This document shows, in pieces, positions 1 to 64,000 of a DNA stretch of 64,000 bases. How positions within the stretch are numbered: position 1 is the first letter of the stretch; each line of letters opens with the position of its first letter. The notes below the pieces were generated by a model. That model made no database searches, was not told where the DNA came from, and saw nothing but the letters and a program-made list of their open reading frames with translations. Made by a program: the position numbers and the translations under genes. Source of the stretch: Armatimonas rosea (GTDB taxonomy: Bacteria; Armatimonadota; Armatimonadia; Armatimonadales; Armatimonadaceae); assembly GCF_014202505.1 (NCBI RefSeq), contig NZ_JACHGW010000001.1, positions 1,240,001 to 1,304,000 on the forward strand, given 5' to 3'.

Positions 1-29
1 GTCTGCGAGAGCGGGCGCTTTTCTTTTTC

Positions 30-58
30 TTGACTATTTCCAAAAATGGAAATATAAT
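30..58 (+). promoter_or_regulatory. Sigma-70 promoter with embedded operator palindrome
   Basis: A -35 TTGACT (30-35) and a perfect -10 TATAAT (53-58) are separated by 17 bp. The spacer carries the palindrome ATTTCCA-aaaa-TGGAAAT (36-53). The -10 ends 6 nt before the ATG at 65, so the message is probably leaderless. A dyad between -35 and -10 of a winged-helix regulator gene suggests autorepression; that is an inference. Confidence 0.8.
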
Positions 59-64
59 CACGTC

Positions 65-628
65 ATGCCTGGACGCTCTCCTCGTGCTCGTGCCTTGCTC
101 CATCCGATTCGTGTGCGGATTGTCACCGCGCTCCAGGACCGGCAGCTCACCCCGCGCCAGCTCTCTGTCTTTCTAGACGATGTTCCGCTGACGACACTCT
201 ACCGGCATATCAACCTGCTCCTCGAGGCGGGGCTCCTGGAGGTGGTCGCGGAGCGTCGTGTGCACGGGACGGTCGAGCGGGTCTTTACCGTGGTCGAGGC
301 CGCGACCTACCTAAACGACGAGGACCGTGCCTCACTGACCGCCGAGGACATCACGGGCCTCGTCGGGGCCCTGACAGGAGCGGTTCAAGAGGTCTTTCAC
401 CGCTATGTCCGCCACGCCCCTCTGCCCCCGCCCGAGGGAGATGTCTCCTTTCTGGTGCGCTCCCTGACGCTCTCGGAGGAACGCTACCTGGCCCTCCGCC
501 AGTATCTTCTTGAGCTGATGCGCGCCGAGTCGTGCGAAGCGCCGCAAGCGGGTGAGCCGCGCCGGATGATCGCCTTCTTCTCTGCGCCGGACTTCGAGCC
601 GGAGAAAAAAAATAGCGACGAGTCGTAA
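65..628 (+). CDS. Winged helix-turn-helix transcriptional regulator (ArsR-like)
   Basis: A 187-residue cytoplasmic protein. Residues about 8-75 form a winged HTH: LHPIRVRIVTAL (helix 1), LTPRQLSVFL and TTLYRHINLLLEAGLLEVV (recognition helix and wing). The rest is mostly helical and could be a dimerisation or effector domain. It has no ArsR-type metal-binding Cys cluster. Such regulators often sit next to ABC exporters, and a NatA/NatB pair lies 2 kb downstream on the same strand. The start is fixed by the TATAAT box 6 nt upstream, and no Shine-Dalgarno is visible. The operator-like palindrome in its promoter recurs in near-identical form over the start codon of the next gene, so it probably controls itself and that operon. 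The ligand is unknown. Confidence 0.85.
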   Translation: MPGRSPRARALLHPIRVRIVTALQDRQLTPRQLSVFLDDVPLTTLYRHINLLLEAGLLEVVAERRVHGTVERVFTVVEAATYLNDEDRASLTAEDITGLVGALTGAVQEVFHRYVRHAPLPPPEGDVSFLVRSLTLSEERYLALRQYLLELMRAESCEAPQAGEPRRMIAFFSAPDFEPEKKNSDES

Positions 629-666
629 CTTTTTTTGCCGTGCTCAGTCTCTAAATTACAGAGCCA

Positions 667-683
667 ATTCCAAAAATGAAAAT
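667..683. promoter_or_regulatory. Second operator-like site over the start of the S41 gene
   Basis: ATTCCAAAAATGAAAAT at 667-683 differs from the operator at 36-53 by one missing T and one G-to-A change. It covers the ATG at 676. Probably a weaker binding site for the upstream regulator, coupling its own control to the export operon (inference). Confidence 0.5.
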
Positions 684-1905
684 ATCACAAAAAGAACTTG
701 ATCCACGAACCCGCCAGCAGGTCTTTGAGGCTGTCTGGAACCGGGTGAATGTCTCCCACTTCGACCCGACCTTTGGCGGTGTCAACTGGCCGGCGATGAA
801 GAAAAAGTACGCCCCCTTGGTCGCCAAGGCCAAGAACAATGCGGAGCTGTACACGCTTCTCAACCAGCTGATCGGGGAGCTCAAGCAGAGCCACTTCTCG
901 ATCCTGCCTCCCGAGGCCTACACCATGGGAGATGCTGTCGGCAAGGACGAGCGCGGGGAGGGGAGCAGTGGCCTGACCCTGGGCCTGATCGCCGGAGCCC
1001 CGACCGTGTTCGCGGTCGCCGCCGACTCCGCCGCGCAGCAAGCCGGGGTGCTTCCCGGAGCCCAGCTCGAGGCAATCGATGGCAAGCCGCTCACCACGCT
1101 CCTGGCACGCCTGACACCCGAGCAGCTCAAGTCAGGCTTCCTGCCACGCGCCCTCCTCAACCGCGCCGTGGGTGGCAATGAAGGCCAGAAGCGAGTGCTC
1201 GCCCTCCGGGAGCCCGATGGCAGCACGCGCGAGGTTGCCGTTGTCCTCGGGGCCGGGCCGAAGAAGCGGGACAATGTCCTCCCGGGCTTCCCGCCCTATC
1301 CTGCGGAGCTAGAGAGCAAGCGCCTCGACGGCGATATCGGCTACGTCCGCTTCTCGCTCTTTACCGCGCTGCTCATGGACGATCTCCGAAAGGCGATCAA
1401 AGAACACGCTAGCGCCGCAGGGCTGATCCTCGATCTCCGGGGCAATCCCGGTGGACTGGCACCGGTCACCTACGCCATCGCGGGGATGCTGAGCCAAAAG
1501 CCGGGGACCCTGGGGACGATGAAGCAACGGACTGTCACGGTCCAGTTTCCCATCCTGCCGCAGGCACCGCGCTACGCCGGCCCGGTAGCTGTCCTCACCG
1601 ATGAGCTCTCGGCATCGTGCTCCGAGATCCTGGCGGGAGGGCTGCAAGAGCTCAAGCGCGCCGTGGTGATCGGCCGCAAGACCCCCGGGATGGTGCTTCC
1701 CTCCGCGATCGATAAGCTCCCCGGTGGGGTCCGCTTCCAGTACGCCTTCGCAGACTTCAAGACCCCCCGCGGTGTCCTCCTGGAGGGCAAGGGAGTCACC
1801 CCCGATATTCCGGTCGTCCTGACCCCACAGTCGCTACGCTCACTAGGCGATCCCGATATCGCCGCGGCACGGACCTACTTTCAAACACAATTGGAGAAGA
1901 AATAG
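676..1905 (+). CDS. S41-family (C-terminal-processing-like) peptidase
   Basis: A 409-residue protein: helical N-terminal domain (1-90), PDZ-like segment (about 95-185, AAQQAGVLPGAQLEAIDGKP), then an S41 core with GLILDLRGNPGG and the serine motif DELSASCSEILAGG. The serine before Glu-Ile is the expected nucleophile. In Prc/CtpA the general base Lys follows in GKGxVQ; here that stretch is GRKTPGMVLPS with no Lys at the usual place, so it may use the other S41 arrangement seen in tricorn-like members or be inactive. No signal peptide is visible, unusual for the family. The stop is directly followed by the next ATG. No clear Shine-Dalgarno; an operator-like sequence overlaps the start. Confidence 0.85.
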   Translation: MKISQKELDPRTRQQVFEAVWNRVNVSHFDPTFGGVNWPAMKKKYAPLVAKAKNNAELYTLLNQLIGELKQSHFSILPPEAYTMGDAVGKDERGEGSSGLTLGLIAGAPTVFAVAADSAAQQAGVLPGAQLEAIDGKPLTTLLARLTPEQLKSGFLPRALLNRAVGGNEGQKRVLALREPDGSTREVAVVLGAGPKKRDNVLPGFPPYPAELESKRLDGDIGYVRFSLFTALLMDDLRKAIKEHASAAGLILDLRGNPGGLAPVTYAIAGMLSQKPGTLGTMKQRTVTVQFPILPQAPRYAGPVAVLTDELSASCSEILAGGLQELKRAVVIGRKTPGMVLPSAIDKLPGGVRFQYAFADFKTPRGVLLEGKGVTPDIPVVLTPQSLRSLGDPDIAAARTYFQTQLEKK

Positions 1906-2628
1906 ATGAATCGCTACGGTTTTTTACTGCTCGCCGCCGCCTGTGCGGCACCGGTTGTCGCTCAGGCGCCCAAGCCCACGGGCGCGCAGATCCTCGATAA
2001 GAATGTCACCGCCAGCGGGGGCGCGGCCTGGCAGGCGGTCCAGAGCTTCACGGCCAAGGGAACTGTCACCGTGGCGGCACAGAGCATCTCGGGGACGGTG
2101 GAGGTCTACGCGAAGGCTCCCAATAAGTTCGCCATGAAGCAGAGCATCAAAGGGGTCGGCGACTCCAGCAGCGCCTTCGATGGGACGGTGGGCTGGTCCA
2201 AAGACGGCTTCTCGGGCCTGCGTGAGCTCAAGGGTGGGGAGCTGGCCGCCCTCAAGGCACAGTCGTCGCTGAGCCTGCGCCCGAGCCTCTGGAAGACGGT
2301 CTACTCCAGCGCGGCGCTGATCGGGACGGTCAAGGTCAATGGCGCGCCGGCCTACAAGGTCAAGCTCACGCCCAAGGTGGGCAACCCCGAGACCCAGTAC
2401 TTCGATGTCAAGACCGGCCTGCAGGTGCGCAGCGATCAGGTGGTCGAGAGCCCTCAGGGCAAGATCGCCGTGGAGTCCTACCTCTCCGACTACCGGACGG
2501 TCGGGGGGATCAAGATGCCCTTCAAGACACGCCAGCTCGTGGGCCAGGCCGAGATTGTCATCCAGTTCACGGAGGTCAAGGTCAACGCCACCCCCGAGGA
2601 CAGTGTCTTTGCAAAGCCCAAAGAATAA
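1906..2628 (+). CDS. Periplasmic LolA/LppX-like outer-membrane lipoprotein-sorting family protein
   Basis: A 240-residue exported protein with a Sec signal peptide (MNRYGFLLLAAACAAPVVA, cleavage near residue 19). The mature part is beta-rich with features of the LolA/DUF4292 fold: GGAAWQAVQSFTAKGTV, then VEVYAKAPNKFAMKQ, then GQQ-like DGTVGWSKDG, and YFDVKTGLQVRSDQV near the end. Family members bind lipids or lipoproteins in a half-barrel. It begins at the base after the S41 stop and overlaps the ABC ATPase gene (TAATG), so all are co-translated. The context suggests a periplasmic partner of the exporter; the cargo is unknown. Confidence 0.7.
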   Translation: MNRYGFLLLAAACAAPVVAQAPKPTGAQILDKNVTASGGAAWQAVQSFTAKGTVTVAAQSISGTVEVYAKAPNKFAMKQSIKGVGDSSSAFDGTVGWSKDGFSGLRELKGGELAALKAQSSLSLRPSLWKTVYSSAALIGTVKVNGAPAYKVKLTPKVGNPETQYFDVKTGLQVRSDQVVESPQGKIAVESYLSDYRTVGGIKMPFKTRQLVGQAEIVIQFTEVKVNATPEDSVFAKPKE

Positions 2629-3368
2629 TGATCCATGTTGAAAACCTAAGCAAGACCTTCACCGACAAGAAGCGCGGGCAGGTGCTGGCGGTCCAGGGAG
2701 TCTCGCTGGACGCGCGGCCGGGGGAGATCTTTGGGGTGCTGGGGCCCAATGGCGCGGGGAAGACTACCCTTCTGCGCATGCTGGCCACCATCCTCACTCC
2801 AACCTCCGGGACCGCGACCATCGGGGGCTACGATATTGTCCAGGAGCCGGAGAAGGTCCGAGCACAGCTGGGCTACCTCACCGGCTCCGCAGGGCTCTAC
2901 GAGCGCCTGACCGGTCGGGAGGTGCTGCGCTACTTCGGGGCACTCTACGGCATGGCCCCCGAGAAGGTCGAGGCGCGGATCGGGGAGCTGACCCGCGAGC
3001 TGGACATGGGCGAGTTTCTGGATGGTCGCTGCGACCGCCTCTCCACAGGCCAGAAGCAGCGGGTCTCGATCGCCCGCTCCGTCCTCCACGACCCCCCTGT
3101 GGTCTTCTTCGACGAGCCCACCAGCGGCCTGGATCTCATGGCGGCGCGGACCGTCGTGCGCTACATCCGCCGCTGCAAAGAGCAGGGAAAGTGCGTCATC
3201 TTCTCCACCCACATCATGAGCGAGGTCGAGGCCCTCTGTGACCGGATCGCGATTATCTACGATGGGAAGGTGGCGGCGGTCGGCACGCTCGCTGAGCTAC
3301 GAGCGCGGACCAATGCGGAGTTTTTTGAGACGGTGTTCCTGCGGATTATCGGGGTGGAGGAGGACTAG
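2628..3368 (+). CDS. natA: ABC transporter ATP-binding protein, NatA type
   Basis: A 246-residue ATPase with all diagnostic motifs: Walker [10 protein letters not shown] (about 40-48), Q-loop [20 protein letters not shown], signature LSTGQKQR (about 140-147), Walker [13 protein letters not shown] and switch His in FSTHIMSE. The closest pattern is the Na+ or drug-extruding NatA subfamily (DrrA/CcmA-like). Its ATG overlaps the upstream TAA, and its permease starts 3 nt after its stop. It should energise the following ABC-2 permease at the inner membrane. The exact substrate cannot be read from sequence; the gene symbol is by family. Confidence 0.9.
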
Positions 3369-3371
3369 CAC

Positions 3372-4559
3372 ATGTGGCAGATTATCTTTAAGAAGGAGTT
3401 CAAGGAGATCTTCTCCGACTCCCGGACACGCTTCAATGTGATTGCAAGCCCGCTGCTCATCACGCCCCTTGTCCTGGCACTGATCGGGACCATGGCGCAG
3501 AAGCAGGCCAAGGACAGCCGCAACGAGAGCATCAAGGTGGGGGTGGTGGGGATGGAAAAGGCTCCGCACCTCATGGACGAGCTCAAGGGGGCCAATAAGA
3601 TCATCCTGGAGCCGGTCGCCACGGTCGAGGCAGCGGAGGAGAACATCCGCAAGCGAACCCAGAAGGCCGCGCTGATCCTCCCTGACGATGCCGATGAGCG
3701 GCTCGACAACGGCGACTCGCTCTCGGTTCCCGTGGTACAGGATGCGGGCAACGAGGCATCGGAGCAGGCAGCCAAGCGCGTGAAAGAGCTCCTCACCGAG
3801 CGCGGCGATCTGCTGGCGGCGCGGCGCCTCCAAGACGCGGGCCTCTCCAAGCAGCTGGTCAAGCCCTTCCTGGTGGGCGACAAGAAGATCAGTGGCAGCG
3901 GCGGCAGTGGTATGCAGCTCCTGGCGACCTTCTTACCCTACATCCTGGCCCTCTCCGCGATCATGGGAGGCATGATGGCCGCCACCGACTCCGTCGCGGG
4001 GGAGAAAGAGCGCGGGACCCTAGAGACCCTGCTGGTCGCCCCGCTCTCCCGGCGCGATATCGCCCTGGGCAAGTTCTGCACGGTCACCGCGACGGCCCTG
4101 GTGAGTAGCCTGCTCTCGATCGTGGGGCTCTTCTGGCCGTTCTACATCAAGCTCCCCATGTTCGACTGGATGACCCGTGATGGCCTCAGCCTGGGACCGT
4201 CGGCCTTTGCGGCGATCCTCTTGGTGCAGCTCCCTCTGGCCGTGCTGGGCGCGGGCGTGCTCCTGGCGCTCTCGACCATGGCACGCAACCAGAAAGAGAT
4301 GCAGACCATGATGGGCCCAATCATCCTGGCGGCCAGCGTGGGGGCGATGCTCTCGATGCTGGTTCGTGCCGATGCCGAGCTCTACTGGGCGGTGGTTCCC
4401 ATCACCAACGCGGGGCTGGTGCTCAAGCAGGCGCTCCAGGGAATGCTCAACCCGACCTTTGTGGGCCTCGCCTGTGCCATGTCCGTGGTCTATGCCGCGG
4501 TCGCGGTCGCCTTTGCCGCGAGCCTCTTCAAGCGCGAGGAGGTCCTGGCACGGTTCTGA
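3372..4559 (+). CDS. natB: ABC-2 type permease, NatB-like
   Basis: A 395-residue membrane protein. The N-terminal helix (residues 20-45) is followed by a large extracytoplasmic domain (about 46-185) containing the KVGVVGME strand, then about five further helices from residue 190 on. The motif VAGEKERGTLETLLVAPLSRRDIALGK is the conserved ABC-2 loop of NatB/YhaP proteins. It is the last gene of the operon and presumably forms a heterotetramer with the ATPase encoded just upstream. A 75-bp gap with no obvious strong terminator separates it from msrA. Confidence 0.88.
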   Translation: MWQIIFKKEFKEIFSDSRTRFNVIASPLLITPLVLALIGTMAQKQAKDSRNESIKVGVVGMEKAPHLMDELKGANKIILEPVATVEAAEENIRKRTQKAALILPDDADERLDNGDSLSVPVVQDAGNEASEQAAKRVKELLTERGDLLAARRLQDAGLSKQLVKPFLVGDKKISGSGGSGMQLLATFLPYILALSAIMGGMMAATDSVAGEKERGTLETLLVAPLSRRDIALGKFCTVTATALVSSLLSIVGLFWPFYIKLPMFDWMTRDGLSLGPSAFAAILLVQLPLAVLGAGVLLALSTMARNQKEMQTMMGPIILAASVGAMLSMLVRADAELYWAVVPITNAGLVLKQALQGMLNPTFVGLACAMSVVYAAVAVAFAASLFKREEVLARF

Positions 4560-4634
4560 ACACGGAACTTTTTCTGTTCGTCGAATGTACTTAAAGACAC
4601 GATGCAAGCGCAAGGAACCAAAGAGGATACGGCA

Positions 4635-5207
4635 ATGGCAGAAGAGACAATTGTGGTGGCAGGGGGCTGTTTCTGGTGTGTAGAGGCAGTCTACTCCCAG
4701 CTAAAGGGCATTCTACGAGCGGAGTCGGGCTACTGCGGAGGGCGTGTCCCCGACCCGACCTACGAGCAGGTCTGCACCGGAGAGACGGGCCACGCGGAGG
4801 CGGTGAAGATCACCTACGATCCCAAGATCATCACGGCGGAGGACATCCTCAAGATCTTCTTCACGATCCACAACCCCACGACCCTCAACCAGCAGGGGCC
4901 GGATCATGGCACGCAGTACCGCTCCGCGGTCTTCTTCAAGAACCCGGCGGAGAAGGCACTGGCCCAGAAAGTGATCGCTTACTTCTCCACGGAGAACAAG
5001 ATCTGGGGGCGCCAGCGGATTGTCACGAGCCTGGAGCCGCTGACGATCTTCTACCGCGCGGAGGAGTACCACCAGAACTACTTTGATAAGTTCAGCAAGG
5101 CCAGTACGTTTGAGAAGATGAAGATGAACGGTGGTTACTGCCAGTACATCATCGCTCCCAAGGTGGCGAAGGCACGCAAAGAGTTCGCGGCAAAGTTCAA
5201 AAACTAG
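4635..5207 (+). CDS. msrA: Peptide methionine-(S)-S-oxide reductase MsrA
   Basis: A 190-residue enzyme that reduces methionine-S-sulfoxide in proteins with thioredoxin. The catalytic motif GGCFWC is at residues 9-14 (catalytic Cys within GCFW), followed by Y-C-GG, the conserved TGHAEAVKITYDP and HGTQYRSAVF, and YHQNYFDK. Two extra Cys, in SGYCGG and GGYCQY, could serve as resolving residues. I chose ATG 4635 because AGAGGA (4622-4627) lies 7 nt upstream; the in-frame ATG at 4602 lacks a Shine-Dalgarno and would add 11 non-conserved residues. It is one of the few genes here with a classical ribosome binding site. Confidence 0.95.
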   Translation: MAEETIVVAGGCFWCVEAVYSQLKGILRAESGYCGGRVPDPTYEQVCTGETGHAEAVKITYDPKIITAEDILKIFFTIHNPTTLNQQGPDHGTQYRSAVFFKNPAEKALAQKVIAYFSTENKIWGRQRIVTSLEPLTIFYRAEEYHQNYFDKFSKASTFEKMKMNGGYCQYIIAPKVAKARKEFAAKFKN

Positions 5208-5224
5208 CCCGAGGGTCAGGAAAA

Positions 5225-5281
5225 GGGACGTCCCGAGGACGTGCAGAGCCGTTGTGTTCTGCACGTCCCCGGGACGCTCCC
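5225..5281. repeat. Nested intergenic palindrome downstream of msrA
   Basis: A perfect 11-bp stem GGACGTGCAGA (5237-5247) / TCTGCACGTCC (5258-5268) lies inside an outer imperfect stem GGGACGTCCCG / CGGGACGcTCCC. It is strong enough to act as a Rho-independent stop, but no T tract follows. It may also be a REP-like element. Confidence 0.6.
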
Positions 5282-5302
5282 GTTTAGGAGGCGGGTATTT
5301 CA

Positions 5303-5335
5303 ATGCCCGATAGCGTATGGCAGAGCGCGTGCTGA
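5303..5335 (+). CDS. Possible 10-codon upstream ORF overlapping the kinase start
   Basis: ATG 5303 to TGA 5333-5335 encodes MPDSVWQSAC. It has the strongest Shine-Dalgarno of the region (AGGAGG, 5286-5291, 11 nt upstream) and overlaps the kinase start codon (5317) in another frame. It could set up translation of the kinase by termination-reinitiation. It may equally be chance. Confidence 0.3.
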   Translation: MPDSVWQSAC

Positions 5336-6324
5336 TCCTCGGGGCGAGTGACCGGGGGAAGACCTATACCATCCACCAGCTGGCACGCGAGGCGGCCCGG
5401 ACCCACAAAGTCGCCCTGATCGACACCGACACGGGCCAGTCGGAGCTAGGGCCGCCGGGAACCGTGAGCTGGGCGTGGGTGCAGGCCGAGGGGCCACAGC
5501 GCGGAGGGACGCGCTTTGTCGGGGCGCTGAGTCCGGCAGCAGCGGCGCTGGAGCTGGTGGTGGCCGTGCTAGAGGTTGTCCGGCAGGCAGAGGCGGCGGG
5601 GGCGAACCTGCTCTTTATCGATACCCCCGGCTATGTCAGCGGACCGGGGGCGCGTCGCTTTCTGGCCGCGCTTGTGCAGGCGCTCGCCCCGAGTCGTATT
5701 CTCGTGCTGGAGCGCGACAGTGAGCTTGGCAGCCTCCCGGCGATGCTGGCCGCGCTGAGTGGGGCGGAGCTGACCCCCCTGCCGGTCGCGGAGGCTGTGG
5801 TGCGCAAGTCGCCCAGTGTCCGGGCTACCCGGCGCCTCACGCGGCTCGCACGGGTGCTGGAGGGCGCGACCGAGCACGAGCTAGCCCTGGAAGGATTGAC
5901 AACGCTCGGGGCGACTCTGGGAACGGGGACCCCGATCGCGCCGCACCTAGCGCGCTGGGCCGGGAGTGCCCTGCACCTGAGTGCGGTCTACGGCGAGGTC
6001 GCCGAGTCCACGCTCTCCCTCTTTGTCGCCGGCCCGCTCCGGCCCGGCTGGGAGTCGCTGGTGGGGCCGGTGCTGGACCACTTTCAGCTCGGGCGGGTGC
6101 GGGCACTCTCACTCACGGCGCTGGAGGGGACCTGCCTGGGCCTCCATGAGGAGACCGGGCGCTTTCTGGGGATCGGGCGCTTTCTGGGGATCGACCCGGA
6201 GACCCTGCGCCTGCGCCTCTCTACGACCGCCTCGGTGGAGCGCCTGGCCCTGCTTGCCTTTGGACGCTTCCGCCTCGCCGCCGACGGGCAGATGCTGGGC
6301 GAGCTCAAGCCCGGCGAGGTCTGA
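5317..6324 (+). CDS. Clp1/Grc3-like P-loop polynucleotide 5'-hydroxyl kinase
   Basis: A 335-residue cytoplasmic protein. The Walker A GASDRGKT at residues 9-16 is followed by VALIDTDTGQSELGPPGTVS (about 37-56), the signature of the CLP1_P domain in eukaryotic and archaeal Clp1/Grc3/Nol9 kinases that phosphorylate RNA or DNA 5'-OH ends. LLFIDTPGYVSG (about 104-115) is the Walker B-like strand. The C-terminal 150 residues match no motif I know. A tandem 18-nt duplication at about 6157-6192 repeats GRFLGI. It stands alone, converging on the MOSC gene with only 4 bp between. Bacterial members are uncharacterised by and large; substrate unknown. It could instead be a related P-loop GTPase. Confidence 0.75.
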   Translation: MAERVLILGASDRGKTYTIHQLAREAARTHKVALIDTDTGQSELGPPGTVSWAWVQAEGPQRGGTRFVGALSPAAAALELVVAVLEVVRQAEAAGANLLFIDTPGYVSGPGARRFLAALVQALAPSRILVLERDSELGSLPAMLAALSGAELTPLPVAEAVVRKSPSVRATRRLTRLARVLEGATEHELALEGLTTLGATLGTGTPIAPHLARWAGSALHLSAVYGEVAESTLSLFVAGPLRPGWESLVGPVLDHFQLGRVRALSLTALEGTCLGLHEETGRFLGIGRFLGIDPETLRLRLSTTASVERLALLAFGRFRLAADGQMLGELKPGEV

Positions 6325-6328
6325 GCGC

Positions 6329-6868
6329 CTAGACACGCTCCAGGGGTTGGTGCGGCTCGGGAGGGAGCGTCACGTGGATGGCGTCGCCGGGGCGCACCGT
6401 CCCACCTGTCAAAACAATCCCCATCACGCCGGCCTTACGAACCAGCTGGCCTTGGTCGTCGCGGCCCAAGACCGCTGCCAGTAAGCCTTTCTGGAAGCGG
6501 TCGATCTGGGCGCAGGGGTTTCGGAGGCCCGTCAGCTCAACGACCGCGGACTCCCCAATCGCAAGCCGCGCCCCGACGGGCAGGCTGAGCAACTCGACGC
6601 CACAGGTGGTGATATTCTCGCCCAGCTCCCCTGGTGCGACCGTGAAGCCCGCGCTCATAAGCTCGTCGAAGAGCTCCGAAGGGATCAGGTGTACCTGGCG
6701 CAGGTTGGGCTGGTCGGGGTTCTGCGCGACACGGGAGCGGTGCTTGACGGTCGCGCCGCAGTGGGCATCGCCCTCTACCCCCAGCCCAGCGAGGAGCTGA
6801 ATCTGGGGGAGGTTGTCTTTATGAAACGTGTGGCGGGGGCTACTGCTGACCGCCACGACCCGGCTCAC
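6329..6868 (-). CDS. MOSC domain-containing protein
   Basis: About 180 residues from GTG 6868. The GTG overlaps the TGA of the upstream hydroxylase gene (GTGA), indicating translational coupling; an ATG at 6928 would lie well inside that gene. MOSC features: GVEGDAHCG (molybdenum-cofactor sulfurase C-terminal fold), RQVHLI, PGELGENITT and LRNPCAQIDRFQKGLL with the invariant Cys. MOSC domains handle molybdenum cofactor or sulfur-carrying substrates; stand-alone small members such as YiiM reduce N-hydroxylated compounds. Cytoplasmic, last gene of a three-gene leftward operon. Confidence 0.88.
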   Translation of the reverse strand: MSRVVAVSSSPRHTFHKDNLPQIQLLAGLGVEGDAHCGATVKHRSRVAQNPDQPNLRQVHLIPSELFDELMSAGFTVAPGELGENITTCGVELLSLPVGARLAIGESAVVELTGLRNPCAQIDRFQKGLLAAVLGRDDQGQLVRKAGVMGIVLTGGTVRPGDAIHVTLPPEPHQPLERV

Positions 6869-7617
6869 GGCTTGACCACTTTCCAGTTCTTGTAGAAGAC
6901 ATTGTTGACGCCCTTGAGGAGCAAACACAGGATACTCACAAACACCGAGAGTAGGCCCGGCAGGAGGCAGGGGCGCATGATATCGACAAAGAGGCAGTAG
7001 CGGACATTGTCGGAGTCGTTGAAGGACTGGTGTTGGAGAGTATCGTCGAAGATAAAGAGCTTCTCGTCCTGCCAGTAGTGGAAGCAGTCTCCCACCTCGA
7101 TATAGGCAGTCTTGTCCTTCATGTCATTGACATTGTAGAGAACTCTCAGCGTGGCGCGCATCGGGCCAAAGTGCTTGGAGGTGGACTGCTTCTTGTTAAA
7201 CACCGAGACACCGATGGTCTTGATGTACTTGTAGTTCTCATGGAACGACGGCACATCGATATCGTTCTTGACATCCTGGCCATACCACTTGAAGAAGAAC
7301 ATCGTCCGCGGGTTGTCCTTGATCTTCTCGGCCATCTTCTCGACCAGGTTCTCTTTGTGTGCCGCATCGATCAGGCGCTTGATCTCGGCCTGGTGGGACG
7401 GGGGAAGGTCCTCCAGCTTGTAGATTCCCTTGTTGATATAGGGAAGCGAGAGGATATCGAGGAGCGTGTTGACGGGCGAGAGAAGCCAGGTAAAGAGCCC
7501 ATTGCCGGTGAAGTAGCGCTTGATCCCCGCCGCGTCCACCCGCTTGTTGCGCCCGAGATCGTAGACGCCGAGACCGAGAAATGCCAGTAGGCCGATGCCT
7601 ACACCCATAAAATTCAT
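6865..7617 (-). CDS. Aspartyl/asparaginyl beta-hydroxylase family protein
   Basis: A 250-residue protein with membrane segments at both ends (residues 3-22 and about 205-235). The central 2-oxoglutarate/Fe(II) dioxygenase domain carries KHFGPMRATLRVLYNV (first His ligand), ELF-like EKLFIFDDTLQHQSFNDS (second His) and VRYCLFVDIMRP with the 2OG-binding Arg. It resembles LpxO-type hydroxylases that act on lipid A acyl chains as well as AspH. Membrane location favours a lipid or envelope substrate, but this is inference. It is 6 nt downstream of the membrane-protein gene and overlaps the MOSC gene. A possible internal -10 (TACACT, 7626-7631) lies 8 nt before its ATG. Confidence 0.85.
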   Translation of the reverse strand: MNFMGVGIGLLAFLGLGVYDLGRNKRVDAAGIKRYFTGNGLFTWLLSPVNTLLDILSLPYINKGIYKLEDLPPSHQAEIKRLIDAAHKENLVEKMAEKIKDNPRTMFFFKWYGQDVKNDIDVPSFHENYKYIKTIGVSVFNKKQSTSKHFGPMRATLRVLYNVNDMKDKTAYIEVGDCFHYWQDEKLFIFDDTLQHQSFNDSDNVRYCLFVDIMRPCLLPGLLSVFVSILCLLLKGVNNVFYKNWKVVKP

Positions 7618-7623
7618 ATCAGC

Positions 7624-8190
7624 TCAGTGTACCCGCTCCGGGGCATTTTTCGACTGCGCAAGAGAGAGCACCGCCCCTAGCCCCGCTCCCAAACAGAGCC
7701 CATAGACCCCGCCCCAGAGCAGCATCCCCGTGGGCCGTACAAACGCATCGTTGAGGGCGCTCCCGGCAAAGTAGCCCAGCGAGTTGGCCAGAAACAGCAC
7801 GAGGGCAAGTGGCGCGGAGGGCGATGGCTTCTTGAGAGCGACCACAAACGTGTAGGCCATCACCACCGAGCTTCCGAGCGAGGCAGCCCACTCCCCGGTG
7901 CGCGTCCCCTTGGAGAGAAAGTAGATTGCTGTCCAGCTCGCGGCGTAGAGAAAAAACGCCAGTGCAAAGAGCCCAAAGAAGCGCCCCCCGCGCCACGACG
8001 GCGGCGCGAGCGGCAGGAGCACCCCGCCCCCCAGCCCGATAAAGAGCACGGTCCAGGCCAGATACGCGCCCCAGAGCCCCAGATGCGTGTACATCCAGCG
8101 CTCCCCAAACGCGACCGTCGCAAAAACCGCTAGGCTCGCCAGCCCAAAGCCAAGTCCGCCTTGAATTGCACTGCGCGTGAGGGAGCTCAT
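7624..8190 (-). CDS. Six-helix integral membrane protein of unknown function
   Basis: A 188-residue protein with about six hydrophobic helices and short charged loops (GERWMYTH, SWRGGRF, SKGTRTGEW, KKPSPSAP). No family motif is recognised. A longer overlapping frame (7619-8245) is low-quality shadow sequence. It leads an operon with the hydroxylase and MOSC genes, which suggests a membrane-associated task. TAAACT (8196-8201) lies 5 nt upstream of the ATG. Confidence 0.7.
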   Translation of the reverse strand: MSSLTRSAIQGGLGFGLASLAVFATVAFGERWMYTHLGLWGAYLAWTVLFIGLGGGVLLPLAPPSWRGGRFFGLFALAFFLYAASWTAIYFLSKGTRTGEWAASLGSSVVMAYTFVVALKKPSPSAPLALVLFLANSLGYFAGSALNDAFVRPTGMLLWGGVYGLCLGAGLGAVLSLAQSKNAPERVH

Positions 8191-8195
8191 GGCCT

Positions 8196-8201
8196 AGTTT
8201 A
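8196..8201 (-). promoter_or_regulatory. -10 element, probable leaderless start
   Basis: TAAACT on the minus strand ends 5 nt before the ATG at 8190. No Shine-Dalgarno is present. Confidence 0.4.
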
Positions 8202-8219
8202 CCTGTTTCGGGAGACCTC

Positions 8220-8615
8220 TTAGTCGCCCTGGCAGACAATCGCAAGGTTTTGCTGCCGAGCTAGCACGACAAGATTTTCCCATTGATTAAGTCGCTCAAG
8301 AAAAATAGCTTTGTTGACGTCCTCAAAGATTTCCTTGTACTCGGGCCAGATCTGGATGCTGACAGAGACAGGCCAGGTCGTGGGCTGGCTTTCGATCTGC
8401 TGACGGGCTTGTATAAGCACTTCCAGAAGGGCATCAAGGCTCGCGCCTTCGAAGTAGGCGTTGCCATAGAGGTCAATGTATTGGCCAGTCTCCTTGGCTA
8501 GTTGTTCAAAGAGCGGGTGGAGAAACCAGTAGTAGCCGTCGTCGTCGAGAAACAACGACGGCTGGTCGGAGTGGGGACGGGGTGAGGCACTCGTTCCGAG
8601 GCCGATCTGGAGCAT
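8220..8615 (-). CDS. Conserved hypothetical protein
   Basis: A 131-residue acidic cytoplasmic protein with a distinctive core, DDDGYYWFLHPLFEQLAKETGQYIDLYG, followed by amphipathic helices. I recall similar hypothetical proteins in planctomycetes but know no function. It begins 4 nt after the leuC stop and is thus a likely co-transcribed tail gene. The conserved aromatic Tyr-Tyr-Trp cluster suggests a binding pocket (inference only). Confidence 0.7.
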   Translation of the reverse strand: MLQIGLGTSASPRPHSDQPSLFLDDDGYYWFLHPLFEQLAKETGQYIDLYGNAYFEGASLDALLEVLIQARQQIESQPTTWPVSVSIQIWPEYKEIFEDVNKAIFLERLNQWENLVVLARQQNLAIVCQGD

Positions 8616-8619
8616 GGGG

Positions 8620-10017
8620 CTACAAGTCGCTGGGCGTGGAGAGGGTTCCTCGGATGGCGGTGGCGGCGGCCATGGTTGGGCTGACGAGGTGCGTACGTCC
8701 GCCCTTGCCCTGGCGTCCCTCGAAGTTGCGGTTGCTGGTAGAGGCGCAGCGCTCGCCGGGCTGGAGGATATCGGGGTTCATCCCAAGGCACATGGAGCAG
8801 CCGGGCTCGCGCCACTCGAAGCCTGCCTCGACAAAGATCTTATCCAGGCCCTCGGCCTCGGCTTGCTTCTTCACGAGGCCCGAGCCGGGGACGCACAGCG
8901 CGCGCTTGACGCTTACTTTATGCCCCTTGAGCACGGCGGCGGCGGCGCGGAGGTCCTCGATACGGCCATTGGTGCACGAGCCGATCCAGACCGTGTCCAC
9001 GGCGATAGAGCGCAGCGGCGTGCCGGGTGTGAGGTCCATGTAGGCCAGCGCCTGCTCGCACGAGCGACGGTCGGCGTGGTCGGTGAACTGGTCGGGGCTG
9101 GGGACAACGGCGGTGAGCGGGAGCGCTTGGCCCGGCGACGTTCCCCAGGTCACGTGGGGGGCAATCTCAGGGCCACTGAGCTCGACCAGCGTGTCGTAGG
9201 TCGCGCCTTCGTCGGTGGCCAGCGTGCTCCACTGCGCCACGGCGGCGTCCCAGGCCGCGCCCTGCGGCGCAAACTCACGGCCCTTGAGGTAGGCGAAGGT
9301 GGTCTCGTCGGGGGCGATCATCCCCGCGCGTGCTCCCGCCTCAATCGACATGTTACAGACCGTCATGCGGCCCTCCATCGAGAGCGCACGAATCGCCTCG
9401 CCGGTGTACTCGACCACGTAGCCGGTCGCGCCATCGGTGCCGATCTTGCCGATAATCGCCAGGATAATGTCCTTGGGGGTCGCATCGGGATGGAGCGGGC
9501 CGTTGATGCGAATCTCCATGGTCTTGGGGCGGCTCTGGGGCAGGCACTGGGTCGCTAGGACATGCTCCACCTCGCTCGTCCCGATCCCGAAGGCCAGTGC
9601 CCCAAATGCGCCGTGGGTGCTGGTGTGGGAGTCGCCGCAGACAATGGTCTGGCCCGGCTGTGTGTAGCCTAGCTCCGGCCCCATGACGTGCACCACGCCC
9701 TGCTTGTCAGAGTGGAGGTCGTAGAGCGTGATCCCAAACTCCTCGCAGTTCTTGGCCAGTGCCTGGATCTGCTTCAGGGAGATCTCATCGGTGATGGGGA
9801 GCAGGCGGCTGGTGGTGGGGACATTGTGGTCCATGGTCGCCACGGTTCGCTCCGGGCGCCGTACCTTCCGCCCCGTGAGGCGCAGGCCCTCAAAGGCTTG
9901 GGGGCTGGTCACTTCGTGCACAAGGTGCAGGTCGATATACAGGAGGGCAGGCTTCCCCGCTTCGGCGCGGACGACATGGGCGTCCCAGATCTTCTCAAAG
10001 AGCGTTCGTGGTGTCAT
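8620..10017 (-). CDS. leuC: 3-isopropylmalate dehydratase large subunit LeuC
   Basis: A 465-residue aconitase-family enzyme of leucine biosynthesis, isomerising 2- to 3-isopropylmalate. Visible motifs: [12 protein letters not shown] at the start, [32 protein letters not shown], and the Fe-S cluster cysteines in [12 protein letters not shown] and [27 protein letters not shown] gives the substrate-binding Arg. Length is normal for LeuC. The small subunit leuD is not adjacent, unlike most genomes. A perfect TATAAT box 6 nt before the ATG and no Shine-Dalgarno suggest a leaderless message. Confidence 0.97.
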
Positions 10018-10023
10018 GCCCTG

Positions 10024-10029
10024 ATTATA
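10024..10029 (-). promoter_or_regulatory. leuC -10 element, leaderless start
   Basis: Perfect TATAAT on the minus strand, 6 nt from the ATG. A TGGACA lies 18 bp further upstream as a possible -35. Confidence 0.65.
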
Positions 10030-10086
10030 GGCCGCTTGCCTGCCCCGTGTCCAACGGATAGTTTCGATCTAAGTGATAGGCAAAAC

Positions 10087-10365
10087 CTACTGAAAGATCA
10101 CCTTATCGACCTCGGCCATGCCCTGGAGGGCGCGGGTCAGTGCCTTGAGCTCGTCGCTGAAGATAGACTCGTTGCCGCTGAGAGGGGCGAACTTGCCAAA
10201 AATAGTGAGGGTTCCCCGGCGAATGGAGAGCGTGATCTTGGTGCAGTCTAGGCAGAACTTCCCCATCTCACGGCGGACGTCCCGAAGCGTTCGGTTGTTC
10301 TTGAGCTTTTCCTCGATTGATTTTGCAGCTAGGCTTTTCTGAGCGAGATGTTTATTTGCTTCCAT
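10087..10365 (-). CDS. Small hypothetical protein, possibly BON-like
   Basis: A 92-residue protein. The N-terminal half is a charged helix (AKSIEEKLKNNRTLRDVRREM); then come two strands, KITLSIRRGTLTIFGKF, and a helix ending in VDKVIF. The strand-strand-helix order with GTLTIFG resembles the BON/OsmY core, but similarity is weak. It has a CLDC motif in the middle. It is transcribed divergently from the secreted protein at 10507. No Shine-Dalgarno or good -10 was found. Confidence 0.55.
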   Translation of the reverse strand: MEANKHLAQKSLAAKSIEEKLKNNRTLRDVRREMGKFCLDCTKITLSIRRGTLTIFGKFAPLSGNESIFSDELKALTRALQGMAEVDKVIFQ

Positions 10366-10506
10366 ACTTGGTCATTCCGCACCCGAGTGCTGTTTTCTGT
10401 GCTCACTGAGGAAACCCGTAGAGCTACGAGGTAAAGAGGCTTGCTCCGTGCCAATAATTTTGCATTTTTGAAGGAAAGATCAAGAAGTGGATCGAAAGAG
10501 AGAGCT

Positions 10507-11061
10507 ATGAAAAAGACACTTACCCTTGGGTTGTTTTCGTTGTTTCTGCTCGCACCGGGTGCCCTGGCACAGGGGGGAGGGTCGGGGAGGAGTAAAGACC
10601 TCTCCTTTCAGTTTGGCTCCACCGGGGGCGGGCGGCAGGTGTCTGGTACGGGGAGCGCGTTTGGTGTCGCCTACAACCTTCCCCGCGGCGATGGCTACAA
10701 GAGCCTGGAGCTCTTCCACACCCGTGTTGCCGGTAGCGAGACCGTGTACTACTCATCGGGGAGCGCTACCCTGAGGACACTCCTAGAGACCACGGGGCTG
10801 TTCTACACCGCGCGAACCCGTCGGCCTCAGGAGCGCGGCTTCTACACGGGGATAGGCGGCGGTCTGGTCTACGAAAAGACAGCGCTTCCCCCGGACAGCA
10901 GCGACTACTTCTCTCTGCCGCGCCTGAGCCAGCGCTGGCGCTACCAGCTCCAGCTACGCTGGATCGCGGCGGGCTACAACTTCGCCGACGATATCTTTGG
11001 GGAGCTCTCTTACCAAGGGAACCGGCACATCGTCGCCTTCAATGTCGGCTACCGGCTCTAG
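10507..11061 (+). CDS. Secreted, beta-barrel-like protein of unknown function
   Basis: A 184-residue protein with a Sec signal peptide (MKKTLTLGLFSLFLLAPGALA). The mature part is glycine- and aromatic-rich with alternating strands (SLELFHTRVAG, TTGLFYTART, GFYTGIGGGLVYEK, YQLQLRWIAAGYNF, IVAFNVGYRL) and ends in an aromatic-X-Leu pattern typical of outer-membrane barrels. ATG 10507 was chosen because it begins the signal peptide and has GAGAG upstream; a TTG at 10441 would bury the signal. Its stop overlaps the convergent zincin stop by 3 nt. Confidence 0.65.
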   Translation: MKKTLTLGLFSLFLLAPGALAQGGGSGRSKDLSFQFGSTGGGRQVSGTGSAFGVAYNLPRGDGYKSLELFHTRVAGSETVYYSSGSATLRTLLETTGLFYTARTRRPQERGFYTGIGGGLVYEKTALPPDSSDYFSLPRLSQRWRYQLQLRWIAAGYNFADDIFGELSYQGNRHIVAFNVGYRL

Positions 11062-11696
11062 GCCTGCGGCTCCAGCGTGAGGCAGTCGCCCCACTCCTGC
11101 CAGCTGCTGCGCTCGTAGGCGCGGGCATCCACCTCCATGGGATCGAGGTGGTAGTTCAGGTACGCCAGGACAATATAGACCAGCGCTAGCACGATTAGCA
11201 GGCCGCCTAGGATCAGGGCAGGTTGCATTTGCTCACGCGCAAGAAGCTGCTGGATCGCCACGGCCCCGAGGAGCGCAACCACGATATAGCCCCGCCCGAG
11301 GTTACGCAGGGTGACATAGGAGAGCCAGGGCTCTTTATCGGTGACCTCGGTTAGCCCGGCGGTCTGCTGGGCGTGGCGTAGCTCGTGGGCAAGGGTCTGG
11401 AGCAGGCGCTTGCGGTAGAGCGGCAGGGCGCAGAGCGCGGTCGGCCAGGGAAGCGGAAAGAGCCCCAGGCGCGCCAGGACAATAAAGTGCGGGTTGAGGC
11501 AGACACAGTCCTCGCCACTCTCTTCCTGGTAGTACTCGCCGGGATTGATCCCCGTGGTCCACTCCACCCGCAGCGCTCCAGCATACCCGAGTGCCGTCAG
11601 TCGCTCCCGAAGCCGCTCGGTGTCCAGCTGGAGCTGGAAGGGCTTGCCGCCAACGCGGACGGCAGGGGCGGTGAGGGAGGCTTGGGTCGTTGGCAT
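11058..11696 (-). CDS. Membrane-anchored putative zinc metallopeptidase
   Basis: A 212-residue protein. HELRHAQQ (about residues 103-110) fits HExxH; DPMEVDARAYE near residue 190 supplies a candidate third Glu ligand, as in gluzincin-type peptidases. Two hydrophobic helices separate the two motifs (about 135-180). The N-terminal part is beta-rich. Function is inferred from motifs only, and the substrate is unknown. TATACT lies 6 nt before the ATG; it shares a 58-bp divergent spacer with the SGNH gene. Confidence 0.6.
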   Translation of the reverse strand: MPTTQASLTAPAVRVGGKPFQLQLDTERLRERLTALGYAGALRVEWTTGINPGEYYQEESGEDCVCLNPHFIVLARLGLFPLPWPTALCALPLYRKRLLQTLAHELRHAQQTAGLTEVTDKEPWLSYVTLRNLGRGYIVVALLGAVAIQQLLAREQMQPALILGGLLIVLALVYIVLAYLNYHLDPMEVDARAYERSSWQEWGDCLTLEPQA

Positions 11697-11702
11697 GCTG
11701 TC

Positions 11703-11708
11703 AGTATA
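11703..11708 (-). promoter_or_regulatory. -10 element of the zincin gene, leaderless start
   Basis: TATACT on the minus strand, 6 nt before the ATG at 11696. Confidence 0.55.
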
Positions 11709-11740
11709 GCAGTTCCTCCCCGCTTCGCCGCCCCAAGCGG

Positions 11741-11746
11741 TATCAT
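11741..11746 (+). promoter_or_regulatory. -10 element of the SGNH gene, leaderless start
   Basis: TATCAT 8 nt before the ATG at 11755, with no Shine-Dalgarno. It is paired with the opposite-strand TATACT 32 bp away. Confidence 0.5.
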
Positions 11747-11754
11747 AGAGCCCG

Positions 11755-12963
11755 ATGCGACCCTGGTTTTATCTGGCGCTAGGCTCTCTGCTGAGCGGCT
11801 GCACCCCGAGAAATCCCGCCCCGCTCCCGCTCCTCCAGCTCCACAACGGGGGGATGGAGCAGGGCACCGATGCCCCCACGGACTGGGGCGGCGACTGGGT
11901 GGGCTACAAGCGCCATGCCCTGAGCCGCGACACGCAAGTCAAGCACAGCGGGAGCGCGTCGCTACGCTTTCAGCTCACCCCCCGCGACCACGAGCGAACC
12001 TTGGAGCAGCTGGTTGTCGGGGGGGCAGGGCGCTCCGTGGTGCTGAGTGGCTGGCTCAAGACCGAGGGAGCCCTTCGAGTTCAGGTGGGGGTCTTGCCCT
12101 ACGGCAGCCGTGGTACCGCGCTCGCCGCTCCCGCCTTTTTTATGGTGGAAAAGCCCACGGGCTGGACCCACTTCTCGCAGCCGCTCACCCTCCCGGAGAA
12201 CGCCCTGAGCTTCAGTGTGGCGCTTCGGGCGGCGGGCGCGGGGGCGGTCTGGCTCGACGATGTCCAGCTCTCGGGGGAGCGTGTGGAGACAGTTCCCTCC
12301 GATCCGCTGACCGTGCTCCCGCCCCAGCACCAGGAGCCCGAGCGCCCCTACCCCGGCACGCACCTGCCCACCTGGTACGAGGTGCACCAGGCGCTCAAGG
12401 CCCAGGCACGCAGCGCAACCCCGAATATCGTCTTTCTGGGCGACTCGATCACCAAGCGCTGGCGGCTCGACGGTAGCGACGAGTGGGAGCGGTTCTTTGC
12501 GCCGCTGGGGGCGCTCAACCTGGGTTTGGAAGGGGACCGGACCTCGCAGGTGCTCTGGCGCATCCAAGACGGCACGCTCGCGGGGCTCCATCCCAAGCTC
12601 GTGGTGCTTGCGGTGGGGGCCAACAACCTGATCCGCGATACCTACCCCCCGGAGCGTGTCGCGGCGGGCGTGCTGGCCTGCGTCCGTGCGGTCGAGCGCG
12701 CCTGTCCGGGCACAAAGGTCTTGGTCGTGGGCATCTTCCCCACAGAAAAGAGCGCCACCCACCCGATCCGCGCACGCATCCAGCAGACCAACGCCCTGCT
12801 CGCCGCCCAGCTCCCGCACTTCCTAGAGCTGGGCAAGGACTTCCTAGAGCCCGACGGCACCCTCAGCGACCGCCTCTTCCCCGACCAGATCCACCCCAAC
12901 GCCGCCGGCTACCGCCTCTACCGCGAGCGCCTCCTCCCAAAAATTCAGAGTTTGGTTAAGTAA
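11755..12963 (+). CDS. SGNH/GDSL-family lipoprotein esterase with N-terminal carbohydrate-binding-like domain
   Basis: A 402-residue predicted lipoprotein: lipobox LLSGC at residues 13-17. Residues about 25-180 form a beta-sandwich like those in CBM or DUF642-type proteins (NGGMEQGTDAPTDWGGDWVGYK, AVWLDDVQLSGE). The SGNH hydrolase follows: block I GDSITKRW with the nucleophile Ser, block II LNLGLEGDRTSQV (Gly), block III VGANN (Asn), and DQIHPNAAGY (Asp-x-x-His). It resembles platelet-activating-factor acetylhydrolase-like carbohydrate esterases. Probable role: deacetylation of surface or environmental glycans, anchored on the periplasmic side. It converges on the acetyltransferase gene with DnaA boxes between. 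Confidence 0.85.
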   Translation: MRPWFYLALGSLLSGCTPRNPAPLPLLQLHNGGMEQGTDAPTDWGGDWVGYKRHALSRDTQVKHSGSASLRFQLTPRDHERTLEQLVVGGAGRSVVLSGWLKTEGALRVQVGVLPYGSRGTALAAPAFFMVEKPTGWTHFSQPLTLPENALSFSVALRAAGAGAVWLDDVQLSGERVETVPSDPLTVLPPQHQEPERPYPGTHLPTWYEVHQALKAQARSATPNIVFLGDSITKRWRLDGSDEWERFFAPLGALNLGLEGDRTSQVLWRIQDGTLAGLHPKLVVLAVGANNLIRDTYPPERVAAGVLACVRAVERACPGTKVLVVGIFPTEKSATHPIRARIQQTNALLAAQLPHFLELGKDFLEPDGTLSDRLFPDQIHPNAAGYRLYRERLLPKIQSLVK

Positions 12964-12976
12964 TACTCATTGAGAG

Positions 12977-13008
12977 TTATCCACAGGTTATCCACAGCCT
13001 GTGGATAA
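12977..13008. other. Cluster of three perfect DnaA boxes
   Basis: TTATCCACA occurs at 12977-12985 and 12988-12996, and its reverse complement TGTGGATAA at 13000-13008. All three match the strong DnaA-box consensus exactly within 32 bp. They overlap the last ten codons of the acetyltransferase gene, and a modestly AT-richer stretch (12935-12976) lies beside them. This could be part of an origin, a DnaA-titrating site or a regulated terminus; dnaA and dnaN are not in the window. Confidence 0.75.
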
Positions 13009-13771
13009 CTTCTTCGGGAAGAGAGAGGCCAAAGCGCTCCGTGAGCAGAGGGAGAAGCTCGGGCTCAGTGAGGGGCTGCGTGGTCGTGCTGGTGGCGGTC
13101 TCGGTTACAAGCTCGTGGTTGCGGAGGTAGGTGCGCTGGGTGAGGCCGGGGAGCTGGACGGTGAGGACTTTCTTGAAGATTGTGTCGGGGTGGGTGGACG
13201 TGTAGTGGCTGGCGACCTCGACATCGATCCCGTACGAGAGCTCATCCGTGAAGGCGTAGAGGTCTTTCCAGCCCGTGTTGCTGATGGACTGGAGCACCCA
13301 GGTCGTGCCCTCGCGCAGGAGGCGGTAGTGCCAGTCGCCGTGCGTTTGGGGCTGGCCCTCGACAAGCGGGAGCGGCTGGAGGAGCCCCTCGGAGCCAAAA
13401 CCCACATCGACCAGCCAAACCGTGCCCTCGAGCTCGACACGCAACAGAAGATGGGTACGGGGACGCAGCGTGACCGAGCGGTAGCGAACACGAGCCAGCA
13501 GGCGGGTGACGGTGAAGCCAAGGCTCTCCAGAGCGTGCAAGAGGAGCGTGTTCTGCTCGAAGCAGTAGCCGCCGCGTCGCGCCGTGACCAGCTTGGCCTG
13601 GAGGCTCTCACTATCCAGCGCGATACGCTGCCCCAAGAGCACATCGAGGTTCTCGAAGGGAATGTGGGTTGCGTGGGCGAGCTGAAGCGCCGCCAGAGTC
13701 TCCCCGCAGACGGTTCGTGGGCCGTCGTAGCCGATCCGGGCGAGGTAGGCGTCTAGGTCGAACTCGGGCAT
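12977..13771 (-). CDS. nat: Arylamine N-acetyltransferase (NAT)
   Basis: A 264-residue cytoplasmic enzyme transferring acetyl from CoA to arylamines or hydrazines. The catalytic triad is clear: Cys70 in RRGGYCFEQN, His107 in RTHLLL and Asp122 in LVDVGFGSE, at nearly the positions of Salmonella and mycobacterial NATs. THIPFENLDVLLG near residue 36 is also diagnostic. I prefer ATG 13771; a GTG at 13783 overlaps the upstream dioxygenase stop. The last ten codons and the stop are made of DnaA-box sequence, so the natural C-terminus may have been altered. Confidence 0.93.
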   Translation of the reverse strand: MPEFDLDAYLARIGYDGPRTVCGETLAALQLAHATHIPFENLDVLLGQRIALDSESLQAKLVTARRGGYCFEQNTLLLHALESLGFTVTRLLARVRYRSVTLRPRTHLLLRVELEGTVWLVDVGFGSEGLLQPLPLVEGQPQTHGDWHYRLLREGTTWVLQSISNTGWKDLYAFTDELSYGIDVEVASHYTSTHPDTIFKKVLTVQLPGLTQRTYLRNHELVTETATSTTTQPLTEPELLPLLTERFGLSLPEEVIHRLWITCG

Positions 13772-13776
13772 GGGCT

Positions 13777-14445
13777 CTACCACTTGTGGGCGATCGCGAA
13801 GCGGGGGTAGTCGCGGGCGTTGCGGCTCCCCGAGTGGGCGCAGAGGTAGTGATAGAAGAGCACATCGCCGCGCTTGCCCTCCACCTGAATCCCCTCGCCC
13901 AACTCCAGCTCGCCCAGAGCGTTGTTGAGGGTGAACATCCGCTGAAAGCGCTCAGGATCGCTCGCGGCAAAGGCCTCAATTTTCTTATGGGAGCCCGGCC
14001 AGACCACGGTCGGGGCACCGTCGCGCTTGCAGTCGGTGAGGTAGAGCAGCGACGCCAGGCGCATGGGGCGGGGGAAGACCACAAAGTTATCCCGCTCCAG
14101 GGCGTGGTCGATGTGTGGGCCGTGGTGCGCCCAGGGGCCGGGCTGGGGGAAGATATTGATCGCAAACGCCGAGCGCGGCGGCTGCCAGCTGGGCTCTGCC
14201 TCGCCACAGAGCTCGTCCACGAGCCGCGCCATCTCAGTGCTAAAGATCGCGCAGACCTCGGGCGAGTCGTGGCTGGAGCCGACCGGCGCGCCCTCCCAGG
14301 TGGCGGGATCGCACGGGTCGGCACCGAGCTTCGCCCAGATCGCCGCCTCGGCCCTGGCGGCGAGCTCATCGGGGATGAGGCCAGGGACGAGCAAAAAACC
14401 ATCGCGGTCAAAAGCGCTACGTTGCTCGGGAGTGAGAAGGCTCAT
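13777..14445 (-). CDS. Phytanoyl-CoA dioxygenase (PhyH) family protein
   Basis: A 222-residue Fe(II)/2-oxoglutarate oxygenase. It starts with the family pattern LTPEQRSAFDRDGFLLVPGLI. HHGPHIDHALERD supplies the HxD iron ligands, HYLCAHSGSRN the distal His, and the SRN Arg may bind 2OG. PTVVWPGSHKK is the usual pre-motif. The ATG overlaps the cysS TGA (ATGA), so it is co-translated with cysS although not functionally related in any obvious way. Substrate unknown; family members hydroxylate small molecules. Confidence 0.88.
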   Translation of the reverse strand: MSLLTPEQRSAFDRDGFLLVPGLIPDELAARAEAAIWAKLGADPCDPATWEGAPVGSSHDSPEVCAIFSTEMARLVDELCGEAEPSWQPPRSAFAINIFPQPGPWAHHGPHIDHALERDNFVVFPRPMRLASLLYLTDCKRDGAPTVVWPGSHKKIEAFAASDPERFQRMFTLNNALGELELGEGIQVEGKRGDVLFYHYLCAHSGSRNARDYPRFAIAHKW

Positions 14446-15857
14446 CTGCGCGAGACCTTCGGGCCTTGTGGCGTGTCGGCGAGGTCCCAGCCAAGCTCCG
14501 CGAGCTGGGTGCGGATCACGTCGGAGCGGGCGAAGTCCTTGGCCTTGCGTGCGGCTTGGCGCTCGTCGACCAGCGCTTGAATCTCCGCAGGCACCTCGAC
14601 CGCCACCTCCTCGGTCTTGACCGCGCGCTCCTCCAGCTTCAGCCCCAGCACGGCATCGAAGTGCTTCCAGAGCCGGGGGGAGTCGTAGGAGTGTAGTAGC
14701 CCGACCGCCCGGGGGACATTCAGGTCATCGGCGAGCGCCCCGAGGACATCGGCGACTGCTGACGCAAACGCGGTGTCGTCGGTGAGGGGCTCATCTTCCA
14801 CCCGCGCCACCCGCTCGTAGAGGCGCTTGAGGGTTCCCGCCGCGGCGTCCAGATTCGATGCCTTGCCAATCTCCTGGTTCTCCGGGTTCCACGCCCACTT
14901 CAGCTCCAGCTCACTGCGGTAGTGTGCCTGGAGGCAGAGGTAGCGGTAGGCGATGGGGTCGTAGCCCGAGGCGATCAGGGTCTCCAGCGTGATAAACCCG
15001 CCCTTGGACTTGCTCATCTTCGTGTCGCGGCCCAGGGTCAGAAACGCCGAGTGCATCCAGATATTGGCGAAGGTGTGGCCCGTGCAGCACTCGGACTGCG
15101 CGATCTCATTGGTGTGGTGGACATTGATATGGTCGTTGCCGCCGCAGTGGATATCGAAGGTCTCTCCCAGATACTTCATGCTCATCGCGGAGCACTCGAT
15201 ATGCCAGCCGGGGTAGCCAATCCCCCACGGCGACTCCCACTTCATGATGTGGTTGGGCTTGTTGGAGAACCAGAGAACAAAGTCTGCGGGGCCCCGCTTG
15301 CCGCTGTCCACATTCACATCGTCGCGGGCCGCCACCTTCAGCTCATCGAGGCGCAGACGGGCGAGCTTGCCGTAGTCGGGGAACTTGCTGGTGTCGAAGT
15401 ACAGCGCCTCAGGCGTGGTGTAGGTGTAGCCCTTCTCTTCCAAGGTCTTGTTGATGTCGATCATCTCCTGGATGTGGTCCGTGGCGCGCGGCAGATGAGT
15501 GGGGCGGTCGATATTGAGCCGGTCGATATCCTTCAGGAACGCCTCGGTATAGAACTCCGCGATCGCCCAGGGGTCTTTTCCCTCCCGCTGGGCCGCGATC
15601 GCCATCTTATCGTCGCCCTCGTCCTCGTCGCTGGTCAGGTGCCCGACATCGGTGATGTTCATCACCCAGGTGGTCTCCAGCCCAGCGAGGCGCAGGGTGC
15701 GCACCAGCAGGTCCTCAAAGAGAAAAGTACGGAGGTTGCCGATATGGGCGTAGTTGTAGACAGTCGGCCCACAGGTGTAGAGCCCCACTTTTCCGGGGGT
15801 CAGGGGCGCGAGGCGCTCTTTGCTGCGACTGAGTGTGTTGTAGAGAAAGATATCCAT
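14442..15857 (-). CDS. cysS: Cysteinyl-tRNA synthetase
   Basis: A 471-residue class I aminoacyl-tRNA synthetase that charges tRNA-Cys. N-terminal LYTCGPTVYNYAHIGN contains the first zinc-ligand Cys and the HIGH-type motif. The other zinc ligands lie in GWHIECSAMS, IHCGGNDHINVHH and NEIAQSEC. KMSKSKG is the second signature. The C-terminal anticodon-binding helices end with LAELGWDLADTPQGPKV, as in bacterial CysS. The start fits the family. TAAAAT and AGGAG about 20 and 16 nt upstream give a conventional leader. Confidence 0.97.
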   Translation of the reverse strand: MDIFLYNTLSRSKERLAPLTPGKVGLYTCGPTVYNYAHIGNLRTFLFEDLLVRTLRLAGLETTWVMNITDVGHLTSDEDEGDDKMAIAAQREGKDPWAIAEFYTEAFLKDIDRLNIDRPTHLPRATDHIQEMIDINKTLEEKGYTYTTPEALYFDTSKFPDYGKLARLRLDELKVAARDDVNVDSGKRGPADFVLWFSNKPNHIMKWESPWGIGYPGWHIECSAMSMKYLGETFDIHCGGNDHINVHHTNEIAQSECCTGHTFANIWMHSAFLTLGRDTKMSKSKGGFITLETLIASGYDPIAYRYLCLQAHYRSELELKWAWNPENQEIGKASNLDAAAGTLKRLYERVARVEDEPLTDDTAFASAVADVLGALADDLNVPRAVGLLHSYDSPRLWKHFDAVLGLKLEERAVKTEEVAVEVPAEIQALVDERQAARKAKDFARSDVIRTQLAELGWDLADTPQGPKVSRR

Positions 15858-15887
15858 GATATTGTTCGGAACGCTCCTATTTTAGAT

Positions 15888-16007
15888 CGCTCCCATGAAC
15901 GGGAGCGTCTTGCTGCCGTCGCAGGCTCCGACACGAAGGCCTCCGGCCATGGCCGAAGGCCTTTGTGTCGCGTAGCGACAGCGAGACGCCCCCCTCCAAC
16001 GGGGGCG
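15888..16007. repeat. Array of four small palindromes between ogg and cysS
   Basis: Hairpins: CGCTCCC/GGGAGCG (15888-15907); an 18-bp imperfect stem centred on GGCCATGGCC (15931-15968); GTCGCgtaGCGAC (15967-15979); CGCCCCC/GGGGGCG (about 15987-16007). Apart from the cysS leader, the 167-bp gap 15858-16024 holds nothing else. The third hairpin recurs at 41614-41626. These are probably REP-like elements that also stop transcription from ogg. Confidence 0.6.
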
Positions 16008-16024
16008 ATGAAAAGCGGTGTGAC

Positions 16025-16861
16025 CTATTTTACCGCCTGCTGGTAGAAGAGTGTTTGCTGTGCCCAGCCGGCGTAGGGGCCAAACTTGCGCTGGAAGGCC
16101 GACGCGGCGCGCTCGTAGTTGGCCGGGGTGAGCGAGGCATCGCGTAGCTCGGGGGCGTAGTGGGTCTTGGCGATCCGCCAGATATGGGTGTCCACGGGCA
16201 CGGCGGCATCGGCATCGAGGGAGAAGAGCGCGATACAGTCGGCGATCTTGCGGCCGATACCGGGGAACGGGGTGAGCTCGCTCTCTATCTCGGCGAGAGG
16301 CTTTCCTCGGAGAGAGTCCAGCCAGCCGTCGGGCTTCTCGGCGAGCTTGCGTGCGGCGGCGACCACGCGCTCGGCGCGGAAGCCGAGGCCGCGGGCGCGG
16401 AGCTGGCTCTCGCGGAGGGTGAGGAGTGCCTCTAGCGAGGGGAACGGGCCAAGGGGCTCGCCGCTGGCCTCCTCGCAGACCGCTTGGAGCATCTTGCTGA
16501 TGCGTGCGATAGGGGCGACGGAGGCGCAGAGAAACGAGAAGAAGCACTCGTGCGGGTCTTGTCGCAGGAGGCGTAGACCGGGTTGTCGCTTCCAGGCACT
16601 GGCAAAGAGGGGATCGCTAGCGCTCCAGCGGCGTGCTTGTTCACCCAGGGCGAGCTCATCGAGGCGCAGAAAGTGCCGCACCGTGGCTTCATCCGTCTCC
16701 GCAAGCTCTAGTGTGCTCTCGGTCTGTCGTAGGCAGAGTCGCTGTGTGCCCACGTAGCCCGTCAGCCAGCCATCGTCTTGCCGTTGCCAGCGAAAGAGCT
16801 GGCCGGAGAAGAGCGTCGCTTCGAGGTCGAGCTCGTGCTCAGGGAGGGTAAGAGAGATCAT
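16025..16861 (-). CDS. ogg: 8-oxoguanine DNA glycosylase/AP lyase, OGG1 type
   Basis: A 278-residue HhH-GPD glycosylase excising 8-oxoguanine. SGQLFRW (19-25) is the OGG1 N-terminal motif. The helix-hairpin-helix FPGIGRKIADCI (199-210) carries the Schiff-base Lys205, and VPVDTHIWRI (221-230) the catalytic Asp224, matching Lys249 and Asp268 of human OGG1. The short N-terminal TATA-like domain is present, unlike AlkA. The start at 16861 lies only 5 nt from the terminator of the upstream gene; no Shine-Dalgarno or clear -10 is seen, so it may depend on read-through. Confidence 0.9.
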   Translation of the reverse strand: MISLTLPEHELDLEATLFSGQLFRWQRQDDGWLTGYVGTQRLCLRQTESTLELAETDEATVRHFLRLDELALGEQARRWSASDPLFASAWKRQPGLRLLRQDPHECFFSFLCASVAPIARISKMLQAVCEEASGEPLGPFPSLEALLTLRESQLRARGLGFRAERVVAAARKLAEKPDGWLDSLRGKPLAEIESELTPFPGIGRKIADCIALFSLDADAAVPVDTHIWRIAKTHYAPELRDASLTPANYERAASAFQRKFGPYAGWAQQTLFYQQAVK

Positions 16862-16865
16862 AGAC

Positions 16866-16897
16866 GCAAAAAAGCCGGGTGGAGTCCACCCGGCTTT
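16866..16897 (-). terminator. Rho-independent terminator of the PEP-CTERM gene
   Basis: Perfect stem of 12 bp, AAAGCCGGGTGG (16871-16882) / CCACCCGGCTTT (16886-16897), loop of 3 nt. On the minus strand it runs into six T residues. It is the only textbook intrinsic terminator in the window. Confidence 0.9.
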
Positions 16898-16918
16898 CAG
16901 GAAGGGGTTTTAAGAAAC

Positions 16919-17569
16919 TTACTTGCGACGGCGGCGGATCGCGACCGCAACCGGGGCGAGACCAAGACCGAAGAGCGCCAGGGTGGCGGGCTCCGGGATG
17001 ACCGCAACGAGGGTCACGTTCATGGCGGCATCGGGCCAAGCGTAGGTGGTCTGCGCGGGGCTACCGGAGAAGGCTTGGGTGACGGGGGCTTGGCCAGCGT
17101 AGGTACCCGACCAGATGTAGGTTAGGTTGGCATTCGTGCTGGAGAACTGAACCGTGTTGGAACCCCAGTACTTAAATGTACCCGTGGAGCCATCGTCTTG
17201 TAGCGTAAAGATCTGGGTGAACAGCCCCGTGGTGGAACCTGCACCCGTAAAGTTTACCTGAGTCGCCTTGAAGTAGTTCTCAAAGCTGCTCCCCGAGGCA
17301 TCCTTGATCGTCGCGGTCACCGGGCTGTTAAACGTGAATACCTTGGTGACGCCGATATCTGCCAGGCGGTCCCAAGACAGCGAGGAGTTAGCCGATAGGG
17401 GGCTACCATTTCCTGTGAGGGTAGCAAGACCCCCCGAGGTGCTGCCCGTGATCGGGTTGGTATCCCAGGCGGCGCTGAGGGTGATGGTCTGTGCCTGGCT
17501 AGAACCTGCAACTCCCAGGACGATTGCCACTAGGAGAGTGCTACCGGTGAAACTTCGCGAAACTCGCAT
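16919..17569 (-). CDS. PEP-CTERM sorting-domain surface protein
   Basis: A 216-residue secreted protein. Signal peptide: FTGSTLLVAIVLGVAGSSQAQ. The mature part is rich in Ser, Thr, Gly and Asn. The C-terminus is a full PEP-CTERM signal: VIPEPATLALFGLG, hydrophobic helix, then RRRRK. Such proteins are cleaved and anchored by exosortase (EpsH), which is not in the window. ATG 17569 follows AAGGGG and fits the signal peptide; an upstream in-frame ATG (17626) would add 19 residues. Function beyond surface display is unknown. Confidence 0.85.
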   Translation of the reverse strand: MRVSRSFTGSTLLVAIVLGVAGSSQAQTITLSAAWDTNPITGSTSGGLATLTGNGSPLSANSSLSWDRLADIGVTKVFTFNSPVTATIKDASGSSFENYFKATQVNFTGAGSTTGLFTQIFTLQDDGSTGTFKYWGSNTVQFSSTNANLTYIWSGTYAGQAPVTQAFSGSPAQTTYAWPDAAMNVTLVAVIPEPATLALFGLGLAPVAVAIRRRRK

Positions 17570-17620
17570 ACTGCTATACCCCTTACGTAAAACAAAACCA
17601 AGAAACGATTGAGTAGTTTT

Positions 17621-17636
17621 TGGCACGCTAGTTGCA
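17621..17636 (+). promoter_or_regulatory. Sigma-54-like -24/-12 element facing away from the PEP-CTERM gene
   Basis: TGGCACG-CTAG-TTGCA matches the RpoN consensus exactly. It points rightward, while the flanking genes run leftward. Downstream (17647-17801) no ORF is seen, so it would drive an antisense or small RNA into the 656-residue gene, or it is chance. The rest of the gap 17570-17801 shows no other clear element. Confidence 0.4.
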
Positions 17637-17801
17637 TGCTCTAGGACTAGAGACTACCTGTAGGGATGATACCCACTTTACAAGGTGTCTAAACATTCAT
17701 GTGGTTAAAGACGTCTGACACTCTCATGCCAGATGTGTTCTGCCACGTCTCCCCCACTTTACCAACTTCTGCCCTCTCTGTCAAGCCTCTCCCCGAAAAC
17801 T

Positions 17802-19772
17802 TTAAGATTTTACAAACAAGTTGATAGGGTAGTTGGAGCCTGACAAGGGGAGCGTGCGGACCGGGACGACCTTGCGGGCTCCGGGAGCCAAGCGAAAGGT
17901 CGCCAAGGTTGTCTCCGGGCTACTGGTCTGGGGGATCTCAGCGCGCTTGCCGTCGATCACAAAGACCGCACCCGCCATGCCGCCCGCGGGCTCAAAGATC
18001 AGCCGAACCTCCGCAGGGCTTGTCGTGGGGTTGTCTAGGGTGAGCTGGATGTCGTAGAAGACCCCGTAGTTGCCCTCTAGGATCTGGCTAGGGTCGGTGC
18101 CGACTAAGGGAGCGCGCCCCACGGAGAAGAACCCCCAGCGGTGGCTTCCCACGCTGTACTTCGCTGTCAGAGCCACCCCTGGCTTGGGGTAGACATGGGG
18201 GGACTTACTCTCGAGCTCCCGGAGCTGGTTCTGCAGTGTGGCAGAGAGAGGGACCGCACTCAGGGTCTCGCTGATGGTCTGGGGCGAGCCGGGGAGGTCC
18301 GCCGCGACCCGCACCAGGGGCGCGCTTCCTGAGAGGAGGCGGAGCTGAAAGAGGCCCGAGAGGATCAGGTCGTTGGGGAGCCGGATGGCCTGAAACGCCA
18401 TGCGGCTGTGGGCAGGGATCTCGACCACCATGCCCGAGTCGCTCTGGAAGGCGCTCATAAAGTCCGATGCTGCTCGGTAGCCCACCCAGACCGTATCGCG
18501 CACCGGGCCGGCGTCGTTTCCGAGCACCTGGACGCGTGTGGCGGAGTCGCTGTCATTGACGAGCTCCGCGACAAACCAGAGGGTCTGGCCCGCATTGTTG
18601 AGGTGGTGGTACAGCAGGCGGGCCGTCCCCATGCTCAGTCGTCCGACATAGAGGGTCTGCGGCTCCTTCACCCGCTCTGGGGAGTTGGAGAAAAAGAGCG
18701 CGTTGGTCTCGGCCTTGGGGAGCGAGCGGCCTACCACGGGCACCTTGAGGGACTGGCGCACCGGGAGCATCTCCGGCCCGGAGACACTGACACTAATGGG
18801 AACGGAGAGCGACTTGCCCTGGCCCGGCGGTGGGACGGAGGCAGGCTCGCTCTCGATCTTGATGCTGGCCCCGGCGAGGGGCTGGATAGCCGCACGGGCA
18901 CTGGCGAGCACGAGCTTGGCAACCCGCTCTCCCTCGACACCGCTTCCGGTTAGGACGACCGGCTGCGGGGGGAGCAGGGCCGCGGCGTAGGGCTGGACCG
19001 CCACGGTGAGCTTGTCGCTGGCCCCCTCGCGAGAGACCACAAGGATATCCCGACCGACCGACTTGCCCGTCAGTGTGATCGTGCTCGTGGCGAGATCGAC
19101 GGTCGCCTCCACCGGGCTACCGGGGCCGCTCTGGCGCTGAACCACGACCGGCCCGCGTGCGGCTCCCGAGAACTTCAAGGTGCGCTTCTCCATCCAGGGG
19201 ACGATCTGCCCGGTCTCGCTGAGCGCGATTCCCGGGATCGCAAGGGCCTTGCGGAGCTGCCCCGCCCAACCCTCCACCAGGAGCGAGGGCTTGGCGATAC
19301 GCGAGAGCTGCGCCTCGGTGGGGGTGGCGGTGGCGAGCACCTTCCCACGGGCCATCAGGCGGGCCTCCGTCTCGACCTCATAGGCCACATCGACCGTCTG
19401 CTTTACCTGCACCGGCACCTCGATCGTCACCGTGCGGCGCTTCTTCTTGATCCGGCGGGTTACCTTCTTCTCCACCATCTTGGTGACGGTGCGGGTCTCG
19501 TTGCGGTGGCGGGTCTCGGTCTCGACATCCACACGCACCTCCCGTGGCTCTAGGCCAGCTTGGGTAAGCTCTTTGAGGCGCTCCGCGCTGAGCTGGATGC
19601 GCTCTGTGGGCTCGATCCCCCCGACAGAGCTTCGGGCACGGAGCACGAGGACATCATTGACTCTCAGCTCCGTGCCTTGTGTCTGAACACGGGGTGTCCA
19701 GGCAGGCTGTGCCGCTACGGGAAGGGCGACAAGAGCGATCCAGAAAACAAGCGCGAGACATTTCATAAGCAT
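17802..19772 (-). CDS. Large secreted protein of unknown function
   Basis: A 656-residue protein with a signal peptide (CLALVFWIALVALPVAA). Residues about 85-135 are a highly charged Thr/Lys/Arg stretch (RNETRTVTKMVEKKVTRRIK). The rest reads as successive beta-sandwich domains: TSTITLTGKSVGRDILVVSREG resembles a bacterial Ig-like or pilus-assembly secretin repeat, and the C-terminal half (VWVGYRAASDFMSAFQSDSG, NYGVFYDIQLTLDNP, VRLIFEPAGGMAGAVFVIDG) looks like a surface adhesion or copper-resistance-like sandwich. I recognise no catalytic motif. It starts 5 nt after the mutL stop, so it is co-transcribed with mutL. Confidence 0.75.
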   Translation of the reverse strand: MLMKCLALVFWIALVALPVAAQPAWTPRVQTQGTELRVNDVLVLRARSSVGGIEPTERIQLSAERLKELTQAGLEPREVRVDVETETRHRNETRTVTKMVEKKVTRRIKKKRRTVTIEVPVQVKQTVDVAYEVETEARLMARGKVLATATPTEAQLSRIAKPSLLVEGWAGQLRKALAIPGIALSETGQIVPWMEKRTLKFSGAARGPVVVQRQSGPGSPVEATVDLATSTITLTGKSVGRDILVVSREGASDKLTVAVQPYAAALLPPQPVVLTGSGVEGERVAKLVLASARAAIQPLAGASIKIESEPASVPPPGQGKSLSVPISVSVSGPEMLPVRQSLKVPVVGRSLPKAETNALFFSNSPERVKEPQTLYVGRLSMGTARLLYHHLNNAGQTLWFVAELVNDSDSATRVQVLGNDAGPVRDTVWVGYRAASDFMSAFQSDSGMVVEIPAHSRMAFQAIRLPNDLILSGLFQLRLLSGSAPLVRVAADLPGSPQTISETLSAVPLSATLQNQLRELESKSPHVYPKPGVALTAKYSVGSHRWGFFSVGRAPLVGTDPSQILEGNYGVFYDIQLTLDNPTTSPAEVRLIFEPAGGMAGAVFVIDGKRAEIPQTSSPETTLATFRLAPGARKVVPVRTLPLSGSNYPINLFVKS

Positions 19773-19777
19773 CTAAA

Positions 19778-21670
19778 CTAGTGTGGGCCGATCCGGTGGA
19801 ACTTGCGGTCCATCTCGTGGTGGGAGAGCGCCAGCAGGATCGGTCTGCCATGCGGACAGGTGAAGGGGTTGCGCATCTGGGCGAGGTCGGCAAGCAGGCG
19901 CGTCATCTCCTCCATCGTGAGGGGGTCGCCCTTCTTGACCGCCATTTTACACGATGCCATGATAATTGCCGACTCATGGGGCACGAGCAAGCGCCGGGCG
20001 ACACTGGTGTGGGTAAGCTCCTCGATAATCTCCTTGAGAGTCTCCAGATACGGCTTGTCCGCGATCCGGGCGGGGACCGCGCGCACCACGAAGGTATCGC
20101 CGCCAAAGGGCTCCAGGACAAAACCCGAGCGCTCCAGTGCCCCCAGGCGCTCTTGGACCACGCGGGAGTCGGCAGGGGAGAGCTCCAGGGTCTGGGGCAC
20201 CGCGAGGTGCTGCGCGACCACGCCCCAGCTACTCTGGCGCTCGGTGGCTCCGTTCATCATCTGCTCGTAGAGCACGCGCTCATGGGCGATGTGCTGGTCG
20301 ATCAGAAGCAGGGCATCGTCGGTTTCGGCGATGATGTAGGTGTTGCGCGACTGGCCCAGCACCCGAAGCCGCCCGATCCGGTAGCCATCAAAGCCGATGT
20401 AGGCCGCAGGCTGTTCGAACCCACCCGGCTGCTCGTCCCTCGCATCCACCCGGGTGCCCTCTGGGCGTTGCCGCAAGGGAGGGTCGGCGGAGGGAGGAAC
20501 GACCGAAGCCGGGGTGGGTTCGATATTCACGTAGTTGGAGAGGCTGGTGCGCGGCGGCGGCGCGAGGCGGTCGCTGCCGCGCTCGCCCATGCCGGGCATG
20601 GCGAGGGTCGTAGGCGCTGCGAGCTCGGGGAGCGATGCCTGCACCGTGACCTCGGGGACCAGGCCACCGGTGAGGAGCGCACTCTCCACGGCGCGGCTGA
20701 TCGCCGCGTAGACCTCGCCATCACGAGTGAAGCGCACCTCGGTCTTGGCGGGGTGGACATTGACATCGACCAGCTCGGGGGAGATCTCCACAAACAGTGC
20801 GACAACCGGGTGACGCTCGGTGGTCATCAGGCGGGAGAAGGCGGCATCGAAGGCGTGCTGTACCGTGCGGCTTCGTACATGGCGGCCATTGACAAAGAAC
20901 GCCTGCGCGCTCCGAGTCGCCTTGCTCACACTGGGCTTGCTCACCGAGCCACGTACCGTCAGCCCCGGCGACTCGTAGAGCAGGGGCACCATCTCCCGCG
21001 CGACATCGCGGCCGTAGACCGCCGCCAGCGCCTGCCGGGGATCGGCCGAGCCGGGGTAGGAGATCAGCTCGTGGCCGTCGTGGGTGAGCCGGAAGCCAAT
21101 CGTGTGGTAGGCGAGAATGAGGCGGTGCAGGAAGTCCGTGGCGTGGTTGAGCTCGGTCTGGGTGGTCTTGAGGAACTTGAGACGGGCAGGGACAGAGAAA
21201 AACAGGTTCTCCACCGTGATCACCGTGCCATCGGGTGTCGCGGCATCGCGCACCTCGGCCAGCTCGCCCGCCCGGACAATCACCTCCGTGCCGGTCTCGT
21301 CGTGGGGGCGCTTGGTCAGGATTCGAAAGTCCGAGACCGATGCTATCGAGGGGAGTGCCTCGCCGCGGAAGCCGAGTGTGTGGATGGAGAAGAGATCGTC
21401 GGCGGTGCGAATCTTGCTCGTCGCATGACGCTGGAGCGCGAGGATGGCATCGGCGCGGCTCATGCCCATCCCATTGTCGCGGATGACGATCTTGCGCTTG
21501 CCGCCCTCAAAGAGCTCTACCTCGATCCGGGTCGCGCCGGCATCGAGGCTGTTCTCAACCAGCTCTTTCACCACCGACGACGGCCGCTCGACAACCTCGC
21601 CCGCCGCGATCTGGTTGGCGGTGTTGTCGTCGAGCAGGCGCACGACAGAGTCCTCAGTTTCATCCGGCAC
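19778..21670 (-). CDS. mutL: DNA mismatch repair protein MutL
   Basis: A 630-residue mismatch-repair ATPase that links MutS to strand incision. N-terminal GHKL motifs: IAAGEVVERPSSVVKELVENSLDAGA, DNGMGM and GFRGEALPSIASVS. Residues about 330-420 are the Pro-rich linker. The C-terminal domain has DQHIAHERVLYE, matching the metal-dependent endonuclease motif DQHA(X)2E(X)4E except Ile for Ala, together with ASCK and CPHGRP zinc motifs, so it should nick DNA itself rather than rely on MutH. The start is GTG, 7 nt after TATACT. No mutS is adjacent. Confidence 0.96.
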   Translation of the reverse strand: MPDETEDSVVRLLDDNTANQIAAGEVVERPSSVVKELVENSLDAGATRIEVELFEGGKRKIVIRDNGMGMSRADAILALQRHATSKIRTADDLFSIHTLGFRGEALPSIASVSDFRILTKRPHDETGTEVIVRAGELAEVRDAATPDGTVITVENLFFSVPARLKFLKTTQTELNHATDFLHRLILAYHTIGFRLTHDGHELISYPGSADPRQALAAVYGRDVAREMVPLLYESPGLTVRGSVSKPSVSKATRSAQAFFVNGRHVRSRTVQHAFDAAFSRLMTTERHPVVALFVEISPELVDVNVHPAKTEVRFTRDGEVYAAISRAVESALLTGGLVPEVTVQASLPELAAPTTLAMPGMGERGSDRLAPPPRTSLSNYVNIEPTPASVVPPSADPPLRQRPEGTRVDARDEQPGGFEQPAAYIGFDGYRIGRLRVLGQSRNTYIIAETDDALLLIDQHIAHERVLYEQMMNGATERQSSWGVVAQHLAVPQTLELSPADSRVVQERLGALERSGFVLEPFGGDTFVVRAVPARIADKPYLETLKEIIEELTHTSVARRLLVPHESAIIMASCKMAVKKGDPLTMEEMTRLLADLAQMRNPFTCPHGRPILLALSHHEMDRKFHRIGPH

Positions 21671-21677
21671 AGGGGTT

Positions 21678-21683
21678 AGTATA
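21678..21683 (-). promoter_or_regulatory. mutL -10 element, leaderless GTG start
   Basis: TATACT on the minus strand, 7 nt before the GTG at 21670. No Shine-Dalgarno. Confidence 0.55.
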
Positions 21684-21694
21684 CCCCAGCCGCT

Positions 21695-22144
21695 CTAGCG
21701 TCGGCGTGGCGGCAGAGCGACCTGCGGCAGGCCCTCGGCGATACAGAACTGGGGGCTCCCAGGGAGCTGGTTCTCCCGAATCTTGGTCACCCCGATCAGC
21801 TTCCAGCCCGCCTCCAGGCGCTGCCAGTTGAGCTTCCAGCAGGCCAGGGTGCTCACGGAGGCACCGCCTTGCTGGCGGACTAGCTCCTCACGCAGCGTGA
21901 CCCCCGCAAAAGGCGGGCTCACATTTTGGCCGTAGCCCAGGGTGCGGTACTTGGCTCCCTTGAGCGTGTCGCAGTGGCGGGCGAACTCCTTGATTCCCCG
22001 CTCGCCAAAGAGCTCCTCGCCACCCCACTTAAACGAGAAGTTAGGGCCGACGGACTTGCGAAACGCGGGACCGCCGCCGTGGTGTACGGACTGAATCCAG
22101 CGGGTGATGAGCTCCTCGAACTCCATGGGGGTTGTGGTCTGCAT
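21695..22144 (-). CDS. NTF2/SnoaL-like fold hypothetical protein
   Basis: About 149 residues from ATG 22144, which follows GGAGG at 9 nt. FEELITRWIQSVHHGGG, NFSFKWGGEELFG and LNWQRLEAGWKLIGVTKI suggest the cone-shaped NTF2-like fold with C-terminal strands, often ending in WKI. No catalytic residues can be named. It is transcribed divergently from the acyltransferase with about 80 bp between; the longer frame to 22225 would run through the divergent promoter. Confidence 0.6.
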   Translation of the reverse strand: MQTTTPMEFEELITRWIQSVHHGGGPAFRKSVGPNFSFKWGGEELFGERGIKEFARHCDTLKGAKYRTLGYGQNVSPPFAGVTLREELVRQQGGASVSTLACWKLNWQRLEAGWKLIGVTKIRENQLPGSPQFCIAEGLPQVALPPRRR

Positions 22145-22223
22145 AAGGGGTATCCTCCGCCGGAATAAGACCCTATCGCTTGGGAAAAGTTGCGGGGAAG
22201 CAGGTAGAATCGAGGAGCGCCTC

Positions 22224-23216
22224 ATGAAAACACGACTGACCTATATCGACACTGCCAAGGGACTGGGAATTCTCTTGGTGGTCTATGGGCACGTGCTACG
22301 GGGCCTGATGTCCGCAGGGATTACGTCCCCGACCGGCTGGGCCGCCACCAGCGACACCGTGCTCTATGCGTTTCACATGCCGCTGTTTTTCCTGCTCTCG
22401 GGTGTCTTTTTCCGCGCCGAGAAGTACGACCACTGGTGGGCGGGGATCAAGGAGCGCTTGCTGGACTTCGTCCCGGTCTACCTGATCTGGAACCTCCTGC
22501 AGAGCCTGATGACAGTCGGGTTTGCCGGCTCGGTGAACACCAAGGTCAGCACCGATCCGCTCTCGCTCGTAACCGGGCTCTTGGTTCCCAAGGCGCAGTT
22601 CTGGTTCTTGCAGGCGCTGCTCTTTGTGATTGTCTTTCTCTCGCTGGTATCGCGCTTGCCCCGCTGGAAGCTCTGGGTGCTGCCGGTGAGCTTTGGGCTG
22701 GCGCTCTTGCCCGTCCTCACGTCTTGGGCACGCTACACGCCGGTCTTTGCGCTGGGGGCCGTGCTGACAGTCGCGGGGCTGGTGCGCCTTATCGGGCCTC
22801 TGAGAACCCTGCTCTCTGCGGTGGTCTTTGGGGCGCTGCTGCCGGTCTTGCTCCACCTTCCCGCCGACTTTAGCCACACCAGCGTTGCCTGGGTGCTGCT
22901 GGACTTTGCCCTCGGTGTCAGCGGGACACTGGTGGTGGTGGGGCTCTCCGAGCGTCTGCCGCTCAAGCTCCAGGAGCCGCTGGCGACCCTGGGGAAGCTC
23001 TCGATGCCGATCTATCTGGCACACATTCTCTTCACGGCGGGCACCCGGATCGCGCTCCAGAAAGTGCTGCACTACCAGGGAGTGGCTGGGCACATCGTGC
23101 TGGGGACGATCGTCGGGACGATCGCGCCGCTGGTGCTCTACAAGCTGGCGGAGCGTCTCAAGTGCACCTGGGTCTTGGGCGTGCGTGCTGCCAAGCCCAA
23201 GTCCTCTACTTCTTGA
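22224..23216 (+). CDS. Acyltransferase 3 family membrane protein
   Basis: A 330-residue integral membrane protein with about ten helices. Family hallmarks: RLTYIDTAKGLGILLVVYGHVL with the catalytic-type His (about 22), FHMPLFFLLSGVFF, and FWFLQALLFV. These enzymes O-acetylate or O-succinylate sugars and lipids at the membrane. Start chosen at ATG 22224 because GAGGAG lies upstream and the family start follows directly; the promoter TAGAAT is 13 nt upstream. It overlaps the convergent SIMPL gene by 11 nt. A second family member is at 38074. Confidence 0.88.
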   Translation: MKTRLTYIDTAKGLGILLVVYGHVLRGLMSAGITSPTGWAATSDTVLYAFHMPLFFLLSGVFFRAEKYDHWWAGIKERLLDFVPVYLIWNLLQSLMTVGFAGSVNTKVSTDPLSLVTGLLVPKAQFWFLQALLFVIVFLSLVSRLPRWKLWVLPVSFGLALLPVLTSWARYTPVFALGAVLTVAGLVRLIGPLRTLLSAVVFGALLPVLLHLPADFSHTSVAWVLLDFALGVSGTLVVVGLSERLPLKLQEPLATLGKLSMPIYLAHILFTAGTRIALQKVLHYQGVAGHIVLGTIVGTIAPLVLYKLAERLKCTWVLGVRAAKPKSSTS

Positions 23217-23886
23217 TCGGGATCACGAGGTCCAGCGGGGCAAAGCAGAGCTTGATCGAGTAGCTGAGCTCCTGCGAGGGAGCCAGAAACGGGGCGGCGT
23301 CTGGCCAGGAGGCAGGAGGGGATACCAAGCTTGAGAAGCCATTCTCCTTGAGCTCGACCAGCTGGAGCTTCGACACCCCCGCCGCAGTCGCCAGGGTGAC
23401 CGCCTGCGCCATGCCGTCCTTGATCGCTTGCTCCACAAGCGGCTTCCTTGCGGCTTCTTGTGCCTTGGGGGAGTAGCCAAAGATAAAGTAGTTGGTAACC
23501 CCCAGGGTCTGGAGAGTCTTGCTGAGCTCAGAGAGGGAGCTGGGAGCAAAGACCACCTCGCCCTTGTCGTTGATACGGAAGGTAAGGCTTGCCGAGACTC
23601 CCGTGGGAAAGCTAGCGGGAAAGCTATTCATAGACGCGGGGACACGTGTTGTCTTGTCGAGCACGAGCCCAAGTGGGCTGAGGGCCGTGACAAGTGCTTG
23701 GCGTTGCTTGGTGTCGCTGAGGGGGAAAAACAGATAGCAGGTATCGGGAGTGACCGAGGTGCTTGCGCGTCCCAGCGTGGTCAGGCCGTAGGCTTGTGTC
23801 GAGGCGGGCGCGGTGGCGGGGTCGGACTGGGCGACGGCGGGGAGGGTGAGGGCGAGGGCGGCGACAAGAGAGAGAAAGCACTTCAT
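23206..23886 (-). CDS. SIMPL (DUF541) domain periplasmic protein
   Basis: A 226-residue protein with a signal peptide (CFLSLVAALALTLPAVAQ). It contains the SIMPL pattern: GLTTLGRASTSVTPDTCYLFF at the N-terminus, ELSKTLQTLGVTNYFIFGY, then RKPLVEQAIKDGMAQAVTLATAAGVSKLQLVEL. SIMPL proteins such as YggE reduce oxidative stress in an ill-defined way. It stands alone. A -10-like TATATT is only 4 nt from the ATG. Confidence 0.75.
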   Translation of the reverse strand: MKCFLSLVAALALTLPAVAQSDPATAPASTQAYGLTTLGRASTSVTPDTCYLFFPLSDTKQRQALVTALSPLGLVLDKTTRVPASMNSFPASFPTGVSASLTFRINDKGEVVFAPSSLSELSKTLQTLGVTNYFIFGYSPKAQEAARKPLVEQAIKDGMAQAVTLATAAGVSKLQLVELKENGFSSLVSPPASWPDAAPFLAPSQELSYSIKLCFAPLDLVIPIKK

Positions 23887-23907
23887 GCAGAATATAATGC
23901 ACCTTTC

Positions 23908-23921
23908 GTCACTTTTGTGAC
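23908..23921. promoter_or_regulatory. Perfect 14-bp palindrome upstream of the SIMPL gene
   Basis: GTCACTTTTGTGAC lies between the diguanylate cyclase stop and the SIMPL gene's -10 region. Could be an operator (the half-site GTGAC resembles Crp/Fnr-type sites) or a short terminator stem. Confidence 0.35.
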
Positions 23922-23924
23922 AGC

Positions 23925-25631
23925 TCAGGCGGCGAAGAGGGTGCGGAGGCTACAGACATCGCGGGCGAGCGTGGCCTGGTTGCGGCCCGAGCTCTTGGAG
24001 TGGTAGAGCGCCTGGTCCGCCGCAAGGATCAGGTCCTCCGGGCTCATGGCATCGTCGGGGCTGACCGCGATCCCGATACTGACCGTGATACGGCGCTGGG
24101 GAAAGGCATGGTCGGCGATACGGGCGCGAACGTCCTCCGCGAGGGCCGCCGCCTCCGTGGCATCGAGCCCAGGAAGGAGCACCGCGAACTCCTCGCCGCC
24201 GTAGCGTGCCGCGAGGTGGCTGGCGCTGAGCGCCTGGCGCAGCAGGCCACTGACTGTGCAGAGGACCAGGTCACCGGCGGGGTGCCCGAAGGTATCGTTG
24301 AAGCTCTTGAAGTGGTCCACATCGATCAGCAGGAGGGCGCAGGGCTCGTGTGCCGCCGCGGTCTGGCCTAGCTCCAGGCGCAGCTGCTCTTGGAACGTAC
24401 GGTGGTTGGCGAGGCCGGTCATGCCATCGGTGGTCGCGAGGGCCGCAAGGCGGACATTGGCCTCCGCAAGCGCCATGTTGTTGTTGAGCAGCTCTGTCTG
24501 GGTCGCCACAAGCTGAGCATTGCTCTCCTGGAGCTGCTGGCTCACCGCTCGGCTCACGGCGTGCTCTTGCTCCAGTGCGAGCTTCGACTCCAGGACTTTT
24601 TCGTAGAGCTGCCGGTTCTCCAGGAGCGCGATCACCTGTCGCAAGACCACCAGCAAGATGGTCACGAGGCTACAGAAAAAGATTCCCGGCTCCAGCTTCT
24701 CATCTCCAGGGTTACGCGCCGCAGAGATCACCAGCATCCCAATGGCAGGCAGGAGCAGGTAAGGGATGAGAAACCGCCAGAAGGGCTGGCGCTTGTTCTG
24801 GCTTGTCTGTGGCGCTTCGGTACCGATCATGGACTCCCGGAGCCGGTCGATACTGAGCGCCACCAGCATCCAGCCCAGGGGCCAGCCCAGATCGAGGATG
24901 CCCCCTGTCTGGTAGGTGCCTAGGAGGGACTGGTAGGAGAAGCTTGTGTCGGCCACAATGACAATCACAAAGGACCAAGCGAGCTTCAGAGTGGGTAGCT
25001 GGAGGCGGGCTCTTCCCTGCAAGAGAGCAAGCAGTAGGACACTAAAGACCAGCAGGAGATCAAAGGCCGGGTAGAACGCACTGGCAAGACGGGTCTGGAG
25101 GGACTCTTTACTATTGAGCAGCGTTGGGCCAAGGATGTAGTACCAGCTGAAGGTGATCAGGGCCGATAGGGTCGTGAGGCTATCCAGGATCACGCGGATG
25201 CGGGCGACTGCACTGCTACGCTCCCCTGCTATCAGGAAAATACCGGGTAGAACCGCCAGTAGTGAGGGGATCCAGATTACATCTGCAACCGAGGGGAAGG
25301 GAGGAGTGGCCTTGAGGAGAGCCTCCTGCGTCCCCCAGATTAAGGTGCCCAGGCCGAAGCCGCCGCCACCCAGCAAGAGGAGCTGGAGACCAAGCTGGCT
25401 ACGGCGAGGAAGAGCTGTCTTCCAGACACGTCGGCTCGCCCAAATCGCCATTCCCAAGGGGCCGAGTAGCTGAAGGAAATTGTCGACTGCCTTGTGCAGT
25501 GCGCCCGTCTTTTGATGGAAGAGGAGCCAGAGAGCCAGGGCACCATTGAGCAGCAAGATGCTCCCAAGCTCACGGGAGAGGCCGCGTCTTGGGGTGCCAC
25601 TTTGCGCCAGAGTAAGAGCCGGTGTCTGCAT
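23925..25631 (-). CDS. Membrane diguanylate cyclase (GGDEF)
   Basis: A 568-residue inner-membrane protein making c-di-GMP. About eight to nine helices (residues 20-320) form a sensor region, followed by a coiled coil (LALEQEHAVSRAVSQQLQESNAQL) and a GGDEF domain: TDGMTGLANHR, LLIDVDHFKSFNDTFGH and the active site ARYGGEEFAVLLPG. The RxxD inhibitory I-site normally five residues before the active motif is absent (SASH instead), so product inhibition is probably lacking. It stands alone, and the signal sensed is unknown. Confidence 0.92.
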   Translation of the reverse strand: MQTPALTLAQSGTPRRGLSRELGSILLLNGALALWLLFHQKTGALHKAVDNFLQLLGPLGMAIWASRRVWKTALPRRSQLGLQLLLLGGGGFGLGTLIWGTQEALLKATPPFPSVADVIWIPSLLAVLPGIFLIAGERSSAVARIRVILDSLTTLSALITFSWYYILGPTLLNSKESLQTRLASAFYPAFDLLLVFSVLLLALLQGRARLQLPTLKLAWSFVIVIVADTSFSYQSLLGTYQTGGILDLGWPLGWMLVALSIDRLRESMIGTEAPQTSQNKRQPFWRFLIPYLLLPAIGMLVISAARNPGDEKLEPGIFFCSLVTILLVVLRQVIALLENRQLYEKVLESKLALEQEHAVSRAVSQQLQESNAQLVATQTELLNNNMALAEANVRLAALATTDGMTGLANHRTFQEQLRLELGQTAAAHEPCALLLIDVDHFKSFNDTFGHPAGDLVLCTVSGLLRQALSASHLAARYGGEEFAVLLPGLDATEAAALAEDVRARIADHAFPQRRITVSIGIAVSPDDAMSPEDLILAADQALYHSKSSGRNQATLARDVCSLRTLFAA

Positions 25632-25682
25632 GGTCTGTACCTAGTGTTGCCATGAAACACCGAAACTTTCACCTTGGCAGTT

Positions 25683-26435
25683 TCAGATCAGCTTGTTCTT
25701 CTTGCAGGCGACAATCGAGGCGGCGAGAATGCGGGCAACCCGCCAGCGCCACTTCGGGTCGAGGGCCTTGGCGCGGTCGCTGGCACTGCTGATGGTGGCA
25801 AGCTCGACCAGGGTCTTCTGGCGCACGGGGTTGAACTCAGGGTTGAGGACCCCCAGGTCGTTGGGGCGTGGCTGGGGGCGGCGGTTCCCGCTGAGGCCTG
25901 CCTCCCCAAAGCGGCGGGTGAGCTCGCAGGCGAGGCTACAGGCATGGTTCTCACGGATATCCCACATGGCAAAGCCTCCATGGTCGCCCGGGTCCGCCGA
26001 GACATCGAAGTGGAGCGCCATAAAGACCACGTGCGGTCGCCTCTGCTTCCAGGCCTTGGCCGCCACGGCGGCGCGGGCATGGAGGTACTCGGGCACCTCA
26101 CGGCCTGCGTTGAGGCGCTGGCCAGTGGGCAGGGTGGCATCGATCGGGGCGAGCAGGGGGGGCTCCGGCTTTCCAAAGACAGGCCTGCGTCGCAGGGCGG
26201 CACTTCGGGCGGTGAAGCGCACCTCCGCTCCCAGGGGCTTGAGGACCTCTGCCAGGGTCGCCGCCATACGGTAGCTCAGGGTCGCCTCGGTGATTCCCGC
26301 TCGGCTCGCACCGGGGTCGCCGCCGCCATGGCCCGGGTCGAGCACGACAATCGTGCCCTGCAGAACACGGGCCGCACGGCTGGACTTGGAGGGTGTCTTT
26401 TTCTTGGGGCTCTTAGGGGCAGCAGGTCTACGCAT
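25683..26435 (-). CDS. N-acetylmuramoyl-L-alanine amidase (Amidase_3)
   Basis: A 250-residue zinc amidase cleaving the peptidoglycan stem. VVLDPGHGGGDPGASRAG has the first His ligand, ITEATLSYRMA the Glu ligand, FMALHFDVS the second His, and LVELATISSASDRA the catalytic Glu. The first 30 residues are a Lys/Pro/Ser-rich basic tail, not a clear signal peptide, so export may be non-classical or the start may be later. TAGAAT lies 8 nt before the ATG. Confidence 0.88.
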   Translation of the reverse strand: MRRPAAPKSPKKKTPSKSSRAARVLQGTIVVLDPGHGGGDPGASRAGITEATLSYRMAATLAEVLKPLGAEVRFTARSAALRRRPVFGKPEPPLLAPIDATLPTGQRLNAGREVPEYLHARAAVAAKAWKQRRPHVVFMALHFDVSADPGDHGGFAMWDIRENHACSLACELTRRFGEAGLSGNRRPQPRPNDLGVLNPEFNPVRQKTLVELATISSASDRAKALDPKWRWRVARILAASIVACKKNKLI

Positions 26436-26443
26436 CCAGGGAC

Positions 26444-26449
26444 ATTCTA
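26444..26449 (-). promoter_or_regulatory. Amidase -10 element, leaderless start
   Basis: TAGAAT on the minus strand, 8 nt before the ATG at 26435. Confidence 0.5.
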
Positions 26450-26471
26450 CCGTGCCCTAGGGAAGGGGGGG

Positions 26472-27257
26472 CTAGGCTCTCTCTACCCAGACTCGCATCT
26501 CGGTGAGGAGCGCGGGGCCAAACTGGGTGAGGAGCGCAACATCGGCGGCATCGCGGCCCACGGCCACCGCGATCCTCCCACCCGAGGCCTGCGCCTGGGT
26601 AGGGTCAAAGGTGTACCAGCGCCCCCCGACAAACGCCTCGAACCAGGCGTGCATGTCCATCGGTTTGAGCTCATAGAGGTAGCCGACCACCATGCGTGCG
26701 GGGATGGTCAGGCTGCGGCAGAGCGCGATACCCAGGTGGGCGAAGTCCCGGCACACCCCGCTCCGGTCGCGCGCTGTCTCGAGGGCCGAGGTCGACGTAT
26801 CGCTGGTGCCGTAGCAGTACTGAATATTTTGATTGATCCAACGGCAGATCCCCGCGACCTGGTCGTAGCCGGGGAGATAGCCCTGAGCAACCTCCAGCGC
26901 GAGGGTGCCCAGCAGGTCCGACGGGCAGTAGCGGCTGGGGAGGAGAAACTGCAAGGCGCTATCGGGAAGCTCGGCGACCAGATTGAGGGGGGCACCGGGC
27001 GCACTCTCCCGCGCGGGGGCGGTCTCGGCGACAACCTCGGTCGTGATCACAAAGCGCCCCGGCGGTGCATGCAGGCGCTGGCAGCGGTTGCCGAAGCTGT
27101 CGATATACTCCCGCACGGGCACCTGCGGCGTGAGCGTGTGGCGCTCCTCGGCGAGCCACTGGGTCTCGCTGGTCGAGGGGGAGAGCATCAGGATCAGGGG
27201 CACCGGGTACGGGGAGTCCACCTCTAGCACTAGCTCACATCCCGCACTGAGGCGCAT
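26472..27257 (-). CDS. Transglutaminase-like cysteine protease family protein
   Basis: A 261-residue cytoplasmic protein. The N-terminal beta domain (1-120) is followed by a transglutaminase core: Cys in RSGVCRDFAHLGIALCRS, His in PMDMHAWFEAFVGG and Asp in WYTFDPTQA. This is the bacterial YebA-like or tgpA-like N-terminal family, usually proteases or peptide ligases. ATG 27257 follows AGGAGAG; TATACT 39 nt upstream gives a conventional leader. It is divergent from the PadR gene, and both promoters share the operator region. Confidence 0.88.
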   Translation of the reverse strand: MRLSAGCELVLEVDSPYPVPLILMLSPSTSETQWLAEERHTLTPQVPVREYIDSFGNRCQRLHAPPGRFVITTEVVAETAPARESAPGAPLNLVAELPDSALQFLLPSRYCPSDLLGTLALEVAQGYLPGYDQVAGICRWINQNIQYCYGTSDTSTSALETARDRSGVCRDFAHLGIALCRSLTIPARMVVGYLYELKPMDMHAWFEAFVGGRWYTFDPTQAQASGGRIAVAVGRDAADVALLTQFGPALLTEMRVWVERA

Positions 27258-27296
27258 CTCTCTCTCCTTCTCTTTTGGGGGGGACAAACTAGAGAG

Positions 27297-27302
27297 AGTA
27301 TA
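27297..27302 (-). promoter_or_regulatory. -10 element of the transglutaminase gene
   Basis: TATACT on the minus strand; a weak -35 (GATTTC or ATTTCA) would fall inside the PadR-type palindrome at 27315-27332. Confidence 0.45.
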
Positions 27303-27307
27303 CCGGC

Positions 27308-27350
27308 TTGACACTACCCTGAAATCAGGGTATTCTTATTTCGGGGTAGT
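27308..27350 (+). promoter_or_regulatory. padR promoter with overlapping operator dyads
   Basis: TTGACA (27308-27313), 17 bp, then TATTCT (27331-27336). The spacer holds the perfect dyad TACCCTGA-aa-TCAGGGTA (27315-27332). A second dyad, ACTACCCtGAAAT (27313-27325) / ATTTCgGGGTAGT (27338-27350), reuses the first half-site. Likely PadR autoregulatory operator. Confidence 0.75.
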
Positions 27351-27360
27351 AAGTCAAGAG

Positions 27361-27717
27361 ATGGCACGAGAGCTTCCACGCAACGATATTCCCGTCTTTG
27401 TCCTCGCGGTCCTGGAGAGTGGTCCGGCGCACGGCTACGCCATCGCCCGCGAGATCGATAGGCGCTGTGACGGCGGCCTGGTCCTGCGCGACGGTGCCCT
27501 CTACCCGGCGCTGCGTGCGCTGGAAGACGATGGCTTAATTGTCGGGGAGTGGCAGCCCAGCACCGAGAGCGGCGGTCCGCCCCGAAAGACCTACCGCCTC
27601 ACCGACGAAGGCAAGCTCGAAGCCACCCGCCGCGCCACGCTCTGGCGCAGCTACGCCAAGAATGTCGAGCGCATCTTAGGAACCTTGGGAGGACAGGATG
27701 CAGAACCAGCGATTTAA
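27361..27717 (+). CDS. PadR-family transcriptional regulator
   Basis: A 118-residue winged-helix repressor. Family pattern: FVLAVLESGPAHGYAIAREIDRR, LRDGALYPALRALEDDGLIVGEW and PPRKTYRLTDEGKLEATRR. The short C-terminal helix (YAKNVERILGTL) is the PadR-s2 dimerisation type. The frame is open from 26983, but the signature, promoter and operator put the start at 27361. It overlaps the next gene by 20 nt and is part of a PadR plus permease-prefix cassette. Such PadR genes commonly control linked membrane proteins. Confidence 0.93.
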   Translation: MARELPRNDIPVFVLAVLESGPAHGYAIAREIDRRCDGGLVLRDGALYPALRALEDDGLIVGEWQPSTESGGPPRKTYRLTDEGKLEATRRATLWRSYAKNVERILGTLGGQDAEPAI

Positions 27718-28255
27718 CGAAGACCAAGTCGAGCTTGAGGCACACCTTGCCGAGCGTATCCAAGCCTATGTTGAGCTGGGGGAGACACCAGAGCAGGCAC
27801 TGGTCTCGGCCCGTGAGAAGTTCGGCGAGACGGAGGTCGTGCTAAAAGAGCTACGGCTTCAGCGTAATCGACGCCATCCCGTGGCGATTGGGGCGCTGGC
27901 AGGGCTTTGCTGGCTCGCCGTGGCGGCAGTTCTGCACCTGCTCACGGGCTGGCTAGTGACTCCCATCGTCCACGAGCGCACGCCCTTTCCCTTTGGCGGA
28001 AGTGAGGTGCTACTGCTACTGACACGGGTCTATGTCACGCTGGTTCCCGCCGCCGTCTTGGTAATGTATAAGGGCGTGGAGCGCTTTCCAAAGCACCCCC
28101 CCACTCTCCTGCTGGGAGTTCTCAGTTTTAGCTTCTTGCACTCTCCTTCCGCCGATCTCTTGAGCTGGCTTCTGGTAGGGGTGCCAACTCTGCACGGGGC
28201 GCTTATCGGCTGGCGAATGGCCTGTCATGCGCGCCGAGAGCGGCAACGACAATGA
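27698..28255 (+). CDS. Permease-prefix-domain membrane protein, copy 1
   Basis: A 185-residue protein. Residues 5-52 form the soluble permease-prefix (HAAS-like) helical domain: LEAHLAERIQAYVELGETPEQAL, then AREKFGETE and LKELRLQ. Four to five membrane helices follow (about 63-175). This domain is often found in front of FtsX-type permeases beside PadR regulators and is thought to act in signalling; here the tail is unrelated to FtsX. It overlaps padR by 20 nt and the next gene by ATGA. Confidence 0.8.
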   Translation: MQNQRFNEDQVELEAHLAERIQAYVELGETPEQALVSAREKFGETEVVLKELRLQRNRRHPVAIGALAGLCWLAVAAVLHLLTGWLVTPIVHERTPFPFGGSEVLLLLTRVYVTLVPAAVLVMYKGVERFPKHPPTLLLGVLSFSFLHSPSADLLSWLLVGVPTLHGALIGWRMACHARRERQRQ

Positions 28256-28578
28256 GACAACGGTTTCGTGACGAAGACAAGGCGGAGCTTGAGGCGCACC
28301 TTGCGGAGCGGGTGCAGGCCTATATCGAGCTGGGCGAGACACCGGAGCAAGCCGCTCTCTCGGCCCGCGAGAAGTTTGGCGAGACAGAGACTGTACTACG
28401 CGAGCTGCGCTGGCAGGGGCTGCGGCGCTCCCCAATTCTATGGGGGCTGCTCTGCGCTGGCGGCTACCTGCTTCTGGTGAGCTTGGTCAAGGCACCGTGG
28501 ACGTTCTACACGCTCTATGCCTACTACCAGCTCTATGTCTGGCAAACCACGACCAAAAAGCAGCGCGCCAGCAGGTAG
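28252..28578 (+). CDS. Permease-prefix-domain membrane protein, copy 2
   Basis: A 108-residue paralogue of the upstream gene. The first 50 residues are about 80% identical by eye (LEAHLAERVQAYIELGETPEQAA), after which it diverges into one or two hydrophobic helices with Tyr-rich sequence (TFYTLYAYYQLYVW). The tandem arrangement (ATGA overlap) points to recent duplication of the soluble domain with a different membrane tail. Confidence 0.75.
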   Translation: MRQRFRDEDKAELEAHLAERVQAYIELGETPEQAALSAREKFGETETVLRELRWQGLRRSPILWGLLCAGGYLLLVSLVKAPWTFYTLYAYYQLYVWQTTTKKQRASR

Positions 28579-28581
28579 AAT
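28576..28581 (+). promoter_or_regulatory. SDR -10 element, leaderless start
   Basis: TAGAAT, 6 nt before the ATG at 28588. The 11-mer GCAGGTAGAAT also occurs upstream of the acyltransferase at 22224. Confidence 0.5.
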
Positions 28582-28587
28582 GCCTGC

Positions 28588-29343
28588 ATGATCGATCTTT
28601 CCAAGCAACACATCTTTATCGCAGGCGGCTCCCGAGGGATCGGGCGGGCGGCGGCGATCATGGCGGCCAAGGCGGGCGCGGCGGTCTCGGTGAACTATCT
28701 CAGCAATGCGGCAGCGGCCCACGCGACTGTCGATACCATCGTGGCGGCGGGGGGGCGCGCGGCGGCGTTCCAGGCCGATGTCTCCCAAGACGGCGCAGCG
28801 CAGAAGGCCATCGATGCGGCCGTGGCGACCCTGGGGCCGCTGACGGGGCTCGTGGTCTCTGCGGGGATCTTTGAGGGGGCGGCGCTCGACGAGATGGACC
28901 TGGCGTTCTGGAACCGGACGATGGAGATCAACCTGGCGGGGACCTTTCTGACGGTCAAGGCTGCGGTTCCGCATCTACGGGAGCGGGGCGGCGGGAGCAT
29001 TGTCATCTACACCAGCACCGCAGGCCAGCGCGGCAGCGATGTCTTCTCGGCCTATGCCACCAGCAAGGGCGCACAGATTCTCTTCATGCGCTCGATGGCA
29101 AAGGAGCTCGGTGCCGACCAAATCCGGGTGAACTGTATCGCCCCCGCCTGGACCGACACCGACATGGCCGCACCGTCGCTGGATGTTTTAGGGCGCGAGG
29201 ACGAAGGCAAAAAATTCGTTTTAGGCCGGATCGGCCAGCCCGACGATATCGCCGGGCCGACCGTTTTTCTGCTCTCGGACCTCGCGAAGTTTGTCACCGG
29301 CATGACCCTGACGGTCGATGGCGGCATGGACATGCGCGGCTAG
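28588..29343 (+). CDS. Short-chain dehydrogenase/reductase
   Basis: A 251-residue NAD(P)-dependent oxidoreductase of the classical SDR type. GGSRGIGR (13-20) is the nucleotide-binding motif, NLAGTF the helix Asn region, STAGQRGSDVFSAYATSKG the catalytic Ser-Tyr-x3-Lys, and NCIAPAWTDTDM the post-catalytic loop. The C-terminus GMTLTVDGGMDMRG is FabG-like. It may be a 3-oxoacyl-ACP reductase or sugar dehydrogenase; the substrate cannot be fixed. It converges on the Gfo/Idh gene with a 2-nt gap. Confidence 0.92.
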   Translation: MIDLSKQHIFIAGGSRGIGRAAAIMAAKAGAAVSVNYLSNAAAAHATVDTIVAAGGRAAAFQADVSQDGAAQKAIDAAVATLGPLTGLVVSAGIFEGAALDEMDLAFWNRTMEINLAGTFLTVKAAVPHLRERGGGSIVIYTSTAGQRGSDVFSAYATSKGAQILFMRSMAKELGADQIRVNCIAPAWTDTDMAAPSLDVLGREDEGKKFVLGRIGQPDDIAGPTVFLLSDLAKFVTGMTLTVDGGMDMRG

Positions 29344-29345
29344 AG

Positions 29346-30701
29346 CTAGAGCTTCCAGCCCTTGCGGTAGGGCGGGTTGATCAAGGCGTTGGCAGCATCG
29401 TTGTTGGTGAAGCGCCCCGCCTTGACATCCCACTTGAGGGTCTGGTCCGGGAAGCGGATCGCGATCGCGCCAAGCAGCGCCACCTGGGTGAGTCGGCCCC
29501 CGTAGTCGAAGTGGGAGCCGGCTTGCCGCCCCGTTCGGATCGCCTCCAGCCAGTCCCAGTGGTGGCCCTTGACCCGTGGGATGGTCTCTTTGGGGGCATT
29601 GGCTCCCGTGTTCTCAAGGCGGAGCTTCTCCGGCAGGATATGGCACCCGCCGCCGCCGTGCGAGCCGTGGACAATCATCCCCTTCTCGCCAAAGAGGATC
29701 GCCCCCGTTCGTGGCACTTCGTCGTCGCCGAAGTCCTTGGGCTGCGGGATGGGATTGTTGCCATCGTGCCAGACCAACGTGACCGGGCCGCGCTCCTTGT
29801 TGGCGGGAAACTCAAAGGTGATCCGGCTGGCGGGCGGGTAGGTCAGCCCCTGGGTCGCCGGGTCGTAGCCGCTCACCTCGGCACGGACCGTCGTCGGAGC
29901 ATCTAGGTCGAGCGCCCAGAACGCGGGGTCGATCACGTGGCAGAACCAGTCCCCGATCGTGCCGGTCCCGAAGGGCATCCAGCCGCGCCAGTTCCAGTGG
30001 ACCCAGAAGGGCGTGTAGGGGCGGTAGGCCGCGGGGCCCAGCCAGAGGTCGTAGTCCAGCTCGGCGGGGACATCGTACTTTTGCGCGAGCTTCTCCAGGT
30101 TCCGGCTCTGGTTGTAGACATCCTTGAACTCGCCGCAGGCCGCATGGACGGTATGAACCTGCCCGATCGCGCCCGCCTTGACCCACTCGACCACACGGCG
30201 GATGGAGTCGGTGGAGTGGCCCTGGTTGCCTAGCTGGGTGACCACGTTGTACTTGCGCGCCGCCGCCATCAGGGTGCGTACCTCGTGGATCGTGTGGGCG
30301 AGCGGCTTCTCGCAGTAGACATGCTTGCCACGCTTCATCGCCTCCATCGCGATCACGGCGTGGGTGTGGTCCGGCGTGCCGATCACCACGGCGTCCAGCT
30401 CCTTGCCCATCTCTTTGAGCATCACGCGGTAGTCGGTGAACTTCTTGGCGTTGGGGTACTGGGCGAACTTCTTGGCCGCGTACTTGTGGTCCACATCGCA
30501 GAGCGCCACGAGGTTCCCCCCGGCCGCGACCACCTGGTCTACATCGCTTCCCCCTTGGCTCCCGACCCCAATCCCCGCAAAGTTGATCGGCTTGTCGTCG
30601 GCGAGGACGGACGAGGGGCTCAGGGTCAAGAGAGCCGCCCCGAGTCCTGCCTCGGTGAGAAACTGCCTACGGTCCCGCTTCGAATCGTTGTTTGTACTCA
30701 T
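29346..30701 (-). CDS. Gfo/Idh/MocA oxidoreductase, Tat-exported
   Basis: A 451-residue sugar oxidoreductase. A twin-arginine signal (DRRQFLTEAGLGAALLTL) sends it folded to the periplasm. NFAGIGVGSQGGSDV is the dinucleotide-binding turn, CEKPLAHT the catalytic-Lys motif, and the C-terminal domain has WHWDWLEAIRTGRQAGSHFDYGG. It resembles the planctomycete Tat-exported family. It is the last gene of a three-gene leftward unit (PSD1 cytochrome, DUF1501, Gfo/Idh). Confidence 0.92.
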   Translation of the reverse strand: MSTNNDSKRDRRQFLTEAGLGAALLTLSPSSVLADDKPINFAGIGVGSQGGSDVDQVVAAGGNLVALCDVDHKYAAKKFAQYPNAKKFTDYRVMLKEMGKELDAVVIGTPDHTHAVIAMEAMKRGKHVYCEKPLAHTIHEVRTLMAAARKYNVVTQLGNQGHSTDSIRRVVEWVKAGAIGQVHTVHAACGEFKDVYNQSRNLEKLAQKYDVPAELDYDLWLGPAAYRPYTPFWVHWNWRGWMPFGTGTIGDWFCHVIDPAFWALDLDAPTTVRAEVSGYDPATQGLTYPPASRITFEFPANKERGPVTLVWHDGNNPIPQPKDFGDDEVPRTGAILFGEKGMIVHGSHGGGGCHILPEKLRLENTGANAPKETIPRVKGHHWDWLEAIRTGRQAGSHFDYGGRLTQVALLGAIAIRFPDQTLKWDVKAGRFTNNDAANALINPPYRKGWKL

Positions 30702-30738
30702 GGTGCTTTCCAGTTCTGTACGAGGAGCATGTTTTCCT

Positions 30739-32172
30739 CTACGCGAGGACTTCCTTTACGACGTGCCCGTGCACATCGGTGAGGCGGCGGTCGATGCCGT
30801 TCTGGCGCCAGGTGAGCTTGGTGTGGTCGATTCCCAGCAGGTGCAGCACAGTGGCGTGGAAGTCGTAGGAGTAGGTGGTGTTCACGGCGGTCTTGAACGC
30901 TAGCTCGTCGCTCTCGCCGTACGCCACGCCCGGCTTGACCCCCGCGCCCCAGATCCAGCTGACGAAGGTCCCACCGTTGTGGTCGCGGCCATCGCCGCTC
31001 TGCGCCGTGGGAGTCCGGCCAAACTCCGTGGTCCAGATCACCAGCGTGTCCTTGTCCAGCCCACGGGCCTTGAGGTCGCGCAGGAGCGCCGCGATCGGCT
31101 TGTCGATACTGGCCGCCATCGGCGTGAGCTCCCGCTTGATGCTGCCGTGGTTGTCCCAGTTGTTCACCGCCCCCTGCGGGCCGCTCCACACCTGGACAAA
31201 GCGCACGCCGCGCTCCGCCAGCCGCGCGGCGAGCAGGCAGCGCTTGCCAAAGTCATCGGTGGGCTGCGCCCCGATCCCGTAGGAGTCTTTGACCGCCTGT
31301 GACTCGCGCGAGATATCGAACGCCTCCGGTGCGCTCAGCTGCATCCGGGCCGCGAGCTCGTAGCTGGCGATCCGGGCATCCAGCCGCGAGTCGCCGGGAT
31401 GGGCCGCCGCGTGCGCCTTATTGAGCTGGCTCAGGGCATCGAGTCCCGCCTTGTCCGAGGCCGGGTTGGCGAACTTGTAGCGGCCACTGGCAAAGAGATC
31501 GGAGACCGCCTCCGGCCCTGTGCCATTGATCATCGTCCCCTGGTGCACCACCGGCAGGAACCCGCTGCTGAAGTTTCCCCGCTGGTTGTAGGGCAGGCCG
31601 CGGGAGTCCGGGAGCACGACGAAAGTGGGCAGGTTGTCGCGCAGGTTCCCGATCGCATACGAGATCCACGCCCCCATCGACGGGAATCCCGGCTGGATGA
31701 AGCCCGTGTTCATCATGTACGACGCCGGCCCATGGACACTGGACTTGCTGGCCATCGCCATAAAGAACGCCATCTCGTCCACGAGCTTCGCCTGCTCGGG
31801 GAAGACCTCGCTCACCCAGCGCCCCGACTGGCCGTACTGCTTGAACGTAAACGGGCTCTTGAGGCAGAGGCCCGGGGCGCTGGCCAGTCCCTCGGGGCGG
31901 ATGTGGTCGGGGAGCTTCTGGCCGTGGTACTTGATCAGCGCGGGCTTGTAGTCGAAGAGGTCCATGGGGCTTGCGCCGCCGTTCATGAAGAGCTGGATGA
32001 TCCGCTTCACCTTCGGCGGGTGGTGCTGCATATTTAGCGAGCCCTGCCCGGCGGGTGCCGCTTGGCTCTCCTTGGCCAGCAGGCTGGTCAGGGCGAGGCC
32101 CGCGAATCCTCCGCCGAGTCCGGTTAAGAACTCTCGCCGGTTGGTGGGGAAACCCCAGTGGTCGTCGCTCAT
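30739..32172 (-). CDS. DUF1501 protein (sulfatase-like), Tat-exported
   Basis: A 477-residue protein with a Tat signal (NRREFLTGLGGGFAGLALTSL). DUF1501 features: IIQLFMNGGASPMDLFDYKP, HGPASYMMNTGFIQPGFPSMGAW, RYIQVWSG-type VRFVQVWSGPQ, and IWTTEFGRTPTAQSGDGRDHN with YDFHATVLHLLGIDHTKLTWRQNG near the end. The fold is alkaline-phosphatase-like, and a metal site is likely. In planctomycetes it is always paired with a PSD1/DUF1553 protein, as here (14 nt upstream). Biochemical role undefined. Confidence 0.92.
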   Translation of the reverse strand: MSDDHWGFPTNRREFLTGLGGGFAGLALTSLLAKESQAAPAGQGSLNMQHHPPKVKRIIQLFMNGGASPMDLFDYKPALIKYHGQKLPDHIRPEGLASAPGLCLKSPFTFKQYGQSGRWVSEVFPEQAKLVDEMAFFMAMASKSSVHGPASYMMNTGFIQPGFPSMGAWISYAIGNLRDNLPTFVVLPDSRGLPYNQRGNFSSGFLPVVHQGTMINGTGPEAVSDLFASGRYKFANPASDKAGLDALSQLNKAHAAAHPGDSRLDARIASYELAARMQLSAPEAFDISRESQAVKDSYGIGAQPTDDFGKRCLLAARLAERGVRFVQVWSGPQGAVNNWDNHGSIKRELTPMAASIDKPIAALLRDLKARGLDKDTLVIWTTEFGRTPTAQSGDGRDHNGGTFVSWIWGAGVKPGVAYGESDELAFKTAVNTTYSYDFHATVLHLLGIDHTKLTWRQNGIDRRLTDVHGHVVKEVLA

Positions 32173-32185
32173 GGATTGCCTCCTA

Positions 32186-35100
32186 TCAGTCTACGAACAG
32201 AAACGCATTCGCGTTGAGAATAACACGACAGGTCGCCTCCAGGCCATGGCTGCTTGCCAGGGTCTGGAGCACCTTCCGCTCTTTGTCGGTGAGGGCTCGG
32301 CCCCACGCCAGAGTCGCCGCCCGCTCGATTTGTTTGGGTAGTGTGCCGCCCTCGGCCACGACACGCCTTGCCAGCGACTGGGCGCATGAGAGGACGAAGT
32401 TATTGTTGTAGAGTGTCAGGGCCTGCAGGGCGGAGACACTCGTGCCGCGGGTGGGGGAGAGCAGGGTCAGGTCGGGGAAGTCCAGCGAGTCCATGAACGG
32501 GTCCGGGATGGAGCGCCAGACCGTGCGGTAGACCGAGCGCCGGTTGGCCGCGGGGCTCTCCCAGTCGAAGGCTGCGTAGTCCAGAGCGGGCGTCATCTGC
32601 GGTCCCGGCCCCATCTTGAAGTGGTTGACCCCCGGCCCGCCCATGGTGAAGTCGAGCCGCCCAGCGGTCTGGAGCGCGGCGTCCCGGTACTGGTCGGCAT
32701 CCAGGCGCAGGCGATTGGCCCGCCAGAGCAGGCGGTTGTCCCGATCGAGCTTGTCCGCCTCTGGTCGGTCGGCGGAGCTCTGCTTGTAGGCCTGGCTGGT
32801 GACAATCAGCCGGTGCAGCTTTTTGAACGAGCCCTCTGCATCGTCCTTGAACCACGCCGCGAGATAGTCGAGCAACTCGGGGTGGCTGGGGGCACCGCCC
32901 ATGCGGCCGAAGTCACCGGGGGTGTCGACAATGCCCTTGCCAAAGTGGTAGTGCCAGACTCGGTTGACAATACTACGCCAGGTGAGGGGGTTGCGCCGGT
33001 CCACGACCCACTCCGCGAGCGCGGCACGGCGCTGGCTCTCCTGGCTCATGTCGCGGCGCTTGAAGTAGATTGCCAGCTCCGGGAGCGCCGAGAGCGCCCC
33101 TGGCCCGACCAGCTGCTTGGGCCGGCTCATCTCGCCCCGCTCCAGCACGTGGATCTCGCGGGGCTTGTCGATATTCACAAACCCCACATCGGCGACATCG
33201 GCGGCTTTTGCGGCGACATAGACACGCTTCTGGGGAGGCAGCGCCGCGATCCCATCGGCGGCTGTCTCCCGCAGCGCGAAGGCGGCGAGCTCTACGCGGG
33301 CAGCCTGGTTTTGTGTGGGTGTCTTCAGAAGCTCGGCGACCTTGGGCGGCACGGCGCAGAGCGCGAGGCGGGGGGCATCGGCGACACTCAGGCGGAAGCG
33401 CCCCAGCGTGTGGCCCGAGCCATCGTTTTGCTCCAGAACCACCTCCAGCGCATCGCCATCGGCCAGGTCGAGAGGTTTCTCAAAAGCCAGCACGAGGTGG
33501 TGGTCCTTGCCAAACTCCGGCCCGATCCCCCACGCCGAGCCGGGGTTGCCGTCGGCGGCACGTGCAGCGTCCCCGTTGGGCTGGGCGTAGTCGGCGCTGG
33601 CCCGGAAAGTCTTTGCCTTCTCGCGCTTGCCGTCCGCACGAACGACCTCTATCGTGAGCTCGTGGAGCAGGTAGCCGCCGTCGTCGGCGCGACCCGGGCC
33701 GCCCTTGGGGAGCTCCGGGGACGCGTAGGCATCGAGGCGCAGGGCCCCGATGCGCCCCCCGCCGGGCCGGGTGACCAGCGTGTAGGTGTCCTTGGCCGGG
33801 CGCGGGCCGCCCACCGCCACCCGGCCGTCGTCGGCGAGGGTGAAGGTCGCACTGCCCGTGCTCGTCGCCTTGGTCACGCGCAGGGGCTTCCAACCCGCAA
33901 AACTAGAGAGCGCCGCCACAAAGCTGTCCACCACAGGCTTGTTCTCTGTGGCCAGGATACGGGCGGCACTCTTGCTCTCGGCGGCCTCCTTCAGCTTGTT
34001 CCACTTTGCGCGCTGCTCCGCGATCTCGCGCTTCTCGTCGTAGGTGACATCGCCCTTGATGACCCCCGCGAAGACCGCCTGGAGCGACCAGTAGTCGGTG
34101 GTGGGGATGGGATCGAACTTGTGGTCGTGGCACCGCGCGCAGTTGGCAGTCGTGCTGACAAACGTCGACATCGCCTGGTTGACCATGTCGTCGCGGTCCA
34201 GGATCTGGAACGGGATGGGCGCGGTGTAGTAGGCGCTCAGGTCGAAGTTGCCGGCGCTCAGGTAGCCCAGCGCGGGGGTGAGGTCGGGGCGATTCGGGTA
34301 GAGGACATCGGCGGCCAGCTGCTCACGGACGAAGCGGGCGTAGGTGACATCGCTATTGAAGGTCTGGATGACATAGTCGCGGAACGGCCAGGCGTTCTTG
34401 CGGCCCATGTCGTGCTCCGAGCCGTGGGAGTCGGCGTAGTGGATGGTGTCGAGCCAGTGGCGCGCCCAGCGCTCCCCGTAGCGCGGCGATGCCAGCAGGC
34501 GATCCACGAGGCGCTCGTAGGCTCCCGGCGCTCTATCGTTGAGAAAATCCGTGAGCTCCGCCTCGGTGGGCGGGAGGCCGATGAGATCGAATGTCACGCG
34601 GCGGATCAGGGTGGTGCGGTCGGCCTCGGGAGAGAAGCCCAGCCCCTTGGCAGCGAGGCGCGCCTCCAGAAAGCGGTCCACGGGGTGCGGTGCCTTGCCG
34701 GAGGGGAGCGCAGGCTTCTTGATCGGCTGGAGCGACCAGTGCGTGTCCCCGGCAGGCGTCGCTGCACCCGCCTCGGGCCAGGTCGGCCCCGACTGCACCC
34801 AGCGGCGCAGGGTTGCCACCTCGGCGGGCGTCAGCGGGGTCTTGCCACTGGTCTTGGGGGGCATGATTAGGTCGGTGTCGGTGGTGGAGACCCGCTGGAT
34901 GACCGCGCTGGCATCGGGGTCGTGCGGCACGAGGCCGCGCGCGCCGCTGCTCCCTCCTGCCATAGCGCTCTTGAGCTGGGTGAGCTTCAGCCCGCCGGCG
35001 GCTTGGATATCGCCGTGGCAGGGCATGCACTTGGCACGCAGGAGGGGCTGGACCTCCTTGGCGAAGTCAGGCACTTGGGCAGTGGGGGCCTTGATCTGAC

Positions 35101-35191
35101 TGGACGACCGTGCGGGCAGCAGGCTTGCGCCGGCGATCGTGAGGGAGGTCAGCGCGAGGAGAGCGCCGCGGAGCGGACGTGTTTCCGTCAT
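32186..35191 (-). CDS. PSD1 and planctomycete cytochrome C domain protein (DUF1549/DUF1553)
   Basis: A 1001-residue exported protein. A hydrophobic signal ([20 protein letters not shown]) is followed by a planctomycete cytochrome c domain with heme motif CMPCH (about 56-60), DUF1549 (about 165-360) with a second CxxCH, [12 protein letters not shown], a beta-sandwich of 370-620, and DUF1553 (about 700-970) with [35 protein letters not shown]. First gene of the unit with DUF1501. The role is thought to be periplasmic oxidation or glycan processing, unproven. CATAAT lies 9 nt before the ATG. Confidence 0.93.
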   Translation of the reverse strand: [1001 protein letters not shown]

Positions 35192-35234
35192 AACTCTTTG
35201 ATTATGGCAGAGGCGTGCTATTTCCTGTTTTTCT

Positions 35235-35876
35235 CTACAGAATATTCACTGCGCGCGCCGCCAGGAGCGCGATCGTGGTCAGGGAGATACTTGCCTGGAG
35301 CATAATGAGCCCCTTGGCCCAGCGCGAGAGGATCGCCGTGTCGGTGGGTGAGAGGGCGGTGCTGTGGTTGAAGGAGAGAAATAGGTAGTCGATAAAGTGC
35401 GGCTTCCAGGCCTCTTGACCCTCCATACCTAGCTGGGGGAAGAGAAACGCCCCGCCGTGGTGGTGGTCACGTGTCTCTCGCTGGTGGGGGCCGCCCGCAT
35501 CGAGCCGCCAGTACCAGAGCGCAAAGACCAGCACATTGGTGATCCACAGCGCCGCTGCCGCCTTGAGCAAGTGCCCCGGTGTGAGCGTGTGCTTGGGCAG
35601 CGAGAGCACCAGCAGGCTCAGCGACCAGAGCTCCGCACCGGTCACCACCCCGAGCGAGAGAAAGCCAAAGAGCCGATTGAGCCGGTGCCGATTGAGCCGA
35701 AGCGTGACAATGGTCGGGATCAGTAGCAGAACCACCACCGTGGGCAAGAGCCAGCTTGGCCCGACCGCGAGCTCCTTGGGCAAGGCCATGTGCAGCCCCC
35801 CGAGGGCAACCAGGGCGACCGCGGCGGGCCAGCGGGGCTCAGGAGGATGGAGCAGACGGTTATGTGGGGCGTTCAT
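35235..35876 (-). CDS. DUF1345-like membrane protein with channel-like segment
   Basis: A 213-residue integral membrane protein with about five helices. FIDYLFLSFNHSTALSPTDTAILSRWAKGLIMLQASISL resembles the pore-helix and filter region of two-TM potassium channels, as in DUF1345, but lacks the TVGYG filter. A His-rich loop (TRDHHHGG) precedes it. Function unknown. It is separated from the PSD1 gene by 43 bp. TACGAT lies 4 nt before the ATG. Confidence 0.7.
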   Translation of the reverse strand: MNAPHNRLLHPPEPRWPAAVALVALGGLHMALPKELAVGPSWLLPTVVVLLLIPTIVTLRLNRHRLNRLFGFLSLGVVTGAELWSLSLLVLSLPKHTLTPGHLLKAAAALWITNVLVFALWYWRLDAGGPHQRETRDHHHGGAFLFPQLGMEGQEAWKPHFIDYLFLSFNHSTALSPTDTAILSRWAKGLIMLQASISLTTIALLAARAVNIL

Positions 35877-35945
35877 AGGTATCGTAACCTGATGCGCTGA
35901 GTACGTGCGTTAAGTTCCTTGAGTTTGTGGGAACAGAACTCCTGG

Positions 35946-36563
35946 TTAAATCACTCCGCTCGCGCGATAGTCTTTCGCTGGTACAAAAACGAATAGGTCT
36001 CCTTCAGGGTAGTGGCCTCGCCAACCATAGGGCCAGCCACCTTGAAAAAATACCTGGAGCATCTTCTCAAAGAACGGGTGCTGAGTACCTACGAAAAGTC
36101 TGCTGAAGGCACATGCGAGGAGAGAGGCTTCAAGATAAGGCACTGCCTCCAAGAGCACAGAGCTGTCGTTGGGAAAGGATAGGCCTAGGGAGCTGATACT
36201 GCGCTGGAGTAGCTCGGAGATTTGTTTTTGTAAAGCACTGTACTCTGCTTGTCTATTTTTGTCTTTATAATTTGCTGATAGCAATTGGTCATTGTTGATT
36301 AGTTTGTAAATATTGCTTTTCTCGGTATCAAGAATCCACCAGAGCGGATAGTTCTCTGTTGCCAGTAGCTCCTCGAAGCGCTCCTCCTCAGGGTCGCTTG
36401 CGAGCTCAAGCGCTTTCTCAACCCCTTCTCGTAGATACAAAAACGCTTTGTGTACGTCGCGTTCGACAATTGCCCCATGAAAAGTGCTCAGAGGATGGGG
36501 GCGTAGGAGCTGGTCTTGTTCCAAAAACGCGATGATCTCGTGGACGAGTGGGTTTGTGGTCAT
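35946..36563 (-). CDS. Hypothetical protein with locally AT-rich coding sequence
   Basis: A 205-residue soluble protein, helix-rich and acidic (VHEIIAFLEQDQLL, VEKALELASDPEEERFEELL, LQKQISELLQRSI). The C-terminal half has aromatic clusters (FQGGWPYGWRGHYPEGDLFVF). I recognise no family. Base composition around 36240-36330 is markedly AT-richer than the neighbours, a sign of recent arrival. Its start overlaps the comEC stop (ATGA), so it is read from the comEC transcript. Confidence 0.6.
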   Translation of the reverse strand: MTTNPLVHEIIAFLEQDQLLRPHPLSTFHGAIVERDVHKAFLYLREGVEKALELASDPEEERFEELLATENYPLWWILDTEKSNIYKLINNDQLLSANYKDKNRQAEYSALQKQISELLQRSISSLGLSFPNDSSVLLEAVPYLEASLLACAFSRLFVGTQHPFFEKMLQVFFQGGWPYGWRGHYPEGDLFVFVPAKDYRASGVI

Positions 36564-38023
36564 GCGTCTCTCTCTGGGGAGACTCCCCGAAAACGTCGGC
36601 GGTTTAGGCGGACGCGGACGTAAGGGGCAGGGAGGAGCAAGAGCGCATACCAGAGGACGACGAGCTCGGCGGGGGGCGAGGCGACCGAGAGGGCGGCGTA
36701 GGGGAGGGCGGCGAAGCCCAGTGCGAGGGTCTTGAGGAGCTCTAGTCCCAGGGTGAGCAGACCCCAGAGCGGGGTGAGAAACGGGAGCGCGACCGCTGCG
36801 AGGCCAGCAAGCAAGAGAAGCTCGGCGAGGGCAGCGATGGGCAGATTAGCGATTGGGGAGATCCAGGAGAAGAGGTTGTAGTGGTAGGCCACGAGCGGTG
36901 CGGAGCCAACTTGCGCGAGAATGCCGACCAGTAGGCCGACCGTGCAGGCGCGTAGAAAGCGGGTGAGGGGGCGCTGCTCGGGCTCCCAGGGCCAGATAAG
37001 ATTTTCTAGTGGCCGTGCCCAGGCGACAAGTGTCGCGACCGTGGCAAAGGAGAGCTGCGTCCCAGGATCATAGAGGGCGAGAGGCTCGGGGAGCAGGATC
37101 AGGAGCGCGGCGAAGGCGAGGGTGTGCAGGGGCTCGGCCTCACGCTTGAGGAGCGGGGCGAGGAGCATGACGGTGGTCATGACGGCGGAGCGCATCACGG
37201 CGCCGCCCGTCCCTGCCGCGAGGGCGTAGGTCCAGAGCAGGGCCAGCGCCAGAAAGGTCGGAAGTGGCTTTCCTCGGCCAAAGAGCGCCACTAGCACCGC
37301 CGCAAAGACACTCAGGTGGAGCCCCGAGGTCGAGAGAATGTGGATCGTCCCCGTGCGAGAGAAGGCATCCTGGAGCTCTGTGGGAAGCTGGCTGCGGTCT
37401 GAGATCAGCAGGCCAGAGAGGAGCCCCGCGCTCTCGGGCGCAAGGTGGGCATGACAGGCTCCTCGGATGGTTGCTCGAAGACGCTCTGCCAGGGTCGCGC
37501 GGCGTAGCAGGAGCTGAGTATCGACCCGGTTGGCATACAGCACCGTGTGAATTCCCTGCCGAAGCAGGTAGCTGCGGTAGTCGAACTCACCGGGGTTGGT
37601 GGCACGTGGGGGAAGCTCTAGGCGACCGTGTGCGGTGACAAAGTCACCCCGATAGAGCGACTGGGCCGTGCGGGTTGTGACCTGGGTCTGGCCCTGTGCG
37701 GTGGCCAGCACGAAGCGTACACCCCCCTGCCGTGTCGGCTCTGGTGCGGTCTCCACACGCCCACTCAGGATCTGATAGTGGCCCTCAATTGCTACTAGGC
37801 CATCGGGCTGGAGCATGCGCTGTGTCTGCGCGAGAGGGAAAAGCAAGAACGGCAGGAGGAGAAGCGTGGTGGCGAGAGTGGGGCGGCGTAGAAACGCAAC
37901 ACCCGAAAGGGCACTTACCAGAGCGAGCACATCGAAAACGAGGGGCTGGTGGGGAAGAAAGGGCGCGGCCAGGATGCCGAGCACCACAAGGGCGAGAGCG
38001 GTGAACAGCGGGCGCAGGCGCAT
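36560..38023 (-). CDS. comEC: ComEC/Rec2-family membrane protein without the metallo-beta-lactamase domain
   Basis: A 487-residue inner-membrane channel for single-stranded DNA uptake. It has the N-terminal DUF4131 OB-like part (VAIEGHYQILSGRVE, TARPQSLYRGDFVTAHGRLELPP), then the Competence domain with the hallmark GTIHILSTSGLHLSVFAAVLV (about 230) and about ten helices. The C-terminal nuclease-like beta-lactamase domain of full-length ComEC (about 750 residues) is missing. ATG 38023 preferred over GTG 38041, because TACAAT sits 6 nt upstream of the ATG. Confidence 0.88.
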   Translation of the reverse strand: MRLRPLFTALALVVLGILAAPFLPHQPLVFDVLALVSALSGVAFLRRPTLATTLLLLPFLLFPLAQTQRMLQPDGLVAIEGHYQILSGRVETAPEPTRQGGVRFVLATAQGQTQVTTRTAQSLYRGDFVTAHGRLELPPRATNPGEFDYRSYLLRQGIHTVLYANRVDTQLLLRRATLAERLRATIRGACHAHLAPESAGLLSGLLISDRSQLPTELQDAFSRTGTIHILSTSGLHLSVFAAVLVALFGRGKPLPTFLALALLWTYALAAGTGGAVMRSAVMTTVMLLAPLLKREAEPLHTLAFAALLILLPEPLALYDPGTQLSFATVATLVAWARPLENLIWPWEPEQRPLTRFLRACTVGLLVGILAQVGSAPLVAYHYNLFSWISPIANLPIAALAELLLLAGLAAVALPFLTPLWGLLTLGLELLKTLALGFAALPYAALSVASPPAELVVLWYALLLLPAPYVRVRLNRRRFRGVSPERDA

Positions 38024-38029
38024 GCCAGG

Positions 38030-38035
38030 ATTGTA
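38030..38035 (-). promoter_or_regulatory. comEC -10 element, leaderless start
   Basis: TACAAT on the minus strand, 6 nt before the ATG at 38023. Confidence 0.5.
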
Positions 38036-38073
38036 CTTCACGAAAGGCCGCTTTCGCCCGACAATTAGAGCCT

Positions 38074-39390
38074 ATGCCACAGACTGCACACACGCCGAAA
38101 CCCGACTCCCCGCCGGAGCACCTGGCCTTTGTCGACTTTCTCCGTGGGGTTGCCTGCCTCTGGGTAGTGGTTTTTCATGCTAATGGCTGGCAAGTGCTCC
38201 CGGACTGGCGCAGCACGGACCCTCTTGTCTCCCCGCTGGCGACAGTGGGGCTGTCGGTGGCGCAGCTAGGCTACCTGGGGGTGCATCTCTTCTTGGTGCT
38301 CTCCGGGTTCTGCCTGACCTACCCGGTGCTACGACGTGCCGGCGGCGATCTCTCCCAGACCCGCTTGAACCTGCGGGAGTTTGCCGTGCGGCGTGCCCGG
38401 CGGATCCTGCCGCCCTACTATGTCGCGCTGGCTCTGGTGGCCCTGGTGGCACTCACCCTCGCGGAGGCCCCGATGCGCCATCCTGTCATTGGCTGGGGCT
38501 GGGACGTGCTGGCACATGCGTTTTTGGTGCACAACCTGAGTAGCAAGACGGTCTTAACCCTCAATGGCTCGTTCTGGTCGCTGGGGCTGGAGGCGCAGTG
38601 GTACGTGGCCTTTCCCCTGGTGCTGGCCTGGGCACGGCGCAAGGGCTGGCTCGCGCCGGCGCTAGGTACCCTGGTGCTGGGAGTTGCCTGGCAGCGCCTG
38701 GTATGGGCACGCCTGCCCGGCTACCCCGAGGCCCCCGAGGTGAGTGTCGGCAATGCCTGGCTCTATGCCCTGCCCGCGCGCCTCTTTGAGTTTGTCTGTG
38801 GGATGGTGGCGGCGCAGTGGGTGGCAAAGGGACGTGGCCGCGCGACTCCTGTGCTCTTGGCCCTCGCCGGCTCGTTGCCGCTGCTTGTTGTGGCGACCCT
38901 GGCAGCACGTGGGCGCTTTGGGGTCTGGCACGACCACCTCTGGGGGATTGCCTTTGCCCTGATGCTCGTGGGGCTCTCGGCCGTCCCTGGGGCCTGGTTT
39001 GCCGGGCGCGTGCCGCGGCTCTTGGTGGGGGTGGGGACAGTCTCCTACTCGCTCTACTTGGTGCACGAGCCTCTGATCGCCTTTACCAGTGTCTTCACGG
39101 AGCTCTTCCTGAAAGACCAGTTTCTGCCCCGCGTGGCGATCTTCTGGGGAGGACTCCTGCCCTTTTGCCTGCTGACCGCGCGGGTGTTCTACCACTGCTT
39201 CGAGGCACCGTGGCTCAAGAAGAAGGCCCCGGCGCTAGCCGTTGTCTCCCAGGATGCGACAGCGGGGGCAGCTCACCTTGTCGCCGCCGGGGAAGGGCGC
39301 GACCAGCTCGCCGCAGTGGAGGCAGGGGACCCAGCCGTTGTCGAGCCGCCAGTTGCGGAGGCGGAGCTCACTAAAGCGCGTGCGGCGTAG
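38074..39390 (+). CDS. OafA/YrhL-type acyltransferase
   Basis: A 438-residue membrane acyltransferase with about ten helices. AFVDFLRGVACLWVVVFHANGW carries the catalytic His, FLVLSGFCLTYPVLRR the R-x10-H partner region, and SFWSLGLEAQWYVAFPL the conserved helix. It O-acetylates surface polysaccharides or other glycans. The last 50 residues (after KKKAPALAVV) are low-complexity Ala/Glu/Val and lie antisense to the DciA-like zinc-ribbon coding region (156-bp overlap), so the functional protein probably ends earlier in evolutionary terms. Confidence 0.85.
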   Translation: MPQTAHTPKPDSPPEHLAFVDFLRGVACLWVVVFHANGWQVLPDWRSTDPLVSPLATVGLSVAQLGYLGVHLFLVLSGFCLTYPVLRRAGGDLSQTRLNLREFAVRRARRILPPYYVALALVALVALTLAEAPMRHPVIGWGWDVLAHAFLVHNLSSKTVLTLNGSFWSLGLEAQWYVAFPLVLAWARRKGWLAPALGTLVLGVAWQRLVWARLPGYPEAPEVSVGNAWLYALPARLFEFVCGMVAAQWVAKGRGRATPVLLALAGSLPLLVVATLAARGRFGVWHDHLWGIAFALMLVGLSAVPGAWFAGRVPRLLVGVGTVSYSLYLVHEPLIAFTSVFTELFLKDQFLPRVAIFWGGLLPFCLLTARVFYHCFEAPWLKKKAPALAVVSQDATAGAAHLVAAGEGRDQLAAVEAGDPAVVEPPVAEAELTKARAA

Positions 39391-39813
39391 GCGCTCTCGC
39401 AGGTCGGGGTCCTTGATGGTGTAGATACTCTCCTCGATCTGCTGGCGCTCGCGCACGGAGAGCTCGATGGAGTCGATCGGCACCTCGGGCTCTAGCTTGG
39501 CGACCTCGGCGGTCTTGGTGATGCCGCGGCTCTGGAAGTGGATGTCGGTGATGACGGGCACGCGCGGGGTCCCGAGCTTGTTGTTGAGGCGCTTGAGGAT
39601 ATCGGCTTTATAGAACGTCAGCTCATTGGCCCACACCGATGATTTTGTCGAGACCCGCAGGACGCCGCCGCTCACGCCCAGCACCTCGGTTGCGGCCGCC
39701 ACCTGCTCCCCGACCACCTCGGCCCAGACAATCGGGGCGGTGTGCTCCTTGAGCTTGCGCAGCATCTCCCGCCCTCCGAGGACACGCTCCATGTCGATCC
39801 CCAGCCGGTTCAT
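39235..39813 (-). CDS. DciA-like (DUF721) protein with C-terminal zinc ribbon
   Basis: A 192-residue protein. Residues 5-95 are DUF721: RVLGGREMLRKLKEHTAPIVWAEVVGEQVAAAT, GGVLRVSTKSSVWANELTFYKADILKRLN. DUF721/DciA proteins load the replicative helicase in bacteria lacking DnaC. The C-terminus adds a zinc ribbon, CLHCGELVAPFP and CPRC. ATG 39813 with GGGAAG upstream is preferred; the longer frame to 39930 would run into pgl. It follows pgl by 17 nt and overlaps the acyltransferase tail on the other strand. Confidence 0.75.
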   Translation of the reverse strand: MNRLGIDMERVLGGREMLRKLKEHTAPIVWAEVVGEQVAAATEVLGVSGGVLRVSTKSSVWANELTFYKADILKRLNNKLGTPRVPVITDIHFQSRGITKTAEVAKLEPEVPIDSIELSVRERQQIEESIYTIKDPDLRERLRRTRFSELRLRNWRLDNGWVPCLHCGELVAPFPGGDKVSCPRCRILGDNG

Positions 39814-39830
39814 CTTCCCGCCGCGCCGCA

Positions 39831-40529
39831 CTAGCTCGCCGCCTCGTCCAGAAGAACCGTGAGTGTGCCGTCGGTGGGGGCCACCCCCAGCACGGGAAGT
39901 GTGCTCACGCTTCCCGAGTTTGCCTTCCACAGCGCCACTTTTGCTTTCTTATTTGCCCCGGTCACCAGAAAGAGCACGTTGCGGGCGGCATTGATCAGGG
40001 GAAAGGTAAACGTAATACGGTCCACGGGTGGCGGCAAGACCCCCGGTGTCGAGTGGGTGACCCAGCTTGTCGCCGAAAGCGCCGTTTTCCCGGGAAAGAG
40101 CGACGCCGTGTGGCCATCCTCGCCCATGCCCAAGAGTACCAGGTCGAAGCGCGGCTCGCTCCCTAGGGCTGCGAGGAGCTCTCGCTCGTACTGCGTGGCG
40201 CACTCGGCGGCATCGAGGCTGGTCTCGGCGGGAACGGGGTAGGTGGTCTTGGGGTTCAGCGGGAGCAGGCGCAGGGCGAGCCCGGCATTGCTAAAGCGGC
40301 TCGCGGGCGAGAGAAAGCGGTCGTCGGAGAAGAAGACAAGAATCTTGGTCCAGTCGAGCTCGCGGGTCGCTAGGATTTTATAGAGCCGCTCCGGGGTGGA
40401 GCCGCCCGCCAGCGCCACCACAAACCGCCCGCGCTCAGCGATTGCCGCCTCGGCGAGGGCGAGAAAGCGCGCCGCCGCATCACTCGCAACGGCATTAGGA
40501 TCGGGGAGGGGGAGAAACGTGGGCTGCAT
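39831..40529 (-). CDS. pgl: 6-phosphogluconolactonase
   Basis: A 232-residue DevB-type enzyme of the oxidative pentose phosphate pathway that hydrolyses 6-phosphogluconolactone. VALAGGSTPERLYKIL (about 34-49), FFSDDRFLSPASRFSNAGLA, FDLVLLGMGEDGHTASLFPG with the catalytic His, and DRITFTFPLINAARNVLFLVTGANK are diagnostic. TACAAT lies 6 nt upstream of the ATG. The neighbours zwf and gnd are absent. Confidence 0.95.
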   Translation of the reverse strand: MQPTFLPLPDPNAVASDAAARFLALAEAAIAERGRFVVALAGGSTPERLYKILATRELDWTKILVFFSDDRFLSPASRFSNAGLALRLLPLNPKTTYPVPAETSLDAAECATQYERELLAALGSEPRFDLVLLGMGEDGHTASLFPGKTALSATSWVTHSTPGVLPPPVDRITFTFPLINAARNVLFLVTGANKKAKVALWKANSGSVSTLPVLGVAPTDGTLTVLLDEAAS

Positions 40530-40535
40530 GGCCCT

Positions 40536-40541
40536 ATTGTA
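40536..40541 (-). promoter_or_regulatory. pgl -10 element, leaderless start
   Basis: TACAAT on the minus strand, 6 nt before the ATG at 40529. It sits in the 15-bp gap after the His/Cys-rich gene. Confidence 0.5.
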
Positions 40542-40544
40542 TCG

Positions 40545-41510
40545 CTAACTGCTTCCGCAGGAGCTCCCCGAGGAGCACGAGCTTCCGCTGCTACAAGAGC
40601 TCGCGCTGGAGCAAGAGCTTGCCGTGGAGCAAGAACTGGCGCTGGCTCCAGTGTCGCTGCTGGTGCTACAGCTCGCCCCGGAGTCGTGGCTGTGGCCGCT
40701 ATCGTGGGAGTGGGAGTGACTGTGACCATGGCTGTGTCCGTGGCTATGACCGTGACTGTGGGAGGTGCTCTGCTCACTCTCACCGCTCGTCGCTGGGAGG
40801 ACGGTTGTGGTGCTGCTTACCCCGAAGAAGCCGCCGCAGGAGCTTGTGCTGGTCGCTGTCATTCCGTCTGTCGTGGTGCTGTTTGTCCCGCCTGGGTTGT
40901 TTTTTCTCCCCGGCTCGGGGCGCTGTGACCGGAAGGCCGCTGCGACCAGGGCGATTAAGACTCCCACAAAGACAATTCCAAAGAAGGCATCCCCGCCGCT
41001 GGCCCCGATCAGGGCCGCACCGCCCAGCCCCGTCGCCAGCCAGCCGAGGGCTCGCTTCTGCGTGGAACGGTTCTGTGTGGCCTGAGAGCGTGGGCTTGTC
41101 TGTCCCCAGACCTCTGTGGGAGGCTCGCTCCCAAAGACGTGCTGGTAGCTTGCCTGTGTCTGTGCAAACTGCCGGGCAAAGTGCGCGGTGTCGCCCGCTT
41201 TTCCCGTCCCTGGTTCATGGTGGAGCGGCTTACCCAGCACCTCCCCACAGAGTCCCTCCCAGTACGAGCGGGTGTAGAGCAAGTGCAGGTGCCAGGCCTC
41301 GTCGATCGCCTTCGACGGTGTCACGGGATGCCCCGCCACCTCGGTGAGATACAGAAACCGCCGGTACTCCCCGATCACTTGCTCGGTAAACAAAGCGCCC
41401 CACCCGTTTTCACGAGCGAGGCGCTTGCTAAATCCTTCGTCCAGTGGAAATCCCGCGAGCTTCTGCCAGAGCGGATCTTCTTGGTAGGGGGTGGTTGTCT
41501 TGTTGTTCAT
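40545..41510 (-). CDS. Glycine-rich-domain-family protein with His/Ser/Cys-rich tail
   Basis: A 321-residue protein. Residues 30-130 match the glycine-rich-domain (GRDP/DUF1399-like) pattern EYRRFLYLTEVAGHPVTPSKAIDEAWHLHLLYTRSYWEG and LHHEPGTGKAGD. A membrane span follows (about 150-195: LGWLATGLGGAALIG, FFGIVFVGVLIALVAAAF). The final 110 residues are low complexity: a Ser-His-Gly repeat (about 240-268) then (Ser-Ser-Cys-Ser-X) repeats to the end. The tail could bind metal. The leader contains a long stem. Function unknown. Confidence 0.75.
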   Translation of the reverse strand: MNNKTTTPYQEDPLWQKLAGFPLDEGFSKRLARENGWGALFTEQVIGEYRRFLYLTEVAGHPVTPSKAIDEAWHLHLLYTRSYWEGLCGEVLGKPLHHEPGTGKAGDTAHFARQFAQTQASYQHVFGSEPPTEVWGQTSPRSQATQNRSTQKRALGWLATGLGGAALIGASGGDAFFGIVFVGVLIALVAAAFRSQRPEPGRKNNPGGTNSTTTDGMTATSTSSCGGFFGVSSTTTVLPATSGESEQSTSHSHGHSHGHSHGHSHSHSHDSGHSHDSGASCSTSSDTGASASSCSTASSCSSASSCSSGSSCSSGSSCGSS

Positions 41511-41512
41511 GT

Positions 41513-41590
41513 CCTTAGTAGTCTTCCTTTTCGCTTTTATTTTTCTCTTTCACCAGATCTGACCCGTCGCAAAAAAGAAGACTATTAAGG
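41513..41590 (-). promoter_or_regulatory. 19-bp stem in the leader of the His/Cys-rich gene
   Basis: Arms 41513-41531 and 41572-41590 pair over 19 positions with one mismatch and one G-U wobble; the loop is 40 nt. The 3' arm ends 2 nt from the ATG at 41510 and contains the only AAGG, so it would mask the ribosome site. A -10-like TATATT (41599-41604) would start RNA near the first arm. Confidence 0.6.
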
Positions 41591-41613
41591 CTGTATTAAA
41601 TATAAAACCCCCT

Positions 41614-41674
41614 GTCGCGGAGCGACTTTGTGGCAGAATGCCAGCAGCGAAGCGGTGCCCCCTCGTTCATGAGG
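41614..41674. repeat. Row of small palindromes downstream of rfbB
   Basis: GTCGCggaGCGAC (41614-41626), TGGCAgaaTGCCA (41631-41643) and CCTCgttcatGAGG (41661-41674). The first is a near copy of 15967-15979. They may terminate rfbB transcription; no other gene lies in 41511-41680. Confidence 0.5.
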
Positions 41675-41680
41675 GCCGGC

Positions 41681-42685
41681 CTATTTCCGGTCGCCGTACC
41701 ATTTCTTGGTGAAGTTCTGGTAGTCGTCGCTGGCCTTGATCTTGCGCCACCAGGCCTCGTTGTCGACGTACCACTTCACGGTCTGCTCCAGCAGCACCTC
41801 AAAGTCGCGGCGGGGGGCAAAGCCAAGCGCCTCCATCTTCTCGGTGTTGAGGCTGTAGCGCCGGTCGTGGCCGGGGCGGTCGGTGACATAGCGGATGAGG
41901 GTCTCCGGCTTGCCCAGCGCGGCCAGGATTCCCTTGACCACGTCGATATTGTGCCGCTCGGAGCCGCCCCCGACATTGTAGATCTCGCCCGCCTTGCCCT
42001 GGTGCAGCGCGATATCCACCCCGATACAGTGGTCCAGCACCCACATCCAGTCGCGGACCTGCTTGCCATCGCCGTAGACCGGCAGCGGGATGTCCTGCAT
42101 GGCATTGGTGATCATCAGGGGAATCAGCTTCTCGGGGTAGTGGTAGGGTCCGAAGGTGTTGGAGCCGCGGGTGACAATCGTATTGAGCCCAAAGGTCACG
42201 TTGTAGGCACGGACCAAAAGCTCACCCCCCGCCTTGGCCGCCGAGTAGGGTTGGTTGGGCTCCAGCGGGTCGCCCTCCTTGAACTCGCCATCGGTGCTGC
42301 CGTAGACCTCGTCGGTGGAGACCTGGTGGAAGCGGACATGCTGGTGCTTGCGCGCGGCCTCCAGCAATACTCCAACCCCGTTGAAGTTGGTCTTCTGCGC
42401 GGTCTCGGGGTCGAGGATCGCGCGGTCGTTGTGGCTCTCGGCGGCGAAGTTGATGATGCAGTCGACATTGCGTGCGAGGTTGTCCACCAGCGCGGCATCC
42501 TCGATCCGGCCCTGGAAGAACGCGAAGCGCGGGTTGTCCCAGAGGTCGTGGAAGTTGTCGGTGTTACCGGCATAGGTCAGGGCATCGAGCACCCAGACCG
42601 TGTAGTCCGGGTACTTGTTCAGGAAGTAGCGCACGAAGTTAGAGCCAATAAACCCGGCCCCACCGGTCACAAGGAAGCGTTTCAT
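41681..42685 (-). CDS. rfbB: dTDP-glucose 4,6-dehydratase
   Basis: A 334-residue extended SDR making dTDP-4-keto-6-deoxyglucose, the rhamnose and deoxysugar precursor. VTGGAGFIGSNFVRYFL (6-22) binds NAD; STDEVYGS (about 125-132) and YSAAKAGGE (about 150-158, Tyr-x3-Lys) are catalytic; RGSNTFGPYHYPEKLIPLMI and RDWMWVLDHC are family marks. rfbA, rfbC and rfbD are not adjacent. GATAAT is 11 nt before the ATG. It is divergent from the PhyH gene. Confidence 0.96.
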   Translation of the reverse strand: MKRFLVTGGAGFIGSNFVRYFLNKYPDYTVWVLDALTYAGNTDNFHDLWDNPRFAFFQGRIEDAALVDNLARNVDCIINFAAESHNDRAILDPETAQKTNFNGVGVLLEAARKHQHVRFHQVSTDEVYGSTDGEFKEGDPLEPNQPYSAAKAGGELLVRAYNVTFGLNTIVTRGSNTFGPYHYPEKLIPLMITNAMQDIPLPVYGDGKQVRDWMWVLDHCIGVDIALHQGKAGEIYNVGGGSERHNIDVVKGILAALGKPETLIRYVTDRPGHDRRYSLNTEKMEALGFAPRRDFEVLLEQTVKWYVDNEAWWRKIKASDDYQNFTKKWYGDRK

Positions 42686-42728
42686 AGTTCAGAAGGATTA
42701 TCGGCCCGATGGAGGGAAATTGCAAACC

Positions 42729-43508
42729 ATGACACTGACGACAGACCAGATTCGCTTCTTTCACCTCAATGGATTTCTCTCTATCCCCACGCCCATCACC
42801 GACGAGACCGAGCTGGCGTGGATGCGCGAGGTCTACGACCGTATCTTTGCGCAGAAGGCGGGGCGGGAGTCGGGCGATCAGTTTGACCTGGGGGGCACCG
42901 ATGAAGACGGCAAGACCGAGGCGCTGCCGCAGATCCTAAACCCCGCTAAGTACGCCCCGGAGCTCCGAGACGGCAAGTACCTGGGGGTCGCCACGGAGAT
43001 CGTCCGCCAGCTCCTCGGCCCCGAGGTCTCGGTGGGAGTCGCCCACGCCATCTTCAAGCCCGCGGGCCACGGCGCCCCGACCCCGTGGCACCAGGACGAG
43101 GCCTACTGGGACCCGCAGTGGCAGTACAAGAATGTCTCGATCTGGATGCCGCTCCAAGAGGCGACTATCGAGAACGGCTGCCTCTGGTTCATGCCCGGGA
43201 GCCACGAGTGGGATGTCCAGCCGCACCAGCCGATCGGGGGCGATGTGCGCATCCACGGCCTGGAGATGCTGGACACCGCGTTCGCCAAAGACGCCATCGC
43301 GTGCCCCTTGCCCGCGGGTGGCATCACGATCCACCGCAACCGCACGGCGCACTATGCCGGAGCAAACACATCTGCGATTCCGCGCCGGGCGCTCATTCTG
43401 GGAGCCGGCCTGCCCAACAAACCCCGCCAGGGCGCAGCGCGTAGCTTTCCGTGGAATGAGATCAAAGAGACACCTCGTGAAGCTCGCGCGAAGGCAGCAC
43501 GTGGGTAG
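42729..43508 (+). CDS. Phytanoyl-CoA dioxygenase family protein
   Basis: A 259-residue Fe(II)/2OG oxygenase. TTDQIRFFHLNGFLSIPTPI opens the family, APTPWHQDEAYW gives the HxD ligands, NGCLWFMPGSHEW the core strand, and GGITIHRNRTAHYAGAN the distal His with the Arg. ATG 42729 is preferred, 12 nt after GGAGGG; a TTG at 42720 would be only 3 nt from it. It may act on small molecules such as ectoine- or antibiotic-type substrates, unknown. Paralogue of 13777-14445. Confidence 0.88.
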   Translation: MTLTTDQIRFFHLNGFLSIPTPITDETELAWMREVYDRIFAQKAGRESGDQFDLGGTDEDGKTEALPQILNPAKYAPELRDGKYLGVATEIVRQLLGPEVSVGVAHAIFKPAGHGAPTPWHQDEAYWDPQWQYKNVSIWMPLQEATIENGCLWFMPGSHEWDVQPHQPIGGDVRIHGLEMLDTAFAKDAIACPLPAGGITIHRNRTAHYAGANTSAIPRRALILGAGLPNKPRQGAARSFPWNEIKETPREARAKAARG

Positions 43509-43514
43509 AAGATG

Positions 43515-43670
43515 CCCGCCGGTTGTAGCGGCGGGACTAACGAGCGCTTCGCGCTACAAAGGCCGCTTCGGGCCATACCGAGTTACCTCGGAATTATGGG
43601 CGGCACGCCCTTTGTAGCCTAGGAACGAGGCTCTCCAGTCCCGCCCCTCCGACGGGCGGGACTAACGAGC
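43515..43670. repeat. Nested palindromic element bounded by 15-bp direct repeats
   Basis: GCGGGACTAACGAGC occurs at 43531-43545 and 43656-43670. Between lie CTACAAAGG (43554-43562) / CCTTTGTAG (43609-43617) and smaller stems (CCGAG/CTCGG, GGGCG/CGCCC). CCCGCCG/CGGCGGG at 43515-43535 leads in. The stop of the next gene is inside the right copy. No gene is visible in 43509-43661. Confidence 0.6.
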
Positions 43671-44075
43671 CGTCACAAGCTCGCGCTGCTGCACCTCGGC
43701 CTCTTCGTCGGCGAGGCCCACTTCGAGCGCGTCCCAGGTGCGGCGGGCCTCCCACCAGCCGGTGGTACCGTAGCGGCTGTGGACAATGGCCCACTTGCCG
43801 CGCAGGAGCTTGCCGTCGTTGAGGAGCCGCCCTTCGTAGCGCACGGGGAGGAGGCCACGCCGTTTTTGGCGGTAGACCTTGGTGAAGATTACCTCGTCGC
43901 CGACCTGCCGTGCGTGGTGGAGCACCGCCTCGCCCAGCGGGCCGTCGTCGAGGATCGTGCCGTGGAACATGCCATCAGGGCCGACTGCGGAGAACGTGGC
44001 CTCGAAGCCGCAGGGCTCGGGGAAGCCGCTATCGAAGTGGTACTCGCCCAGCCAGCCTCCCGCGACCGTCGCCAT
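43662..44075 (-). CDS. Beta-rich hypothetical protein
   Basis: A 137-residue protein. GGWLGEYHFDSGFPEPCGFEATFSA, GMFHGTILDDGPLGEA, DEVIFTKVYRQKRRGLLPVRYEG and LRGKWAIVHSRYGTTGWWEARR form alternating strands as in a lipocalin- or DUF1579-like barrel. ATG 44075 starts 7 nt after the peptidase stop; the longer frame to 44303 is out-of-frame antisense-like sequence. The stop codon lies in the palindromic repeat, so the last residues may be non-native. Function unknown. Confidence 0.6.
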   Translation of the reverse strand: MATVAGGWLGEYHFDSGFPEPCGFEATFSAVGPDGMFHGTILDDGPLGEAVLHHARQVGDEVIFTKVYRQKRRGLLPVRYEGRLLNDGKLLRGKWAIVHSRYGTTGWWEARRTWDALEVGLADEEAEVQQRELVTAR

Positions 44076-44082
44076 CGTGGCC

Positions 44083-45879
44083 CTATGCCCCCACCAGCGC
44101 GACAAACTGGTCGATCTCGGCGCGGACCACGTCCAGCGACCCGCTCCAGAAGGCCTCGCTCTCGATATCCAGCCCGAAGCGCTGGGCGAGCTCGGTGGCA
44201 TCGGCCATGCCGGTCTGGGAGAGGAGATCGTCGTAGGCGGACCGGAAGCGCTCGGGGGCTTGCTCGTACTGGGCGTAGAGGCCCAGCCCAAAGAGGAAGC
44301 CAAACATGTAGGGGAAGTTGTAGAACGCGGAGCCGTAGTAGTGGCCCTTCACCGCCCACATGTAGGGATGGAGCGCGTCGCTATCGAGGCCGTCGCCGTA
44401 GGTCTCGCGCTGTGCGGTGAGCATCAGCTCGCACAGCTCATCGGCGGAGAGATCGCGCTCCTTGCGCTTCTCGATCACGGCTTTTTCAAAGCGGAAGCGG
44501 CTGTCGATATCCACCACCACCTGGCAGGCGTTCTGGAGCGACGCCTCCAGGATCGCGAGGCGCTCCTCGGGGCCAGCGCTCTTGAGCGCGGCGTGCTTGA
44601 CAATGGTCTCACAGAAGATACTGGCTGTCTCGGCGAGGGTCATGGGGGTGCCGGACTGGAGGATCGTGCGGTCCTTGAGGCAGAGGTTGTGGTAGGCATG
44701 GCCCAGCTCATGGGCGAGGGTGCTGACCCCATCGAAGCTGGGGCGGTAGTTTTGCAGGATGCGCGACTCGCCCGGCCCGACACTGGAGCAGAACGCGCCA
44801 TCACGCTTGCCGGGGCGCGGCTCGGCATCGATCCAGTTCTCCGCGAAGGTCTTGCGGGCAAAGTCGCCCATCTTCTGGGAGTAGCTGTCAAAGTTCTCCC
44901 CGATAAAGACCTTGGCGGCCTCCCAGCTCCAGTCGCTCTCCGTGCCGCCCTCCACTTCCAGGGGAGCGAAGAGGTCCCACCAGGGAAGCGCCTCAGCACT
45001 GCTGACCTTTTTCGCCTTGGCCTTGAGGTAGCGGCGGAAGTCGGGGAAGGACTTCTCGGCGGCGGCGCGCATGGCATCGAGGGTGGCGCGGGTGATGGAG
45101 TTGTTGTTGCAGCAGAGCTCTAGGACATCGCTCCAGCCCCGGCGCTCGGCGAGCAGGCGGGTCTCGTGCTTGATGGAGTTCAGGGCAAAGGAGAGGGGCA
45201 GCGCCACGCCCTTCCAAGCTGCCAGCTCGGCATCGTAGGCCTGCTTGCGCACGGCGGCGCTCGGGTCGGTGGCGAGGGTGCGGATGACGCTCATCGGGGT
45301 GCTCTCGCCGTTGAACTCCAGGGTGAGCTGGCTGGTGATATCGTTGTGGAGCCGTGCCCACGCGCTACTACCCGAGAGCGAGAGGTTGGCGACCAGGTCC
45401 TCTTGTTCGAGCGGGAGCTGGTGCTCGGCGTAGATGCGCGCCTCCCGGACCCCGTAGGCGTGTGCCGCCGCGACCGCGGAGCGCGCGATCAGCGCCTCGC
45501 TATCGAGCGAGCCGATAAAGGCGGTGAAGCGGGTACTCAGGCTGGACAGCGGGACGAGCGCCCCGCGGAGCTCGCTGAGCTTGGCCTGCGCGGCGGCATC
45601 GCGGGAGTTGGTGGTCACGCGGAGCGCGACATAGGCACGTACCCGGCGCAGGTCGCTGTAGAGGGCGTTGAAGCCATGGGTTGCCGCCTCATAGGCCGCG
45701 ATATCGTCGTCGGTGGGCGTGGCTTCTGTTCGTGCGGTGATATTTTTCTCGGTAAAGAGTGTCTCCAGCCCCTGAAGCTGCGTGAGGACATCCGCGAAGG
45801 CTGCAGTGAACTCCGGGGTATCGAGCTCGGTGAAGAGGGGGGTGAGGTCCCAGTGCGGGAGAGCGTTAGACGTTGACAT
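44083..45879 (-). CDS. pepF: M3-family oligoendopeptidase
   Basis: A 598-residue cytoplasmic zinc peptidase degrading oligopeptides. It opens with LPHWDLTPLFTELDTPEF, and the helical bowl includes LSLSGSSAWARLHNDI. The active site is STLAHELGHAYHN (HExGH) with a Glu ligand in MTLAETASIFCE downstream. YNFPYMFGFLFGLGLYAQY is typical of PepF near the end. ATG 45879 chosen; upstream in-frame sequence (to 46185) is Pro/Arg-rich noise. TACAAT lies 8 nt upstream of the ATG. Confidence 0.95.
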   Translation of the reverse strand: MSTSNALPHWDLTPLFTELDTPEFTAAFADVLTQLQGLETLFTEKNITARTEATPTDDDIAAYEAATHGFNALYSDLRRVRAYVALRVTTNSRDAAAQAKLSELRGALVPLSSLSTRFTAFIGSLDSEALIARSAVAAAHAYGVREARIYAEHQLPLEQEDLVANLSLSGSSAWARLHNDITSQLTLEFNGESTPMSVIRTLATDPSAAVRKQAYDAELAAWKGVALPLSFALNSIKHETRLLAERRGWSDVLELCCNNNSITRATLDAMRAAAEKSFPDFRRYLKAKAKKVSSAEALPWWDLFAPLEVEGGTESDWSWEAAKVFIGENFDSYSQKMGDFARKTFAENWIDAEPRPGKRDGAFCSSVGPGESRILQNYRPSFDGVSTLAHELGHAYHNLCLKDRTILQSGTPMTLAETASIFCETIVKHAALKSAGPEERLAILEASLQNACQVVVDIDSRFRFEKAVIEKRKERDLSADELCELMLTAQRETYGDGLDSDALHPYMWAVKGHYYGSAFYNFPYMFGFLFGLGLYAQYEQAPERFRSAYDDLLSQTGMADATELAQRFGLDIESEAFWSGSLDVVRAEIDQFVALVGA

Positions 45880-45887
45880 GATGTCGG

Positions 45888-45893
45888 ATTGTA
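45888..45893 (-). promoter_or_regulatory. pepF -10 element, leaderless start
   Basis: TACAAT on the minus strand, 8 nt before the ATG at 45879. Confidence 0.5.
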
Positions 45894-45899
45894 CCCCAG

Positions 45900-45947
45900 A
45901 AGACCGCCCCCCTAACCCCCGCGCGGCGGGGGCTAGGAGGCGGTCTT
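45900..45947. repeat. GC-rich palindrome spanning the 3' end of the hydrolase gene
   Basis: AAGACCGCC (45900-45908) / GGCGGTCTT (45939-45947) enclose CCCCCGC (45916-45922) gcg GCGGGGG (45926-45932) and CTA/TAG. It likely stops transcription and supplies the TAG of the upstream gene. The core CCCCCGCG..GCGGGGGCTAGG recurs at 56695-56717. Confidence 0.65.
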
Positions 45948-46757
45948 GAGGAAAAGCTCGAAGTAGCTGCGCTTCATCAGGACGTCGTCGTGGAGGAGAT
46001 CGAGGGTGTGGATCAGCGTGGGGCGGCGCTGGCGGAGCGCCTTCTCGTCGAGGCCGGGCGCTTGTTCTAGGAGAGTCGCGACAGTCGCACCGTGTTTTTG
46101 CAGGAGGGTCTGGAGCTGGAAGTTCTCCGACGCTAAATGGGCAGTGAAGAGGCTGAGCAGGCGGTGGTTTCTCTGCGCACCCCACGCGGCAAAGACCTCC
46201 AGGCCACCGTAGGAGGCATCGAAGAGCAGGACATCCGAAATGTTTGGGGCGAGGCCGCCGTGCTCAAGAACCGCGCTGGTCACCTTGTAGCCGCCGCTGT
46301 GGGCACTGAGCGTCAGCTTCCCGATCCGCTCCGTGGGGATTTTTCCATCGGCCTTGAGAAACTGCGCGACCTCCCGGACCAGGCGCTCAAAGCCGCCCGC
46401 CTCTTCTAACTTCCCACAGCCCGAGTCGCTGGCGTCTTTGGGGCCTTGGGGGACGATCAAGATCGCATTGCGGCCACTGGCGGCGAGCTGTTTTCGGAGC
46501 GCGTGGTGCTCGATCACGTTGCTAACATGGTTTCCCCAGCCGTGAAAGTGGACAATAAAGTCCGTGCTCTGCGTAGGCGCAAAGCCCGCCGGAATCACCA
46601 GCCCGACCGTGCTATCGGCGTAGTGGGTCGCGGCATCGAAGAGCTTGCCCTGGTAGGTATGACCCTGGGCGCGGCTGGGGTGGGGGTAGGGCGCACCCGC
46701 AAACGGGCGGAGCAGGGTGAGCCCCTCGGGGGAGGTGAGCCAGGTCTGGTCGGACAT
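45933..46757 (-). CDS. Alpha/beta-hydrolase-like protein
   Basis: A 274-residue protein. FIVHFHGWGNHVSN (about 68-81) forms the oxyanion strand, LTLSAHSGGYKVTS (about 160) the nucleophile elbow (Ser in HSGG), and DVLLFDASYGG the acid strand; a late His in LIHTLDLLHDD may complete the triad. No signal peptide. Substrate unknown. The final codons and the stop are embedded in a palindromic repeat. TAGAAT is 6 nt upstream of the ATG, and the WD40 gene ends 9 nt upstream. Confidence 0.7.
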   Translation of the reverse strand: MSDQTWLTSPEGLTLLRPFAGAPYPHPSRAQGHTYQGKLFDAATHYADSTVGLVIPAGFAPTQSTDFIVHFHGWGNHVSNVIEHHALRKQLAASGRNAILIVPQGPKDASDSGCGKLEEAGGFERLVREVAQFLKADGKIPTERIGKLTLSAHSGGYKVTSAVLEHGGLAPNISDVLLFDASYGGLEVFAAWGAQRNHRLLSLFTAHLASENFQLQTLLQKHGATVATLLEQAPGLDEKALRQRRPTLIHTLDLLHDDVLMKRSYFELFLKTAS

Positions 46758-46763
46758 GCGATG

Positions 46764-46769
46764 ATTCTA
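46764..46769 (-). promoter_or_regulatory. -10 element of the hydrolase, leaderless start
   Basis: TAGAAT on the minus strand, 6 nt before the ATG at 46757. It overlaps the end of the WD40 gene. Confidence 0.45.
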
Positions 46770-47894
46770 CAGCGCCTTGCCAAGTAAGACAGGGATGTCA
46801 AGTGTATAGAGATGGATCTCGTCGCCATTGTAGGCGGGGTTTCGTCGTCCCTTTGCGGGGAGCGAGCCTATCGTCGCAAGGAGAGGAAGGTGGGGATGGA
46901 AGACGAGGTTCGATGTCCAGCCGTAGGCGAAGGGCTCGTGAATCAAGGCAAGCTGCGCTCCTGTTTCCACATGCCAGAGTCGCACATCGGGATTGAGGGA
47001 GGCAAGGAGTTGCCCGTCTGGAGAGAAGGCAAGGCTGGTGAGGTAGGGGATTTGCAAGGGCTTGTAGTAGTGTTGCAGTCGCTGGAGGATCTCGCCCGTT
47101 GCGACATTCCAGAGGGTGATGACATTGGCACTGCCTCCTTTGCGAACGAAGCTACAGTCGCTTGTGCTGGCGAGGGTGGTGCCGTCGGGGGAGAAGGCGA
47201 GGCAGTAGTAAGGACCGTTCGTCTCCTCGTTGAGTGTCTGAATCCCCTGTCCTGTCTTTGCGTCCCAGAGACGAATGGTTTTATCCTCGCTACCGCTTGC
47301 GAGGCACTGGCCATCGGGCGAGAAGAGTACGGTGTGGACCGCCTCGGTGTGTCCTGTCAGTCGCTGTTGTGGCTCGCCCGTTTCTGCATCCCAGAGACGG
47401 ATGGTCTGGTCTTTACTGGCGCTGGCAAGGGTCTTCCCATCAGGCGAGAAGGCTGCCTGATAGACATCGTCGGTGTGGGCCTCCAGGGTCTGGCGGTGCT
47501 CTCCTCTGCGGGCATCCCAGAGCTGTACCGTGTTGTCGTAGCTGGTGCTGACGAGGGTCTGGCCATCGGGAGAGTAGGCGACAGAGAGGACGCTCGCGGT
47601 ATGCCCTGTGAGAACTTGGCGGAGCTCTCCGGTCTTCGTGTCCCAGAGCCGGATTTTACTGTCCGCGCTGGCACTGGCAAGGGTGTCTCCCTCGGGCGCG
47701 AAGGCGATACGAAGAACGGTGCTGGCGGAGTCTTGCAGGCAGTGGAGGAGCCGGACGCCCTCGGGTAGCTCTTCGACGAGAAGCTCTCGGGGGCTGAAGG
47801 GCTCACGGGGTTTGCCGCAGCTTGTGCAAGCAGTGGCGCGCGGTACATAGGGAGTGTGGCACGCAAGACAGTGGGTGCGGGTGAATCGGGACAT
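46767..47894 (-). CDS. WD40-repeat protein with N-terminal zinc ribbon
   Basis: A 375-residue cytoplasmic scaffold. Residues 9-27 form a zinc ribbon (CLACHTPYVPRATACTSCG). About seven WD40 blades follow with the typical LASASxDxxIRLWDxxTGE core, e.g. LASASADSKIRLWDTKTGE and LASGSEDKTIRLWDAKTGQ. The last blades are degenerate. It starts 27 nt after the SARP-type regulator gene's stop and is probably its co-transcribed partner. Blade repeats are near-identical at DNA level, favouring recombination. Confidence 0.88.
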   Translation of the reverse strand: MSRFTRTHCLACHTPYVPRATACTSCGKPREPFSPRELLVEELPEGVRLLHCLQDSASTVLRIAFAPEGDTLASASADSKIRLWDTKTGELRQVLTGHTASVLSVAYSPDGQTLVSTSYDNTVQLWDARRGEHRQTLEAHTDDVYQAAFSPDGKTLASASKDQTIRLWDAETGEPQQRLTGHTEAVHTVLFSPDGQCLASGSEDKTIRLWDAKTGQGIQTLNEETNGPYYCLAFSPDGTTLASTSDCSFVRKGGSANVITLWNVATGEILQRLQHYYKPLQIPYLTSLAFSPDGQLLASLNPDVRLWHVETGAQLALIHEPFAYGWTSNLVFHPHLPLLATIGSLPAKGRRNPAYNGDEIHLYTLDIPVLLGKAL

Positions 47895-47920
47895 GGTTGA
47901 TGGCGCTAGAGTACCCTGTT

Positions 47921-50797
47921 TTAGGAGGCCAGCCAGTCGAGGGCAAGAGTGGCTGCATGTTCCAGGGAGTGAGGGGCTACTGGCGGATCGTGGAACTGCG
48001 CGGCGAGCTGGGCCTGGAGGTCGGCAAGCGCCTTGGTGTGCGGCGTGACACGGGACTGACGTCGTGGAGCGAAGGCGACGGTGGCAGCAAGGAGGATACC
48101 GGCGGGACGCTGCGGGCCGAGTAAAAGAGCGGCGAGCTCCAAGCCATGGGCGATCCCGACCCGGTCTCTCACTTCCAGAGCGGCGTGCAGGTACTCGGAT
48201 AGGTGTACGGCGGCAAGCTCCTGCTTTCCCTCACGCCGATCAAGGTCAAAAAGAGGGATCAAGAACTCATTGGCGAACAGAGGGTATTCGTTGACGAGAG
48301 ACTCTAGCCGCTCACGGACGCCTGAATAGTGCCCCTGCTCCATCCAGACGAGCAGGCGTTGTAGAATGAGGCGTCGGTCGGTGCGAATCCGCTCTGCCTG
48401 ATCGATCCAGTCGAGTGCTTCCTCCAGAGCGCCACTCTGTCGTGCGACCGTGGCGAGGTTTGTCAGGGTTGCAGCCTCCCACGATGTGTCCTCGGCCTGG
48501 CGGAAGCAGCGGAGGGCCTCGTGGGCAGCCTGCCGTGCGCCCGAGAGCTCGCCCAGAGAGAGCTGCACGGCGATCTTGAGGTAGTGGCCGCGGCCCTCCC
48601 AGCCGATATCCCCGAGCTCTTGGTCCAGCGCGATCGAGCGGTCGAGCTGCTCCAGGGCCTCGTCCTCCCGCCCGATCCGGTAGGCCATGTCCCCAAGGCG
48701 GCGGGTGAGGGTGGAGTAGAGCTGGGTCTTTGTGGTGGGAGCGAGGGCGAGGAGCGACTTGAGCTGGGAGTAGCCCTCAGCGTAGTAGCTCTTGTCGTAC
48801 CAAAACCAGTAGAGGTGCCGCGCCAGGAGCATTCCCTTCTCCAGGTTGCCGTCCGGGCTCCGGGACCAGTCGAGGGCACGGCGGAGGTTCTCCTGCTCGC
48901 GCTCGACCCGCTCCTGGTCCTCCTGCGCCTCGCTCTCTTCTAGGACGGCAGCGACGGAGCGGTAGTACTCTAGCTGGTGCTCCTGGATCGTGCGGCGCTC
49001 CGGGCAGCGCTCTAGCGCCTCGTGGGCGTACTCAAGGATCGTCTCCAGCATCCGGTAGCGTGTCTCGGTAGGGCCGTGCTCGACCACAACCAGGGACTTA
49101 TCGACAAGCGAGTACAGCAGCTCCTCCAGCTCGGGGAGCTCCACCACGGCCTCGGCGGCGGCGAGTGTCCAGCCCCCGGAGAAGACTGCGAGCCGCCGGA
49201 AGAGCACCTGCTCGGGTTCCGAGAGGAGGCTGTAGGACCAGTCGATCAGGGCGCGGAGGGTCTGGTGCCGGGAGAGGGCCGCCTTACTGCCCGTGGTGAG
49301 GAGCTGGAAACGATCTGCCAGCCGGGCCTCCACCTCTTGGACGGAGAGAGAGCGCACCCGGGCCGCCGCCATCTCAATGGCCAAAGGGAGCCCGTCGAGC
49401 TGGCGGCAGATCTGGGCCACGGACTCGGCGTTGCGGGTGGTGAGGGTGAAGCGCGGCGATACCTGGAGGGCACGCTCCACAAAGAGCTGGACCGCGCTGT
49501 ACTCCAGGAGCACCTGGGGGTTTTTCTCACGGGCCGCGGGAGGCAAGAGAGGCGGGAGCTGGAGGGGCAGGACGGGATAGACCTGCTCTCCGGTGATTCC
49601 TAAGGGCTCCCGGCTCGTGGTGAGCAGGACCACCTGAGGACAGCGGGTGAGCAAGAGCGCGGCAAGGCGACGGCACGCGGCGATCAGGTGCTCGCAGTTA
49701 TCGAGGACGAGCAGGGTGTTCGTGGTCAGCAGTGCTTGTACCAGGGTGTCGTCGAGGCTGAGGCCTGCCTCGGCCTTGAGCCCTAGCGTGCTGAGGACAA
49801 GCTGGGGGACGAGCTCGGGCTCGGTGAGGGGCGCAAGATCGATAAACCAGACACCCCCCGTAAACGCGGCGACATGCTGCTGCCCGACCGCGATCGAAAG
49901 GCGCGTCTTGCCAATCCCCCCAGGCCCCACGAGGGTCACGAGCCGGTTGCGCTTCAAGGCCACTCCCAGCTCCTGGAGTGCTTCCTCACGGTCGAGCAGG
50001 GCGGTCAGGGGGATCGGTAGGTAGCCGGGCGTGGCTTTGGGGGTAGGCGCGACGAGAGGCGGAGGGGCAGGGGGGCTCTTTTGCAGGGCATGGTAGAGCT
50101 GGACGGTCTCGGGCGCGGGCTCGACATTGAGCTCGTCTCTCAGCTTGCGGCGTAGCTCCTGGTAGACCTGCTGGAGCGCGGCGCGGTCGCCTGCCTGGGC
50201 GAGGGTCTCTAGCAGGGCGCGGTGGGCGCTCTCTCGGTAGGGATCTGCCTGGAGAAGCCGCCGGAGCCAGCCCACGGCAGCGCTGTGGGCCTGCACGGCG
50301 CGTGCCTGCTGGGCCAGGGTCTCTAGTAGCTGCAGATAGATCTGGGAGAGAGCTTCGCGCTCCCCGGAGGCCCACTCGTCTGGGCACTCGGGCAAGAGCG
50401 GCCCTTCGTAGAGCGCGACAGCACTCTCGTGGGCTCCCGGCTGCGTGGCCTGCACCCGAAACGCCTCGGTATCGACCCAGGTCTCCGCCACTGTCAGTAG
50501 CAGAGAGTGGGGCGTGGGAGAGACAAGGCAGCGACTGGCACTCCCCAGTGCCTTACGGAGCTCCACAAGGAGCTGGCGCAGGTTAAAGAGAGCCTTCTCG
50601 GAGACGCTCTCCGGCCAGAGGGTCTCGGCCAGCCAGGTGCGCTCGGTCTCTTTTCCTCGGCGTAGCGCCAGGAGGGCCAGTAGCCAGCGCGCCTTGCGTG
50701 AGGAAACTATCACGGGCCTTCCCTCGACGGTCAGGGCAAAGCGCCCCAGAAGCCAGAGACACAGGAGCGCAGGGGGAGAAGAGCTTGGGTGGGACAT
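47921..50797 (-). CDS. BTAD (SARP-like) STAND transcriptional regulator
   Basis: A 958-residue regulator. The N-terminal winged helix (about 12-95, LWLLGRFALTVEGRPVIVSSRKARWLLALLAL) is followed by the BTAD helical domain (about 115-240, VALYEGPLLPECPDEWASGERE, YRESAHRALLETLAQAGDRAAL). An NB-ARC ATPase follows: Walker A GPGGIGKTRL (about 292), Walker B TLLVLDNCEHLI, PQVVLLTTSREPLG and GLPLAIEMAAARVRSL. The last 350 residues are TPR-like. It resembles AfsR. The target may be the divergent MFS gene, whose upstream repeats fit SARP sites. Confidence 0.93.
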   Translation of the reverse strand: MSHPSSSPPALLCLWLLGRFALTVEGRPVIVSSRKARWLLALLALRRGKETERTWLAETLWPESVSEKALFNLRQLLVELRKALGSASRCLVSPTPHSLLLTVAETWVDTEAFRVQATQPGAHESAVALYEGPLLPECPDEWASGEREALSQIYLQLLETLAQQARAVQAHSAAVGWLRRLLQADPYRESAHRALLETLAQAGDRAALQQVYQELRRKLRDELNVEPAPETVQLYHALQKSPPAPPPLVAPTPKATPGYLPIPLTALLDREEALQELGVALKRNRLVTLVGPGGIGKTRLSIAVGQQHVAAFTGGVWFIDLAPLTEPELVPQLVLSTLGLKAEAGLSLDDTLVQALLTTNTLLVLDNCEHLIAACRRLAALLLTRCPQVVLLTTSREPLGITGEQVYPVLPLQLPPLLPPAAREKNPQVLLEYSAVQLFVERALQVSPRFTLTTRNAESVAQICRQLDGLPLAIEMAAARVRSLSVQEVEARLADRFQLLTTGSKAALSRHQTLRALIDWSYSLLSEPEQVLFRRLAVFSGGWTLAAAEAVVELPELEELLYSLVDKSLVVVEHGPTETRYRMLETILEYAHEALERCPERRTIQEHQLEYYRSVAAVLEESEAQEDQERVEREQENLRRALDWSRSPDGNLEKGMLLARHLYWFWYDKSYYAEGYSQLKSLLALAPTTKTQLYSTLTRRLGDMAYRIGREDEALEQLDRSIALDQELGDIGWEGRGHYLKIAVQLSLGELSGARQAAHEALRCFRQAEDTSWEAATLTNLATVARQSGALEEALDWIDQAERIRTDRRLILQRLLVWMEQGHYSGVRERLESLVNEYPLFANEFLIPLFDLDRREGKQELAAVHLSEYLHAALEVRDRVGIAHGLELAALLLGPQRPAGILLAATVAFAPRRQSRVTPHTKALADLQAQLAAQFHDPPVAPHSLEHAATLALDWLAS

Positions 50798-50843
50798 CTA
50801 GCAGAGGCTTATTTCCCGCCGAGGGGGTGAGATTCCTCGTTTT

Positions 50844-50878
50844 TCTATACGCTTGTCTATACGCCCCCTCGCTATGAT
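50844..50878 (+). promoter_or_regulatory. Direct repeat and -10 of the MFS gene: candidate SARP site
   Basis: TCTATACGC repeats at 50844-50852 and 50856-50864 (period 12 bp). A -10 TATGAT (50873-50878) follows 8 bp after the second repeat. SARP proteins bind heptamer direct repeats whose last copy is 8 bp upstream of -10. Confidence 0.6.
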
Positions 50879-50924
50879 GCCGCTAAAGAACCCCCGTGGT
50901 TTCGACGAAAGGAACCTACCCACC

Positions 50925-52199
50925 ATGAAAAACACTCCCGTCTGGCGCATTGTGAGCTACTTCGCGACCATTGCACTCTGCTTTGGGCTCGCGACAGGAA
51001 TCGCAGGAATCCCTGTCGCGTTCTACCTCAAGGATGTCTTAAAGCTCTCTCCTCAGGAGATGTCACGCTACGGGGCACTGCTCTCGATCCCGAGCTATGT
51101 CGGGTTTCTCCTGGGGTACCTCCGGGACCAGTGGAAGCCGCTGGGAAAGCACTGGGGAGACCGGGGCTACTTTGCGGTCGCTCCGCCCGTCACAGCGGCA
51201 TGCTATCTGTTTCTCGCCTCGGGTGAGCTGAGCTACAACCGCCTGGTGACCACCCTCCTGATCTGCGGCGTCTCCAACGGGCTGACCGGAGTGGCCTTGG
51301 GCGGGTTTATGGCGGCCACCGCGCGCCAGCACGCCATGACCGGGCGGCTGACCTCCGCCTTTATGTTTATCAACATGGTCCCCGGGATTATCGCATCCCT
51401 GGCAGGTGGCTGGCTGACAACCCACGTGCGCCCTCAGCATGTTTTTTTCTGTAGCGCCTTCTTTTCCCTGGTCTTAGTGGGGCTCGCCTTCTGGAAGCCG
51501 GTTTTTGTGGCCCCGCTGGAGGAGCTTGAGCCTGCCGCAGAGTACGAGGCCGCGCTGGAGACACTCCCGGGCTTGAAGGATCAGTTTAAGTCGGTTGCCT
51601 TCTGGTGTGCCTTTATCCTGGTGATCTTGTGGAACTTCTGCCCGGGCTGGGGGACACCGGTGTTCTTTCAGCTCACGAACAAGGTGAAGCTCACGCAGCA
51701 GGAGTTTGGGAACTACAGTGCGATCGTGCCGGGCTTTATCATGCTGGGGACAATCCTCTACAGCGCTCTGTGCCGCTGGATGTCGCTCTCGCGGCTCCTC
51801 TGGATAGGGACAATTCTGGGGATCGCGACCAATGGGCTGTTTCTGCTGATCCATAGCCCCCTACAGGCCTACTTAGTGGCGGCTCTGCTGGGGTTCTTAC
51901 TGGGGATGGCCAACTCCGCCTTCATGGACCTGGCGATGCGGACCTACCTCAAGGGGCGTGAGGGGATCGCCGGGGCGCTGGTGGGAACCGGGGGGAGCAT
52001 TGCGGGGGTGACCAGCGATCTGTTTGGAGCCTGGCTCTACGAAAAGGGTGGCTTTGGGCTAGCACTGGGGATCTCGACCGTCTTTACCGCGCTGATCCTG
52101 GTGGTGCTCCCGTTCATCCCGCACCACATTCGCCAGCCGAAAGAGGGCGAACAGGGAACCTTGAGCCTGCCTGCAACCGCGGTCGCTCCTGCCACTTGA
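50925..52199 (+). CDS. MFS transporter, BT1/major-facilitator type
   Basis: A 424-residue membrane protein with about twelve helices. IALCFGLATGIAGIPVAFYLKDVLKLSPQEMSRYGALLSIPS is the first loop region, and GYLRDQWKPLGKHWGDRGYFA resembles the folate-biopterin (BT1) or PucC-like group. A cytoplasmic loop lies near residues 190-205. ATG 50925 is chosen (AAAGGA upstream); an earlier ATG at 50874 would give a charged extension. Substrate unknown. Divergent from the regulator gene and possibly controlled by it. Confidence 0.85.
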   Translation: MKNTPVWRIVSYFATIALCFGLATGIAGIPVAFYLKDVLKLSPQEMSRYGALLSIPSYVGFLLGYLRDQWKPLGKHWGDRGYFAVAPPVTAACYLFLASGELSYNRLVTTLLICGVSNGLTGVALGGFMAATARQHAMTGRLTSAFMFINMVPGIIASLAGGWLTTHVRPQHVFFCSAFFSLVLVGLAFWKPVFVAPLEELEPAAEYEAALETLPGLKDQFKSVAFWCAFILVILWNFCPGWGTPVFFQLTNKVKLTQQEFGNYSAIVPGFIMLGTILYSALCRWMSLSRLLWIGTILGIATNGLFLLIHSPLQAYLVAALLGFLLGMANSAFMDLAMRTYLKGREGIAGALVGTGGSIAGVTSDLFGAWLYEKGGFGLALGISTVFTALILVVLPFIPHHIRQPKEGEQGTLSLPATAVAPAT

Positions 52200-52255
52200 C
52201 AAAGACTCGGGTTGGTGCTAATCTATTAGCAGTATGCTAAAGGATTAGCACCAAC
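52196..52255 (+). promoter_or_regulatory. blaI promoter with multi-half-site operator
   Basis: TTGACA (52196-52201), 17 bp, TAATCT (52219-52224). A perfect 13-bp dyad GTTGGTGCTAATC (52211-52223) / GATTAGCACCAAC (52243-52255) surrounds an inner dyad TTAGCA-gta-TGCTAA (52226-52240). The TTGACA overlaps the MFS stop. Confidence 0.85.
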
Positions 52256-52257
52256 TC

Positions 52258-52641
52258 ATGCACTTTACCGAGAAACTTAGCCGCCGCGAGCGGCAGATCC
52301 TAGAGGCGCTCTACCGACGAGGGGGGGCGTCGGTGGGCGATGTCCTCGCCGAGCTCCCCGATCCGCCCAGCTACTCCGCGGTTCGGGCGTTCTTGCGCAT
52401 CCTGGAGGAGAAGGGCCACGTGACCCACACCCAGGACGGTGCCAAGTACATCTACCACCCCGTCAATGCCCGCCCCCCCGTGGCCCGTGAGGCGCTCACC
52501 AAGCTCATGGAGACCTTCTTCGGAGGCCGCCCCGAGCAGGTGGTCGTCGCGCTCCTCACCGACGAGGAGCGCAAGCTCACCGACGACGAGCTGGAGCGGC
52601 TCTCCGTGCTGATTGCGGAGGCTCGCCAGAAAGGAACCTAA
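52258..52641 (+). CDS. blaI: BlaI/MecI/CopY-family repressor
   Basis: A 127-residue winged-helix repressor. LSRRERQILEALYRRGGASVGDVLAELPDPPSYSAVRAFLRILEEKGHVTH (5-57) is the DNA-binding domain, with the wing in AKYIYHPV. The C-terminal dimerisation helix (EALTKLMETFFGG to LERLSVLIAEARQKG) is where BlaR-type proteases cut repressors of this family. The operator dyad overlaps its -10. It is 4 nt upstream of the M56 gene. No beta-lactamase gene is present, so it probably senses another stress. Confidence 0.93.
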   Translation: MHFTEKLSRRERQILEALYRRGGASVGDVLAELPDPPSYSAVRAFLRILEEKGHVTHTQDGAKYIYHPVNARPPVAREALTKLMETFFGGRPEQVVVALLTDEERKLTDDELERLSVLIAEARQKGT

Positions 52642-52645
52642 TGCG

Positions 52646-55600
52646 ATGGCGCTCTTTTTTGTGGAACTGCTCGTTCGTGGCACCCTGCTGTGCCTCTTGG
52701 TCGCCCTAACACTGTTGCTCCTGCGCCGCGCCGCCGCGACCTACCGGCACCTGCTCTGCACGCTGGCGCTCTGTGGCCTACTCACGCTACCGCTGGTTCA
52801 GGAGCTATTGCCCCCCTTGCCCCTTTTGAAGGCAGATAAGCCTGTTGTGCTTGATCCCGGCCCCTTAGTTCCCCAGCGCTTTGAACCCATCCCCCAGCCC
52901 CTTCCCTCAGCACCCAGAGGGTACCCGGGAAGGGGAGAAGACCCACCCGGACCCTCCCTGCGGCAGGGAGGGTGGCTCGGAGCGAAGAATGAGCAGAGAG
53001 CCGGGTGGGTTCAGCCGGGTGGGTTCGGGGCATATGGGTTCTGGTGGGTTCTGGCTTGCTGGGCACTGGGAGCGGCTCTCCTGCTCGTGCGCCTTGCCGT
53101 GGCGCTGGTTCGTCTGCGCCAGCTGGAAAAGCGTAGCCAGCGCACAAGCCTTTTGGAGACTGAGATTCTGGTGAGCGAGCACATCACCACGCCGCTGACC
53201 TGGGGCGTTCGTTGCCCAGTGATCTTGCTTCCTGCCGCGCTACTTACCGGCGATCCCGCTGTCGCCGAGAGTGCCCTGCGCCACGAGAAAGCCCATATCG
53301 CCCGCCGCGACTGGCTCTGGCACTTGCTCGCGGAGGTCGTCTGTGCCCTCTGCTGGTTCCAGCCCGGCGCATGGTGGCTCCGCCGTCGGCTGCGCGCCGA
53401 GAGCGAGCGTGCCTGTGATGACCGGGTGCTTCTCTCGGGAGTCTCCGGCCCGGACTACGCGGCGCACCTGCTGGAGATTCTGAAAGTGGGGCGGGCAAGC
53501 TCACTCGCGCTGGGAATGGCGGCGGCGGGCAGTATGGAGGCGCGTGTGAAGCATATTCTCGATCCGAAAAAGCCGCGCCACTCACAGCGGCTGCGCCTGG
53601 CGCTCACGGCAGCACTCGGGCTGGCTCTTCTTCCGCTCGCGTCGCTCAAAGTCGCGGCCAAGCCCGGCGAGCGCCCTGTCAGTCGTCTACAAGAGGCGGT
53701 TGAGCTGCTCGCCCCCAAGCTGACTTTCCTAACCCCAAGTGCGTTGCTGGCACAGGCAAAAGCGACGTTGAGTGCGCCCAAACCCTTCGCGAAGCCGGAG
53801 GGTGGTGAGCCTAAGCGAGCCGGGAGGTTAATGATGCCACAGCCCCTTGCTCCTATACCTGCTCCTGCGACACCGGAGCCTCCCCGGCTTGCCCTTGAAA
53901 AAGTCGTCTGGAACGAGGCGGTGGATGGCTTGCAGGCGGGCTTTCTTCTCACTTCCAGCTCCCGCGTCCCGCTGGGCTCCAAGCTCACCTACCAGACCCT
54001 AGTGCGCAACACGTCCAACAAGCCCCTCGCATTTCTGACGCGCCTGCTCCAGTACGACGGCTACGAAGTGCCCACTGTTGACGGCAAGCCGACCAAAGGC
54101 GCGAAGCGCGGCTACCCGCTCGATCCGCTCTACTCCGTCACGCTGGCCCCCGGCGAGTCGGTGATTGTCCCAGCACAAAATGGCCGAGAGAGCCTGGAAC
54201 TCTACGTGGGCGAGGGCGGCAGTAGCGACAGCCCGAGTATCGCCGCGTTCACGCCGGGGCACCTGAAGATTGTCCAGCCCGTCACGATCTACCGCACACC
54301 CGACAAGCTCTCCCTCGCCGACATGATGGGAATCTACACGCTCTCCAAGGTCTCCCCCGACGGCAGAGTGCGCACCGAGCCTGCAAATCGGGCAACAGGT
54401 CTGGGGGGCGATACGGGACGAATCGAGGGTGGGCAGACACTGGAAGCCTACAGCTACCTCGAAATTGGCACGCTCAATGCGGCGGCGGAGCGCAACGCCA
54501 GCACGGCGGTCTGGGGCAAGATAGACAAGGGGCTCCAGTGCGGTATCCGTTTGGTCAATCCAACCCGTGCTCTCAAAACTGGCGAGACACTGCAGGCTGA
54601 GTTTCTCTGGCGCAACACCACGAGCACCCCGATTACCACCCCGCTTCCACGTGCATCCGATCTCTATCCCATTCTCAGCGACACTACTGGGCATGGGCTC
54701 CCGATCGACTTTGGTGCACGTCTGATGCTCTACTCCCCAGCCGTGAGCCTGGGAGCGCGTGAGATACGCTCCCTGGGAGTGGTCGCGCTGACGCTGGTTC
54801 CCAAGGGGACACCCCCACCGACGAGCAACCTGGCACCAGGGCACATCACGCTGGCACCTGGCACCTACAAGCTCAGTGGCTTCGGGGGTGTCAGTGCGCC
54901 CGGCGGGCCAAACCCTCAGAGCGGCGAGGCTACCTTCACTGTGGTCGGTGATATACCGCCCGCCGTTTTCAGCGATGGTATTGCTTGGGGAGAGACGCTC
55001 GAAGGGTTTCAGCTAGGGCTCCGTGATGAGGGGATGCCGCAGTGCTCACTCTGGGTGCGAAATGTCTCTTCAAAAAACCTTGAGTACCCACACCCCTCTT
55101 GGAATGTTTCGACCCAGCGCTCCCTAGTGATCCTGATAGGGAGACGTGACGAGCTCACCTACCCCCAACGCTCTTCCTCATTCCCCTTTTCCCGGCAGAC
55201 ACTAGCACCTGGGCAAAAGCGACAACTGATGACCTATACCATTCAGATCAGGGAAGGGCAGATTCGTGATCTCCTTCACCTTGGAACCGCTCCCTTGCCA
55301 AGCTTGTTCGCTCAGTTTCGCTTTCAGTGCGGAGCCCATAAGCAGGCTACAGGAAGCCTACCGGTAATTCCCCAGGAAGACGAGCCGATTACTTGGGGGA
55401 GAGTGGAGCAGGGCCTGCAACTGGGGCTTCGTCTGCCCAAGGGCGTGACGACATTTGCAAAGCTTAGCCAAGTGCACTTTGAAGTATTTCTTCGTAATCG
55501 CTCCGATAAGTCTCTTACGGCAAGCTGGGTTGCTCCATCGCGCTTTGAGCTCTATGGCCCCGATATCTTCACCACGGAGGGTGAGCCGATTCCCTATATC

Positions 55601-55855
55601 CACACCGTCGCAGGGCCGTATATCCAGCAGGCAAAGCGACTGGCGGTTGGGGAGAGCATCGTGCTGGGGACGATTGCAATCCCGGAGCAGGCTCAAGAGC
55701 GGTGGGACTCCCTGCCGCAGGGGCCGTATCTGGCGAGTGGCTCACCGCCGCCGAGCCCCTACGAAGCACGCTTTTCACTGGGGGTCACGGTTGCAGGGAA
55801 AAGTGAGCAGACTCTCACCGCTCGCCTGCCGTTTACCGTGTCGCGCCCACGCTGA
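52646..55855 (+). CDS. BlaR1-like M56 metallopeptidase with repeated C-terminal modules
   Basis: A 1069-residue membrane sensor. Helices at 5-30, 40-55, 135-155 and about 315-335. HEKAH (213-217) with AESERACDD (third ligand Glu 252/254) is the gluzincin site facing the cytoplasm. Instead of a penicillin-binding domain, the C-terminus (from about 400) contains four modules beginning near nt 53905, 54507, 54979 and 55388 with W-(N/G)-x(4)-GLQ-x-G-(F/I/L) patterns. A GC-rich palindrome lies in frame at about residue 105. ATG 52646 follows AAAGGAA. Ligand unknown. Confidence 0.85.
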   Translation: MALFFVELLVRGTLLCLLVALTLLLLRRAAATYRHLLCTLALCGLLTLPLVQELLPPLPLLKADKPVVLDPGPLVPQRFEPIPQPLPSAPRGYPGRGEDPPGPSLRQGGWLGAKNEQRAGWVQPGGFGAYGFWWVLACWALGAALLLVRLAVALVRLRQLEKRSQRTSLLETEILVSEHITTPLTWGVRCPVILLPAALLTGDPAVAESALRHEKAHIARRDWLWHLLAEVVCALCWFQPGAWWLRRRLRAESERACDDRVLLSGVSGPDYAAHLLEILKVGRASSLALGMAAAGSMEARVKHILDPKKPRHSQRLRLALTAALGLALLPLASLKVAAKPGERPVSRLQEAVELLAPKLTFLTPSALLAQAKATLSAPKPFAKPEGGEPKRAGRLMMPQPLAPIPAPATPEPPRLALEKVVWNEAVDGLQAGFLLTSSSRVPLGSKLTYQTLVRNTSNKPLAFLTRLLQYDGYEVPTVDGKPTKGAKRGYPLDPLYSVTLAPGESVIVPAQNGRESLELYVGEGGSSDSPSIAAFTPGHLKIVQPVTIYRTPDKLSLADMMGIYTLSKVSPDGRVRTEPANRATGLGGDTGRIEGGQTLEAYSYLEIGTLNAAAERNASTAVWGKIDKGLQCGIRLVNPTRALKTGETLQAEFLWRNTTSTPITTPLPRASDLYPILSDTTGHGLPIDFGARLMLYSPAVSLGAREIRSLGVVALTLVPKGTPPPTSNLAPGHITLAPGTYKLSGFGGVSAPGGPNPQSGEATFTVVGDIPPAVFSDGIAWGETLEGFQLGLRDEGMPQCSLWVRNVSSKNLEYPHPSWNVSTQRSLVILIGRRDELTYPQRSSSFPFSRQTLAPGQKRQLMTYTIQIREGQIRDLLHLGTAPLPSLFAQFRFQCGAHKQATGSLPVIPQEDEPITWGRVEQGLQLGLRLPKGVTTFAKLSQVHFEVFLRNRSDKSLTASWVAPSRFELYGPDIFTTEGEPIPYIHTVAGPYIQQAKRLAVGESIVLGTIAIPEQAQERWDSLPQGPYLASGSPPPSPYEARFSLGVTVAGKSEQTLTARLPFTVSRPR
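52951..52973. repeat. Perfect palindrome inside the M56 reading frame
   Basis: ACCCTCCCTGC-g-GCAGGGAGGGT. The surrounding codons (about 52905-53035) encode Gly/Pro-rich low-complexity sequence between two helices, consistent with an in-frame insertion of an intergenic-type repeat. Confidence 0.6.
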
Positions 55856-55866
55856 GAAAGCGCTGG

Positions 55867-55872
55867 TACACT
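55867..55872 (+). promoter_or_regulatory. hisK -10 element, leaderless GTG start
   Basis: TACACT, 6 nt before the GTG at 55879. Confidence 0.5.
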
Positions 55873-55878
55873 AGGCCC

Positions 55879-56715
55879 GTGATTACCTTTGACTACCACA
55901 GCCACAACGACCGCTGTGGCCACGCGGTCGGGAAGCTGGAGGACTATGTCCAGCAGGCCGTGGCGCTGGGGCTGACCCACTTTGGCATGTCCGACCACGG
56001 TCCCGCCTACTGGCTGGAGGGCGACCATGCCCAGCCGACAATCCAGATGGCGGTCTCGGAGCTGCCGAGCTATGTTGCGGAGGCAGTGGCACTCAAAGAG
56101 CGCTACGCCGACCAGCTCGCGCTCGCCGTGGGGATCGAGGCGGACTTTATCGAGGGGCAGGAAGAGGCGCTCGCGGGCTGGCTAGCGGCGCACCCCTTTG
56201 ACTATGTCTTAGGAAGCGTGCACTACTGCCTGGGCAAGAGTGTCTTCGACCGGCGGCGCTGGCGTGAGCAAGACCCGGAGGCGGTCTTCCGGGACTACTA
56301 CCGCCAGGTGGTTCTCGCAGCACGCTCCGGGCTCTTTGATATTCTCTCGCACCTGAGTGTCATCGACACCTACGCCCCTAAGATCCCCGAGCGCCTCGCC
56401 GACGAGCTCTACCCCCCTGTGGCGGCGGCGATTGCGGAGTCGGGCTGCATTGTCGAGCTCAACACATCGTGCTACCGCAAACAACCGTCCTGGGACGCGC
56501 CGTACCCGAACCCAAAGCTCCTCACCGAGCTGATCGCCCACGGTGTCCCCCTCACCTTTGGCTCGGACTGCCACGCGCCACAGGAGATTCATTTTGCGCG
56601 TGAAAGGGTGGAGGAGCTCCTTGCAACGTTTGAAATTTCTCCGAAAGCGCAACCAAATCGGGTAAAACGTGGTCAGATCATGACGTTTTGTGTTCCCCCG
56701 CGTCGCGGGGGCTAG
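55879..56715 (+). CDS. hisK: PHP-type histidinol-phosphatase
   Basis: A 278-residue metal-dependent phosphatase of histidine biosynthesis, HisJ/HisK type. ITFDYHSHNDRCGHAVG gives the HxH and C-G-H metal ligands, FGMSDHGPAYW the next, VGIEADFIEG the Glu, YVLGSVHYC a His, VELNTSCYRK, and TFGSDCHAPQEI the DxH motif. The start is GTG. The last residues (VPPRRGG) and the TAG come from a GC-rich palindrome, so the original end has probably been replaced. Confidence 0.9.
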   Translation: MITFDYHSHNDRCGHAVGKLEDYVQQAVALGLTHFGMSDHGPAYWLEGDHAQPTIQMAVSELPSYVAEAVALKERYADQLALAVGIEADFIEGQEEALAGWLAAHPFDYVLGSVHYCLGKSVFDRRRWREQDPEAVFRDYYRQVVLAARSGLFDILSHLSVIDTYAPKIPERLADELYPPVAAAIAESGCIVELNTSCYRKQPSWDAPYPNPKLLTELIAHGVPLTFGSDCHAPQEIHFARERVEELLATFEISPKAQPNRVKRGQIMTFCVPPRRGG

Positions 56716-56719
56716 GGGG
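56695..56719. repeat. GC-rich palindrome fusing into the hisK 3' end
   Basis: CCCCCGCG (56695-56702) t CGCGGGGG (56704-56711) then CTAGGGGG (56712-56719). The TAG ends hisK; the following GGGGG lies 9 nt before the TTG of terC and can act as its Shine-Dalgarno. Related to 45916-45937. Confidence 0.65.
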
Positions 56720-56728
56720 CAAGCTGTT

Positions 56729-57535
56729 TTGGAGAATCTGACGAATTTTAGCTGGGTGACAAGTCCGGGGGCCTGGATAGGGCTACTGACACTGATCGCA
56801 CTGGAGATCGTGTTGGGGATCGACAACATTGTCTTTATCTCCATCCTCTCTGGGAAGCTTCCCCCTGAGCAGCAAGCACAGGGCCGCAAGACCGGCATGA
56901 CCCTCGCGGTGATTCCTCGAATTGTTCTACTGCTCTTCATCCCACTGGTGCTGAGCATGAAGGCGGCGCTCTTCCACCTCCCCTTCAAGGACCCCCATAC
57001 TGGTGCGCCGGGGATCGGAATCTCGCTGCAGGACCTGGTGCTGATTATCGGCGGGATCTTCCTCTTGGGGAAAGCGGCCCACGAGCTCCACAGTAAGCTG
57101 GAGGGCGACGATCATATCGAGGAGAACCCGGAGGAGCGCAAGAGTGGCAGTGGCAAGTTCGCTGCCGTGATGGTGCAGATCATGCTCCTCAACATTGTCT
57201 TCTCCCTCGACTCGATTGTCACCGCCATTGGCATGATCCCCCCCAGCCAGGTGACCGTGATGATCCTGGCGGTGCTGGTCTCCACAGGGATCATGGCCCT
57301 GACAGTCAACCCCGTGAGCCGCTTTGTCGAGAAGCACCCCGGTGTCAAGATCCTGGCGCTCTCGTTTCTCTTGCTGATCGGCTTTAACCTCGTGATTGAG
57401 GGCTTTCACTTCGAGATTCCTCAAGGGTATGTCTATTTCTCGATGGGTTTCTCGGTCTTTGTCCAGGTGCTCAATATCCGGGCGAACTCGGATAAGAAGA
57501 ATAAGGCTGTTGAGCTTATCGAACCCAAGCTATAA
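56729..57535 (+). CDS. TerC-family membrane protein
   Basis: A 268-residue membrane protein with seven to eight helices. WIGLLTLIALEIVLGIDNIVFISILSGKLP contains the conserved Glu and Asp-Asn of TerC. LLNIVFSLDSIVTAIGM repeats the pattern with another Asp. TerC proteins export metal ions or metallate secreted enzymes. I prefer the TTG at 56729; the open frame from 56690 would begin inside the palindromic repeat and give an Arg/Gly-rich extension. Confidence 0.9.
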   Translation: MENLTNFSWVTSPGAWIGLLTLIALEIVLGIDNIVFISILSGKLPPEQQAQGRKTGMTLAVIPRIVLLLFIPLVLSMKAALFHLPFKDPHTGAPGIGISLQDLVLIIGGIFLLGKAAHELHSKLEGDDHIEENPEERKSGSGKFAAVMVQIMLLNIVFSLDSIVTAIGMIPPSQVTVMILAVLVSTGIMALTVNPVSRFVEKHPGVKILALSFLLLIGFNLVIEGFHFEIPQGYVYFSMGFSVFVQVLNIRANSDKKNKAVELIEPKL

Positions 57536-57536
57536 T
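57531..57536 (+). promoter_or_regulatory. Perfect -10 element of the PMT gene, leaderless start
   Basis: TATAAT overlaps the terC stop and ends 7 nt before the ATG at 57544. An AGGAGG is present but only 1 nt from the ATG, too close to serve as a Shine-Dalgarno. Confidence 0.6.
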
Positions 57537-57543
57537 AGGAGGT

Positions 57544-59157
57544 ATGAACAACCTCACACCAGCCCATTTTCTCCTGCCACTGACGGTGGTGTTCTTGGTC
57601 TCAAAAGCACTCTGGGACTTCTTTCGTCTGAAAGAGGCCCAGGAGAGACCCGGGCTGGAACAAGAGCCGCTACAGCGCCTCGACCACCTGCTGGCCGGGA
57701 CTCTGGCGATGGGGTTTTTCTGCATCATCCTCTGGCGGCTTGATTTTCCCGCCAAGGCGGTCTTCGATGAGTGCTACCACTCCCGCACGGGGATGCAGTA
57801 CCTGATCGGGCAGAACCCGATGGAGTGGACCCACCCGCCGCTGGCGAAGCTGATTATCGCGGGGGGGCTCAAGCTCTTTGGCGGGACCTTCAACCCAACC
57901 GAGGGGATCTACAAGCCCGACATGAGCTTCTCCCACGCCGCCGCGTTTGGCTGGCGCTTTGGGAGCACGGTCTTTGGAGCGCTCTCGATCTGGCTGATGT
58001 TCTACCTGGCGCGCGCCGTCACGGGAAACCGGCTGGCGGCGCTCCTGGCGACCGTGATGCTGGCCCTGGATGGGGTCTTCTTTGTCCAGAGCCGGATCGC
58101 GATGACCAATATCTACACGGTCTGCTTTATCCTCGCGGCGGCGCTGGCGGCCTGGAACTACCGGGCGAGTGGCAAGACCGGGTGGATGCTCCTGCTCGGC
58201 CTGGCACTGGGCCTTGCGGTGGCGACACGCTGGACCACGCTCTATGCCGTGGGCCTGATCGGGCTCTGGCTCCTCGCCTACGACCTGCCCCGCGCGGCCA
58301 AGTCCCCCAAGGTGCTGGGGCTGGCAGGCCTAGGTGTCACCCTTCTTGGGGTGCTCTTTGTCAAGGCCGCGAGCTTCTACAAGGCCGATCCGATGCACCC
58401 TGAGGCGGGTCAGGCGATTGTCGGTGCGCTAGGGCCTCTGCTAGTGGGCTCGGTGGTGCTCTACCTGCTGGTCTTTGGGGTTCTCAAGGCCCTAGACCGC
58501 AAGAACACGCTCCTCTCACTGCCCGGCTGGTACCTGCTGACCTTTATCGGGATGCCCGTGGCGCTCTACCTGCTCTCCTATCTCCCCTACATGCGCCAGG
58601 GCCACGATCTCTTCAAGGTATTTGATGAGCAGCGCAACATGTGGAACTACCACGCGGGCATGAAGGAGACCCATCCCTACAGCTCGCCCTGGTGGTCGTG
58701 GCCGCTGGTGCTGCGCCCGACCTGGTACGAGTACAGCGCGGTCGGGCCGGGGGACAACCGCATCACCGGGATTGTCTGTATCGGCAATGTCTTTGTCTGG
58801 TGGGCGAGCATACCGGCGCTGGTCTTTGCGGCCTGGCGTGCCCGGCGCGATCGACATGTTGGGCTGGGGTTTGCCGCGCTGCTGGGGCTGGGGCTCTGGC
58901 TGGCCTGGGGGATTCAGCCCCGCTCGCTGGTGTTTCTGCACTACTTCTTCGAGGCGCTGCCCTTTGCCTGTATCGCCCTAGGCCACTTTGGCGCACGCCT
59001 GTGGGCCAGCCGCGACGACGACTACCGCTACATGGCGGCGGGCTACGGGGCGCTGATCCTCTTCTGGTTTGGCTTCTTCTACCCGCTGCTCTCGGCCCTG
59101 CCCATCCCCGATCTCTACGTGCGGGCGCACCTCTGGCTCGGAAAGCTCTGGCTCTAG
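57544..59157 (+). CDS. Dolichyl-phosphate-mannose-protein mannosyltransferase (PMT)-like GT-C
   Basis: A 537-residue membrane glycosyltransferase with about eleven helices. KAVFDECYHSRTGMQYLIGQNPMEWTHPPLAKLIIAGG carries the catalytic Asp-Glu of GT39 enzymes in the first loop and the conserved HPP. GWRFGSTVFGALSIWL and LDGVFFVQSRIAMTNIYTVCF are the PMT helix 2-3 signatures. It probably transfers a sugar from a polyprenyl carrier to a protein or lipid on the outer face. It is 8 nt downstream of terC and followed 3 nt later by another GT-C-like gene. Confidence 0.88.
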   Translation: MNNLTPAHFLLPLTVVFLVSKALWDFFRLKEAQERPGLEQEPLQRLDHLLAGTLAMGFFCIILWRLDFPAKAVFDECYHSRTGMQYLIGQNPMEWTHPPLAKLIIAGGLKLFGGTFNPTEGIYKPDMSFSHAAAFGWRFGSTVFGALSIWLMFYLARAVTGNRLAALLATVMLALDGVFFVQSRIAMTNIYTVCFILAAALAAWNYRASGKTGWMLLLGLALGLAVATRWTTLYAVGLIGLWLLAYDLPRAAKSPKVLGLAGLGVTLLGVLFVKAASFYKADPMHPEAGQAIVGALGPLLVGSVVLYLLVFGVLKALDRKNTLLSLPGWYLLTFIGMPVALYLLSYLPYMRQGHDLFKVFDEQRNMWNYHAGMKETHPYSSPWWSWPLVLRPTWYEYSAVGPGDNRITGIVCIGNVFVWWASIPALVFAAWRARRDRHVGLGFAALLGLGLWLAWGIQPRSLVFLHYFFEALPFACIALGHFGARLWASRDDDYRYMAAGYGALILFWFGFFYPLLSALPIPDLYVRAHLWLGKLWL

Positions 59158-59160
59158 GCG

Positions 59161-61098
59161 ATGCTGCTGATCTTCCTGCTCTCGACCCTGGGGGCACTGG
59201 GGCTGGTGGGGCTCTTTGCACGACGCTGGACCCTAGGCGAGCGGCTGGCGGCGGCGGTCCCGCTGGGCAACCTGCTGATCGGGCTGATTGGGCTGGCGCT
59301 GGCATCGCGCCTGGGGATGACCCCGGTAGCGATGGGGCTCGCGGTTGTCCTCAGCTCTGCCCCGGCACTGGTCTGGCTGCGCATGGGGCCACGGCGGCGA
59401 CTGGTGCGGGTCGTGCGGGTGAGCCTGGGACGCATGCGGCAGCACCTGCGCACACGGGGCCGGCAGCGGGTCGTGCTGGGGATCTGGTATAGCGTCTTCT
59501 TGGCGTTTCTCCTGCGCTTCTTCTGGGGCGCGTGCTACGCCGATGCCGACGGTGCGATCTGGACCCTCAATGTCGCGAATCTGGGGGATCTGCCGCTCCA
59601 TATCGGGATTGTCCGGGGCTTTACCGTGGGGGAGAACTTCCCGCCCGACCACCCGGCGCTGCTGGGCGCGCGGCTGACCTACCCCTTTATCGTGGACTTC
59701 ACCGCGGCGCTCTATGTCCGGGGCGGCGCGAGTGTGCCCGGTGCGTTTTTCTTCCAGGACGCCACCCTGGTGGCCTGCACGCTCTACGCCCTCTGGCGGC
59801 TCACGCGCCTCTTCACGCGGGACTCGCTGGCTGCCCATCTCGCGCTCCCGCTGGCGGTGTTCTGCGGCGGCTGGGGCTTTCTCTATATCGGCGGCGACTG
59901 GCACCTTGCCCCTAGTGGGAGCCTCCAGGAGTTTCTCCTTCACCTGCCCAAGAGCTACACCAACGATGCCGACCGGAGCCTGCGCTGGGGCAACATGCTC
60001 TGTGTCTTGCTCGGGACGCAGCGGAGCATCGTGCTCGGGATGCCACTCGCGCTGACCGTGGTGCGGCTCTGGTGGGACGGCAAGCGCTCGGGGATGTGGC
60101 TAGCGGGGCTGATGGTTGGGCTACTCCCTCTGGGCCATGTCCATACCTTCGCCTCCATGAGTGGTGTCGCGGCCCTGCAAGCGCTGGGAAGCCTCCGCCG
60201 CGATGGCTTTAAAGCCGCTCTGCACCGCTGGCTCCCGTTCTTTACACTACTCGTCCTGGGCGCGGTACCGTCGCTGGCCTACATGCTCCTAGGCAGCGCC
60301 ACCCACACCGAGAACTTCCGCCGCTTCGCCCTGGGCTGGGACGGCGGCGCGACCGATGTGGTGGGCTGGGCGCGCTTCTGGCTCTTCAACACCGGGCCGT
60401 TTATCCCGCTGCTCGTCTTGGCGGCCCTCCGTGCTCCCCAGCGGGTCGTGGCCTTCTACCTGCCGTTTTTGCTCTGCTTTATCGGCCCCAATGTCCTCCA
60501 GCTCGCCCCGTGGATCTGGGACAACCTCAAGGTGCTGATCTACTGGTACCTGCTGAGTGTGCCCTTGGTCGCAGGGCTCCTGGCGGGCTGGCTCAAGACC
60601 CCCGGCCTGCGGGTCTGGACCCCTCTGATCGCACTGTGCTGCATGGCCGCGGGCGCGGTCGATGCCTGGCACGTGGCGACCGGTAGCGACAAGCAGCAGA
60701 TCTTCTCTCCCCAGGAGCAGCGCTTCGGCGAGGCGATCCTGGCGGTCACCCCGCCCCACGCCAAGATCCTCACCGCCCCGGCCTACATCCACCCGGTCTA
60801 CTGGGCGGGCCGGCGCATGTGGCTGGGCTACCCCGGCTGGCTCAGCTCACACGGGCTGGTCTACAAGTACCGCGAAGATGCCCTCCTCGCGATCTACACC
60901 GCCGCCACGCCCGTAGAAGCTGAGGCCCTTCTCAACCAGTACGAGATCGACTATATCGCCATCACCCCCCGTGAGCGCGGCGATATCCCCAGCCACGGCG
61001 ACAATAAAAAGCACCTCCCCCTCAACGAAACCCTCTTCCGCCAGCGCTACCCCGTGGTCGCCCAGCAGGGGGAGTACGTGCTCTTTAAAGTCCGATAA
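59161..61098 (+). CDS. GT-C-like polytopic membrane protein
   Basis: A 645-residue membrane protein with about twelve to thirteen helices. GACYADADGAIWTLNVANLGDLPLHIGIVRGFTVGENFPPDHP is the large first loop with Asp residues characteristic of GT-C glycosyltransferases. The soluble C-terminus (about 515-645) is Pro-rich and ends in QGEYVLFKV. I do not recognise a named family. The close spacing suggests it acts with the PMT-like enzyme on an envelope glycan. Confidence 0.8.
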   Translation: MLLIFLLSTLGALGLVGLFARRWTLGERLAAAVPLGNLLIGLIGLALASRLGMTPVAMGLAVVLSSAPALVWLRMGPRRRLVRVVRVSLGRMRQHLRTRGRQRVVLGIWYSVFLAFLLRFFWGACYADADGAIWTLNVANLGDLPLHIGIVRGFTVGENFPPDHPALLGARLTYPFIVDFTAALYVRGGASVPGAFFFQDATLVACTLYALWRLTRLFTRDSLAAHLALPLAVFCGGWGFLYIGGDWHLAPSGSLQEFLLHLPKSYTNDADRSLRWGNMLCVLLGTQRSIVLGMPLALTVVRLWWDGKRSGMWLAGLMVGLLPLGHVHTFASMSGVAALQALGSLRRDGFKAALHRWLPFFTLLVLGAVPSLAYMLLGSATHTENFRRFALGWDGGATDVVGWARFWLFNTGPFIPLLVLAALRAPQRVVAFYLPFLLCFIGPNVLQLAPWIWDNLKVLIYWYLLSVPLVAGLLAGWLKTPGLRVWTPLIALCCMAAGAVDAWHVATGSDKQQIFSPQEQRFGEAILAVTPPHAKILTAPAYIHPVYWAGRRMWLGYPGWLSSHGLVYKYREDALLAIYTAATPVEAEALLNQYEIDYIAITPRERGDIPSHGDNKKHLPLNETLFRQRYPVVAQQGEYVLFKVR

Positions 61099-61139
61099 AT
61101 GTGCCTTGTGCGTGGTACGATAATGAGCGAGGTTTTCTT

Positions 61140-61322
61140 ATGCCACAAGCCACAATTACAGAAAAAAATCCGAAAGCTGAGCCTTCACCCGAAGTGGCTC
61201 CTCACCCGCTCGCCTCACTGGTTGGTGCCTGGAAGGATACGGAGAAACTCAAGACACTGACAGAGCGTGTTGAGGCGTATCGGCGCGAGGTCGAGGCAAA
61301 AGAGCGTGGCGCGGAGGGATAG
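61140..61322 (+). CDS. Small VapB-like antitoxin candidate
   Basis: A 60-residue charged protein. PHPLASLVGAWKDTEKLKTLTERVEAYRREVEAKE forms a long helix. ATG 61140 follows GAGG at 8 nt. It overlaps the toxin gene start by 17 nt, the usual toxin-antitoxin layout. No DNA-binding motif of AbrB, Phd or RHH type is obvious, so the family is undetermined. Confidence 0.6.
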   Translation: MPQATITEKNPKAEPSPEVAPHPLASLVGAWKDTEKLKTLTERVEAYRREVEAKERGAEG

Positions 61323-61761
61323 CCGCTATCTGTTGGACACCAACATTGTCCGGGCGATCTTGGCAGGGGAGCCCACTGTCGCACAGAATGTCTTGGCAAC
61401 GCCCGCCGAGAACCTCTTCCTGAGCGCCGTTGCGGTGGAGGAGATGACCCGAGGGCGCTTAGCGGAGCTCAATGATGCTCGTGAAGGCAAGAGCAAGGTC
61501 GGTATCACGCTCGCCTACGAGTGGTTTCTGGAAACCCTTCACTTAGTCCATCGTTTCCAGATTCTCAACTATACGGATGCGGATGAAGCACAGTTCAAGC
61601 AGTTCCCTGCCTCAGTAAAGCGCATTGGGCGACAGGACTGCCGGATTGCCGCCCAGGCGCTCAACCATGGTATCGTGGTCGTGACACGCAACACTACCCA
61701 CTTTTCCCAAGTTCCTGGTCTACTTTGTGAAGACTGGACTCTGCTCCATGAGCCAGAGTGA
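61306..61761 (+). CDS. vapC: PIN-domain toxin, VapC-like
   Basis: A 151-residue ribonuclease-type PIN domain. YLLDTNIVRAIL carries the first Asp, AVAVEEMTRGRL the Glu, RQDCRIAAQAL the third Asp and VVVTRNTTHFSQVPGL the last site (Asn for the usual Asp). VapC toxins cut RNA such as initiator tRNA. GTG 61306 is chosen because it starts just before the domain and follows GAGGC. It overlaps the antitoxin and the next gene (14 nt). Confidence 0.88.
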   Translation: MARRDSRYLLDTNIVRAILAGEPTVAQNVLATPAENLFLSAVAVEEMTRGRLAELNDAREGKSKVGITLAYEWFLETLHLVHRFQILNYTDADEAQFKQFPASVKRIGRQDCRIAAQALNHGIVVVTRNTTHFSQVPGLLCEDWTLLHEPE

Positions 61762-62322
61762 GCAGCAACTAACCCCTGAAGAGCGCGAAGTACTTCCTGG
61801 CTTTGCTGCGCCCACCCCGCGCCGGGTTCGACGGAAAGCCCACTGGCGCCACGACCCCTGGAGCTGGCTTGAGTGCTATAGACCTTTCCTAGCCGTGATC
61901 GTTATTGTCGCTGGTGCGTTGGGTGCTCTTTCCGACTTTTTTCCCGTATTTCGCGGGAGCGTGACGGTTTTACTGATCGTCTTTTTTGTCCTGGGTGGGG
62001 GGCTAGCGATACTTCTGCTACCGCAGAGTTTTAATGAACACTTCGGACATGCCTTACTGGTCCAGAGCGGCCAAGTGGCTGTAGGGACGGTCATGAGTAT
62101 CGAAAAAAGAATGGGTATGGTGAGATGGGAGAATCAGTGGATTTTGTGATTTCCTACGAATTCCAGATGGTGGAAGGAAAGCGAGTCAAAGGAGAGTGTA
62201 CATCCGGTTGGCTGAGTCGCTTTCACGAAGGAGGGCCAATCCTGATTGTCTACTTGCCTGATGATCCTTCGCAAAATGAGCCTTTTCTGAACTTGACCCA
62301 CGAGCCAGTCCAGACAGCGTGA
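61748..62322 (+). pseudogene. DUF3592-like membrane protein broken by a frameshift
   Basis: Frame 1 (61748-62149) encodes two helices (FLAVIVIVAGALGAL and VTVLLIVFFVLGGGLAILLL) and a strand ending in QVAVGTVMSIEK. Frame 3 (from 62104 on, ATG at 62125) continues with SVDFVISYEFQMVEGKRVKGE and FHEGGPILIVYLPDDPSQNEPFL, the expected rest of the family. The switch lies at or after an A6 run at 62103-62108. It may be a one-base loss, an assembly error or a recoding site. Confidence 0.6.
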
Positions 62323-62374
62323 GCTTGTGTTAAACTGTCCTCAACTCGCAATCGAACTCTGAGGAGCTTTTGTC

Positions 62375-64000
62375 ATGTCTGCACCGCCGCGCGATCTTGA
62401 TACCCACCATCTGTTTTCCGCCCCCGCCACCCGCGAGGCGTGGGAGGCCCGTGCCAAGGAGATTCGGGAGCGGATTTTGTTCTCCTGCGGGCTCTGGCCG
62501 CTGCCTAAGAAGACACCGCTACGGCCCACGGTGACCAGCACGGTCGAGCTTTCGGACATCACGATTGAGAACGTGGCGCTGGAGACCTTTCCGGGGTTCT
62601 GGCTCTGTGGGAGCCTGTACAAGCCCAAGGGCGCGGGGCCATTTCCTGCGATTGCCAACATGCACGGGCACTGGGAAGACGGTCGCCTGCAGCGTGAAGC
62701 CGATGTTCCCAAGGCACCGCCGGCACCGGGGGCACGTGGGGCGGGGAAGGCCGATCTCGTGGCGCTGGCGGCGAGCCTGGCGCGGCAGGGCTTTGTGGTC
62801 TTCGCCTACGACATGCTGGGCTACAACGACACCGACCAGTTTGTGCACCGCAAGCTCGGGGCGAGCCTGGACCAGTGGCTCTGGGGCGTGAGCGAGCTGG
62901 GTGTCCAGACCTGGAACAGTATTCGCGTTCTGGATTATTTACAGTCGTTGCCGTTTGTCGATAAGAAAAAGCTCGGCGCGACCGGGGCATCGGGCGGGGG
63001 CTCCCAGACCTTTCTGCTGGCTGCGGTCGATGACAGGGTGCAGGTGAGTGTTCCCGTGAACATGGTCTCGGCGTATATGCAGGGCGGCTGCAACTGCGAG
63101 AACGCGCCGGGCTTGAGGGTCGGGACGGATAATGTGGAGGTGGCGTCGGTGTTTGCGCCCAAGCCCCAGCTCTTTGTCTCCTGCACGGGGGACTGGACCA
63201 GCCACGTTCCCAGTGAGGAAGGCCCGGCGGCAAGGAAAGTCTACGAGCTCTACGGCAAGCCCGAGAACCTCCAGTGGGTGCAGTATAACTACGCCCACAA
63301 CTACAATGTCGAGAGCCGCGAGGCCATGTACGCCTTCTTCAAGAAGCACCTGCGCGGCGAGGTGGGGGAGAAAGAAAAGCCCCTGGAGCTCGACCCCAAG
63401 CAGCTCCGGGTCAAGCGCCCCGCCGGCAAGAGCGACACCGAGCTCCTGAGCGATCTGAAGCGCGAGCGTGCGGAGACGATGGCCGCCCTGCGCCAGAAGA
63501 ACGATAAAAAATCCCGTGAGGTCCTGCGCAAGGGGCTGGCACGGGCGCTGGCGGTGGACATCCCCAAGGCAAAGGGCAAGAGAGGCCGCGCCGACGAGCT
63601 GCGTGTGGTGGCGGGGCCGCTGGCACAGGAAAAGAGTGCCCTCTGGAAGGACTTTTTCTCCTGCTACAACCGCACTCCGCTGGGTGAGCAGGTGCAGACG
63701 GTTCTAAAAAACATGGCCGAGGCGAGCCAGGCGGGCGTGGGGAGCCTCACGCTGATCGGGGGGATCGAGGTGCTCCTGGCGCGTGCGGTGGCTCCCGATC
63801 TCTGCCCCGGCCCGACGGTCGTGGATTTAGGGGGCTTTGCCGCCGATGACGACGCGGCGTACCTGGAGCGGGCCTACGCGCCGGGGCTGCGGGGGATCGG
63901 GGGCCTGCATACGGCGGCGCTGCTGGCCAATAATAAACCACTGCTTCTGCACAACACGCAGCGAAAGTTTCGCGCGGAGAATATCACCTGTCGGCTGGAG
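62375..64000 (+). CDS. Alpha/beta hydrolase (acetyl xylan esterase-like), truncated by window end
   Basis: An open frame of 542 codons continues past the window edge. IANMHGHWEDGRL (about 92-104) is the oxyanion region, GATGASGGGSQTF (about 206-218) contains the nucleophile Ser in GxSxG, FVSCTGDWTSHVP (Asp) and YNYAHNYNVESREAMYAFF (His) complete the triad. A Lys/Arg-rich linker near residues 350-420 precedes a second, less clear domain (GSLTLIGGIEVLL). No signal peptide is visible. GAGGAG is 9 nt upstream of ATG 62375. It resembles the large planctomycete esterases. Confidence 0.8.
   Translation, partial: MSAPPRDLDTHHLFSAPATREAWEARAKEIRERILFSCGLWPLPKKTPLRPTVTSTVELSDITIENVALETFPGFWLCGSLYKPKGAGPFPAIANMHGHWEDGRLQREADVPKAPPAPGARGAGKADLVALAASLARQGFVVFAYDMLGYNDTDQFVHRKLGASLDQWLWGVSELGVQTWNSIRVLDYLQSLPFVDKKKLGATGASGGGSQTFLLAAVDDRVQVSVPVNMVSAYMQGGCNCENAPGLRVGTDNVEVASVFAPKPQLFVSCTGDWTSHVPSEEGPAARKVYELYGKPENLQWVQYNYAHNYNVESREAMYAFFKKHLRGEVGEKEKPLELDPKQLRVKRPAGKSDTELLSDLKRERAETMAALRQKNDKKSREVLRKGLARALAVDIPKAKGKRGRADELRVVAGPLAQEKSALWKDFFSCYNRTPLGEQVQTVLKNMAEASQAGVGSLTLIGGIEVLLARAVAPDLCPGPTVVDLGGFAADDDAAYLERAYAPGLRGIGGLHTAALLANNKPLLLHNTQRKFRAENITCRLE

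Follow-up and report, generated by a model that had tools for sequence, protein, structure and literature searches.

The three DnaA boxes at positions 12977-13008 of the window (the whole 64,000-nucleotide stretch of DNA analysed here) can be firmly assigned to a conserved group of DnaA-box triplets, few enough to count, that lie outside the origin of replication. We expect that these triplets are probably dispersed high-affinity DnaA-binding modules that act as sinks for the initiator, in the manner of the DnaA-box clusters (DBCs) of Bacillus subtilis. Control by DnaA sites outside the origin has been worked out mainly in Escherichia coli and B. subtilis, in which other regulators (RIDA, IHF and YabA) blur the role of titration. 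The genus studied here, probably Armatimonas of the distant phylum Armatimonadota, has a small, countable set of sites of identical quality, apparently without Hda and HU/IHF, and its seven elements of 32-51 bp represent a natural system for testing titration or an IHF-free DARS-like reaction.

The window triplet and its surroundings

G000 denotes the analysed genome, G001 that of the sister species, and C1, C2 and C8 are contigs of G000. The features at and around the window triplet are:

11755-12963, + strand: GDSL/SGNH hydrolase gene, the convergent neighbour
12972-13014, no strand: inverted repeat, a potential hairpin (fold of 12960-13020, -26.8 kcal/mol, z -5.8)
12975-13010, no strand: complete + + - triplet module with flanking AG...CT, also present at C2:156938 and C2:449566 in G000 and at C124 and C153 in G001
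12977-12985, + strand: DnaA box 1, TTATCCACA, the complement of which gives the TAA stop of the NAT gene
12988-12996, + strand: DnaA box 2, TTATCCACA, on the same strand as box 1 (start-to-start 11 bp, gap 2 bp)
13000-13008, - strand: DnaA box 3, TTATCCACA, convergent with box 2 (start-to-start 12 bp, gap 3 bp)
12977-13783, - strand: arylamine N-acetyltransferase (NAT) ORF (Pfam Acetyltransf_2), absent from the sister species
13777-14445, - strand: phytanoyl-CoA dioxygenase-like (PhyH) gene, which with cysS anchors synteny to the sister species
14442-15857, - strand: cysS, cysteinyl-tRNA synthetase, the other synteny anchor

The original prediction described three perfect DnaA boxes, far above chance in number, at the end of a coding sequence between convergent genes, and each element of that description was borne out. 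All three boxes are exact 9-mers, and they are situated where the hydrolase gene (end at 12963, + strand) and the NAT gene (- strand) converge. They are the only exact boxes in the window. When one mismatch was permitted, 13 matches were found in the window compared to 3.7 +/- 1.9 in dinucleotide shuffles, none of 100 of which reached 13. The whole genome has 55 exact boxes in 6.33 Mb compared to nine for a reversed-pattern control. Boxes this sparse would by chance form fewer than 1e-5 triplets within 60 bp, whereas seven are observed outside oriC.

The boxes supply the final 10 codons of the NAT ORF together with its stop codon. The Pfam domain of this protein spans residues 28-257 of 268, placing the C-terminus encoded by the triplet beyond the domain. 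Further along the window, 16919-17626 (- strand) encodes a small secreted protein with a PEP-CTERM-like sorting signal at its end.

The strong fold at the window triplet, between two convergent 3' ends, is what a bidirectional transcription terminator hairpin might look like. We consider this function highly improbable, as no T-run follows the hairpin on either strand, one of the other triplets is inside a coding sequence and the conserved letters are all DnaA boxes. Nor can a terminator hairpin be a function common to the triplets, since no fold was obtained for the triplets of uniform box orientation (z -0.6 to +0.5).

The replication origin

The G000 assembly (6.33 Mb, 98% complete, 19 contigs) has a DnaA gene at C1:172 kb, the product of which has all DnaA domains, including those for ATPase activity and box binding. 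Directly downstream of dnaA, and on the same contig as the window, is oriC, with its 15 exact boxes at C1:173416-173761. Bordering them are AT-rich DNA and a TAGx5 DnaA-trio, the trio coming after a GC-rich stretch. Boxes in oriC are spaced at 11, 20-22 or 32 bp when on the same strand (whole helical turns), at 13-14 bp when convergent and at 17 bp when divergent. The sister species has the same arrangement beside its dnaA, with 13 exact boxes. In both origins (L042 3417-3762 in G000; L138 2826-3147 in G001) perfect boxes are at helical spacing, with order and spacing largely conserved. Tandem box pairs seen at the family level, in G003, G006 and G007, were considered as further dispersed sites and rejected, being the oriC beside dnaA in each of these genomes.

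An origin detached from dnaA was one of two main options in the original prediction, to be supported by a skew minimum at this site. GC skew, as sampled from 20-kb stretches, is approximately zero or negative to the left of oriC and mostly positive to its right; it turns at oriC beside dnaA, and the window lies well inside the positive region, its triplet 1.08 Mb from oriC. Neither a DnaA-trio nor an AT-rich unwinding stretch was found at the window triplet, and a search for a dif-like motif for orienting the contigs produced no match. The window triplet is not a replication origin: the hallmarks of oriC, namely dense boxes near dnaA, an unwinding element or DnaA-trio, and a switch in skew, were not found there. 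Its three perfect boxes are what an origin or a second origin would share with it, yet a 15-box oriC with its trio adjoins dnaA and the skew switches at that place, and we assign such a reading next to no probability.

Triplets in the genome and in the sister species

Outside oriC there are 40 boxes in G000, of which 21 are in seven triplets and the remaining 19 are single. The triplets, with box orientations and spacings (bp), are:

C1:607529: - - +, 11/17, just upstream of pth
C1:899817: + + +, 21/21, within a CBM9 gene
C1:1252977 (the window triplet): + + -, 11/12, between convergent gene ends
C2:52541: - - -, 21/11, just upstream of an enolase-superfamily gene and its divergent neighbour
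C2:156938: + + -, 11/12, just upstream of an M16 peptidase gene
C2:449566: + + -, 11/12
C8:114025: - - -, 21/11

Spacings within the triplets (11 or 21 bp on the same strand, 12 bp when convergent, 17 bp when divergent) are of the same kinds as those in oriC, and each triplet resembles a piece cut from an oriC sub-array. A box pair separated by 2 bp is present in all triplet types except + + + 21/21. Closeness to the origin would favour titration; on C1, the contig for which distances from oriC can be measured, the three triplets are 0.43, 0.73 and 1.08 Mb from it. Their genomic contexts include convergent gene ends, positions between same-strand genes, divergent gene starts and the inside of a coding sequence, and this variety speaks for the DNA site as such having a role.

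Regulation of the promoters of adjacent genes through DnaA would account for the triplets that have pth, the enolase-superfamily pair and the M16 peptidase gene directly downstream. We judge this decidedly improbable, however, based on the fact that in both species the window triplet is flanked by the 3' ends of two genes, a second triplet is inside the CBM9 gene, and neighbouring genes differ between the species while the boxes stay. The original prediction had likewise held a promoter role to be unlikely, and for the window site our data support it.

That prediction also stated what would refute it: a skew minimum elsewhere, together with many similar clusters across the genome in the form of a dispersed repeat. 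The first part came about, with the turn in skew located elsewhere and six further clusters present; the dispersed-repeat part did not, as there are several geometries and no shared flanks, and five of the seven triplets are at matching loci in the sister species. Beyond the boxes, only 1-3 adjoining bases are common to the triplets. An interspersed repeat or mobile element was rejected, there being no shared sequence or ends beyond the boxes and the flanks being unrelated. Although seven copies in a genome might suggest a dispersed mobile repeat or chance, these findings, along with the chance expectation given above, make either scarcely credible.

Within the genus we compared two genomes, G000 and G001. 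There are 58 exact boxes in G001, comprising 13 in oriC, 15 in five triplets and 30 elsewhere. All five of its dispersed triplets (5/5) are at loci matching G000 triplets, with count, orientation and spacing identical. Across the five shared triplets 135/135 box bases are identical, although box identity is partly ascertained, because a search for exact pairs was used to find the triplets of G001; their positions and spacings are not. In contrast, linkers differ at 10/58 sites and the adjoining 100-bp flanks by 9-57%. Identity across the aligned triplet loci is 80%, and just 2.9% of 27-bp windows are without any change.

At the window locus of G001, synteny is anchored by phyH-cysS on one side only. 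A deaminase gene and a 134-aa ORF replace the NAT and hydrolase genes and the flanking DNA cannot be aligned, yet the triplet persists between convergent 3' ends, at most 5 bp from both gene ends. Conservation of the triplet through a conserved NAT C-terminus was therefore rejected, because NAT is absent in G001 and the triplet stays.

Two of the seven triplets have no intact counterpart in G001, which indicates that no single copy is indispensable. The C2:52541 locus has a single box there, as would result from one recombination step between the two outer boxes, which are direct repeats. The other triplet, at C2:156938 (L047 near 3420-3530), coincides with a break in synteny: its flanks match two separate contigs of G001, and no cluster was found in G001 at or between them.

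Two further observations concern individual triplets. At C1:899817 (L044 3318-3368) and its G001 match (L135 3060-3110) the in-frame boxes encode PVDN three times, seven residues apart. Peptide selection on this repeated motif is possible, yet the box codons are conserved at every position. The C8 triplet is directly followed by an inverted repeat of ~130 bp (L049 about 3590-3720; gacggtaaacgt...acgtttaccgtc), which is absent at the same place in G001 and looks like a small insertion.

Of 291 genomes of the phylum, two had the exact + + - module when two mismatches were permitted. Both belong to this genus, and together they have five copies; the two sites in G001 conserve the exact geometry. 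Among the papers searched, none was found to deal with DnaA sites away from the origin in this phylum. Our best reading is that the triplet set is genus-specific, known only in one genus of another phylum than that of B. subtilis.

Probable DnaA titration and possible related mechanisms

A titration site was the other main option in the original prediction; it survives and is now, as a probable function, the best one, with DnaA binding, cooperativity and sink function of the triplets being what we infer. The modules, each with three perfect boxes spaced by the rules of the cell's own oriC, would be kept by selection in the genus. DnaA would bind a triplet cooperatively, nucleating on the pair with the 2-bp gap, with the third box locking the complex. 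In this way the modules may retain a set number of DnaA molecules for each chromosome segment that has been replicated, and the sink would double as the forks pass, delaying re-initiation. Seven redundant sites and the tolerated loss of two fit titration. The triplets are not the sole candidate sinks, as single boxes, too, outnumber the control (19 in G000, 30 in G001).

Titration of DnaA on the chromosome has been reported in E. coli (PMC12371093). In B. subtilis, DnaA-box clusters have been proposed to titrate DnaA (PMC5295017, PMC5010248), and deletion of six clusters led to early initiation (PMC5295017). As these DBCs (Okumura et al., 2012) are described in PMC5295017 and PMC5010248, they resemble the triplets in being several small clusters outside oriC, in that several copies are dispensable and in the titration proposed for them. 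The pattern that marks a DBC, several consensus boxes clustered outside oriC, is found in all seven triplets. Unlike the DBCs, the triplets have exactly three perfect boxes at oriC-type spacing, and some are inside or at the end of a coding sequence.

No match to the HU/IHF family (PF00216) was found in G000 or G001, while 9 of 14 control genomes were positive; the lack of a match is unusual for bacteria. Nor was an Hda-type second DnaA-ATPase found: the one PF00308 match in G000 is DnaA itself, leaving RIDA without the second protein with a DnaA-type ATPase domain (Hda) that it requires. Since neither gene type was found, datA, DARS2 and RIDA cannot operate here by the mechanisms known for them. 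E. coli datA is similar to the triplets in having high-affinity boxes outside the origin and a proposed role in negative regulation, but it has five boxes and needs IHF, whereas the triplets are three packed boxes in genomes with no IHF detected. On box number and IHF, the triplets do not fit the datA type, which combines five boxes with an IHF site and IHF-dependent ATP hydrolysis.

Plain titration does not obviously need exact geometry, and so another DnaA-directed function is possible. The + + - class (the window triplet, C2:156938 and C2:449566) might be a DARS-like nucleotide-exchange site that regenerates ATP-DnaA: two DnaA molecules on the convergent boxes would press together and release ADP, and the third box would stabilise the complex. 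The E. coli DARS1 and DARS2 cores have three boxes, a convergent pair plus a same-strand neighbour, and this topology is shared by three of the seven triplets, with the exact geometry kept in both + + - sites of G001. We read both DARS cores from MG1655, with our own assignment of boxes, as + 14 - 12 -, and the window triplet on the other strand as + 12 - 11 -. The + + - triplets, at 12/11 bp, thus differ from the 14/12 bp of DARS, the convergent spacing being 2 bp shorter; they also have three copies and only perfect boxes, whereas in E. coli at least two of the three are degenerate. Moreover, DARS2 of E. coli depends on IHF plus Fis, and neither genome gave a match to the HU/IHF family. In addition, four of the seven triplets are of other types and convergent pairs also occur within oriC. 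Hence, even though a convergent (head-to-head) pair is reported to be essential for ADP release by DARS (PMC10380432), we consider a DARS-like site unlikely.

A broader proposal, which we view as distinctly unlikely, is that geometry-locked triplets, as modular copies of oriC sub-arrays, set replication timing without detectable HU/IHF or Hda; the + + - class would regenerate ATP-DnaA without IHF/Fis and the same-strand classes would be the sinks. DnaA-mediated chromosome organisation (anchoring, looping or pairing with oriC) in place of titration is consistent with the conserved positions, the fixed geometry with oriC-type spacing and the failure to detect HU/IHF in both genomes; no partner protein was identified, and we regard it as very unlikely.

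The expectation that the triplets are DnaA sinks also draws on the binding preferences of the E. coli protein. In E. coli, the targets that DnaA favours in ChIP-seq are box pairs with 2-3 bp between them, and binding falls as the spacing widens (PMC11317965). Triplets with a 2-bp pair should accordingly be tight binding sites for DnaA. The E. coli double DnaA boxes (PMC11317965) are, like those in the triplets, pairs 2-3 bp apart; unlike them, the triplets are not near replication or nucleotide-synthesis genes, and are perfect consensus pairs extended by a third box.
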